Shown piece after piece: positions 1-36,427 of a stretch of 36,427 nt of DNA. Where the stretch lies: NCBI GenBank assembly GCA_936920195.1, contig CAKZHE010000241.1, forward strand, positions 1 to 36,427. Reading direction: 5' to 3'. This stretch comes from an uncultured cyanobacterium. Its GTDB lineage: Bacteria > Cyanobacteriota > Cyanobacteriia > Cyanobacteriales > FACHB-T130. The position numbers were made by a program, and so were the translations under genes. The notes under the pieces are model-generated. The model did not search any database and was not told the origin of the DNA. It saw only the letters and a program-made list of their open reading frames with translations. Numbering within the stretch: the stretch's first letter is position 1; every line of letters begins with the position of its first letter.

Positions 1-100
1 CGCTTGGAGATCGTCGAGGCAGAGCCTCTCGTAGGCATTCCTAGGCAGAGCCTAGGAACGAGTGATTAATCATGGTTGTTTGACCGGACATGATATACTT
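1..100. repeat. Dispersed palindromic repeat, family A (copy 1, cut by window edge)
   Basis: Contains inverted GAGGCAGAGCCTC and CCTAGGCAGAGCCTAGG blocks followed by a tail running from GAGTGATTAATCATGG to GACCGGACATGATATA. The same tail and core recur at 15351-15439. Related cores occur at 18412, 21001 and 36351. The copy is truncated at its left by the start of the window. No coding potential is seen. Confidence 0.8.
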
Positions 101-140
101 CTACTTCTTTCCTTAAATAAGGGAACAGGGAATTTTGATA

Positions 141-938
141 TTACACTGCTTTAAGAAAAGCGCTGCCGATACCTTGGAACATAACCCAAGATAAGAAAAA
201 GTTGATCAGAAAAATTGATAATAAAGCTGTCACCACCGCGCTGGTAGTTGATTCTCCCACCCCTCTGGCTCCTCCCGTAGTCGTTAAGCCCCAACTGCAA
301 CCGATGGTGGCAATTATCCCGCCAAATACGCCAGCTTTGATCGCTGCGCTGCATAAATCCCAAACTTCCAGAAAGTTGCGAGCCGAATCTAGAAATGCCG
401 TTTGGGAAATGCCGTAAAAACTAGAGGCGATCGCCATTCCTCCCAGCAATCCGGTAATAATGGAAAATAGGGTCAAAGCTGGCAACATTAAACAGCAGGC
501 AATTAATCGCGGAATGACTAAGTAATCAATGGGGTCAGTTTTCAGCATATACAAAGCGTCAATTTGCTCTGTCACCTGCATCGTACCAATTTCGGCAGCA
601 AAGGCTGAACCAACTCGCCCTGCGACAATGACGGCGGTGAGTAGGGGGGCTAATTCACGGGTTAAGGCAATTGCCAGCACTCCTCCAACAGCAGAGCCAG
701 CCCCAAAGTTAATAAATTCCCTAGATACCTGAATGGTAAACACCATCCCCACCGAGATAGCTGTTAATAGGGTGATTACTAATGAACCAGCGCCTACATC
801 TGACATTTGTTCAATGGCGTTCTGATGGTTGATCTTTTTGCTAAAAAGATGTACTAGCACTTGTCCGCCTAACAAGATTGCTGCTAGCAGTCGCCCCGCC
901 CATTTTTTCAAAGCTGAATAGGAAGTTGTTTCGCGCAC
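141..938 (-). CDS. MlaE/TGD1-family ABC transporter permease
   Basis: The 265-residue protein is a hydrophobic permease of the MlaE (YrbE, plant TGD1) family, the inner-membrane channel subunit of ABC systems that move phospholipids between membranes. Seen: about five membrane segments and the family's conserved middle, with ALTRELAPLLTAVIVAGRVG followed by EIGTMQVTEQIDAL. Length matches the family (about 250-265). The start, MRETTSYSALKKW, is the first Met of a frame with normal coding character. No ATPase or MCE partner gene is adjacent, so the partners must lie elsewhere, as is common in cyanobacteria. Directly upstream is a low-complexity spacer before the next minus-strand gene. The role in lipid trafficking is inferred from the family. 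Confidence 0.9.
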   Translation of the reverse strand: MRETTSYSALKKWAGRLLAAILLGGQVLVHLFSKKINHQNAIEQMSDVGAGSLVITLLTAISVGMVFTIQVSREFINFGAGSAVGGVLAIALTRELAPLLTAVIVAGRVGSAFAAEIGTMQVTEQIDALYMLKTDPIDYLVIPRLIACCLMLPALTLFSIITGLLGGMAIASSFYGISQTAFLDSARNFLEVWDLCSAAIKAGVFGGIIATIGCSWGLTTTGGARGVGESTTSAVVTALLSIFLINFFLSWVMFQGIGSAFLKAV

Positions 939-943
939 AATAA

Positions 944-1079
944 TAGGGAACAGGGAATAGGGAATAGAGGGAACCGGGGGGAGGAAACAGGGAATCGGGA
1001 ATAAAAGAAGTTATTGCTAATTCTCCACTCCCCATCACCCCACCTCCCCATCACCCCATCACCCTATCACCCCATCTCC
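944..1079. repeat. Short tandem low-complexity repeats
   Basis: Two blocks of degenerate short repeats fill the spacer between two minus-strand genes: GGGAATAGGGAA-like heptamers at about 944-1004, and CCCCATCA-like octamers at about 1027-1079. They resemble the short tandemly repeated sequences common between cyanobacterial genes. The CCCTATT heptamer recurs at about 21160-21185. Confidence 0.65.
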
Positions 1080-1082
1080 AAA

Positions 1083-1847
1083 TTAGGCATTGACAAGTTG
1101 CTGTTGAGCTTTGAGTAAATAGCGAGCCGCGTCTAGGAGATTTTCTTGAATACTATCTGGGTGAAATTGCTTGAGTTTTTGAGGACTGCGAATGCCACAG
1201 GTTAAAGCAATGGTAGGAATATTAAACGCTTGCCCTGCTAAGATGTCAGCTTCGGTATCGCCAATTACCCAAGCTGAGGTGAGGGGGAAATCGGGGGAAG
1301 ATTGTTCGGCGATCGCTTGTTTTAACAGTTGAGTCTTAACTTCAGCATAATTAAGATAGGCGGCATGGCGATCGCTGGTTCCATAAATTCCGCTAAACAA
1401 CCGGGCTAAACCGTAATTTTGCAAGATTTGTTGAGCTTGGTCTTGGGGACGCAAAGTCACTAATACTAACTTTACACCTTGGGAATGGAGTAAGGCCAGC
1501 GCCCAATTGACTCCAGATTGAATTTTATCTTTGAGTAGCAAGTCGGGATGATTGACAATTTGCACTACTTGAGTTATGAAGTAGTCAATTTGCTGCCCTT
1601 GTAAGCCAGAGCGCAAGGCAATTTCTTGATCCTGCACTCTGTCTTGCTTCATTTGCCAAAATTGCGGCTTGCTGAGTGGGTGAATCGGAATAATCGTGCC
1701 TTGGGCTTGAAAGTAGCTCTGAGTCGCTTGTAAACCGCGCTGATAGGTGGCGTAATAGCGGGGAGAAACATCCACAATCGGTCCATCGAAGTCGCAAAAA
1801 ACAATTCGTTGGGGCGATCGCTCATCAGAATTACGAATAGCAATCAT
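1083..1847 (-). CDS. HAD-superfamily hydrolase
   Basis: The 254-residue protein is a haloacid-dehalogenase-like phosphohydrolase. Seen: HAD motif I near the N-terminus (FCDFDGPIVD, where the first Asp is the nucleophile and the second the acid/base), a motif II region (KLVLVTLRPQ), and the motif IV region with its acidic pair in VIGDTEADILAG. A helical cap insert lies between motifs I and II, as in phosphoglycolate phosphatase/beta-phosphoglucomutase relatives. The substrate cannot be told from sequence. It stands alone between the low-complexity spacer and a divergent pentapeptide gene. The start is preceded by a few more codons only, so the assigned Met (MIAIRNSDERSP) is plausible though not certain. 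Confidence 0.85.
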   Translation of the reverse strand: MIAIRNSDERSPQRIVFCDFDGPIVDVSPRYYATYQRGLQATQSYFQAQGTIIPIHPLSKPQFWQMKQDRVQDQEIALRSGLQGQQIDYFITQVVQIVNHPDLLLKDKIQSGVNWALALLHSQGVKLVLVTLRPQDQAQQILQNYGLARLFSGIYGTSDRHAAYLNYAEVKTQLLKQAIAEQSSPDFPLTSAWVIGDTEADILAGQAFNIPTIALTCGIRSPQKLKQFHPDSIQENLLDAARYLLKAQQQLVNA

Positions 1848-1966
1848 AAAATTTTGTTTAGTGGGAGGTTTTGCAACACTTATTTACATTACCAATTAAA
1901 CGCTGATTTGTCACCAGTACCGTTGAGATTAGTTGAGCTAGGAATTTTTTAGGGCAACATAATTTG

Positions 1967-2776
1967 ATGAATGCCGAAGAACTATTGAAACGATATGCCG
2001 ATGGAGAGCGAGATTTCCGGGCAGTTAATTTGACTAGAGCCGACTTGCGCCAAGCTAATCTATGTCAGACGATTTTGATTGCGGCTGACTTGCATGAAGC
2101 TAATTTAAGCGGGGCTAATTTGGGGGGAGCGAAACTGAGCGAGGCGAACTTAAATGGAGCCAATCTCAGCGGAGCCAATTTAATTAGTTGCGATCTTAGT
2201 AGTGCTGGTTTGAGTAGTACCAACCTCAGCGAAGCAAACTTGCGGGGGGCAAATTTGCGGGAAGTTAACTTAAATGAAGCTAATTTGAGTGGCGGCAATC
2301 TGGGTGGAGCAATCTTGACAGGAGGATCATTGGTGGGGACAAAGTTGATTGAAGCCTTCTTAGGTGGAGCTAATTTAGAAGGTGCTAATCTTACCCATGC
2401 TATTCTCAGTCGGGCAAGATTAGAAAAAGCTAATCTGACTCATGCTATTTTGAGTGGAGCTAATTTAATGGATGCTAATTTCAGCGATGCTAATTTAAGT
2501 ATGACTAAGTTAATTGGGGCTTCTTTAGTTGGGGCTAATCTCAGTCGATGCAGTCTTCGCAGTAGCCAAATGAGTTGGGCAAATTTGCGCCGAGCCAACC
2601 TGAATGGGGCGACTCTGTACCGGGCTAAGTTAAATTGGGCAAATTTAACTGAAACCAATTTAAGCGAAACAATTTTAATTGAAGCTAATTTTCAACAGGC
2701 TAATTTCCGAGATGTCAACCTGAAAAATGCTAATTTGAATCGAGCAATTATGCCGGATGGGGTTGTCCATGAATAA
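1967..2776 (+). CDS. Pentapeptide-repeat protein
   Basis: The protein is almost wholly A(N/D)Lxx repeats from about residue 18 to the C-terminus, roughly 45 pentapeptides, predicted to fold as a right-handed quadrilateral beta-helix. After a short N-terminal helix (NAEELLKRYADGERDF), typical of cyanobacterial members, the repeats run with no other domain. The ATG at 1967 is chosen; an in-frame TTG lies one codon upstream. No signal peptide or membrane segment is seen, so it is probably cytosolic. Function is unknown for most cyanobacterial members. Some families of this fold mimic DNA and bind gyrase, but nothing here argues for that specifically. Confidence 0.92.
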   Translation: MNAEELLKRYADGERDFRAVNLTRADLRQANLCQTILIAADLHEANLSGANLGGAKLSEANLNGANLSGANLISCDLSSAGLSSTNLSEANLRGANLREVNLNEANLSGGNLGGAILTGGSLVGTKLIEAFLGGANLEGANLTHAILSRARLEKANLTHAILSGANLMDANFSDANLSMTKLIGASLVGANLSRCSLRSSQMSWANLRRANLNGATLYRAKLNWANLTETNLSETILIEANFQQANFRDVNLKNANLNRAIMPDGVVHE

Positions 2777-2888
2777 TTGCTCGGCTGACAGGCATTTAAA
2801 TTGCCTAGTTTGGCAAAATTCCTGCTAATATTAATCTGTGTCGCCCCAGTAGTTCCCATTCCCCAGTTAATCTAAAATTAGTTTTTTT

Positions 2889-5800
2889 ATGCACCCCCGC
2901 CTCTATTTCCTGAGTTTGACTGCTGCTACTCTGTTGCTTTGCCTACCTGCTATTTCCTTGCTGCCAGTTTCAACCACTTTAGCTGAAACTTCTGCCCCAT
3001 CAAAGGACAGGAAAGCTGAAGCGGATAAACTAATTCAGCAGGGGGTAGTGCAGTATCAAAATGGGCAATTTGCGGCGGCAATCCCGTTTTGGTTGCAAGG
3101 CTTGAAGATTTATCAAGAGATTAAGGATTGGAAATCGGAATCGGCGACTTTGACAAATTTGGGCAGTGCTTATTATTCTTTAAAAGATTATCCCACAGCG
3201 GCACAATACTATGAGCAAAATTTAAAGATTGTTTGGGAACAACAGGATCGGCTGGGGCAAAGTGCGGCGCTACGAGATTTAGGCAATGTTTATTATGTGC
3301 AGAATGAATTTGGAAAGGCGATCGCCTATTATCAACGTAATTGGCAATTAGTCAAGGAATTGTCAGATCGTTCAGGGCAAGCAGTGGCTTCGCAAGATTT
3401 GGGAAATGCTTATTATGCCCAAAAAGATTTTGGTAAAGCGGTGGAATATTACCAGCAAAATTTAGTCATTGTCAGGGAGTTAAAGAATCGGGGTGGAGAA
3501 GCGATCGCGCTGAGAAATTTGGGCAATGCTTTCTATGCTCAAAATAATTCCACAGAGGCTACTAAGTATTATCAACAAGCTTTACAAATTACCACGGAAT
3601 TAAATGATTTACCTGGGCAAGCGGGCGCTTTGCAATATTTAGCGACAATGGCTTACGAGCAGAATGATTTTGATAAAGCGGTGGCATACTATCAGCAATA
3701 TTTGCCTTTGTTGCGCCAATTACAAGATATTCCCGGACAACAAGCCGTACTGCAAAATTTAGCCAGCATTTATCTAGCTCAAAATAATTATGCTCAAGCG
3801 ATTGATGCTTATCAACAAAATTTAAAAATCGCCCAGCAGTTGCAAGATATTCCCAATCAAAGTAGAATTTTAAAGGATTTAGGTAAAGCCTATACCGCCC
3901 AGAATAACTATCCCCAAGGGATTGAATACTATTCGCAAGCTTTGGAATTGGCACGGCAATCCAATGATATTTTCGGGCAAGTCACTTTGTTAACAGAAAT
4001 CGCCAATATCTACTATCTGCAAAAGGATTATGCTAAGGCGCTGGATTATTACCAAATTAATTTAAAACTAGCCCGCGATGCCAAAGACAGAAAGTTGGAG
4101 GCATCGACTTTGCGGAATTTAGGGAATATCTATTTGGCGCAAGCAAACTATGCCAAAGCCCTAGAATATTATCAACAGAATTTACCCATTGTTAAACAAT
4201 TAAACGATAAACAAGCAGAAGCGATCGCTCTCCGAGACATTGGCAATATCTATTATTACCAGAAAGACTATCCCCAGGCAACTACCTATTATCAACAAAA
4301 CCTCGAAATTTCCAAGGAATTAAACGATCGTACCGCCCAAGGATTTGCCCTGAGAGACTTGGGTTATGCCTATTATTATCAAAACAATTATTCCCAAGCT
4401 ATTGAATATCATCAACAGGCTTTAGTCTTCCTGAAGGGAAATAGCGAACGCACTGAGGAAGGGAAAATCTTACAATACTTAGGTTTGGCAAATCACTACT
4501 TGCAGAATTACAGCCAAGCCATTACCTACTATCAACAAAGTTTAGCCATCCAACAGCAATTGAAAGATAAGGAAGGCGAAAAATTAACCATTGCTAATTT
4601 GGCGAATTCCTACTATGCCTTGAAAGATTATCCCCAAGCGGTAGCATATTACCAGCAGAGTTTAACTATTTTACAGGAATTGCAAGATCGTCCGGGACAA
4701 TTGGCAATTTTGAAAGATTTAAGCAGTGCCTACTATTTTTTAAAAGACTATCCCAAGGCGATTTACTTTTATCAGCAAAATTTAGCCTTAGCCAAGGAGT
4801 TAAAAGACAAATCCCAGGAGGGAGCCGCGTTAGGAAACTTGGGAAATACTTACTTTGCTGTCCAAGATTACCCACAGGCGATCGCCTATTATCAACAAAG
4901 TTTAGCAGTGGCGAAGGCATCTGGCAACCGTCCCCTGGAAAAGTTGCAATTAACTAACTTGGGCAGTACCTACTATACTTTAAAGAATTACGACAAGGCG
5001 TTGGAATATTACCAGCAAAGTTTAACCACTGCTCGCGCCTTAAAAGATCGGCAATGGGAAGGTGCGGCGCTGAAGGATTTAGGAATTGTTTTTAAAAACC
5101 TAGGAAATTATAGCAAAGCGATTGAATATCAGCAGCAGAGTTTAGTAGTAGCGCGAGCAGCCAAAGATAGAGCTACGGAAATGGTAGTTTTAGCCAGTTT
5201 GGGGAATGCTTATTTTTACCAAAAAGACTATAAACAAGCTTTGAGCTATCAACAACAAAGTTTAGCGATCGCTAAAGAAATTAATGACAAAGTAGGACAA
5301 GGGGAAGCTTTAGGAAATATGGGCGATATTTACTTTGCCCAAGGCAATTATACCGCTGCTGGGGAAAATTACCAACAAAGTTTAACTATTTGGCAAACCT
5401 TAGCAGAATTGGCAGGGCAAGCCAAAGCTTTGAATGGCTTAGGCAATACTTTCACCGAATTGAAAAACTATCCCCAAGGGCTGACTTCCTATCAACAGGC
5501 TTTAGAATTAGCCAGGAAAATTCAAGATCGCGATGGCGAAGTAATTGCCCTGAAAGGTTTGGGTATCACTTATTTAGCTCTGAAAGACTATCCCAAAGCT
5601 ATAGACTACAATCAGCAAAGTCTAGTCATTGCCAAAGCCAATAAAGATCGGTTGACGGAAGGCAATCTACTGGATAACTTAGGCAGCGCCAGCTATCAAC
5701 TCAAGGATTACGCTAAAGCCATTGATTACTATCAACAAAGTCTGGCGATTAAAAAAGAACTCAAAGATAGTTTGGGTGAAAGTCTCGTCCTGAATAATTT

Positions 5801-7493
5801 GGGACTTGCCAATCAAGCATTAAAGGATTATCCTAAAGCTAGCAGTTACTATGCCTCGACGATTGCCCTAACGCGGAAAACCAGCGATCGCCTGGGTGAA
5901 ACGATTGCTTTCAGTAATCTGGGCTTTTTGCAGGAAACTCAAGGTGAAACTTACTTAGCCGTGGCTTTTTACAAACAAGCCATCTTGACAAGTAAAGCCC
6001 TTCGCCCCGACACTAAAACACCCAACCATCAACCAGAATTTCAAACCAAAAATCTGGCAGGCACTTATCGCCATCTAGCCGATTTACTGATTGCTCAAAA
6101 CCGTCTGACGGAAGCATTGCCAATTTTGGAAATGTTGAAAGTTCAGGAAGTCCGAGATTTGACTAAAAACCCCAAATTAGGCGGTTATAATGCTTCTCCC
6201 AACTTACAATCCGCCGAAACCAAGGTACTCAAAGAATATGAACAACTAATTACTATTGAACAACAACTTTATAATTGCGAACAACCCTCTATTCCTTGCC
6301 CAGATTTACGGAATAGCTTGCAAGCAGCGACTACCCAGTTTAATCAAACTGCTCAACAGCTAAAACAGGAAACTGGCAGTCAAACCCTATCAGACACCGA
6401 TGAATTAGGTAGAGAAACATCGCGAATTATCTATTCCCAATCCGGCACAGCTTTAATTTATCCTCTAATTTCCGAAAATAAACTTTCCCTGGTTTGGGCA
6501 ATCAGTAACGGCAATCGGGGAGTGATTCTTAAAAAAGCCGAAATCCCCAACGTCGGCAAAGCCCAACTAGAAAAGACGGTGCTAGAATTCCGGGAATTGC
6601 TGAAACAACCCACCAGTAACCTTAGCCAAGTCAAAGCTACCAGCAACCAACTTTATAACTGGTTGGTAAAACCTTTAGAAGCCGATATCAAAGGCATCAA
6701 TCCCAACTTAGTCTTTGCTCTCGACGGCGTTACCCGCTACCTCCCTGTCAGCGCTTTATATGATGGCGAAAAATATTTAATTGAAAATTATACTGTTTCC
6801 ACTGTTCTCGGATTAAGCCAAACTAATAATAGTGACAGATTACCATCCGGAGCAAATGCCCTCGTCTTAGCCTTGGGAGTATCCAATCCCCCGGCAGGGT
6901 TTAATCCTAATCCCAACGTTGCCAACGAATTAGATTTAGTTGTGCGGAATAGCAACTCCGATGCCCAAGGTGTTTATCCCGGTTTAATTTTACTCGATCA
7001 AACCTTTAGTTTGCAAGCTCTAAAAGACAACCTGCTCGGCAGAAAAATTCTGCACATTGCCGCGCCAGAAAAGTATCTGCCTAACCATCCCGAAGAGAAT
7101 TTTCTGCTTTTAGGTACGGGGGAAAAACTGAAGTTAGCTGAAATTCCCACCTTGCCAAATTTAAACAACGTTCATCTAGTGGTTTTATCAGCGTTGGAAA
7201 CCAACCCCAACCACCTTGACGGCGGCGATATTGTTGCCATTACTTCCTACCTGTTTGAAGGAGGGGTAAAATCAGTTATTCCTTCCTTATGGGTGACAAA
7301 CGATGCGGCTGGGGGACGCAATACTGCCCAACTGCTACAATCATTCTACGGCAACTTAGCTCAAGCCAATACCCTCGCCCCAGTTACGAAGACAGCAGCG
7401 TTACAACAAGCTCAATTAACTTTCCTGCAAAATCCCAAATCTGCTCATCCCTTTTATTGGGCTGCATTCACCATCATCGGTAATAGCCTATAG
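2889..7493 (+). CDS. Secreted giant TPR-array protein with degenerate CHAT domain
   Basis: 1534 residues. Residues 1-32 form a Sec-type signal peptide (hydrophobic core, then TTLAETSA). From about residue 45 to 1045 there are about 25 tetratricopeptide repeats of exactly 40 residues (the TPR_12 type, with LGN.YY...DY..A..YYQQ.L). A C-terminal CHAT (caspase-like) domain starts at about residue 1210. The expected catalytic motifs are changed: HIATHG is HIAAPE (residues 1389-1394, the catalytic His position is Pro1393), and LSACETG is LSALETN (the nucleophile Cys position is Leu1436). The surrounding CHAT core, including GGVKSVIPSLWVTND and the final AHPFYWAAFTIIG, is kept. This suggests a folded but inactive pseudoprotease. 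It is likely exported to the periplasm, and the TPR solenoid probably binds other proteins. No partner protease or regulator is adjacent. Confidence 0.93.
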   Translation: MHPRLYFLSLTAATLLLCLPAISLLPVSTTLAETSAPSKDRKAEADKLIQQGVVQYQNGQFAAAIPFWLQGLKIYQEIKDWKSESATLTNLGSAYYSLKDYPTAAQYYEQNLKIVWEQQDRLGQSAALRDLGNVYYVQNEFGKAIAYYQRNWQLVKELSDRSGQAVASQDLGNAYYAQKDFGKAVEYYQQNLVIVRELKNRGGEAIALRNLGNAFYAQNNSTEATKYYQQALQITTELNDLPGQAGALQYLATMAYEQNDFDKAVAYYQQYLPLLRQLQDIPGQQAVLQNLASIYLAQNNYAQAIDAYQQNLKIAQQLQDIPNQSRILKDLGKAYTAQNNYPQGIEYYSQALELARQSNDIFGQVTLLTEIANIYYLQKDYAKALDYYQINLKLARDAKDRKLEASTLRNLGNIYLAQANYAKALEYYQQNLPIVKQLNDKQAEAIALRDIGNIYYYQKDYPQATTYYQQNLEISKELNDRTAQGFALRDLGYAYYYQNNYSQAIEYHQQALVFLKGNSERTEEGKILQYLGLANHYLQNYSQAITYYQQSLAIQQQLKDKEGEKLTIANLANSYYALKDYPQAVAYYQQSLTILQELQDRPGQLAILKDLSSAYYFLKDYPKAIYFYQQNLALAKELKDKSQEGAALGNLGNTYFAVQDYPQAIAYYQQSLAVAKASGNRPLEKLQLTNLGSTYYTLKNYDKALEYYQQSLTTARALKDRQWEGAALKDLGIVFKNLGNYSKAIEYQQQSLVVARAAKDRATEMVVLASLGNAYFYQKDYKQALSYQQQSLAIAKEINDKVGQGEALGNMGDIYFAQGNYTAAGENYQQSLTIWQTLAELAGQAKALNGLGNTFTELKNYPQGLTSYQQALELARKIQDRDGEVIALKGLGITYLALKDYPKAIDYNQQSLVIAKANKDRLTEGNLLDNLGSASYQLKDYAKAIDYYQQSLAIKKELKDSLGESLVLNNLGLANQALKDYPKASSYYASTIALTRKTSDRLGETIAFSNLGFLQETQGETYLAVAFYKQAILTSKALRPDTKTPNHQPEFQTKNLAGTYRHLADLLIAQNRLTEALPILEMLKVQEVRDLTKNPKLGGYNASPNLQSAETKVLKEYEQLITIEQQLYNCEQPSIPCPDLRNSLQAATTQFNQTAQQLKQETGSQTLSDTDELGRETSRIIYSQSGTALIYPLISENKLSLVWAISNGNRGVILKKAEIPNVGKAQLEKTVLEFRELLKQPTSNLSQVKATSNQLYNWLVKPLEADIKGINPNLVFALDGVTRYLPVSALYDGEKYLIENYTVSTVLGLSQTNNSDRLPSGANALVLALGVSNPPAGFNPNPNVANELDLVVRNSNSDAQGVYPGLILLDQTFSLQALKDNLLGRKILHIAAPEKYLPNHPEENFLLLGTGEKLKLAEIPTLPNLNNVHLVVLSALETNPNHLDGGDIVAITSYLFEGGVKSVIPSLWVTNDAAGGRNTAQLLQSFYGNLAQANTLAPVTKTAALQQAQLTFLQNPKSAHPFYWAAFTIIGNSL

Positions 7494-7742
7494 GTATTCT
7501 CATTAGCCGCAGTTTTAAGTCTCTTCATGCTTACCGAGCTTAACTTCCCCCAAATCGCTTTTCAATATATGATTGCGATCGCCCTCAGTGAAATTACTTA
7601 ATTTTTGCTAGGGGTAGCCAGGTAATTTTTTGAAAAAATCAGTGATAGTACAATTGTAAGCTTTGAAGTGGAGATTTAAGTTTATAAAAACTTATTAAAG
7701 TGATAAGTTCTTAATAGCCACTCATTAATTTACTTAGATCTC

Positions 7743-9176
7743 ATGCCACTTATTCTTCCTTTCATTATTCAAACGGTTTTGCCCCTACTAAATACGATTT
7801 TTGTTCTTTTGATTCCTGTACTGACTGCTCTGATCAAATTTACCCTAACTCGCATCCCCAAAATTCCCTCCTATTTCCACCTGCTGAAAATTTTGTATTC
7901 AGATATTGACTCATCTACGAAAGAGAGAAGACTTGTTACTGGCGGACTGCTAGCGATTTCTAGCATTCTAACTTTCATGGCTTCGTCTTTGATACCTTTT
8001 ACGGCTGTACCCCTAATTGGTGCTATTACCAGTCCGATTGCTGCTGCTGTTGCGCTTGTGGTAGCACTAGCACTTTTAGATATGATTTTTGCGATAAATA
8101 AAGGCTATTATTTAGAGCGACTGAGACAAAAAGGTTTTGCTGGATTAGATGATGTGGAAGCAGATATTAAAGATTTAAAAGACATTTTCGGTAAATCTTG
8201 GCAAAAAGTTAAATCGACTATTCACGATGCTAGCCAAAAAATTTATGAAGAAGGTTGTAAGCAGAGGATTAACTTTAAAGATCAATCTTATCAAAATTAT
8301 GTTGACTACGAATTAGAGGGATTAAATTTATATGTTCGGGAAAATTCAGCCGCTGACTATCAACTCAGTGCTGATTTATTCAAGAAAAACAATAATGGCG
8401 AAGATTGGACTAAAGATGCTTTTTCCCTAGGGACGGGTGCAACGGTAGGCGCTGTGGCTGGGGTTGGTGCTTCCGCTGCTGCTGCTGCAATATTTACGCC
8501 AGCTAGTATTTGGACAACTATTCACGGCTTGTTCGGAATATCATCGGGTATTGTTGTTAGTGGCTCGGCCTACGCATTATTAACGGTAGCTGCTCCGGTT
8601 GGACTGGGAGTATTAGCAACTGTAGGGATTTATAGCGGTTTGATGAACAAGAAAAATAAAGAAGAAGCTGCCAAGATGAGCAAGTTTTTAGCAGAAATTA
8701 TTATGGCGGCTTTACCAATGGCTTGGATTGATGGAGAATTCCATCAGAACGAGGAAGATATTATATATAAATTCGTAACTATTTCTGGGATCAGAAAGGA
8801 AGAACAAGATTTAGTTTGGCAAGCTATAGAAAAACAACAGAGTTTTGCTGAGGTTATCAAAACAGGTATTGTTTACGATCAAGAATATAAGGAGCTAACT
8901 TGTCGCCAAAGCCCTGAAGACCGGATCAAACATCGCATAGTGTTATGCACAGCTTGGGAGATTGCTATTGCCGATGATAAAGTTCATTGGTCAGAATGGA
9001 ATCTTCATAACAGTATGGCAACGGCATTAGGCATTTCTAAAGATGAGGTAAACGAAATCCGGCGGTTAATCAACCTTAAACACGATCGCGAACTTTGGCT
9101 AGTCAAGGGAGAATCAGCGCCACATAAGAGTATCCGCGAACTATACCGCCTCCAATCAGGAACAGATAATCTATAA
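7743..9176 (+). CDS. Membrane protein with C-terminal TerB-like domain
   Basis: 477 residues. Two hydrophobic stretches lie at about residues 3-35 and 68-120. A second Gly/Ala-rich hydrophobic pair lies at about 225-305 (TGATVGAVAGVGASAAAAA and following). The region from about 315 to 460 resembles TerB/DUF533-type helical domains, with acidic pairs in AWIDGEFHQNEED and IAIADDKVHWSEWN, in which TerB-like folds often bind metal. The middle (about 125-220) is charged and helical. No enzyme motif is recognised. Its promoter region of about 250 bp after the CHAT gene is AT-rich and otherwise unremarkable. TerB-like domains occur in tellurite/stress modules and beside DnaJ, but here the gene is alone, so no pathway is assigned. 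Confidence 0.75.
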   Translation: MPLILPFIIQTVLPLLNTIFVLLIPVLTALIKFTLTRIPKIPSYFHLLKILYSDIDSSTKERRLVTGGLLAISSILTFMASSLIPFTAVPLIGAITSPIAAAVALVVALALLDMIFAINKGYYLERLRQKGFAGLDDVEADIKDLKDIFGKSWQKVKSTIHDASQKIYEEGCKQRINFKDQSYQNYVDYELEGLNLYVRENSAADYQLSADLFKKNNNGEDWTKDAFSLGTGATVGAVAGVGASAAAAAIFTPASIWTTIHGLFGISSGIVVSGSAYALLTVAAPVGLGVLATVGIYSGLMNKKNKEEAAKMSKFLAEIIMAALPMAWIDGEFHQNEEDIIYKFVTISGIRKEEQDLVWQAIEKQQSFAEVIKTGIVYDQEYKELTCRQSPEDRIKHRIVLCTAWEIAIADDKVHWSEWNLHNSMATALGISKDEVNEIRRLINLKHDRELWLVKGESAPHKSIRELYRLQSGTDNL

Positions 9177-9177
9177 A

Positions 9178-9621
9178 TCAATCTCCCAATAATTCGTACT
9201 CAAACATTACCACATCATCTGGATTTGATCTTTTACCGCCTGTGGATTGATATAATCCCTTAGCTGCAAGGTTGCTTTCATTGGTAAATACAAACCCTTC
9301 AGAGCAATTCTCAGCTTGACCAATCTTTTTGACTGCTGCGATTAATCCTCTCCCAATTCCTTGCCGTTGATAGTTTTCTACTACATCAATTGAATATAAA
9401 AACAACATTGGTTGCTCTTGTTCCCAACGATCGAGAATATAAGCAATAGCTTGACCAACTAGCACGCCTTCTACTTCTGCTGATAACAAAATGTTTTGAG
9501 AATTGCTGAGAAATCTGAGAATTATTGCTTGACTAGGGACTATATCCCAAAACAATGTAATGCTTGCCTGTGCTTTTTCCCATTGATCGGTTGTCAGGCG
9601 AGTAATTGAGAGTTGTTCCAT
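9178..9621 (-). CDS. GNAT acetyltransferase resembling the AAC(3)-I group
   Basis: The 147-residue protein starts at MEQLSITRL. An upstream in-frame start at 9693 is rejected because its 24 extra codons run through a palindromic hairpin (9641-9686). The acetyl-CoA loop is seen as V(V)ENYQRQGIGRGLI, close to the R/Q-x-x-G-x-G/A signature. The order of motifs (a YILDRWEQ.QPMLFLYSIDV strand before the loop, then FTNESNLAAKGLYQSTGG) resembles the AAC(3)-I aminoglycoside acetyltransferase group. Environmental members of this group often have other or unknown substrates, so no resistance is claimed. It lies 3' of the peptidyl-prolyl isomerase gene on the same strand and may be read through from it. 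Confidence 0.85.
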   Translation of the reverse strand: MEQLSITRLTTDQWEKAQASITLFWDIVPSQAIILRFLSNSQNILLSAEVEGVLVGQAIAYILDRWEQEQPMLFLYSIDVVENYQRQGIGRGLIAAVKKIGQAENCSEGFVFTNESNLAAKGLYQSTGGKRSNPDDVVMFEYELLGD

Positions 9622-9640
9622 ACCAGTTTGTCCTAAACAG

Positions 9641-9686
9641 AAATTAAGGGGGGGGGTTGTATTGAATGGGAATCCCCCCTTAATTT
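9641..9686. terminator. Long perfect hairpin between ppiase and GNAT genes
   Basis: A perfect 13-bp inverted repeat, AAATTAAGGGGGG (9641-9653) and CCCCCCTTAATTT (9674-9686), surrounds a 20-nt loop. It sits just after the stop of the minus-strand isomerase gene and before the GNAT start. It could act as a terminator or mRNA-stabilising hairpin, or be a small dispersed palindrome. The T-run expected after a classic terminator is weak. Confidence 0.6.
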
Positions 9687-9696
9687 GAACCAAAAT

Positions 9697-10836
9697 CTAA
9701 GCTGCCTGGGCGGTTGGTTGAACTAGATTTTCGGCTCCTTGAACTACTTTTGCCGATTGAATTTTGTCGCCTTCTTTTAATTCCCGTAAAATGTCTTGCC
9801 CTTCAGTGACATAGCCAAAGACTGAATAACGTCCATCCATGAGGTTTCTTCCGGCGGGAGTTAATTCGGCTTCAAATAAGAAGAAGAAAAACTGGGAAGA
9901 TCCCCCATCGGGTTCGCTTTCCGGGCGAGCCATTGCCACTGCTCCATAGGCAGAAAAAGGTAAAACTGGCTCGTCGCGATAGCGCCCCGCATCTTCTAAG
10001 GTGATACCATAGGTGGGAGTAGGATCGCCTTTAACTAGCACTTCTAGGGGAACGGCGCGGTATTTGCCTGTGTTGGGGTCGATAAATCCCACATCTTCCC
10101 CAATTGGATCGCCGGCTTGGACATAATAGGAGTCTTCGGCGCGGATAAATTCTAAGCCGTCATAAAAACCCCGTTGAACTAAATCAACAAAGTTTCCGGC
10201 GGTTACAGGGGCGCTGTAGCCGTCTACAACGATGGTGATTTTACCTTTATCTGTTACCATCTCTACCGTGGCACGACCCTTGAGTTGGGGCAGTTGGCTG
10301 TATTCCGAGGGGATTTCAAAGGGGAACTGCTGAACCATTAACTCTTCTAGTTGTCCTACGATATCTAGAGTTTGGTTTCGGAACAGTTTGATTTGGGCTT
10401 TATCTTGGTTTTCAATGGCTGTTCGCAGTTGAACTATTTGCTCTTTGGCAGCAGCGATCGCACTTTGGGCTTGACCCTGTTTTTCCGCTGGAATGCTGGC
10501 TAATAGTTTATCAGTTCGCTCGCTCAAAATCGTAGATGCTTTGGATACATCGGAGGCGATCGCATTCCAGCGCCGATTTGCCCGCAGTTGGTAGGCAATG
10601 TCTTCTAAACTAGCTTGTAATTCCCGCACGGTGGAATTGTCAATTGGCAAGGCATTCCGCAATAGCACCTTCCCATCGGTAATGGCATTCCCGGCAGGCA
10701 ACCCGCTAGATTTACCGCCAAAATTCCACCCCGCTGCACTCAACCCCAGAGAGAGCGTGACGGCTAGCAGCGTCAGCAAACAGGTTTTGGCTAAATTCTG
10801 AACCCAATTCCACTTTGAATTATTTAAATGCAGCAT
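9697..10836 (-). CDS. Cyclophilin-type peptidyl-prolyl isomerase, lumenal TLP40-like
   Basis: 379 residues. An N-terminal hydrophobic signal (about residues 15-38, TCLLTLLAVTLSLGLSAAGW) suggests export to the thylakoid lumen or periplasm. A helical segment of about 130 residues follows (LQASLEDIAYQLRANRRW, with heptad-like Leu and Gln). The C-terminal cyclophilin domain starts at about residue 190 (VEMVTDKGKITIVVDGYSAP, GNFVDLVQRGFYDGLEFIRA). It keeps SSQFFFFLFE and LDGRYSVFGYV-like motifs (here LMDGRYSVFGYV). This two-part architecture matches cyanobacterial and plant TLP38/TLP40 proteins. In known members the helical part acts with thylakoid phosphatase regulation and the isomerase part folds lumenal proteins. 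The promoter is divergent from the efp region. Confidence 0.9.
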   Translation of the reverse strand: MLHLNNSKWNWVQNLAKTCLLTLLAVTLSLGLSAAGWNFGGKSSGLPAGNAITDGKVLLRNALPIDNSTVRELQASLEDIAYQLRANRRWNAIASDVSKASTILSERTDKLLASIPAEKQGQAQSAIAAAKEQIVQLRTAIENQDKAQIKLFRNQTLDIVGQLEELMVQQFPFEIPSEYSQLPQLKGRATVEMVTDKGKITIVVDGYSAPVTAGNFVDLVQRGFYDGLEFIRAEDSYYVQAGDPIGEDVGFIDPNTGKYRAVPLEVLVKGDPTPTYGITLEDAGRYRDEPVLPFSAYGAVAMARPESEPDGGSSQFFFFLFEAELTPAGRNLMDGRYSVFGYVTEGQDILRELKEGDKIQSAKVVQGAENLVQPTAQAA

Positions 10837-10936
10837 AAATTAAATTTCAGCGCTCCGGTGGTATGGGCAGCGCGGTTAACTCAAAAACTCCATTGTTAAT
10901 CTTCCCACAGGCTGCCGGACACTTTATGAATTGATC

Positions 10937-10968
10937 TTGAGATCCAAGGAGCCGCTGAACGGTACAAT
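10937..10968 (+). promoter_or_regulatory. Candidate promoter for the structured RNA / efp
   Basis: A good -10 hexamer, TACAAT (10963-10968), follows a weak -35-like TTGAGA (10937-10942) at a 20-nt spacing, longer than ideal. It precedes the structured RNA and efp and would read through both. The call rests on consensus match only. Confidence 0.35.
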
Positions 10969-10997
10969 TAAGGCCGATTGTTCTGCCCAAGGAATTC

Positions 10998-11481
10998 CAG
11001 CGTCAGTAACTCAGCCCTAAAGGGACTGAGCTTGTAAGAGAAATCAAGCAAGCTGTGCTGACCAGCCTAAGTCTTAACGGTTCGACTTAGCTCACCGTAA
11101 ACTGACTACGTTTTGAGAGTCACGACACCTCGGAATGCGAAGCTAGTTCCCTGCTCTGTCGCTTGCAGTTAAACAGTCTTAAAGTCACTGAGACAGTGCT
11201 GCAAGCCTAACAAGCTCTTAAAACCTTGGCGAAGCTAACATCACCCCGCAAGGGAGGCTCCTACCAGAGCAAAAATAAACTATGCGTACAGAGTTGCGAG
11301 GCTTGAAGTGGTAACTGTCCCACTGAAAGTACATTACAAAAGTACACCGAGTTAAGCAACTCCAAGGCGGTAGTTAATCAGAAAAGATTCAAGAAAGATT
11401 GAAGGCGGTTAAAACCGCTTGAGTCGTGTTTCCACGCTAGGTCTAAAGACACGCTTGTTTCCACACTCCCATGAGGTTTTT
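10998..11481 (+). ncRNA. Large structured RNA, HEARO/IscB omega-RNA-like, no ORF
   Basis: The 645-bp gap before efp is not empty. It carries a dense series of perfect stems: CTCAG/CTGAG (11010/11026), AGCTTG/CAAGCT (11029/11049), CTAAGTC/GACTTAG (11067/11084), GCTTGCAG/CTGCAAGC (11161/11199) enclosing CACTG-AGA-CAGTG, CCC-GCAA-GGG, GAGTTGC/GCAACTC (11291/11356) enclosing AGTGG/CCACT, and GCGGTT-AA-AACCGC (11405). The loop ACGGT (11077-11081) pairs with ACCGT (11094-11098), making an H-type pseudoknot. CGTG-TTTC-CACG and GTC-TAAA-GAC hairpins follow, then GAGG five nucleotides before the efp ATG. The layout (long multi-stem RNA with pseudoknot ending just before a start codon) resembles HEARO RNAs, the guide-carrying omega-RNAs of IscB nucleases, which are abundant in some cyanobacteria. 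The structure is seen; the family name is recalled from pattern and is not proven. Alternatives are an efp leader or another large RNA class. Confidence 0.55.
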
Positions 11482-12075
11482 ATGATTTCTAGTAACGATT
11501 TACGACCGGGTGTTGCCATTGAATTAGAAGGTAAAGTCTGGCGGGTAGTGGAATTCCTCCACGTTAAGCCCGGTAAAGGCGCGGCTTTTGTGCGGACAAA
11601 ACTAAAAAATGCTCAAAGTGGCTCAGTCAACGAACATACCTTTCGGGCTGGGGAATCAGTCGCAGAAGCGAATTTAGAGAAGCTGACCATGCAATATACC
11701 TATAAAGATGGGGATAATTTCGTCTTTATGGATATGGAAACTTTTGAAGAAAGTACCCTGATTGCGACACAAATTGGCGATCGCGTCAAATATCTCACAG
11801 AAGGGATGGAAGTGAATGTGGTTTTTTGGAACCAAACCGTTGAGAAAAACGGTAAAAAAGAGGTTCAAAAACAGGTTTTGGAAGTAGAATTACCGAATAC
11901 GGTGGTACTGACAATAATTCAAACCGATCCCGGCGTGCGGGGCGATACGGCGACAGGCGGGACTAAACCAGCGACGGTGGAAACTGGGGCGCAAGTGATG
12001 GTTCCCCTATTTATTTCTGAGGGTGAAAAGATTAAGATTGACACCCGCGACGATTCCTATATCGGACGCGAGTAA
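11482..12075 (+). CDS. efp: Translation elongation factor P
   Basis: The 197-residue protein starts at [10 protein letters not shown], the conserved start of cyanobacterial EF-P; a longer in-frame start at 11419 lies inside the structured RNA and is rejected. EF-P enters the ribosome between P and E sites and relieves stalling at proline runs. Three beta-barrel domains are present: the KOW-like N-terminus with the tip loop [10 protein letters not shown] (Lys32 at the tip), the middle OB domain, and the C-terminal OB domain ending [14 protein letters not shown]. It is about 10 residues longer than usual because the middle domain carries an extra Lys-rich loop ([11 protein letters not shown]) before QVLEVELP. 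The start is preceded by GAGG with a 6-nt spacer that belongs to the upstream RNA. It is followed by accB, the usual cyanobacterial neighbour. Confidence 0.97.
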
Positions 12076-12201
12076 TCTGGCACTCCTAGGCGAGTAGCTA
12101 TTTGGTGGCTTGACCTAGGGGTTGCGCCCTAGAGCGATGACCTCAAAAATAGTAAGCTGCTAATTAATCTGCAACTGGCAATTTTTCCCAAATTTTGGCT
12201 C

Positions 12202-12696
12202 ATGACACTAGACTTTGAACAAATTCGCGAACTGATCGCCGCGATCGCTCAGACTGATATTACGGAATTAACTTTAAAAAGCACTGATTTTGAATTAAGC
12301 GTCCGCAAAGGTGGGATAATTAATTCAGAATTAATTTCTCGCAATCTGGCGATCCCTGGTGCGATCGCCTCTATTCCAGTCCCTGCCCAACCTATTTCTG
12401 AACCAGTGAGTCGGGAGGCAAATATACCTAGTCCTCCCGCCATTGATAAAAAATGGTTGGAAGTTACTTCACCTATGGTAGGAACATTTTACCGAGCGCC
12501 CGGTCCTGATGAACCGCCGTTTGTGGAAGTGGGCGATCGCATCCGAGTTGGTCAAACAGTCTGTATCATTGAAGCGATGAAGCTAATGAATGAAATTGAA
12601 GCTGAAATTTCTGGGCAGATAGTGGAAATATTGGCGAAAAATGGCGAACCTGTAGAATATGGTCAAGTATTGATGCGGATTAATCCGGATCAATAA
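12202..12696 (+). CDS. accB: Biotin carboxyl carrier protein of acetyl-CoA carboxylase
   Basis: The 164-residue protein carries biotin between the carboxylase and carboxyltransferase halves of acetyl-CoA carboxylase, the first step of fatty-acid synthesis. An N-terminal helical region ([20 protein letters not shown]) is followed by a Pro/Ala-rich linker (about 50-85). The lipoyl/biotinyl domain has the biotinylation site EAMKLMNEI (Lys127) and the thumb region ([16 protein letters not shown]) that marks acetyl-CoA carboxylase carriers. It lies 126 bp after efp on the same strand, the order found widely in cyanobacteria. Both length and motifs are ordinary. Confidence 0.97.
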
Positions 12697-12762
12697 TTAC
12701 TTTATTGTCATAGACAGATTAGCTGCTAAAATTTGGGGATCAGTCTGTTGGGAATAATTTTC

Positions 12763-13146
12763 ATGTCACAGCCCAAACCTGTACCGCCGGAAGTGATTCA
12801 ACAAGTTGCCGAGTATTTCAGTATCCTCAGCGAACCAATGCGCCTGCGAATCTTAAATTTACTGCGGGATGGGGAAAAATGCGTTCAAGATTTGGTCGAA
12901 GCTACTCACACTAGCCAAGCCAATGTTTCTAAACACCTAAAAGTAATGCTGCAAGCAGGCATACTTACCCGCCGCAGCGAAGGTACTTGTGCTTATTATA
13001 AAGTCGAAGACGAACTAATTTTTGAATTGTGCAATCAGGTGTGCGATCGCCTTGCCACCAGGATTGAACAGCAAGCTCGTCATTTTCGGGACTTTAGTTT
13101 AGCAACTAAACATTTAGCTGCTGAGAAAGCCCCCCAAGCTTTATAG
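12763..13146 (+). CDS. ArsR/SmtB-family transcriptional regulator
   Basis: The 127-residue protein starts at MSQPKPVPPE; a TTG start 30 bp earlier is possible but adds a hydrophobic stretch unlike the family. It is a winged-helix dimeric repressor: ILSEPMRLRILNLLRDGEKC, then the recognition helix in TSQANVSKHLKVMLQAGIL and the wing RRSEGTCAYYKV. The classic ELCVCD metal site of SmtB/ArsR is absent. Cys residues lie in GEKCVQDL, GTCAYY and ELCNQVCDRL, so metal or thiol sensing is possible but not shown. Its target is unknown. Its last six bases overlap the convergent GerMN gene. Confidence 0.9.
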   Translation: MSQPKPVPPEVIQQVAEYFSILSEPMRLRILNLLRDGEKCVQDLVEATHTSQANVSKHLKVMLQAGILTRRSEGTCAYYKVEDELIFELCNQVCDRLATRIEQQARHFRDFSLATKHLAAEKAPQAL

Positions 13147-13758
13147 TTTGAAATTGTCCTCAAAATTCTTGCGAGTCATCGGTTGATCGAGTACAATGCC
13201 CTCGCCGCCTAAAACATCTAGTTTTTTGCCCTCAACTTTTACCCACACTTTGGCGCTAGGATTGAGGGTAGTGGCGGTATAGAGGATTTGTCCCAAGCGA
13301 CCGCTCATGGAAGCGCTGCCGCCTCCAGAGGTAAACTCAGTGGAAAGATCCACATAAACATCATTATCCCGCACTTCTATACTGCGAATCTTAGTACCAG
13401 CGGGAATAGTGCTACTCAGGGTTTTATCCTTTGAGCCAGCCAGTAACTGTTGAAAAGCTCCCTCTAATAGAGCATTGGGTTTATTGGTTTTTTCTAATTT
13501 AATCGGACTAGGAACCAGGGCAATATTTTTCCCAGTATCTTTCAGCCAATAGATTTGGACTGTTTCGGTATTGGCATCAGCCACTGGGGATGGCAGTTTC
13601 TGGGTAGAAGTCGGAGCTTGGGAGGTGGGTGCTATTGGCACTGATGGAGCGGAACTCAATAGCCACCAAGCGGTACTACCGCCAGCTGCTAAGACGGCGG
13701 CGGAGATACCTGCAACGACACCAAGAGGAATGCGACGGGCGGATTGTTGTTCTTGCAT
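13141..13758 (-). CDS. GerMN-domain membrane-anchored protein
   Basis: 205 residues. A single N-terminal membrane anchor (about residues 10-35, VVAGISAAVLAAGGSTAWWL) is followed by a Pro/Ser/Thr-rich linker and a GerMN-like domain (about 65-185) with IYWLKDTGKNIALVPSPI, a region like the LLAG....LSSTIPAGTKIRSI segment, and DVYVDLSTEF. GerMN domains occur in sporulation protein GerM and in many non-sporulating bacteria, where the role is poorly known; an envelope or peptidoglycan function is inferred. It is convergent with the ArsR gene, with a 6-bp overlap at the stops. The upstream 218-bp gap holds nothing distinctive. Confidence 0.8.
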   Translation of the reverse strand: MQEQQSARRIPLGVVAGISAAVLAAGGSTAWWLLSSAPSVPIAPTSQAPTSTQKLPSPVADANTETVQIYWLKDTGKNIALVPSPIKLEKTNKPNALLEGAFQQLLAGSKDKTLSSTIPAGTKIRSIEVRDNDVYVDLSTEFTSGGGSASMSGRLGQILYTATTLNPSAKVWVKVEGKKLDVLGGEGIVLDQPMTRKNFEDNFKL

Positions 13759-13976
13759 ATATTTACCCTCCGTAGTGGGAAGAGATAGCTGCCAGGAGGT
13801 CTTATAACGATCATACAGTCCCCTTACTCTGTTTCCCGAAAGATGTAATTCGAGATCTCTAGCCAGTAGGGTGCATTACGCGATCGCTTGTTTAATGAAA
13901 ATATTCTGATCCCACCAAGGCACAAAGTATAGAGAATCTATAGCAACTGTCTTGTAGGATAACATTCTCTAAGTAG

Positions 13977-14696
13977 ATGGTGATTAACTTTCCCCTAAAC
14001 ATCAGCATTAACCGAGTAATTCATCTCAGCCATATTATCGACCAAAATATTCCCAAATGGCCTGGAGATCCGGCGGTAGAATTAGAACCAGTGGCAGAAA
14101 TAGCTACCGATGGCTATTTTCTCCGCCGATTTTCCTTGGGAGAACACAGCGCCACTCATATCAATGCCCCAAATAGTTTTGATATCAATGGGGCTGGAAT
14201 TGAGACATATCCCGCTGAATCACTAATTGCCCCAGCCATAATTATTGATGTGCGACAACCAGCCGCTGTTAATCCTGATTATTTACTCACGGTTGAAGAT
14301 GTTTTAAATTGGGAAAACCAATTTGGTTTAGTTCCCTGTGGTAGCATCGTAATTGTATTTACCGGATGGCAGTTTAAATGGGCAGATAGTCAAGAATTCT
14401 TCAATCAGGATGCGGCTGGAAAAATGCACTTTCCGGGATTTAGCAGTAATGCAACTAAATTTTTATTGTCAGAGCGAAAAATTGCTGGAGTAGGAATTGA
14501 TACCCACGGCGTTGATTCCGGACAAGATGATAATTTTGCCACCAATCATCAAGTATTAGCCCAGGGGGGAATTGTATTAGAAAATCTAACTAATTTAGAT
14601 CAACTGCCTGCTCAAGGTACACTTTTGGTAATTGGGATTTTGCGCCTACGGGGTGGTTCTGGCTCTCCAGCCGCAGTCATGGCTTTAGTTCCTTAA
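13977..14696 (+). CDS. Cyclase-family (kynurenine formamidase-like) metal-hydrolase fold protein
   Basis: The 239-residue protein belongs to the cyclase/kynurenine formamidase-like family (PF04199), whose known members hydrolyse amides or isatin with Mn or Zn. Seen: the N-terminal SHIIDQNIPKWPGDP signature, a motif corresponding to HxGTHxDxPxH (here HSATHINAPNSF), and the late GIDTHGVDSGQDD segment. Two usual metal ligands differ: the Asp position is Asn and the last His is Ser. The first two His are kept. This may mark a cyanobacterial subfamily rather than loss of activity. The protein is followed 39 bp downstream by the NADAR gene on the same strand. Confidence 0.85.
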   Translation: MVINFPLNISINRVIHLSHIIDQNIPKWPGDPAVELEPVAEIATDGYFLRRFSLGEHSATHINAPNSFDINGAGIETYPAESLIAPAIIIDVRQPAAVNPDYLLTVEDVLNWENQFGLVPCGSIVIVFTGWQFKWADSQEFFNQDAAGKMHFPGFSSNATKFLLSERKIAGVGIDTHGVDSGQDDNFATNHQVLAQGGIVLENLTNLDQLPAQGTLLVIGILRLRGGSGSPAAVMALVP

Positions 14697-14735
14697 AATC
14701 TTTTATTTTTCGCAATTTCAACGGAGGGAAAAAAG

Positions 14736-15194
14736 ATGCCTGTTTACTTTTATAGTACCCGCGATCGCTACGGTTCTTTCTCCAACTTTTCCGCCCACGG
14801 CTTTGAATTAGATGGCGCTTATTGGCCTACTTCGGAGCATTATTTTCAAGCCCAAAAATTTGTTGGTACTCCCCACGTCGATCAAATTCGCCAAGCGAAA
14901 ACTGCTAAAGAAGCAGCCAAAATGGGGCGGGAGCGATCGCGTCCTTTACGCTCCGATTGGGAAGCAGTTAAAGACGATATCATGTACCAAGCCGTGCTGA
15001 AGAAATTTCAAACCCATGCAGACATTCGGGAAATTCTCTTATCTACAGGTGAAGAAGAATTAGTGGAAAATTCTCCCATTGATTATTATTGGGGTTGCGG
15101 TGCTGACGGCAGTGGCAAAAACCAGTTGGGAATCACTTTAATGGCAGTACGGCAGATTTTACGCGATCGCCAATCAACATCACAATTGCTATGA
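14736..15194 (+). CDS. NADAR-family protein (YbiA-like)
   Basis: The 152-residue protein fits the NADAR domain. Seen: FYSTRDRYGSFSNFSAHGFE, the WPTSEHYFQAQKF motif with the catalytic-region Glu, the AKTAKEAAKMGRERSRPLR helix, and the C-terminal YYWGCGADGSGKNQLGITLM signature. NADAR enzymes are N-glycosidases acting on ADP-ribose derivatives; some process riboflavin intermediates (YbiA/RibX), and others remove ADP-ribose from guanine in DNA and pair with DarT1 toxins. No DarT or ADP-ribosyltransferase is adjacent, so the substrate is open. A strong SD (GGAGGG, about 14722) precedes the ATG. Confidence 0.93.
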   Translation: MPVYFYSTRDRYGSFSNFSAHGFELDGAYWPTSEHYFQAQKFVGTPHVDQIRQAKTAKEAAKMGRERSRPLRSDWEAVKDDIMYQAVLKKFQTHADIREILLSTGEEELVENSPIDYYWGCGADGSGKNQLGITLMAVRQILRDRQSTSQLL

Positions 15195-15246
15195 CTACCA
15201 GATTAAGATAACTCGCTTGATCCACGACCAATTTGCCAAGTAATTA

Positions 15247-15311
15247 GTAGGGTGTGTTAGCGCAGCGTAACGCACCATCAACGCTATATGCGGAGTAAAT
15301 GCGTAAGTCCT
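15247..15311. repeat. MITE-like repeat family B, copy 1 (left end missing)
   Basis: Shares the palindromic core GGTG(T/C)GTTAGCGC...GCGTAACGCACC and the right end TGCGTAAGTCCT with copies at 25565, 29728 and 32085. The left terminal AGGACTTACGCA is absent here. Confidence 0.75.
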
Positions 15312-15350
15312 GGTAATATCATATCTGGTCGATTGCCCACTATTAAACTG

Positions 15351-15439
15351 GTTCCTAGGCTCTGCCTCGCTTGGAGATCGTCAAAGCAGAGCCTAGGAAC
15401 GAGTGATTAATCATGGTTGTTCGACCGGACATGATATAG
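15351..15439. repeat. Dispersed palindromic repeat family A (copy 2)
   Basis: Starts GTTCCTAGGCTCTGCC, closes the palindrome at GGCAGAGCCTAGGAAC-like sequence, and ends with the ATCATGGTTGTTCGACCGG tail shared with the repeat at the window start. This 603-bp gap (15195-15797) otherwise holds a family B copy, one hairpin (15548) and AT-rich promoter-type sequence before glgP; no gene is seen. Confidence 0.8.
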
Positions 15440-15547
15440 TGTATTTCCAGTGCTGCAATTCCTAAGAAGGAGTCATCCTGACAAAAATATCCCCATAGAA
15501 ATATCCGTCAAGTCGCTTCGCTCCAATTCAAAATTCAAAATTAAAGA

Positions 15548-15580
15548 CAATTAGTGGGAGCTTGAACTCACCACTAATTG
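15548..15580. other. Strong 10-13 bp hairpin of unknown role
   Basis: CAATTAGTGG (15548-15557) pairs perfectly with CCACTAATTG (15571-15580). An inner GAG/CTC extends the stem with one bulged A. It lies 217 bp before glgP, with no T-run, so it is not a simple terminator. It could be the core of a small RNA or a leader structure. Confidence 0.5.
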
Positions 15581-15797
15581 AAGACCGCCAAATCAAAGAT
15601 TGTGGTATTGAATTCACTTTTTAAGAGCGCTACTCACTTATACAAGCTATTTATAGCAATTATTATTTAATGGTTACTAAACTCAGATTCCAGGCCGATC
15701 GCGCGATCGCCCAAAATAATATTGAAGAATACTGAATTTGTGACCGATTGGGGGAGACAATACAGTTAAATTTCAGAATTGGAGACTCTGTAGCTAT

Positions 15798-18395
15798 ATG
15801 CATCCGATTCGTACATTCAACGTTTCGCCCTCTCTGCCACCGAGACTAGAACCGCTACGGAAACTAGCCTACAATCTGCACTGGGACTGGAATTCCGACA
15901 CCAAAGACCTCTTCCGTCGTCTTGACCGAGATTTGTGGAATTCTAGCCGCCACAACCCCGTGCTGATGTTAGGCGCAATCAGCCAAACCCGATTGCAAGA
16001 AGTGGCTGAAGATGACGGCTTTATAGCACAGATGGAACGAGCCGCTCAACAATTAGACGATTACCATCATCGGCTCACCTGGTATCACAAAAATCGTCAG
16101 GGGGTAGGCAAGGGCGATACTCAGGCGGAGACTCATCCCACTACCCAAAAGGAATGTTACGCCTACTTTTGCGCTGAATTCGGCCTGACTGATTGTATCC
16201 CCATTTACTCCGGCGGTTTGGGGGTACTGGCAGGCGACCATCTGAAATCAGCCAGCGACCTGGGTTTGCCCCTAGTTGCGGTAGGTTTGTTGTATCAAGA
16301 GGGCTACTTTGCCCAATATTTGAGCGCCGATGGCTGGCAGCAGGAACGCTACCCAGTCAATGATTTTTATAATATGCCCCTGCACCCAGAGCGGAATCCC
16401 GATGGGACAGAACTGCGGATTTCGGTAGAATATCCCGGCAGATTAGTTTGGGCGCGGGTATGGCGGGTACAGGTGGGAACTGTGCCACTGTATTTACTGG
16501 ATACGAATATTGAACCCAACAATCCCTACGACCACGACATCACCGACGAATTGTATGGTGGTGACTTGGATATGCGGATTCACCAAGAAATTATGTTGGG
16601 GATTGGTGGTTTCCGGATGTTGAAAGCGTTGGGTTACGAGCCGACGGTTTATCACCTGAATGAAGGACACTCCGGTTTTCTGATCCTAGAGCGGATTCGG
16701 ACGCTGATTGAGCAGGAAGGGTTAACTTTGGCGGAAGCCAAACAGGTGGCGCAGTCTACGCAAGTTTTTACTACCCATACCCCAGTGTCAGCGGGTTTTG
16801 ACCTGTTTCCGCCGGATAAGGCGATGTACTATGTCGGTCACTATGCCCATATCTATGGCTTATCCCGCGAGGAATTTCTGGGGATGGGACGGGAAAATAC
16901 TGGGGATTTATCTTCGCCCTTTAGTATGGCAGCCTTGGCAATTAAAACGTCTAGCTTTGTGAATGGGGTGGCACAACTGCATGGCGTGGTTTCCCGCGAT
17001 ATGTTTAAGAGTTTGTGGCCTAATTTACCGATTGATGAAGTGCCAATTACGGCGATTACCAATGGCGTTCATGCTCGCAGTTGCGTTGCCAAATCCACTC
17101 AGGAGTTGTACGATCGCTATCTTGGTCCCACTTGGTCAGAAAAAGGCGCAGATAATCCTTTGTGGGAACGGGTGAAATCGATTCCTGATGAGGAATTATG
17201 GCGCAATCACGAGCGCAGTCGCTCGGAAATGGTAGTATTTGCCCGGGAACGGTTAGTGAAACATTTGCGATCGCGCGGTGCTTCTCCAGCGGAAATTGCC
17301 CAAGCCGAAGAAGTCCTCGATCCTAGCGTACTGACAATTGGCTTTGCGCGGCGCTTTGCCACCTATAAACGGGCAACTTTATGGATGCGCGATCGCGAAC
17401 GGATTAAACGCATTTTACAAAGTCAGAAAGACCGTCGAGTACAATTAGTCATTGCGGGCAAAGCTCACCCCAAGGATCTCCCCGGCAAAGAATTGATTCG
17501 CGACATCAGCCACTATATTCGCGAAGAAGGCATGAGTCGCTATGTGGTATTTATTCCCGACTACGATATCCACGTGGCTCGATTGATGGTAGCTGGTTGC
17601 GATGTTTGGTTAAATACGCCCCGCCGTCCTCGCGAAGCCTCCGGCACTAGCGGGATGAAAGCGGCGATGAATGGCGGTTTAAACCTCAGCATCCTCGATG
17701 GTTGGTGGGATGAAGCCGATTATGTCCGGACTGGTTGGCCTATCGGTCATGGGGAAGATTATGATGACCCCAACTATCAAGACGATGTAGAAGCCAATGC
17801 TTTCTACGATCTATTAGAGCAGGAAGTTGTCCCCATGTTCTATGACCGCGACGGCGAAGGGATTCCCCATCGCTGGATTGCGAAAATGAAAGATGCCATC
17901 CGGCTCAACTGTCCCTTCTTCAACACTGCGCGGATGGTACGAGATTATGCCACGCATGGTTATTTCCCGGCAAGCGATCGCCATCGCGTGATGACTGCCA
18001 ATCACTACGCTCCCGCCAAGGAATTAGCCCACTGGAAAAACCATTTATTCCAGCATTGGTACAATATCAAAGTAGAATCCATTGACGTTTCGACGGGGAC
18101 TGAAGTCCAAGTTAACCAAAGCATCGCCGTCAAAGCGCGAATTCATCTGGCAGGATTAACTGCCAATGATGTCCAAGTGGAACTATATCAGGGGGCAGTG
18201 AATGCCAATGGCGATATTATCAATGGCGTACCAGTGGTGATGTCAAAGGAAGGTCAAGATCAACAGGGTTACAGCATTTACACTGCTAATATTATCTATG
18301 CTGCCAGTGGCTTGCAAGGTTTATCCTTGCGAGTATTGCCCAAACACCAATACTTGAGCAGTCCCTACGAATTAGGTTTAATTCATTGGGCTTGA
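15798..18395 (+). CDS. glgP: Alpha-glucan phosphorylase (GT35, DUF3417 type)
   Basis: The 865-residue enzyme phosphorolyses alpha-1,4-glucan ends (glycogen) to glucose-1-phosphate. The N-terminal DUF3417 region (PPRLEPLRKLAYNLHWDWN) marks the shorter glgP type of actinobacteria and cyanobacteria. The GT35 core follows, with GGLGVLAGDHLKSASDLG, GMGREN..., and the PLP site EASGTSGMKAAMNGGL, whose Lys621 should bind pyridoxal phosphate. Length and motifs are complete, so it is likely active. An ATG at 15798 gives the conserved start MHPIRTFNVSPSLP. It is transcribed alone; the 603-bp upstream gap presumably holds its promoter. The 3' side runs into dispersed repeats. Confidence 0.96.
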   Translation: MHPIRTFNVSPSLPPRLEPLRKLAYNLHWDWNSDTKDLFRRLDRDLWNSSRHNPVLMLGAISQTRLQEVAEDDGFIAQMERAAQQLDDYHHRLTWYHKNRQGVGKGDTQAETHPTTQKECYAYFCAEFGLTDCIPIYSGGLGVLAGDHLKSASDLGLPLVAVGLLYQEGYFAQYLSADGWQQERYPVNDFYNMPLHPERNPDGTELRISVEYPGRLVWARVWRVQVGTVPLYLLDTNIEPNNPYDHDITDELYGGDLDMRIHQEIMLGIGGFRMLKALGYEPTVYHLNEGHSGFLILERIRTLIEQEGLTLAEAKQVAQSTQVFTTHTPVSAGFDLFPPDKAMYYVGHYAHIYGLSREEFLGMGRENTGDLSSPFSMAALAIKTSSFVNGVAQLHGVVSRDMFKSLWPNLPIDEVPITAITNGVHARSCVAKSTQELYDRYLGPTWSEKGADNPLWERVKSIPDEELWRNHERSRSEMVVFARERLVKHLRSRGASPAEIAQAEEVLDPSVLTIGFARRFATYKRATLWMRDRERIKRILQSQKDRRVQLVIAGKAHPKDLPGKELIRDISHYIREEGMSRYVVFIPDYDIHVARLMVAGCDVWLNTPRRPREASGTSGMKAAMNGGLNLSILDGWWDEADYVRTGWPIGHGEDYDDPNYQDDVEANAFYDLLEQEVVPMFYDRDGEGIPHRWIAKMKDAIRLNCPFFNTARMVRDYATHGYFPASDRHRVMTANHYAPAKELAHWKNHLFQHWYNIKVESIDVSTGTEVQVNQSIAVKARIHLAGLTANDVQVELYQGAVNANGDIINGVPVVMSKEGQDQQGYSIYTANIIYAASGLQGLSLRVLPKHQYLSSPYELGLIHWA

Positions 18396-18411
18396 CCTTT
18401 TTGAAATTTTA

Positions 18412-18489
18412 CTCGTTCCCAGGCTCTGCCTGGGAATGCCTATTGAGAGGCTCCGCCTCGGATGCTTGCCAAGCGAGGCAGAGCCTAGG
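18412..18489. repeat. Dispersed palindromic repeat family A (copy 3)
   Basis: Begins CTCGTTCCCAGGCTCTGCC, carries the GGCTCCGCCTC...GAGGCAGAGCC palindrome and ends at GCCTAGG, where it overlaps the left end of the MITE-like element starting at 18482. It may form the glgP terminator hairpin. Confidence 0.8.
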
Positions 18490-18874
18490 CTGTTGACTTT
18501 GCGAGTTTTTGAGGCAAATTGTTCATACAATAACTATGTCATCATACTGGGTCTAAATTATTAACCCAAGTCGGTATTTTGTAGGGGCGGGTAACGCCAA
18601 GGGCTTCGCTTCGCTAACACTCAGATCTTTGATGCCCACCGACAAATGATCTAAACCCGCCCCATACACCCCCAAATTTACCATTAACTGACTTGCTCGA
18701 TGGGTGTGCGGGGGCGGGTTTATTTAGGTTATTGGTGAATATTAAAATTCCTCCCCAAACCCGCCCCTACATAAATCACGATCAATCAAAAGGACTTGAG
18801 ATTGGTTGATTAATTACCTAGAAACTGTATGAACAGAAACCCCCTAAAAAGGCACAAAGTCAACAGCCTAGGCT
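18482..18874. mobile_element. 393-bp MITE-like element with long imperfect terminal inverted repeats
   Basis: AGCCTAGGCTGTTGACTTTG (18482-18501) is the exact inverse of 18855-18874, a perfect 20-bp terminal repeat. A second matched pair, TGTTCATACA (18520-18529) and TGTATGAACA (18826-18835), lies at nearly the same distance from each end, with a similar T-rich spacer, so the arms span about 48 bp. There is no ORF inside; it includes a family C palindrome. A solitary left end recurs at 36286-36334. The size, ends and lack of coding fit a non-autonomous element; the parent transposase is unknown. The 496-bp gap 18396-18891 is explained by this element and repeat A. Confidence 0.7.
18710..18770. 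repeat. Dispersed palindrome family C (copy 1)
   Basis: GGGGGCGGGTTTATT ... AACCCGCCCCTAC with the shared centre ATTAAAATTCCT. Other copies are at 22715 and 34701. It lies inside the MITE-like element. Confidence 0.75.
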
Positions 18875-18891
18875 GAAGCCCAACTACATAC

Positions 18892-20853
18892 TTATTTTTT
18901 GGGCAGCTTGACAGGTTGTAATAAGGGTTCTAGGGGCGTATTCCGCAACCAGCGATCGCCTAATTGCTGCAAACCTTGGGGATTAATTAACCATAACCCT
19001 AATAAGCCCAGTCCGACTCCACCAACTAAAATTCCTAATACTCGCAAACCAACGATCAAACCTTGTCGTAAAGGGCGACGGCTTGTTTTTGGGTTTGATT
19101 CGGCTTGCGATTGCAGCAGCGCTTTAGAAGATTCTGCCATCTCTGATAATACTGGTTCGGTGGCAGGGAGATCGCCATCAATAATCGTTCCCAAATTAAC
19201 TAATACTGGATATTCGGCAGAGACGCGGCAATGGGTGAGAACAAGGGAAATATTATCGCGCCCATTTTTCTGATTGGCTAAGGCAATCCAAGCTTGTACG
19301 GCGGCATCTAGGGGAATGCGACTTTGTAAAATTGGTTCGGCATACTCTAGCCAAGATTGTTCCACCAAACCGCTATCGCATAACCCGTCAGAACAGAGCA
19401 ACAGAATCCCATCTTCTTCTAAAATAATCCGTTGAACGGTAGGACGGAGTAAATCTGACTGGCGAGTTCCCATTGCCTGCGTCAGCGCTCCGGCATCTGG
19501 ACGTTGTAAAGCTTGGCGATATAAACTTCTCCCAGTGCGGACTTCCCGCGTCGTTACATCATCATCAACAGTTAATTGCTGACAATACTCCGAGGTAATC
19601 CAATAGGCGCGACTATCCCCCACATTGACAAGATAAATTTCATGGGAATTTCCCCCCAGAGTCTCCGTTTTCACCTGTTGGGGTAATTGCAGCGCCATTG
19701 CCAGCGTAGTTGCCATCCGCTGCCGGGATTCCCTCCCCTGTTCGTCATTCCGCGCCGCAATTAAGTTATTTGCCACCCGGATGAGGGCTGATAACTGCTC
19801 CATCACCAATTCCGGTGGCATAATTGTTTCTTGCTGGGCGATTTCTTGCAGCAAAGCTTGAATTTGCAACTTTAGGGATTGCACCGCCAACTGACTAGCC
19901 ACTTCACCACCTTCATGTCCGCCAATCCCATCACAGACGATACTCAGATAGGGCAGCAAAGGGTCATTTGATTGTGCCATCCCCATAGGGATATCCGCCG
20001 CCGTAGGATAACAACTATCTTCATTTTGAGAGTGTTGGATACCTGTATCCGTTCCTCCCGCGACTCGCAGTCGCAGGTATTGCTGAGATGCCTGCTCAAG
20101 TAATAACTGGTTTAGAGTAGCAGCGATCGCAGCTATGCCTTCTCCGGACTGCATTTGTTGAAAAACCTGCGATAATCGAGGGGCGATCGCTTCCGATACT
20201 TCTGCAAACCAAGTTGCCCAACACACGCCCAACTGAGATAAACGCGGTTTCATTCCCGGCATCTCCGGATATTTTTCCCCATCCACATACAGTTCTTGCA
20301 GTCGCACCCGCCATCCTTCCACCCGAATATTCTCTGCCACCAACAAACTTCCCGCCGCCTTTTGTTCCATCAATGGCTGCCACAATTCCAGCATTTGCCA
20401 CAACCAATAGAGTTGCCGCACTGCCGTCGTCGTTGCCCAAGCATCTCGAATTCCCGGTAAAATACTGCCTCGGCGATTAATTGGGGCATTTTCCAGCAAC
20501 ACCGTCTCGCTGACAATTTCACCGCTGCTAAACTGGCAAAAACCATAAACTTCCGGAACGTGCAACCGTTGGGGATAGAGGCGCAAATAGGGTAGAATCC
20601 GCTCCGGCAAAGGTTCCGGAATTTCTGGTAATTGGGCGGGTTGTAAATCTAGCCAAATTTGCGGGGCGATGGGATAGTAGCGATCGCTAATTATTTGTCC
20701 TAAAGGGATTTTGGTAACTTGGGAGTTAGTTGCCCACAGATAGCGATAAACCAAAGGCGTTTGACAATTTTCGCAATCTTTCGTCCCCAGGGCATTTTGG
20801 GGCGCAGAGCAACTAGGATTGGGACAATGAATTAGCGGTGGGGAAGAACTCAT
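18892..20853 (-). CDS. PP2C-type Ser/Thr phosphatase with zinc ribbon and C-terminal membrane anchor
   Basis: 653 residues. An N-terminal zinc-ribbon (Cys10, Cys15, Cys27, Cys30) is followed by a region of about 220 residues without recognised enzyme motifs, similar in arrangement to pseudokinase-like or regulatory parts of cyanobacterial PP2C proteins. The PP2C domain starts at about residue 265: DTGIQHSQNEDS, LSIVCDGIGGHEGGE (Asp and Gly of the metal site), LVNVGDSRAYWI, LLLCSDGLCDSG and GRDNISLVL. The key metal-binding Asp residues are kept, so it should be active. A single membrane span (about 605-628, GLIVGLRVLGILVGGVGLGL) lies near the C-terminus. It probably reverses Ser/Thr kinase signalling; no kinase is adjacent. 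Confidence 0.92.
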   Translation of the reverse strand: MSSSPPLIHCPNPSCSAPQNALGTKDCENCQTPLVYRYLWATNSQVTKIPLGQIISDRYYPIAPQIWLDLQPAQLPEIPEPLPERILPYLRLYPQRLHVPEVYGFCQFSSGEIVSETVLLENAPINRRGSILPGIRDAWATTTAVRQLYWLWQMLELWQPLMEQKAAGSLLVAENIRVEGWRVRLQELYVDGEKYPEMPGMKPRLSQLGVCWATWFAEVSEAIAPRLSQVFQQMQSGEGIAAIAATLNQLLLEQASQQYLRLRVAGGTDTGIQHSQNEDSCYPTAADIPMGMAQSNDPLLPYLSIVCDGIGGHEGGEVASQLAVQSLKLQIQALLQEIAQQETIMPPELVMEQLSALIRVANNLIAARNDEQGRESRQRMATTLAMALQLPQQVKTETLGGNSHEIYLVNVGDSRAYWITSEYCQQLTVDDDVTTREVRTGRSLYRQALQRPDAGALTQAMGTRQSDLLRPTVQRIILEEDGILLLCSDGLCDSGLVEQSWLEYAEPILQSRIPLDAAVQAWIALANQKNGRDNISLVLTHCRVSAEYPVLVNLGTIIDGDLPATEPVLSEMAESSKALLQSQAESNPKTSRRPLRQGLIVGLRVLGILVGGVGLGLLGLWLINPQGLQQLGDRWLRNTPLEPLLQPVKLPKK

Positions 20854-20970
20854 AACAAGGCTGGGGATAAATAGCCAGAGGGTTTCCGGTTTTTGGGCAG
20901 ATTGGGGAATTATAGCTAATTAGTTAGAGTTGATATCATAGGGCTATGGGCGGATACAGAACCATTAAAC

Positions 20971-21109
20971 AGGACTTACGCAAATTTTCGCATCAAAATG
21001 CTCGTTCCCAGGCTCTGCCTGGGAATGCCCATTGAGAGGCTCTGCCTCGAATGATAACCAAGCGAGGCAGAGCCTCTCGATATCGGTTCCCAGGCAGAGC
21101 CTAGGAACC
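20971..21109. repeat. Solo family B end plus repeat family A (copy 4)
   Basis: A lone AGGACTTACGCA (20971-20982), the terminal repeat of family B, is followed by a full family A palindrome set at 21001-21109 (CTCGTTCCCAGGCTCTGCC ... GCAGAGCCTAGGAACC). The gap 20854-21190 otherwise holds a family D half-site (about 21112-21128) and CCCTATT heptamers. Confidence 0.7.
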
Positions 21110-21190
21110 AGTTAAAGCCCAACTATGAACTTTTGCCCTTTATTGCCTTTAATTCCCTTTATTCCCTATTCCCTATTCCCTATTAACCCT

Positions 21191-21706
21191 ATGTCGTTCC
21201 ATCCTCAGTTACTCTGGTTATTAGCAGGTACATCCAGTTCCGGTTCTTTCTTTTTATTTGGATTTGTTAGATTTAGTCCAATGATATTCTGGTTAATCGT
21301 TGGGACAATGCTGTGTCTGGTAGAACTAGCCGTACCGACAGCATTCACGGCTTTTATGATGGGGATTGCTGCCTTAGCGGTGGCAATGGTATTGCTGGTA
21401 CTGCCCATTCCCCTAGCTCTGCAAGTCATTTTATGGATGGGATTTTCTCTGGCTTTTGTCTATGCCATCCATCGGTTTATGCCCAAGCATAAAAATAGAG
21501 CGATCGCCGAGTCAACTGAAGCTAAGGTGTTAACAGAGATTCTCCCTGGAGAAATTGGGCGCGTCATCTACGAGGGGAATTCTTGGCAAGCCCGCTGCTC
21601 GGATGAGAAAATGGCGATCGCAGCCAATCAAAAAGTTTATGTAGTCGGGCGCGAAGGCAATACCCTATTTGTCATGCCGATTAATTTACTCAGTTCTGAT
21701 AACTAA
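21191..21706 (+). CDS. NfeD-like membrane protein
   Basis: The 171-residue protein starts at MSFHPQLLWL; 22 further in-frame upstream codons run through the CCCTATT low-complexity repeat and are not used. Three to four membrane segments (FWLIVGTMLCLVELAV, MMGIAALAVAMVLLVL, LALQVILWMGFSLAFVYAI) precede an OB-fold soluble tail of about 60 residues (LPGEIGRVIYEGNSWQARC). This is the short NfeD type that partners SPFH/band-7 proteins in membrane microdomains. The next gene, 18 bp downstream on the same strand, is an SPFH protein, which confirms the pair and a shared transcript. Confidence 0.9.
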   Translation: MSFHPQLLWLLAGTSSSGSFFLFGFVRFSPMIFWLIVGTMLCLVELAVPTAFTAFMMGIAALAVAMVLLVLPIPLALQVILWMGFSLAFVYAIHRFMPKHKNRAIAESTEAKVLTEILPGEIGRVIYEGNSWQARCSDEKMAIAANQKVYVVGREGNTLFVMPINLLSSDN

Positions 21707-21724
21707 AAAAATTGCGAGGATAAA

Positions 21725-22711
21725 ATGGGAGAGTTTTTCGCTTTATTAATTACCATGTTGGTAGGCGGTTCTGCCCTATCTAGCGTCAGGATTATTCAGC
21801 AAGGAAATGAAGCTTTAGTCGAAAATTTGGGTAGATACAATGGCAAAAAGCTCAAGCCGGGATTGAACTTTGTCCTGCCTGTGGTTGAAAGAGTGGCATA
21901 TCAACAAACTGTGCGGGAACGGGTTTTAGATATTCCTCCCCAACAGTGTATTACCCGCGATAATGTTTCCATTACCGCTGATGCAGTGGTTTATTGGCGG
22001 ATTATGGATTTAGAAAAAGCTTATTATCGGGTAGAAAATCTCCAGGCAGCGATGGTGAATTTAGTTCTAACTCAAATTCGTTCAGAAATGGGCAGATTAG
22101 AACTAGATCAAACTTTTACTGCTCGCTCTCAAATTAATGAGTTGCTGTTACAAGATCTGGATGAGTCAACGGAACCTTGGGGCGTAAAAGTTACCCGGGT
22201 GGAATTGCGAGATATTATTCCTTCCAGAGCCGTTCAAGAGTCAATGGAATTGCAAATGGCGGCAGAGCGGCGCAAACGGGCAGCAATTCTCACTTCGGAA
22301 GGGGAAAGAGAATCGGCAGTTAATAGTGCCAAGGGCAAAGCCGAAGCGCAAATTCTAGATGCGGAAGCAAGACAAAAAGCTGTGATTTTGGATGCGGAAG
22401 GACAACAAAAAGCTTTGATTTTGAGGGCGCAAGCCGAACGCCAACAACAGGTTTTAAAAGCCCAAGCGATCGCGGAATCAGCCGAAATAATTGCCCAGAA
22501 AATTAAAAAAGATCCCAATGTACATCAGGCTTTAGAAGTATTATTTGCCTTGGGATATTTGGATATGGGTGCTACCATTGGCAAGAGCGATAGTAGCAAG
22601 GTCATGTTTATGGACCCGCGTTCAATTCCAGCTACTTTAGAAGGCATTCGTTCTATTATTGGGGATAGCGGTAATCCACCCCAATTTTTAGACTTGGGAG
22701 ATGAAAGTTAG
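21725..22711 (+). CDS. SPFH/band-7 (stomatin/QmcA-like) protein
   Basis: 328 residues. One N-terminal membrane segment (about 3-20) precedes the SPFH domain ([50 protein letters not shown]). A charged coiled-coil with repeated [20 protein letters not shown]-type heptads spans about 195-260 and ends in a stretch before the C-terminus. The order and length match slipin/QmcA-type proteins that assemble scaffolds at the membrane. It is paired with nfeD by an 18-bp gap (GCGAGGA SD). The stop lies 3 bp before a family C palindrome that separates it from the convergent Fur-type gene. Confidence 0.92.
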
Positions 22712-22714
22712 CTA

Positions 22715-22777
22715 GTAGGGGCGGGTTTATTGAGATTATTGGTAAAGATTAAAATTCCTGCCTAAACCCGCCCCTAC
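22715..22777. repeat. Dispersed palindrome family C (copy 2), acts between convergent genes
   Basis: GTAGGGGCGGGTTTATT ... CTAAACCCGCCCCTAC with the shared ATTAAAATTCCTG centre. It fills the gap between two convergent genes and its last 4 bp contain the stop of the minus-strand Fur-family gene, so it may serve as a bidirectional terminator. Confidence 0.75.
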
Positions 22778-23163
22778 GGGTGTACCTCACTGCCACAGCG
22801 ATCGCACAAGCCAAAAAACTCTAAGGTGTGGTAAAAAATTTTAAACTGATGAGAGGTTTGCAGTTGCGTTTCTAAATCCCTTACCGGACATTGTTCAATC
22901 GGTTGAGACTCGCCGCACTGCAAGCAAGTCAGATGATGTCTATCCTGCTTCAGGGAACTATAGAGGGATTCCCCATTGAGGGTACGCACCTGCACCGCTC
23001 CAGCTAACTTTAAGGCTTCTAAGGAGCGATAAACCGTGGCTAAACCCAGATTTTGACTGCGATTGCGGAGTTCAATATAGATTTCCTGGGCAGAAACCGC
23101 CTGATTGAGAGTTTTGAGCAAGTCCAAAATGCGCTCTTGAGAACGGGTGCGTTGGTCTTTCAT
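22774..23163 (-). CDS. Fur-family metalloregulator, possibly Zur
   Basis: The 129-residue protein is a Fur-family winged-helix repressor. The helix NLGLATVYRSLEALKLAGAV lies at about residues 38-57. The HHLTCLQCG block (His76-77, Cys80, Cys83) and a second CDRCG pair (Cys120, Cys123) make the structural zinc site. The protein is short (Fur proper is about 140-150) and has few acidic C-terminal residues, features closer to Zur (FurB); the specific metal cannot be proven. No Zur or Fur box is seen directly upstream. It is the last of a small divergent cluster; its stop overlaps a dispersed palindrome. Confidence 0.88.
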   Translation of the reverse strand: MKDQRTRSQERILDLLKTLNQAVSAQEIYIELRNRSQNLGLATVYRSLEALKLAGAVQVRTLNGESLYSSLKQDRHHLTCLQCGESQPIEQCPVRDLETQLQTSHQFKIFYHTLEFFGLCDRCGSEVHP

Positions 23164-23232
23164 AGCAGTGTAGGGGAAGGATGGAGCAAAATTAGCGCCT
23201 ATTTATACCTTAAGACAAGAACGAAAAAGTTT

Positions 23233-23279
23233 GTAGTCGGGCTTCAGCCCTTTCCGGATTGGGGCTAAAGCCCAACTAC
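23233..23279. repeat. Dispersed palindrome family D (copy 1)
   Basis: GTAGTCGGGCTTCAGCCC pairs with GGGCTAAAGCCCAACTAC around a short centre. Copy 2 is at 36244-36282 and half-sites are at about 18873 and 21112. Confidence 0.75.
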
Positions 23280-23295
23280 GAACTTACGACATATA

Positions 23296-23448
23296 GAATT
23301 ATTTCTTGGCATTGATTTGGCACAAATGGCGAAGGTGAATGTACAAAAGCAGAAACCAAAACACCCAGCTTTAGTTGTATCAGGAACCCGAACTTTTGCT
23401 GATAGTATTTTATTTATGACCAGCTACTTAATAAGATTTTACCCATAG
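23296..23448 (+). other. Possible decayed ORF (YspA/DUF2493-like fragment)
   Basis: An open frame from 23296 with an ATG at 23326 encodes about 50 residues ending at a stop in the overlap with the dam 3' end. The stretch HPALVVSGTRTFAD resembles the start of DUF2493/YspA-like SLOG proteins. No further domain follows. It may be a remnant or chance; it lies next to a dispersed palindrome. Confidence 0.25.
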
Positions 23449-24272
23449 GATGTGACTAAAACTTCGGAAACTTTCCCGCGTTTTTGGGCATTGGAATTAA
23501 TCAGTCTGGTGGCTGAAATGGCGTAGATGTTAAATTTAGAATACAGATCTCTGATAAAGGGACAATCAGAGTTAGATAGCATCACGTTGACATTCTTTTC
23601 CGCTAGGCTGACAAACACTTCATACAAGCGTTTTTGATCTGCTTCGTTAAAGTCATTCCGACTATAAGCAGTAAAGTTGCTGGTAGCACTTAAGGGATGG
23701 TAAGGGGGATCAAAATAAACCAAATCGTTAGCTTGGGCTACGGTTGCTACTGCATCAAAGGGTTGCACTTCGATGGTGGCTGATTGCAAAATCTCTGCCA
23801 CAGAGCGCAATAATTCTGGATGGCAAATCTTGGGATTTTTATATTTGCCCAAGGGTACGTTAAATTCACCTTTGGAATTTTCTCGATAAAGTCCGTTAAA
23901 ACAGGTTTTGTTCAGATAAATTAATCTGGCGGCGCGTTGGATGTCAGTAAAATTAGCAGTTTTAGCAGATCTGATTTGATAATAATATTCTTGATTATGC
24001 TGGGCTTGATGTTCCTCTAACCACAAAATCAATTCTTCAACATGATTTTTAACTTGTATGTAAGCATTGATCAATTCCGGATTAATATCAGTTAGCGTAG
24101 CTGCTGAGGGTTGCAGGTGAAAAAAAACTGCCCCGCCGCCTAAAAAAGGTTCAAAGTAGTTTTTGAATCTTTTAGGAAAGTAGCTTTGATATTGCAGCAG
24201 TAACTGACTTTTACCACCTGCCCATTTCAGGAAAGGACGAGGCGAAATTTGTAGACAAGCAGAATTTGACAT
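23439..24272 (-). CDS. Dam-type DNA adenine-N6 methyltransferase
   Basis: The 277-residue enzyme is a D12-class (Dam/DpnM) adenine methyltransferase. Seen: the N-terminal PFLKWAGGKSQLL, the SAM loop YFEPFLGGGAVFFH at about residues 39-52, a target-recognition region (NKTCFNGLYRENSKGEFNVP), and catalytic DPPY (Asp188-Tyr191). Synechocystis and Nostoc homologues methylate GATC, so GATC is the likely target here, but the site is inferred. No restriction endonuclease is adjacent, so it looks like an orphan housekeeping methylase. GATC is the core of the abundant GCGATCGC repeat. The start MSNSACLQISPRPF fits; no obvious SD. Confidence 0.92.
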   Translation of the reverse strand: MSNSACLQISPRPFLKWAGGKSQLLLQYQSYFPKRFKNYFEPFLGGGAVFFHLQPSAATLTDINPELINAYIQVKNHVEELILWLEEHQAQHNQEYYYQIRSAKTANFTDIQRAARLIYLNKTCFNGLYRENSKGEFNVPLGKYKNPKICHPELLRSVAEILQSATIEVQPFDAVATVAQANDLVYFDPPYHPLSATSNFTAYSRNDFNEADQKRLYEVFVSLAEKNVNVMLSNSDCPFIRDLYSKFNIYAISATRLINSNAQKRGKVSEVLVTSYG

Positions 24273-24314
24273 TGAGGAAAAATAACTGAATCATGGGCGA
24301 TTGCGCTAGCACTT

Positions 24315-25145
24315 TTACAGAGTTTCGCCTTCATCTGGCTCGATGGCAGTTTTAATTGGAGCAGGATTTTTCCAATCAATGATTGTATATACATCCACTG
24401 GCTCAATTCGGCCTTTCACTTGCATCGATCCCAAACTCTTAATCAGAATATCATCTCGGTCTTGCAGCGCTCTAGCAGTATTTGCTTCAATTAAAATTGG
24501 ATGCCCCAAATAATCCTTGGTCATTGTTTCCAACCGCGCTGCCACATTCACGGCATCGCCAATGGTAGTGTACATCAATCTTTCCAAAGAACCAACCTGT
24601 CCCGCCACCACTTCCCCGGTACTAATCCCAATCCCACTTTCAATGATGACTTCTCCCCTCGCGGCTCGATGTTGATTGAGTTCTTTCAGGCACTGCCGCA
24701 TGGTGAGCGCTGCGGCTACGGCTCGCCATTCTTTGTCTGGATAGTCCACAGGTGCGCCAAAAATCACTAAGATAGCATCACCAATGAAATTATTAATATA
24801 TCCACCCCAAGGACGGATGGCGTTAGTCATGGCAGTTAAATATTCATTTAAGAAAGTGACTACTTCCTGGGGAGTCATTTGCTCCGAAATGCTGGAAAAT
24901 CCCCGAATATCTGAGAATAAAACGGCACAGGTGCGAGTTTCTCCTCCCAAAGCTAATTGCCCTTTCAGCAACTGCTCCCGCACTTCGGGAGAAACTGCTC
25001 TGCCAAAAATGTCCCTTTCTCGCTGGCGATCGCGCAAACCCTCCGCCATCAGGTTAAATGATTGTGCTAGCAAGCCAATTTCATCCTCAGATGTCACTTG
25101 CACTCGCACTGTGTCAAAATCTCCGTGGGAAATGGCTTCAGCCAT
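24315..25145 (-). CDS. 5'-truncated HAMP-nucleotide cyclase (class III catalytic domain)
   Basis: The 276-residue ORF begins in the middle of a HAMP domain (ISHGDFDTVRVQVTSEDEIG) and continues into a class III adenylate/guanylate cyclase domain (about residues 70-245). The metal-binding Asp residues are Asp79 (LFSDIRGF) and Asp123 (FIGDAIL), and the YTTIGDAVNVAARLE segment is kept. Full-length relatives have a membrane-spanning sensor before HAMP; here a TAG stop lies 2 codons upstream and homology ends at the junction with a plus-strand gene fragment, so the sensor half is missing. The residue that usually specifies adenine (Lys before FIGD) is Asn119. The catalytic domain may still fold, but lack of the sensor half makes regulation doubtful. 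Confidence 0.8.
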   Translation of the reverse strand: MAEAISHGDFDTVRVQVTSEDEIGLLAQSFNLMAEGLRDRQRERDIFGRAVSPEVREQLLKGQLALGGETRTCAVLFSDIRGFSSISEQMTPQEVVTFLNEYLTAMTNAIRPWGGYINNFIGDAILVIFGAPVDYPDKEWRAVAAALTMRQCLKELNQHRAARGEVIIESGIGISTGEVVAGQVGSLERLMYTTIGDAVNVAARLETMTKDYLGHPILIEANTARALQDRDDILIKSLGSMQVKGRIEPVDVYTIIDWKNPAPIKTAIEPDEGETL

Positions 25146-25429
25146 GGACTATTAAAAATTCTCCCATTCCTGATATTGGCTGTTGGGGATTTTATGTCAG
25201 TGACGGCGGCATGGTAGCCTTGGGAGTTTCTCCTTACGAACAGGGAGAAGTAGCAGCAAAAATGGCAGTTGATATTCTCAGCCACGGCAAAAATCCCCAG
25301 GAAATTCCCTACTTCAAAAGTCAACTTTACGTGATTTATGCCAGAGAGTCCCGCTTGCAGAAGTATGGAGTAAAATTGCCTTCAGTTTATGAAGCTTTTG
25401 CCCATGCCACTAACAATTACTACAATTAG
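25146..25429 (+). pseudogene. C-terminal fragment of an ABC-type substrate-binding protein
   Basis: From 25151 the plus frame reads IKNSPIPDIGCWGFYVSDGG, then MVALGVSPYEQGEVAAKMAV and ends KLPSVYEAFAHATNNYYN. This is the tail of periplasmic binding proteins of the ABC_sub_bind type (PF04392), about 93 residues of an expected 320 or more. There is no start codon or signal peptide in the correct place. It is cut at the same point as the oppositely oriented cyclase, so it is probably one side of an inversion. No function is expected. Confidence 0.7.
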
Positions 25430-25564
25430 TTTTTGGCATGATACATTTGTACGGGGAAACTAGCCGTAGGGTGGGCAATGCCTTCCAGGGTTAACATGAC
25501 GTTCTTAGGCAATCGTGGGGATAACCTATCGGCTGATTCAGACGGGCTATATCAAGAGTTAGCC

Positions 25565-25653
25565 AGGACTTACGCAACGCCTCTATCAGTAGGGTGCGTT
25601 AGCGCCAGCGTAACGCACCAAAACACTGTATAGGTCGTAGGTGCGTAAGTTCT
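25565..25653. repeat. MITE-like repeat family B, copy 2 (complete)
   Basis: Terminal inverted repeats AGGACTTACGCA (25565-25576) and TGCGTAAGTTCT (25642-25653, one mismatch) bound an 89-bp element with the internal palindrome GGTGCGTTAGCGC...GCGTAACGCACC. The copy at 32085 has the same length. No ORF. Confidence 0.8.
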
Positions 25654-25658
25654 GAATT

Positions 25659-26336
25659 TTATAGGTGGAGTAGCGTCACAGCAATGTTACCAGAAAAACA
25701 AACATCGACATCAGTGCCGGGAGTGCGATCGCGCTCCGCATACTTGCCCTGATAAATAAACTCATTGCCCACCACTTGATATTTCACAGGCAAAGATTGC
25801 CGATTCAGTTCGCAAAACACTATCTGCGGTTCTGGCGCACCGGGAGCTAAATGGGGTAAATTCACATTCCAAAAAGTTCCCTTTTGCCAAGGTTGTGCCA
25901 ACAAATCAGCTAAAACTTTCGCCGTTAATTCCGCTGCCAAATCCCAATCAATTGCCAACTTCCGATTAACGTAATGAGAAATAGCAATTCCCGGCACTCC
26001 TAATAACGCCGCTTCCCTAACTGCTGCCACCGTGCCAGACAGATAAATATCTGCGCCCAAATTCCCTCCCGCATTAATTCCCGCCAACACCCATTCTGCC
26101 TCTGGACAAAGATGAGTTAACCCCAAACGGGTACAATCTGCCGGAGTTCCCCCCACCGCATAAACAGAATCTGCCCTTTTGTCCACAGCAATAGGCTGAT
26201 GGGTAGTCACTTGATGTCCGCAACCCGAATGGGGTAACTGGGGAGCCACAATAGCCGCCTTACCATTAACTGCTTTCAGTAGCGCTCCCATACCGGGCGC
26301 ATCGATACCATCGTCATTAGTTAAAATCCAGGTCAT
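25659..26336 (-). CDS. surE: 5'-nucleotidase SurE
   Basis: The 225-residue enzyme is a divalent-metal nucleoside-5'-monophosphate phosphatase. The metal-binding motif TNDDGID (Asp8, Asp9) opens the protein. Ser38 lies in PHSGCGHQVT, and Asn88 in the GINAGGNLG loop supplies the remaining site. The VGGTPADCTRLGL and YLSGTVAAVREAALLGVPGIA segments are conserved. It is a little shorter than the usual 245-260 residues, losing mainly C-terminal sequence, though all active-site residues are present. Its start is divergent from secE, 137 bp away; the candidate secE promoter overlaps its first codons. Confidence 0.95.
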   Translation of the reverse strand: MTWILTNDDGIDAPGMGALLKAVNGKAAIVAPQLPHSGCGHQVTTHQPIAVDKRADSVYAVGGTPADCTRLGLTHLCPEAEWVLAGINAGGNLGADIYLSGTVAAVREAALLGVPGIAISHYVNRKLAIDWDLAAELTAKVLADLLAQPWQKGTFWNVNLPHLAPGAPEPQIVFCELNRQSLPVKYQVVGNEFIYQGKYAERDRTPGTDVDVCFSGNIAVTLLHL

Positions 26337-26349
26337 AATCTGCTATAAT
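26321..26349 (+). promoter_or_regulatory. Candidate sigma70-type promoter of the secE-nusG operon
   Basis: A consensus -10, TATAAT (26344-26349), lies 17 bp after TTAAAA (26321-26326). Transcription would start near 26356, about 115 nt before secE. It overlaps the 5' end of the divergent surE gene. Confidence 0.65.
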
Positions 26350-26363
26350 TGGGAGAGTTTCAG

Positions 26364-26399
26364 AACCCGCCTCTCAGATTCGCGTTTGGGAGACGGGTT
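26364..26399 (+). promoter_or_regulatory. Leader hairpin before secE
   Basis: AACCCG-C-CTCTCA pairs with TGGGAG-A-CGGGTT around a 10-nt loop (26364-26399), with one mismatch and two G-U type pairs. A short T-run follows. In the transcript starting near 26356 it would be almost at the 5' end, so it could stabilise the mRNA or act as a weak attenuator. Confidence 0.45.
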
Positions 26400-26472
26400 T
26401 TGAGTCAATACTAGTCAAACACCCACCGGGAAAGGTCAACCACAGACGGCGCATTGGGACAACTAAACGATT

Positions 26473-26694
26473 ATGGCAAAAAAAACCGAAACTGAAACCA
26501 TAGAGAAAACTGAAAGTTTTAACGCCCCGCAATTTTTCCAAGAAACCAAAGAAGAACTTGGTAAAGTGGTTTGGCCTTCTCGACAGCAACTGATTAGCGA
26601 ATCAATTGCGGTGATTTTGATGGTCATCCTTTCAGCCACCACGATCTCTCTAGTTGACAACTTGTTTAATTGGATAGCAGGAAAGATATTCTAA
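26473..26694 (+). CDS. secE: Preprotein translocase subunit SecE
   Basis: The 73-residue single-span type of SecE, essential clamp of the SecYEG channel in plasma and thylakoid membranes. A charged N-terminal tail precedes the amphipathic helix FFQETKEELGKVVWPSRQQL, the family signature. One membrane segment follows (about 45-68, AVILMVILSATTISLVDNLF). Its TAA overlaps the nusG ATG (TAATG), which implies translational coupling. It is the first gene of the secE-nusG-rpl operon. Confidence 0.96.
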   Translation: MAKKTETETIEKTESFNAPQFFQETKEELGKVVWPSRQQLISESIAVILMVILSATTISLVDNLFNWIAGKIF

Positions 26695-27320
26695 TGAATT
26701 CTGCCCCAGACGAACTATACGAAGCTACGCCCCAAGAAGAAGGAATAGAAGCCCCAAAAGGCGCTCGCTGGTTTGCGGTGCAAGTAGCATCTGGCTGTGA
26801 AAAGCGAGTAAAAGCGAACTTGGAGCAGCGTATTCAAACTTTAGACGTAGCTGACCGGATTCTACAAGTCGAGATTCCCCAAACGCCAACGGTCAAAATT
26901 CGCAAAGATGGCTCGAAACAGCATTCTGAGGAAAAAGTTTTCCCCGGTTATGTCCTGGTTCGGATGGAAATGGACGATGAAAGCTGGCAGGTAGTGAAAA
27001 ATACTCCCAACGTGATTAACTTTGTGGGAGCAGAGCAAAAACTCTCTTACCGTCGGGGACGAGGCCATGTTAAACCATTGCCCCTCAGTTTTACCGAAGT
27101 AGAACGAATTTTCAAGCAAGCCAGAGAACAAGAGCCAGTGGTAAAAGCTCATTTGTCTCCTGGGGACAAGATTATTGTATTGGCTGGACCATTTAAGGAC
27201 TTTGAGGGTGAAGTGATTGAAGTTAGCCCAGAACGGAGCAAACTAAAGGCGTTATTATCCATTTTTGGGCGGACAACTCCAGTGGAATTGGAGTTTAACC
27301 AGGTTCAAAAACAGGGTTAA
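26694..27320 (+). CDS. nusG: Transcription termination/antitermination protein NusG
   Basis: 208 residues, starting at the ATG overlapping the secE stop (MNSAPDELYEATPQ); a start 24 bp earlier inside secE is rejected. The NusG N-terminal (NGN) domain begins with ARWFAVQVASGCEKRVKANL and includes KVFPGYVLVRMEMDDESWQVV. A KOW motif (LSPGDKIIVLAGPFKDFEGE) ends the protein. NusG binds RNA polymerase, influences pausing and Rho-dependent termination and links transcription to the ribosome. The usual next gene, rplK, is displaced about 2.6 kb downstream by an accessory insert. Confidence 0.97.
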   Translation: MNSAPDELYEATPQEEGIEAPKGARWFAVQVASGCEKRVKANLEQRIQTLDVADRILQVEIPQTPTVKIRKDGSKQHSEEKVFPGYVLVRMEMDDESWQVVKNTPNVINFVGAEQKLSYRRGRGHVKPLPLSFTEVERIFKQAREQEPVVKAHLSPGDKIIVLAGPFKDFEGEVIEVSPERSKLKALLSIFGRTTPVELEFNQVQKQG

Positions 27321-27461
27321 ACCGTAGGATGGCGGTTCTCGAATAAATGAGTCACAATAATAGTATATAGTTGGGACGCAAAGGATGGTGGCTCCCCTAC
27401 ATCTGTAGCTCACAAATAAAGAACCGCTATCAATTTTTATCTAAGGAGAAAAAGAGTATTT

Positions 27462-27692
27462 ATGAAAACCGTTGACAAAATTCAATTAAAAGCTAATTTA
27501 CTAGAATTTCTGCAACTTGTAGAGTTAGAAGGTGAAGAAATTTTAGTTACTGATGGCAGTAAGCCAGTAGCGAGAATTTCTCAGTATCAAAATTCCCTGA
27601 CAACGGCGGAGTTATTTAAAAATATGCGGGGAAAAGTTGAGTATTTTGAAGATTTAACTACCCCAACTACTGAAGAATGGCAAGAAGTATAA
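27462..27692 (+). CDS. Phd/YefM-like antitoxin (VapB role)
   Basis: The 76-residue protein has the Phd/YefM-type pattern: a short N-terminal fold beginning MKTVDKIQLKANLLEFLQLV, a hairpin ILVTDGSKPVARI, and a C-terminal acidic tail (about 50-76) that would neutralise a toxin. It overlaps the next ORF by 16 bp, as in type II toxin-antitoxin operons. An AAGGAG SD precedes it by 13 bp. It opens the accessory cassette after nusG; the 141-bp gap upstream includes a GCGGTTCT (27332)/AGAACCGC (27419) inverted pair that could be its operator. The same first 11 codons recur as a remnant at 31263. Confidence 0.88.
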   Translation: MKTVDKIQLKANLLEFLQLVELEGEEILVTDGSKPVARISQYQNSLTTAELFKNMRGKVEYFEDLTTPTTEEWQEV

Positions 27693-28081
27693 AAATTGTT
27701 CTTGATACTTGTGCTTTGCTCTGGTGGAGTCTAGATCCAGACAAACTTTCTCAAAGGGCAAAGGAAGCTTGCGATCGGATCGAACAGGAAAAAAATTGTC
27801 TAGTGCCATCAACAGCAATCTGGGAAATAGCTATTAAGGTCAAAAACCACAAATTAGATTTAGGAGTGGATATTGATGACTATATTACTGCTCTCAAAAA
27901 ATCTGATGTTATTCGGATTATCCCGATCGATGAGGAAATCTGGCTAGACAGTGTTAAGTTAGAATGGGAACATCGAGATCCAGTAGATAGAGTAGTTGTG
28001 GCAATTGCTAAAAAAAATCAAGCCGCCATTATCACCGCAGATAAAAAAATAGCTAGTTTCTATTCTTCAGTAATTTGGTAA
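27677..28081 (+). CDS. PIN-domain toxin (VapC-like RNase)
   Basis: The 134-residue protein is a PIN-fold ribonuclease of the VapC type, which cleaves tRNA or rRNA when freed from its antitoxin. Acidic residues fit the catalytic set: Asp10 (VLDTCALLWW), Glu50 (AIWEIAIK), Asp101 and Asp104 (HRDPVDRVVVA), and Asp122 (ITADKKI). The start ATG at 27677 overlaps the antitoxin by 16 bp, so the two genes are translated as a unit. It sits in a ribosomal protein operon, which would keep it transcribed with translation genes. No gap or truncation is seen, so it is probably active. Confidence 0.92.
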   Translation: MARSIKIVLDTCALLWWSLDPDKLSQRAKEACDRIEQEKNCLVPSTAIWEIAIKVKNHKLDLGVDIDDYITALKKSDVIRIIPIDEEIWLDSVKLEWEHRDPVDRVVVAIAKKNQAAIITADKKIASFYSSVIW

Positions 28082-28114
28082 GCAGAAAGATAATCTAGTA
28101 AATCTCTCAATCTT

Positions 28115-28144
28115 CCATTTGTTAGGTGACCATTTGTTAGGTGA
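28115..28144 (+). repeat. 15-bp perfect tandem duplication carrying an SD
   Basis: CCATTTGTTAGGTGA occurs twice in tandem (28115-28129 and 28130-28144). The AGGTGA of the second unit stands 9 bp before the Uma2 start and serves as its ribosome-binding site. The first unit repeats the same SD upstream. Confidence 0.75.
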
Positions 28145-28153
28145 TTTTAAATT

Positions 28154-28762
28154 ATGATCATCCAATTAATTGAAAAAACCGATCCTATCGACAAGAACAA
28201 TTCAATTGATGACCAGTGTTTAACCTTGCCTAGTTATTACACTTGGCAGCAATTTTTGAACTTAGAAGCGTGGTTAGCCGATACTCCAGGTTTGCGGATA
28301 ACATATTTAGACGGCAATATAGAGCTTATGACATTAGGGGAAACTCACGAAGCTATTAAAAGTGTTTTAAGATTTTTATTAGAAGTTTATTTTGTGGAAA
28401 AAGGCATCAGATTTTTTCCCGTCGGTAGTGCGACTCGGCGAGATCAAACCAAAGATGTTTCTTTTGAACCTGATGAATCTTACTATTTAGGAGAAAAAAA
28501 GGCTCATCCTGATTTGGCAATTGAAGTTATTATCAGCAGTGGTAGTATCAATAAACTGGAAAAATATCGTCGCTTTGCTATTTCTGAAGTTTGGTTTTGG
28601 CAAAATAATCAATTATCTTTATACCATTTGCGAGAGTCGGGTTATGTGCAGATTTCTCGCAGCGAACTTTTACCAGATTTAGAGATAGATTTACTGTTAA
28701 AGTGTTTACAAATACCTGATATTTTAGAGGCGAGACTTGAGTTGTTAAAAGGGATTAGCTAG
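28154..28762 (+). CDS. Uma2-family (DUF820) PD-(D/E)XK nuclease-like protein
   Basis: The 202-residue protein belongs to the Uma2 family, widespread and highly multiplied in cyanobacteria. Seen: TWQQFLNLEAWLADTPGLRI, YLDGNIELMT, ETHEAIKSVLRFLLEVYF, and the core KKAHPDLAIEVIISSGSINK, where the Asp and Glu with a Lys match the PD-(D/E)XK pattern. The C-terminus has the usual FAISEVWFWQNNQL. The family is suspected to be associated with mobile elements, but its role is not established. It follows the VapC gene by 72 bp and precedes the Rpn gene by 2 bp on the same strand. Confidence 0.92.
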   Translation: MIIQLIEKTDPIDKNNSIDDQCLTLPSYYTWQQFLNLEAWLADTPGLRITYLDGNIELMTLGETHEAIKSVLRFLLEVYFVEKGIRFFPVGSATRRDQTKDVSFEPDESYYLGEKKAHPDLAIEVIISSGSINKLEKYRRFAISEVWFWQNNQLSLYHLRESGYVQISRSELLPDLEIDLLLKCLQIPDILEARLELLKGIS

Positions 28763-28764
28763 TT

Positions 28765-29697
28765 ATGAAATTTATTAACCCTAAAACGGATTATGCTTTT
28801 AAAAAAATCTTTGGTTCGGACGAGAGCCATGATATTCTTTTGAGCTTCTTAAATGCGATAATTTATCAAGGCCGAGGGATTATCCAAAGTTTAGAAATTA
28901 TTGACCCCTATGCTCCTGGTCGAATTTCGGGATTAAAAACCACTTATTTTGATGTGAAAGCGAAACTGCATAACGGTCAAAGGGTGCTGATTGAAATGCA
29001 AGCATTTACGGTTCCCGCTTTTAGCGAACGGATGTTTTATAATACCGCCAAAATGTATGTAAATCAGTTAAAAACTGGTGAAACCTATCCAGATCTAGTG
29101 CCATCAATCGGAGTAGCTGTGATTGATTTTACCATATTTAATCAGACAAAAGAGGTAATTTCTAGCTTTGGATTAAAGGAAGAGAAATTACTATTTGATT
29201 ATCCCGAACTGCCTGTGAAATTAGTCTATGTCGAGTTGCCCAAATTCCAGAAAAAGTTAGAAGAATTAGCCAATATGGGAGAGCGGTGGTTATATTTTTT
29301 ACAAAAAGCTAGAGAATTAGAAGAAGTGCCAAGTCAAATGGCAGAAATTCCCGAAATTAATCAGGCATTTGCGATCGCTAACCGAATCAATTTGAGTGCA
29401 GAGGAATTAGAAGATATCGAAAGACGAGAAATGTTTGTGAGGGAACAAAAAGGATCGATCGAATTAGGGCGGGAATTGGGCATAACTGAAGGGCGGGAAT
29501 TGGGTATAGCAGAAGGGCAACAAATTGGTCAACTCAACCTAATTAAGCGACTATTAAGGCGAAAATTAGGCACGCTCACCCCAGAAATTGATCAAATGTT
29601 AGCGGAATTATCAAGCGATCGCCTAACCATTTTAGCAGAAGCCATGTTTGATTTAACTGATTTAGCTGATTTACTGACTTGGCTAGAAACAAACTGA
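28765..29697 (+). CDS. Rpn/PD-(D/E)XK recombination-promoting nuclease-like protein (copy 1)
   Basis: The 310-residue protein begins MKFINPKTDYAFKKIFGSDE, the signature of the Rpn/PDDEXK_2 family (annotated as putative transposase). The catalytic pattern is Asp63 (TYFDVKAK) with Glu77-Met-Gln79 (LIEMQAF), the ExQ variant. The middle ends with FVREQKGSIE, and a linker of tandem GRELGI-type units (about 232-255) precedes a C-terminal helical part (LTPEIDQMLAELSSDRLTILAEAMFDL). Rpn proteins stimulate recombination-like DNA rearrangements in E. coli; the function here is inferred. It has a close paralogue 3.5 kb downstream. A family B repeat follows its stop. Confidence 0.9.
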   Translation: MKFINPKTDYAFKKIFGSDESHDILLSFLNAIIYQGRGIIQSLEIIDPYAPGRISGLKTTYFDVKAKLHNGQRVLIEMQAFTVPAFSERMFYNTAKMYVNQLKTGETYPDLVPSIGVAVIDFTIFNQTKEVISSFGLKEEKLLFDYPELPVKLVYVELPKFQKKLEELANMGERWLYFLQKARELEEVPSQMAEIPEINQAFAIANRINLSAEELEDIERREMFVREQKGSIELGRELGITEGRELGIAEGQQIGQLNLIKRLLRRKLGTLTPEIDQMLAELSSDRLTILAEAMFDLTDLADLLTWLETN

Positions 29698-29727
29698 AAT
29701 GGTGGAAAATAACTATACAACAGTCCA

Positions 29728-29792
29728 GTAGGGTGCGTTAGCGCCAGCGTAACGCACCAAGGCACTGTATAGGTCGTAGCTGCGTAAGTCCT
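29728..29792. repeat. MITE-like repeat family B, copy 3 (left end missing)
   Basis: GTAGGGTGCGTTAGCGCCAG core with the right end TGCGTAAGTCCT (29781-29792), directly after the Rpn copy 1 stop. The left terminal repeat is absent. Confidence 0.75.
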
Positions 29793-29866
29793 ACAAGACT
29801 ATTGAGAATGAAGACTTGAGCTATTCCAAGGGATTAGCCAGTAATGCCGGGAGGCGAAGTGGAAAT

Positions 29867-29895
29867 TTGCTCAAAGTCCCCTTTTTAGCTAAAAT
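29867..29895 (+). promoter_or_regulatory. Candidate promoter before rplK
   Basis: TTGCTC (29867-29872) and TAAAAT (29890-29895), with a 17-bp spacer, lie just upstream of the rplK hairpin. It would let rplK-rplA be transcribed despite the accessory insert after nusG. Consensus match only. Confidence 0.4.
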
Positions 29896-29901
29896 ACAAT
29901 C

Positions 29902-29938
29902 AGCGAGCGGCAACTTGCATTCTGCCGCTCGCTTTTTT
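29902..29938 (+). terminator. Intrinsic terminator-like hairpin just before rplK
   Basis: AGCGAGCGGCA (29902-29912) pairs perfectly with TGCCGCTCGCT (29923-29933); the T-run 29933-29938 follows. It ends 21 bp before the rplK ATG, so it may stop read-through from the accessory cassette or act as an attenuator of rplK-rplA. Confidence 0.75.
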
Positions 29939-29959
29939 GTCCGGTATTTCTCGAAAACC

Positions 29960-30382
29960 ATGAAAAAAATAGTTGCCGTAATTAAGTTGGCGCTCAATGC
30001 GGGCAAAGCTAACCCCGCTCCCCCAGTTGGTCCAGCCTTGGGTCAACATGGCGTGAACATTATGATGTTCTGTAAAGAGTACAACGCCAGAACTGCTGAC
30101 CAAGCCGGGATGGTGGTTCCGGTGGAAATTTCAGTTTATGAAGACCGCAGTTTCACCTTTGTCCTCAAAACTCCCCCCGCTTCCGTGTTAATTCGCAAAG
30201 CTGCTGGAGTAGAACGCGGCTCCAATGAACCAAACCGCAAGAAAGTGGGTGGCATTACCCGCAAGCAATTGCAGGAAATTGCCCAAACTAAATTGCCCGA
30301 CCTCAATGCCAACGACATTGACGCAGCGATGAAAATCGTCGCTGGAACTGCCCGAAATATGGGTATCAACATTACTGATTAG
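29960..30382 (+). CDS. rplK: 50S ribosomal protein L11
   Basis: 140 residues, starting at [10 protein letters not shown]; upstream in-frame codons back to 29816 run through the terminator hairpin and are rejected. L11 forms the stalk base with 23S rRNA helices 43-44. The conserved [29 protein letters not shown] and C-terminal [20 protein letters not shown] segments are present, and the length is standard (about 141). It is separated from nusG by the accessory insert but keeps its usual partner rplA 94 bp downstream. It is probably co-transcribed with rplA from the promoter suggested here or by read-through. Confidence 0.98.
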
Positions 30383-30476
30383 TTCCTTTAGGACTGTCAG
30401 CCACCAATTGACAATTTCCAAATTTCCCTTTATCGGGGGAGAGGCTGAACCTCGCTAACCACCCCAGGAGAATCTC

Positions 30477-31193
30477 ATGGCTAAAAAACCATCCCGTCGC
30501 ATTCAAGAGTTACAAAAGAAAGTCGAAGACCGCACTTATGCACCGCTGGAAGCGCTGCAATTATTAAAAGAGACGGCAACGGCGAAGTTTCCAGAAGCTG
30601 CTGAAGCTCACATTCGTTTAGGCATTGACCCCAAATACGCTGACCAACAATTGCGGACAACGGTGGTGTTACCGAAAGGAACTGGTCAAATTGTCCGGGT
30701 GGCAGTAATTGCCAGAGGCGAAAAGGTAAATGAAGCCTTGAGTGCTGGAGCCGATATTGCTGGTTCCGAAGAGTTGATTGATGAAATCCAAAAAGGCCGG
30801 ATGGATTTCGATAAGTTGCTGGCAACTCCCGATGTGATGCCGCAAGTGGCAAAATTGGGACGTTTGCTTGGTCCGCGGGGTTTAATGCCCAACCCCAAAG
30901 GCGGTACTGTCACCTTTGATTTGGAACAGGCGATCGCAGAATTTAAAGGTGGTAAATTAGAATTCCGTGCCGACCGCACAGGTATCGTTCACATCATGTT
31001 TGGCAAAGTGGCCTTTAGTGCCGAAGATTTGTTGGTGAATCTGAAGGCGTTGCAGGAAAATATTGACCGCAACCGTCCCTCTGGAGCCAAAGGTCGTTAC
31101 TGGCGGAGCGTTTTTGTCTCGGCGACGATGGGACCAGGAATTCAGGTCGATATTAGCGCTTTGCGGGATTTGAAAATCAGTGAAGTAGCTTAA
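30477..31193 (+). CDS. rplA: 50S ribosomal protein L1
   Basis: The 238-residue L1 is the mobile protein of the tRNA exit side and can repress its own mRNA. Conserved segments: [33 protein letters not shown] (rRNA binding) and the C-terminal [13 protein letters not shown]. The length is standard. It follows rplK by 94 bp and is preceded by an AGGAG SD. The following stem (31202-31233) closes the transcript, so rplJ is no longer contiguous with it. Confidence 0.98.
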
Positions 31194-31201
31194 ATTAGCT
31201 C

Positions 31202-31233
31202 GGAAGCGGGGGTTTTTAAAAACTTCCGCTTCC
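31202..31233 (+). terminator. Palindromic hairpin after rplA
   Basis: GGAAGCGG (31202-31209) pairs with CCGCTTCC (31226-31233) and GTTTTT with AAAAAC in the centre; GG/TT between them form G-U pairs in RNA, giving about 16 paired bases. No T-run follows. It probably ends the rplK-rplA message before the second insert. Confidence 0.6.
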
Positions 31234-31262
31234 CTTCAGTATCCCAGCGGAAAAGAATATTT

Positions 31263-31313
31263 ATGAAAACCGTTGACAAAACTCAATTAAAGGCTAAATT
31301 TCATCCTGATTAA
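31263..31313 (+). pseudogene. Remnant of the Phd-like antitoxin gene (first 11 codons)
   Basis: ATGAAAACCGTTGACAAAAC starts a 16-codon frame, [16 protein letters not shown]. The first 11 codons and about 12 bp of leader match the antitoxin start at 27462 (MKTVDKIQLKA). Similarity stops at about 31297, inside the opposite-strand DUF29 gene. It shows that a cassette like the first stood here and was cut. Confidence 0.8.
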
Positions 31314-31779
31314 ACAAAGCTAAAATGAAATCAGAATTAATCACATCTTCAGGGGAAAAGGCAGAATCATGGGGAAAAGCATTAACAGGTAATTTGGTTT
31401 CGGCACTAGCATTGCGAATGGCTTTGTTGTAGCACTGCGGAAATATTTCTAGATAGTAAGGCTTGAGACTGGGGCTATCTTCTAACAGATATTCAATTTG
31501 ATTCGACTGTTCCAAAATTGTACTTACCCAACTGGAAGAGCGCTTTTCGACTTGATGTTGATATTTGAGAATGTGCATGAGTAGCACTACCAATCTGTTT
31601 TTCAACTCCCGCCGCTGCTCTTTCCCCATTGCTTCTATTTCTTCAATTAGATGTTCAAAATCAACTTGTTCCCAGCGGCGATCGCGTAGTAAATTAACAG
31701 TTGTTACCATCCACAAATAGTAATCCTGTTCGTAAAGTTCCGAATTTTCAACAGTTGCTGATTGTAAATGAGTATTCAT
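31294..31779 (-). CDS. DUF29-family protein
   Basis: The 161-residue protein fits DUF29: [40 protein letters not shown], and [15 protein letters not shown]. The family is numerous in cyanobacteria with no known function. Its stop codon falls at the edge of the antitoxin remnant, where the two DNA segments join. Its start overlaps the next minus-strand gene by 4 bp (ATGA), implying coupling. It lies in the second insert, opposite to the ribosomal operon. Confidence 0.88.
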
Positions 31780-31967
31780 AAAACTCTCTCAAGCAGGTTA
31801 TCCACAAAATTTTGATACTCTGGGGTTGATAAGCCTTGTTGTAAAACAGCTTTTTTAAGATTAGGCATTGCCTGGTAACGACGCTCAAATTCAGTACGGG
31901 TAAGCTTATCGCCGTTTTCTAGTGGAGGAATCGTCAAGGTAGTGGAAATGGCATTAGCGGTTATCAT
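31776..31967 (-). CDS. Internally deleted Uma2-family mini-gene
   Basis: The 63-residue ORF joins a Uma2 N-terminus (residues 1-40, [20 protein letters not shown] then QAMPNLKKA) directly to a Uma2-like C-terminus ([19 protein letters not shown]). The central PD-(D/E)XK core (expected about 150 residues) is missing, but the frame is kept. It may still be translated, since its stop overlaps the DUF29 start. It cannot be a nuclease; whether it retains any role is unknown. Confidence 0.7.
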
Positions 31968-32084
31968 GAGAAAAGGCAGTCAGTTGCTGTCTTAGCGATC
32001 GCGCCAAGATGAGATTATATCGTGATATTATAGATCTATTTGGTCTGGGAGTGAGATCAACCGAGACTGAAATTTTTGGCTATC

Positions 32085-32173
32085 ACGACTTACGCAACGC
32101 CTCTATCAGTAGGGTGTGTTAGCGCAGCGTAACGCACCATCAACTCTATATCTAGAGTGACTGCGTAAGTCCT
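32085..32173. repeat. MITE-like repeat family B, copy 4 (complete)
   Basis: ACGACTTACGCA (32085-32096) and TGCGTAAGTCCT (32162-32173) bound an 89-bp copy with core TAGGGTGTGTTAGCGCAGCG. It lies 67 bp before the second Rpn gene, and the surrounding 273-bp gap holds nothing else recognisable. Confidence 0.8.
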
Positions 32174-32240
32174 GGCTATGATCTAAGGGATGAGCCAGAG
32201 CTAGTAAATTACAGACAACCTTTTAAATTATTCTTCAAGT

Positions 32241-33209
32241 ATGAAATTCATTAACCCCAAAACAGATTATGCTTTTAAAAAAATCTTTGGTTCGGACGAG
32301 AGCCATGATATTCTCTTGAGTTTCTTAAATGCGATAATTTATCAAGGTCAAACAATTATTCAAAGCTTAGAAATTATTGACCCTTATGCTCCCGGTAGAA
32401 TATCGGGATTAAAAAACACTTATTTTGATGTGAAAGCGAAACTGCATAACGGTCAAAGGGTGCTAATTGAAATGCAAGCGTTTACGGTTCCCGCTTTTAG
32501 CGAACGGATGTTTTATAATACCGCCAAAATGTATGTAAATCAACTAAGAATTGGTGAAACCTATCCAGAGTTAGTCCCATCAATCGGAGTAGCTATAATT
32601 GACTTTACTATATTTAATCAGACAAAAGAGGTGATTTCCAGCTTTGGATTAAAAGAGGAGAAATTACTATTCGATTATCCTGAAGTGCCTGTGAAATTAG
32701 TCTATGTCGAGTTGCCAAAGTTCCAGAAAAAGTTAGAAGAACTAGCCAATATTGGGGAGCGCTGGTTATATTTTTTACAAAAAGCCAGAGAATTAGAAGA
32801 AGTACCAAGTCAAATGTCAGAAATCCCCGAAATAAATCAGGCATTTACAATCGCTAATCGAGTTAATTTGAGTGCAGAGGAATTAGAAGACATCGAAAGA
32901 CGAGAAATGTTTGTGAGAGAACAAAAAGGGTCAATCGAGTTAAGCCGGGAAATTGCTTTAGCTGAAGGGCGGGAATTGGGTATGGCTGAAGGGCGAGAAT
33001 TGGGTATAGCGGAGGGCCAACAACTTGGTCAACTCAACTTAATTAAACGACAATTAGGGCGAAAGTTCGGCGAACTAACACCAGAAGTTGATAGTATGTT
33101 AGCGCAATTGTCAAGAGATCGCCTGACCATTTTAGCAGAAGCAATGTTTGATTTAGCTGATTTAGCTGATTTATTAACTTGGCTAGAAACACATCAAAAT
33201 CTCCCGTAG
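32241..33209 (+). CDS. Rpn/PD-(D/E)XK recombination-promoting nuclease-like protein (copy 2)
   Basis: 322 residues, almost the same as the copy at 28765 over the first 220 residues, including Asp63 and Glu77-Met-Gln79. The linker carries one more GRELGxAE unit (AEGRELGMAEGRELGIAEGQ), and the C-terminus extends by several residues (LETHQNLP). Both copies have the same start and core, so they arose by duplication. It is on the same strand as the ribosomal operon and fully open, so probably expressed. The second insert also contains a remnant of the antitoxin and an internally deleted Uma2 gene. Confidence 0.9.
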   Translation: MKFINPKTDYAFKKIFGSDESHDILLSFLNAIIYQGQTIIQSLEIIDPYAPGRISGLKNTYFDVKAKLHNGQRVLIEMQAFTVPAFSERMFYNTAKMYVNQLRIGETYPELVPSIGVAIIDFTIFNQTKEVISSFGLKEEKLLFDYPEVPVKLVYVELPKFQKKLEELANIGERWLYFLQKARELEEVPSQMSEIPEINQAFTIANRVNLSAEELEDIERREMFVREQKGSIELSREIALAEGRELGMAEGRELGIAEGQQLGQLNLIKRQLGRKFGELTPEVDSMLAQLSRDRLTILAEAMFDLADLADLLTWLETHQNLP

Positions 33210-33221
33210 CAACTGGTTGGA

Positions 33222-33257
33222 TTGACATACTCCCCGGCCTCAAGGCATGGGGATTTG
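33222..33257 (+). mobile_element. Relic resembling an IS200/IS605 element end
   Basis: TTGACATACTCCCCGGCC followed by TCAAGGCATGGGGATTTGGG has the form of the subterminal hairpin at the ends of cyanobacterial IS200/IS605 (TnpB) elements (TTGACATACTCCCC...GGGGATT). No tnpA or tnpB gene is near. It lies 13 bp after the second Rpn gene and before the L10 leader. Confidence 0.5.
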
Positions 33258-33400
33258 GGCAAAAAAAGGGGGGCTGAGAAATTTTTTTTATTGCTGGTTC
33301 CATATTTGCCCCTTTATGGTTTATACTAGACAAAGTTGCCCCAACTGCTCGATTTGAGGTTTTGGAACTGCTAGCCAGGAAAGAAACGGGCAAAACTGAA

Positions 33401-33549
33401 TCAGCTTGCACCAAAGACAGCAGGAGCTAATTGCTTAAATTTCCTGCCGAGGTTAGCATACCAAAGATCTATACGTAGCCTGCGATCGCAGTTGGCACGG
33501 CAACAGAGAAATGGCACGCAAAACCCCGGCAGAAATTCCGGGGTTTTTT
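33401..33549 (+). promoter_or_regulatory. Ribosomal protein L10 leader (autoregulatory RNA)
   Basis: ACCAAAGACAGCAGGAGC, then TTGCTTAAATTTCCTGCCGAGG, give the conserved stem GCAGGA/TCCTGC and flanks of the L10 leader. In known leaders the L10(L12)4 complex binds this region and shifts folding toward a terminator. The terminator follows at 33520. A possible promoter (TATACT, 33322-33327) lies upstream. The 405-bp gap 33210-33614 also holds the IS-like relic. Confidence 0.75.
33520..33549 (+). terminator. Attenuator terminator of the rplJ-rplL leader
   Basis: AAAACCCCGG (33520-33529) pairs with CCGGGGTTTT (33538-33547), and T33544-T33549 follow. It is a canonical intrinsic terminator 66 bp before rplJ, expected to be the effector of the L10 leader. 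Confidence 0.85.
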
Positions 33550-33614
33550 GCGCTGATTGAACAATCGACCAGGCAATTCAGCGACAGCTAATTGTAAGGA
33601 GGTGAAATTTACCG

Positions 33615-34154
33615 ATGGGCAGAACGCTAGAAAACAAAAAAGAGATTGTTGCCAATCTCAAGAAAAACTTGAGCGAGTCCCAACTAGCTTTTGTCATCAA
33701 TTACCAAGGGCTATCTGTGGCAGAAATCAGCGATTTGCGTCGGCGGTTGCGCCCCACAGGTACGATTTGTACGGTGACTAAAAATACCTTCATGGGAATT
33801 GCGGTGAAAGGGGACCCGAAATGGGAGCCAATCAACGAATTTCTCCAAGGTTCTTCAGCTTTTGTACTGGTTAAAGATGACATTGGCGGGGCAATCAAAG
33901 CCTACCAAGAATTTCAGAAAGCCACCAAAAAGACAGAACTGCGCGGCGGTGTCATGGAAGGGCGGGCTTTAACTGAAACTGAAGTCAAAGCCATTGGCGA
34001 CTTGCCATCCAAGGAACAATTGATGGCTCAAGTAGCTGGAGCTATCAATTCCATTGCTACCAAGCTGGCTATCAGCATCAACGAAGTACCTTCTTCCTTG
34101 GCGCGAGCATTGCAAGCTTATGCAGACAAAGATTCTGAAGATAAAGCTGCTTAG
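33615..34154 (+). CDS. rplJ: 50S ribosomal protein L10
   Basis: The 179-residue L10 anchors L7/L12 dimers to the stalk and can bind its own leader. The start ATG is preceded by AAGGAGGTGAAA, a strong SD. Features: MGRTLENKKEIVANLKKNL, LSVAEISDLRRRLRPTG, VTKNTFMGIAV, and a C-terminal helix EVPSSLARALQAYAD for L7/L12 dimers. Standard length. The distance to rplA is about 2.4 kb instead of the usual few tens or hundreds of bases. Confidence 0.98.
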   Translation: MGRTLENKKEIVANLKKNLSESQLAFVINYQGLSVAEISDLRRRLRPTGTICTVTKNTFMGIAVKGDPKWEPINEFLQGSSAFVLVKDDIGGAIKAYQEFQKATKKTELRGGVMEGRALTETEVKAIGDLPSKEQLMAQVAGAINSIATKLAISINEVPSSLARALQAYADKDSEDKAA

Positions 34155-34227
34155 AAGATTGCGATAGAGAAAGCTCTGTAGCGCGATATCGCACACTATC
34201 CATTATCCATTGATTAGGAGTTGAATT

Positions 34228-34626
34228 ATGGCATCGGCAACCGTTACTCAAATTGTTGAACAACTGAAGACTTTAAGTTTGCTGGAAGCATCGGAATTAG
34301 TCAAGGAAATTGAAACCACTTTTGGGGTTAGCGCTGCGGCATCTGTGGGTGCGGTATTTGCGGCTCCCGTCGGCGGCGGTGGTGCAGCTGCGGCTGAACC
34401 CGAAGAAGTCCAAACTGAATTTAGTGTGATTTTGGATGAAGTTCCTGGCGACAAGAAAATCAACATCCTTAAGGTAGTTCGCACAATTACCGGATTAGGC
34501 TTGAAAGAAGCTAAGGAATTGGTCGAATCCACTCCTAAAGCTGTAAAAGAAGCTGTTGCTAAGGAAGTTGCAGAAGATGTCAAGAAGCAGCTAGAAGATG
34601 CTGGTGCTAAAGTCAGCATCAAATAA
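34228..34626 (+). CDS. rplL: 50S ribosomal protein L7/L12
   Basis: The 132-residue stalk protein has an N-terminal dimerisation domain ([20 protein letters not shown]), an Ala/Gly/Pro-rich hinge ([15 protein letters not shown]) and a C-terminal factor-binding domain ([20 protein letters not shown]). It recruits EF-Tu and EF-G. It is 73 bp after rplJ and shares its leader and promoter. A strong terminator follows 8 bp after the stop. Confidence 0.98.
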
Positions 34627-34634
34627 GAGTTTCG

Positions 34635-34667
34635 TAGGGGCAATCCCCCCGTGGTTGCCCCTATTTT
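34635..34667 (+). terminator. Terminator of the rplJ-rplL transcript
   Basis: TAGGGGCAA (34635-34643) pairs with TTGCCCCTA (34655-34663), followed by TTTT. A second TTGCCCCTATTTTT copy (about 34669-34682) repeats the right arm, allowing an alternative stem. Confidence 0.8.
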
Positions 34668-34700
34668 GTTGCCCCTATTTTTAGGACACTTGCTTCAGTG

Positions 34701-34761
34701 GAGGGCGGGTTGATTGAGGTTATTGGTAAAGATTAAAATTCCTGCCCAAACCCGCCCCTAC
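34701..34761. repeat. Dispersed palindrome family C (copy 3)
   Basis: GAGGGCGGGTTGATTGAGG ... CCCAAACCCGCCCCTAC with the shared GATTAAAATTCCTG centre, between the convergent rplL and leuC genes. Confidence 0.75.
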
Positions 34762-34779
34762 ATCAATTATGATGAATTT

Positions 34780-36102
34780 TTAACCTAGAAACTCGCGAGG
34801 GTCTGTCACATAACCAGTGAGGGCAGATGCCGCCGCTGTATAGGGAGAAGCTAGATAAATTTGCGCTTCTTTGTTGCCCATCCGTCCAGGGAAATTGCGG
34901 TTGGTAGTGGAAACACAAACTTCGGCTGCATTTACTCTGCCAAAAGTATCTTTTGGTCCGCCCAAACAGGCCGCGCAGGAAGGAGCCGCAGGTTCAATAC
35001 AACCAGCTTCTAGGAAAATTTCTGATAAAGTTTGCCCTTCATATTTGAGGGAAAACAGGTCTTCATAAACCTTCTGGGTGGCAGGTACAAGGTAGGTAGG
35101 AACTTGGACTTTCCGACCTTTGATAATTTTGGCAGCGTTGAGAAAATCAGAGGCTTTACCGCCAGTACAGGAACCGATATAAACTCGGTCAATTTTCACG
35201 TCTCGACATTCCCTCGCTAAGGCTTTATTATCAGGAGAATGGGGTTTAGCCACTACAGGTTCTAATTGAGAGACATCGTAGTGGCGATCGCTATAAAACT
35301 TGGCATCAGCATCGGTGTAAACTGGTTGAAAGGGCAGATTAGTTCTGGCGCGGACGTATTCAAATGTGGTTTCATCAGCGGCAACAGTACCATTTTTGCC
35401 CCCCGCTTCAATTGCCATATTACAGAGCGTCATCCGTTCTTCCATATTCATTTGGGTAACGGTTTCGCCCGCAAATTCCAGGGTGCGATAGGTAGCACCA
35501 GCCACGCCAATATCGCCAATAATTTGTAAAATTAGGTCTTTTGCCAAGAGGTAATTAGGTAATTCGCCATCCAGGACAAAGCGCATGGTGGCAGGAACTT
35601 TAATGAGTAACTTGCCAGTTCCCATAATAAAACCTGCATCGGTATTGCCGATACCTGTGGCAAATTGTCCAAAAGCTCCGGCATTGCAGGTGTGAGAATC
35701 CGTGCCAAAGAGGACTTCGCCGGGACGGGTGTGACCTTCTTGAGCTAAAGCGATGTGACAAACCCCTTTATAATCTGGGTTGGCTTTGAAGTCAGAGCGA
35801 TCGCGGATATCATAAAAATACTTAATCTGCTGTTCTTCGGCAAAATCCCGCAGAATATCCACATTGCGATTTGCCCGTTCATCGGCGGTAAAAATATAGT
35901 GGTCGGGAATCAGGACAATTTTTTCCTTATCCCAAACTTGGGCATCCTTACCAAATTCCCGTTTAAATACGCCAATGGTTCCCGGTCCGCAAACGTCATG
36001 AGTCATTAACAAGTCAACGCTTACCCAGATATTTTCCCCTGGTTCGACGCTGGTTTTTCCCGAAGCGCGAGCCAAAATCTTTTCGGTCAGGGTCATCCCC
36101 AT
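34780..36102 (-). CDS. leuC: 3-isopropylmalate dehydratase large subunit (aconitase family)
   Basis: The 440-residue protein of the aconitase superfamily isomerises 2- and 3-isopropylmalate in leucine synthesis, with a [4Fe-4S] cluster. Seen: MTLTEKILARASG, GTDSHTCNAGAFGQFATGIG, and the three cluster Cys: Cys312 (YIGSCTGG), Cys376 and Cys379 (CAACLGG). The length and sequence type match the shorter LeuC (archaeal or homoaconitase-like) common in cyanobacteria. The small subunit LeuD is not in the window. The start is MGMTLTEK; the second Met, two codons on, is equally plausible. It is convergent with rplL. Confidence 0.95.
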   Translation of the reverse strand: MGMTLTEKILARASGKTSVEPGENIWVSVDLLMTHDVCGPGTIGVFKREFGKDAQVWDKEKIVLIPDHYIFTADERANRNVDILRDFAEEQQIKYFYDIRDRSDFKANPDYKGVCHIALAQEGHTRPGEVLFGTDSHTCNAGAFGQFATGIGNTDAGFIMGTGKLLIKVPATMRFVLDGELPNYLLAKDLILQIIGDIGVAGATYRTLEFAGETVTQMNMEERMTLCNMAIEAGGKNGTVAADETTFEYVRARTNLPFQPVYTDADAKFYSDRHYDVSQLEPVVAKPHSPDNKALARECRDVKIDRVYIGSCTGGKASDFLNAAKIIKGRKVQVPTYLVPATQKVYEDLFSLKYEGQTLSEIFLEAGCIEPAAPSCAACLGGPKDTFGRVNAAEVCVSTTNRNFPGRMGNKEAQIYLASPYTAAASALTGYVTDPREFLG

Positions 36103-36243
36103 AATTTGTAGTCCTCTCTGTGGGTTAGAATTGAGCTAGATCTATGATGTTTGGTGAAGGCGATCGCTCTAGCAAATTAGGTTTTATCAATAAAATCTAC
36201 TGCTTTTTTCACTATAGCAATCTTAATCCGTCAGACGATGTTC

Positions 36244-36334
36244 GTAGTTGGGCTTTAGCCCTGAATAGCTGGGGCTAAAGCTAGACTGTTGACTTTGCGA
36301 GTTTTTGAGCAATTTTTCATGCAATAACTGTGTC
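36244..36334. repeat. Family D palindrome (copy 2) and solo end of the 393-bp MITE-like element
   Basis: GTAGTTGGGCTTTAGCCC ... GGGCTAAAGC (36244-36282) is family D. At once CTGTTGACTTTGCGAG (36286) and the following T-rich stretch through CAATAACTGTGTC match the left arm of the element at 18482. No matching right arm is found within the window. This covers the 325-bp gap after leuC together with repeat A. Confidence 0.7.
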
Positions 36335-36350
36335 TAATATTTCCTAACTT

Positions 36351-36427
36351 GTTCCCAGGCTCTGCCTGGGAACAGATATCCAGAGGCTCTGCCTCGCTTG
36401 GCGCTCATACGAGGCAGAGCCTCTCAA
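36351..36427. repeat. Dispersed palindromic repeat family A (copy 5, cut by window edge)
   Basis: GTTCCCAGGCTCTGCCTGGG ... GAGGCTCTGCCTCGCTTGG ... GAGGCAGAGCCTCTC continues to the last base, so the window ends inside the repeat, as it begins. Confidence 0.8.

Follow-up and report, generated by a model that had tools for sequence, protein, structure and literature searches.

An ORF-less HEARO/IscB-type element with a second RNA domain directly before the efp start codon of an uncultured cyanobacterium

The window analysed here, by which we mean the whole 36,427-nucleotide stretch of DNA from an uncultured cyanobacterium, holds a structured region that ends at the start codon of efp, the gene for elongation factor P. 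An earlier note, made from the sequence letters alone, had placed a large structured RNA without an ORF at positions 10998 to 11481. Its right boundary is exact, since the efp ATG at 11482 follows directly on 11481, but the left end lies at 11002. The features of the locus, all on the forward strand, are as follows.

10963..10968 (+): TACAAT, candidate -10 box of the efp promoter, from by-eye comparison with five relatives that carry TAAAAT there
10986..11001 (+): predicted omega-RNA guide, 16 nt of host DNA directly 5' of the HEARO match and part of the pre-insertion efp leader
10989-10993 (+): AAGGA, candidate native Shine-Dalgarno sequence, 8 nt from the original start codon
11002..11481 (+): complete ORF-less HEARO element, 480 nt, delimited by empty efp sites in relatives and by right-end homology to other copies
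11002..11244 (+): HEARO / omega-RNA scaffold, from the RF02033 match
11245..11378 (+): R1, a second structured RNA domain of 134 nt with 32 consensus pairs, from alignment, covariation and a covariance model
11379..11481 (+): right end of the element, with hairpins GCGGTTAAAACCGC (11405-11418) and GTCTAAAGAC (11441-11450); alike ends occur at C181, C228, C318 and C69
11473..11476 (+): GAGG, 5 nt upstream of the efp ATG, a candidate ribosome-binding site that the element brings with it
11482..12075 (+): efp, elongation factor P (NCBIfam PRK00529, Pfam EFP_N), whose start ATGA is also the junction motif

Residues 1-196 of the efp protein, read from the ATG at 11482, align to positions 2-185 of the PRK00529 model, and the EFP_N match begins at residue 3. 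Only one efp match is present in this genome. Within 11002-11481 there is no ORF of 80 amino acids or more, save an in-frame TTG extension of efp from 11419 that the family models do not call for. The same interval holds no iscB (HNH) ORF, and tblastn searches with two IscB proteins at an E-value of 1e-4 gave zero matches in the element. Elsewhere in the window, the Ribosomal protein L10 leader (RF00557) is matched at positions 33393-33558 with 52.5 bits; this is a cis-regulatory leader of the ordinary kind.

The earlier note had identified the region as a HEARO-type omega-RNA and had proposed a covariance search with the corresponding Rfam model. This search returned a forward-strand match to RF02033 at 11002-11244 with 150.2 bits (gathering threshold 83; E-value 8e-32) that extends over model positions 1-211 of 211. 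The score thus exceeds the gathering threshold across the entire model, as is expected of a member of the HEARO family. Because a linked HNH (iscB) ORF is optional for HEARO RNAs, the missing iscB leaves this membership standing. No intron family in Rfam matches at the element.

The predicted fold of 10986-11481 has an energy of -149 kcal/mol compared with a shuffled mean of -129 (z = -2.96), and one of 100 shuffles was equally low. The predicted fold therefore appears to be better than chance, with the energy by itself constituting modest evidence. A hairpin with a GCAA loop (CCC-GCAA-GGG) occupies 11245-11254, and this hairpin, the complementary arms described below, the HEARO match and the lack of a gene over 480 nt bear out the proposal of a structured, ORF-less RNA. 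An H-type pseudoknot had also been proposed. The arms ACGGT (11077-11081) and ACCGT (11094-11098) are indeed present, but they are no general feature of the 111 HEARO copies compared. The segment bearing them could be excised in 67 of the 111 copies and measures 10-19 nt in 60 of these 67. Long segments with an ACGGT arm were found in the window, in L159 (two arms intact) and in L053, where the second arm, ACAGT, no longer pairs. We rejected a conserved pseudoknot because the long loop is rare among the copies.

The site before efp can be compared with its state in relatives. In all five same-family genomes, which belong to three other genera and each have a single efp match, the region is absent. 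Their leaders read GCCGATTGTTCT or GCCAATTGTTCT, then a brief spacer, then ATGATTTCGAGTAACG, and the window reads GCCGATTGTTCT, GCCCAAGGAATTCCAGC, 480 additional bases and then ATGATTTCTAGTAACG. Spacer length is 17 nt for the window and for four relatives; the fifth, G001, has 28 nt. Given these leaders and spacers, the insert corresponds to 11002-11481 with zero target duplication. These comparisons indicate that the element inserted directly before the efp ATGA without duplicating its target.

An empty site is likewise seen for C69, an iscB-bearing copy from this genome that stands before glgC. Here the element is placed between ...GCGAGGTTTTT and GTGAAAAGAG, and the site is empty in all five relatives. 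The spacer from GAGG is 5 nt in C69 and G001, 6 nt in G002 and G003, and 8 nt in G004 and G005. Precise insertion before ATGA or GTGA, with an empty site in relatives, is the pattern of a HEARO/ISC mobile element, and the first description of HEARO reportedly had its elements end before ATGA or GTGA.

Further copies and iscB genes, which the earlier note had suggested looking for, are both present in the genome. There are 11 HEARO matches, 10 of them above the cut-off, and eight IscB (RRXRR) matches, five of which lie in ORFs of 424-454 amino acids adjoining a HEARO. C181, C228, C318 and C69 have right ends like that of the window element, which read ...CTCCCATGAGGTTTTT or similar and end at [AG]TGA. 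The window element is thus a member of a multicopy group whose copies stand at unrelated loci and have common ends, as mobile elements do. Subterminal hairpins are present in the element, and the genome has 10 Y1_Tnp matches that are mostly partial, two of them with an internal stop. The earlier note had held that the lack of an RF02033 match, the lack of other copies and the conservation of the leader in relatives would speak against its proposal, and none of the three was observed.

At G000:C228, positions 50121-50185, the right end stands before the start codon of hisD on a contig for which no HEARO match is listed, and we read it as a solo end or a decayed copy.

Evidence for movement comes from another genome. 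G183 carries four ORF-less elements with the R1 domain, 429-430 nt in length and 98.6-99.5% identical, at four sites whose 16-nt left flanks are unrelated and whose right flanks differ. Such near-identical copies at four sites indicate that protein-less members of the group have moved recently, and in trans. Across the class, the survey yielded at least 100 above-cut-off places outside this genome, among the best seven or fewer candidates per genome.

The middle of the window element is occupied by R1, which is closed by a stem of AACTAT and GTAGTT and has hairpins inside. A search by motif found an R1 segment after HEARO in 36 of 57 ORF-less elements versus none of 54 elements with an IscB match. 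When a covariance model of R1 was run on those 54 and on the 21 remaining ORF-less loci, it gave two weak matches, both in ORF-less elements (L106 and L148). As far as seen so far, R1 is restricted to ORF-less elements. Rfam searched at E-values up to 10 for a known RNA family matching R1 returned the HEARO tail alone.

An alignment of 29 R1 copies (A1) was prepared from 33 distinct domain sequences by leaving out L157 and L161, which have a long insertion, and the near-copies L110 and L129. In A1, 95.7% of the cells in 32 pairs are paired, compared with 33-42% in slid controls. Both sides have changed in 16 of the 32 pairs (shuffled mean 6.6), the covariation score is 0.239 versus 0.140 when shuffled, and none of 500 shuffles reaches any of the measures, in a test that somewhat favours the structure because it was predicted from the same alignment. 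R1 is a conserved RNA domain with strong covariation, outside Rfam.

Among 291 genomes of the class, 13 from eight genera contain matches to the R1 model, at least 67 in total, and three genomes hold at least 11 each. In 17 of the 20 R1 loci (of 30) that were run against Rfam, the HEARO end lies 3 nt or less from R1; L204, L205 and the doubtful L215 are the exceptions. We discounted as doubtful the 36-bit R1 match at G282:1307930, where a weak HEARO match overlaps it. A pattern scan of named genomes returned at least 116 stretches, and all 80 with titles listed are cyanobacterial.

On a tree of HEARO sequences built from 108 of the 111 copies, chosen by length, the R1 label is clustered, requiring 18 changes versus a shuffled mean of 29.1. 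A single lineage of ORF-less R1 elements is unsupported by these 18 label changes, of which at least seven are forced. These changes indicate that modules have been repeatedly exchanged or lost.

Individual loci depart from the usual arrangement. In L205 (G282, 1364-1700), a group II intron match lies within the HEARO portion; this ORF-less element has its right end directly at an ATGA start, and the downstream gene resembles by eye the one at L239, for which GH57/branching enzyme is the match. L204 (G265), which comes from a different family of the class, is a minimal element at about 1445-1650: the HEARO core is gone, the first arm is fused to R1, and the right end is kept before the ATGA of a gene resembling, by eye, a pentapeptide-repeat protein. 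At L219 (G134, 58-533), three matches to the nitrogen-stress RNA NsiR1 lie upstream of an ORF-less HEARO element. The R1 motif also occurs on two contigs of the IMG/VR viral collection, L339 and L340, which may mean that phages carry the element or that these contigs are host DNA.

The position of the window element before a start codon is common in its class. At least 119 pattern places yielded 114 junctions, four of them placed and one corrected by hand; of the five places without a junction, three ran off the contig and two (L244 and L306) have an unclear right end. Flanks of at least 40 nt are available for 113 of the 114 junctions, which represent 110 distinct sites, of which 107 are evaluable (two on IMG/VR contigs). 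ORF length played no part in choosing these junctions. The choice did demand [AG]TGA, and so the RTGA motif itself is built into this set. At 54 of the 107 sites the ORF that starts at the junction RTGA reaches 100 amino acids or more, leaving 53 sites where it does not, and at 62 it reaches 60 amino acids or more. In the flanks, 523 of 3835 RTGA sites (13.6%) open a 100-amino-acid ORF, in-frame codons within genes included. When coding sites are removed, 268 of 2601 RTGA sites are start-like and 2333 are non-coding, giving a null of 10.3% under a generous rule that counts sites up to 40 codons away from where a long ORF starts. Members of the group stand at the starts of long ORFs about five times more often than this non-coding-plus-start null; the p value of 2e-25 is a guide only, because sites in related genomes are partly dependent even after homologous right flanks were merged.

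Elements with an IscB match exhibit the same tendency. Among the 31 that have a clear junction, 14 open an ORF of at least 100 amino acids by eye, a count outside which stand 23 of the 54 IscB-match elements, including C55 of G004, that have no clear junction. The start-codon habit thus belongs to the whole class rather than to elements with R1. In the genome of the window, all nine located right ends (window, C69, C228, C318, C181, C63, C295, C48 and C325) open an ORF of 94-545 amino acids at RTGA, of which C48, C325 and C295 are not independent because their listing admitted only RTGA sites with a 60-amino-acid ORF; C48 and C325 have the right end in common up to the chosen junction, and the count leaves out C244, C261, C12, C292 and C127.

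Downstream families in this genome include efp, glgC (model 1-429 on residues 1-429), hisD, DUF3067 and DUF1816. NCBIfam models start at residues 1-7 for efp, glgC, fusA (EF-G), cobQ, leuC, mnmA, psbA and dapB, and for the psbA junction ORF the model aligns as 1-360 on residues 1-360. The first ten downstream ORFs compared with Pfam included two without a match (C325 in this genome and L062 of G004); of ten further ones, nine have a Pfam match, among them UPRTase, GatC, YbaB and a response regulator. These alignments are consistent with the tested junctions being real start codons. At L248 (2606-3685), an ORF-less element lies exactly before the start codon of psbA.

One candidate explanation for the start-codon sites, that the element carries its own Shine-Dalgarno sequence, found no support as a rule. 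A Shine-Dalgarno-like motif is present in the right end at 13 of 54 start sites versus 14 of 45 others (p = 0.5), and this lack of excess argues against the supply of a ribosome-binding site as a general cause. The GAGG at 11473-11476 is accordingly a candidate for such supply as a property of the window copy and not as a rule. Native Shine-Dalgarno motifs are not enriched in left flanks either (6 of 38 versus 4 of 35; left ends were located at 87 of the 119 places).

IscB takes as its guide the host DNA that adjoins the scaffold on its 5' side, and cutting requires a TAM 3' of the target. On this basis we presume that 10986-11001 is the guide, with length and place taken from IscB biology. 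With up to two mismatches allowed, this 16-mer has 12 genomic matches, its own site counted, versus zero for the reversed pattern. The sole other exact match (C61) was rejected as a second target because it precedes GGTA rather than ATGA or GTGA; it lies antisense within an ORF. The remaining ten matches carry two mismatches. A simple sigma-70 scan reported no site at TACAAT (10963-10968), the candidate -10 box. A published study describes an omega-RNA in the 5' region of IscB that acts as guide RNA (PMC9755519). Because the window scaffold (150 bits) scores no lower than the copies of this genome beside full-length iscB (121-145 bits), a guide supplied in trans is plausible, and the window RNA probably uses IscB in this manner.

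Taken together, these findings are best explained, with a probability of about 80%, by a non-autonomous 480-nt HEARO/IscB mobile element without iscB, which carries an omega-RNA and an extra RNA domain between its ends and for which we propose the following steps. The element would be mobilised by enzymes acting in trans, namely a Y1/HUH transposase for the hairpin ends and IscB proteins encoded by the five full iscB copies. Transcription from the efp promoter, which lies upstream of 10986, would continue through the guide into the omega-RNA, such that the 5' leader of the efp mRNA serves as guide RNA. IscB in trans, together with this RNA, would then cut the uninserted allele, with the old efp leader as guide and ATGA as TAM, and the element would be restored. 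The predicted target of cutting is CCCAAGGAATTCCAGC-ATGA. In a polyploid cyanobacterial cell, an uninserted efp copy, whether present after loss or during spread, could in this manner be cut and then repaired with the element. Translation of efp would continue, with start codon and coding sequence untouched and with the GAGG in the tail of the element taking over initiation.

With its guide outside its own boundaries, the element would need a host promoter close by on the upstream side, which is precisely what a site at a start codon would offer. For the start-codon bias we favour a combination of tolerance and promoter capture, the latter because an external guide would work only at sites just downstream of a host promoter. 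A bolder version takes the start codon as a landing mark: the host promoter would always transcribe the external guide, the mRNA leader would become guide RNA and the protein would stay whole, while the ORF-less form would have swapped the nuclease gene for an R1 serving movement or guide-RNA function in trans, making it an all-RNA transposon. We offer this version tentatively and hold it to be less likely than not.

A bias toward start codons might also arise through purifying selection only, if insertion before ATGA or GTGA is random and all copies but those at start codons and in gaps are lost. In its favour, sites at starts keep the protein whole and the RTGA rule requires no additional mechanism, and we place it somewhat below an even chance. 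However, with coding sites removed, the 10.3% expected to be start-like falls well short of the 50% observed, and tolerance in gaps alone misses this number unless most non-coding sites are unusable too, for example where no promoter lies before the guide.

Two further explanations concern the window copy itself. The earlier note had raised the possibility of a domesticated leader, in which selection maintains the RNA because it now regulates EF-P synthesis in cis, and a structured element that abuts the start codon, stands in the leader and precedes a gene with one match in the genome would suit such a role. Its absence from five of five same-family genomes led us to reject an old domesticated efp leader; the same element class precedes many unrelated genes and the right end is common to other copies, and we consider this explanation very unlikely. 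Alternatively, the copy could be a dead relic, that is, a decayed iscB element that is functionless and merely tolerated. The lack of an ORF agrees with this, as does the finding that about half of the class is not at a long ORF, but a HEARO score as high as that of the iscB-bearing copies in this genome does not, and R1 base pairs have been kept by double changes in 16 of 32 pairs. The proposal that the nuclease was lost by simple decay also fares poorly, given that tblastn detects no IscB remnant, that the middle of the element is an RNA domain conserved in 36 of 57 ORF-less elements, and that ORF-less copies in another genome have moved recently. We therefore regard a dead relic as improbable, and favour the non-autonomous mobile element.

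If the mobile-element reading is right, frequent gene-start sites behind host promoters offer a testable reason why guides encoded partly outside the element stay transcribed. Host genes so preceded include the important psbA, fusA, glgC and efp, and leuC as well. R1 provides a handle on the spread of non-autonomous omega-RNA elements. For annotation, there is a warning that a structured 'leader' at a cyanobacterial gene start may be a recent insertion. ORF-less HEARO/IscB forms and ATGA/GTGA junctions were already known. For start-codon insertion of these elements or for the second domain, a search that excluded the founding HEARO, ISC and OMEGA papers found no paper, so that absence in print is unproven. 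The kind of element is thus known, and the start-codon excess and R1 are without a published description found in this limited literature search. One study regards the HEARO RNAs of Limnospira as mobility remnants and sets them aside (PMC8400943).

Among known systems, HEARO (RF02033) and the omega-RNA of IscB are matched over the full length of the model, by an iscB-bearing copy (C69) with a similar right end and by ends before ATGA or GTGA; unlike them, the window element has no iscB and has a further 134-nt domain outside the Rfam model. Non-autonomous elements of the IS200/IS605 type (PATE- or MITE-like) resemble it in having subterminal hairpins, no target duplication, small size, many copies and, presumably, mobilisation in trans, whereas the window element holds a guide-RNA scaffold and a conserved RNA domain rather than bare ends. 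Stand-alone omega-RNAs of IscB systems likewise have no adjacent nuclease and are presumably used in trans, but the window copy forms an entire element in which neither end is missing, and elements of this sort border the start of a long ORF in about half of cases. IStrons, which combine a group I intron with an IS605-type element, are likewise mobile elements whose RNA part reduces harm to the host gene. Unlike in IStrons, no intron family matches at the element described here, and harm would be avoided by position before the start codon.
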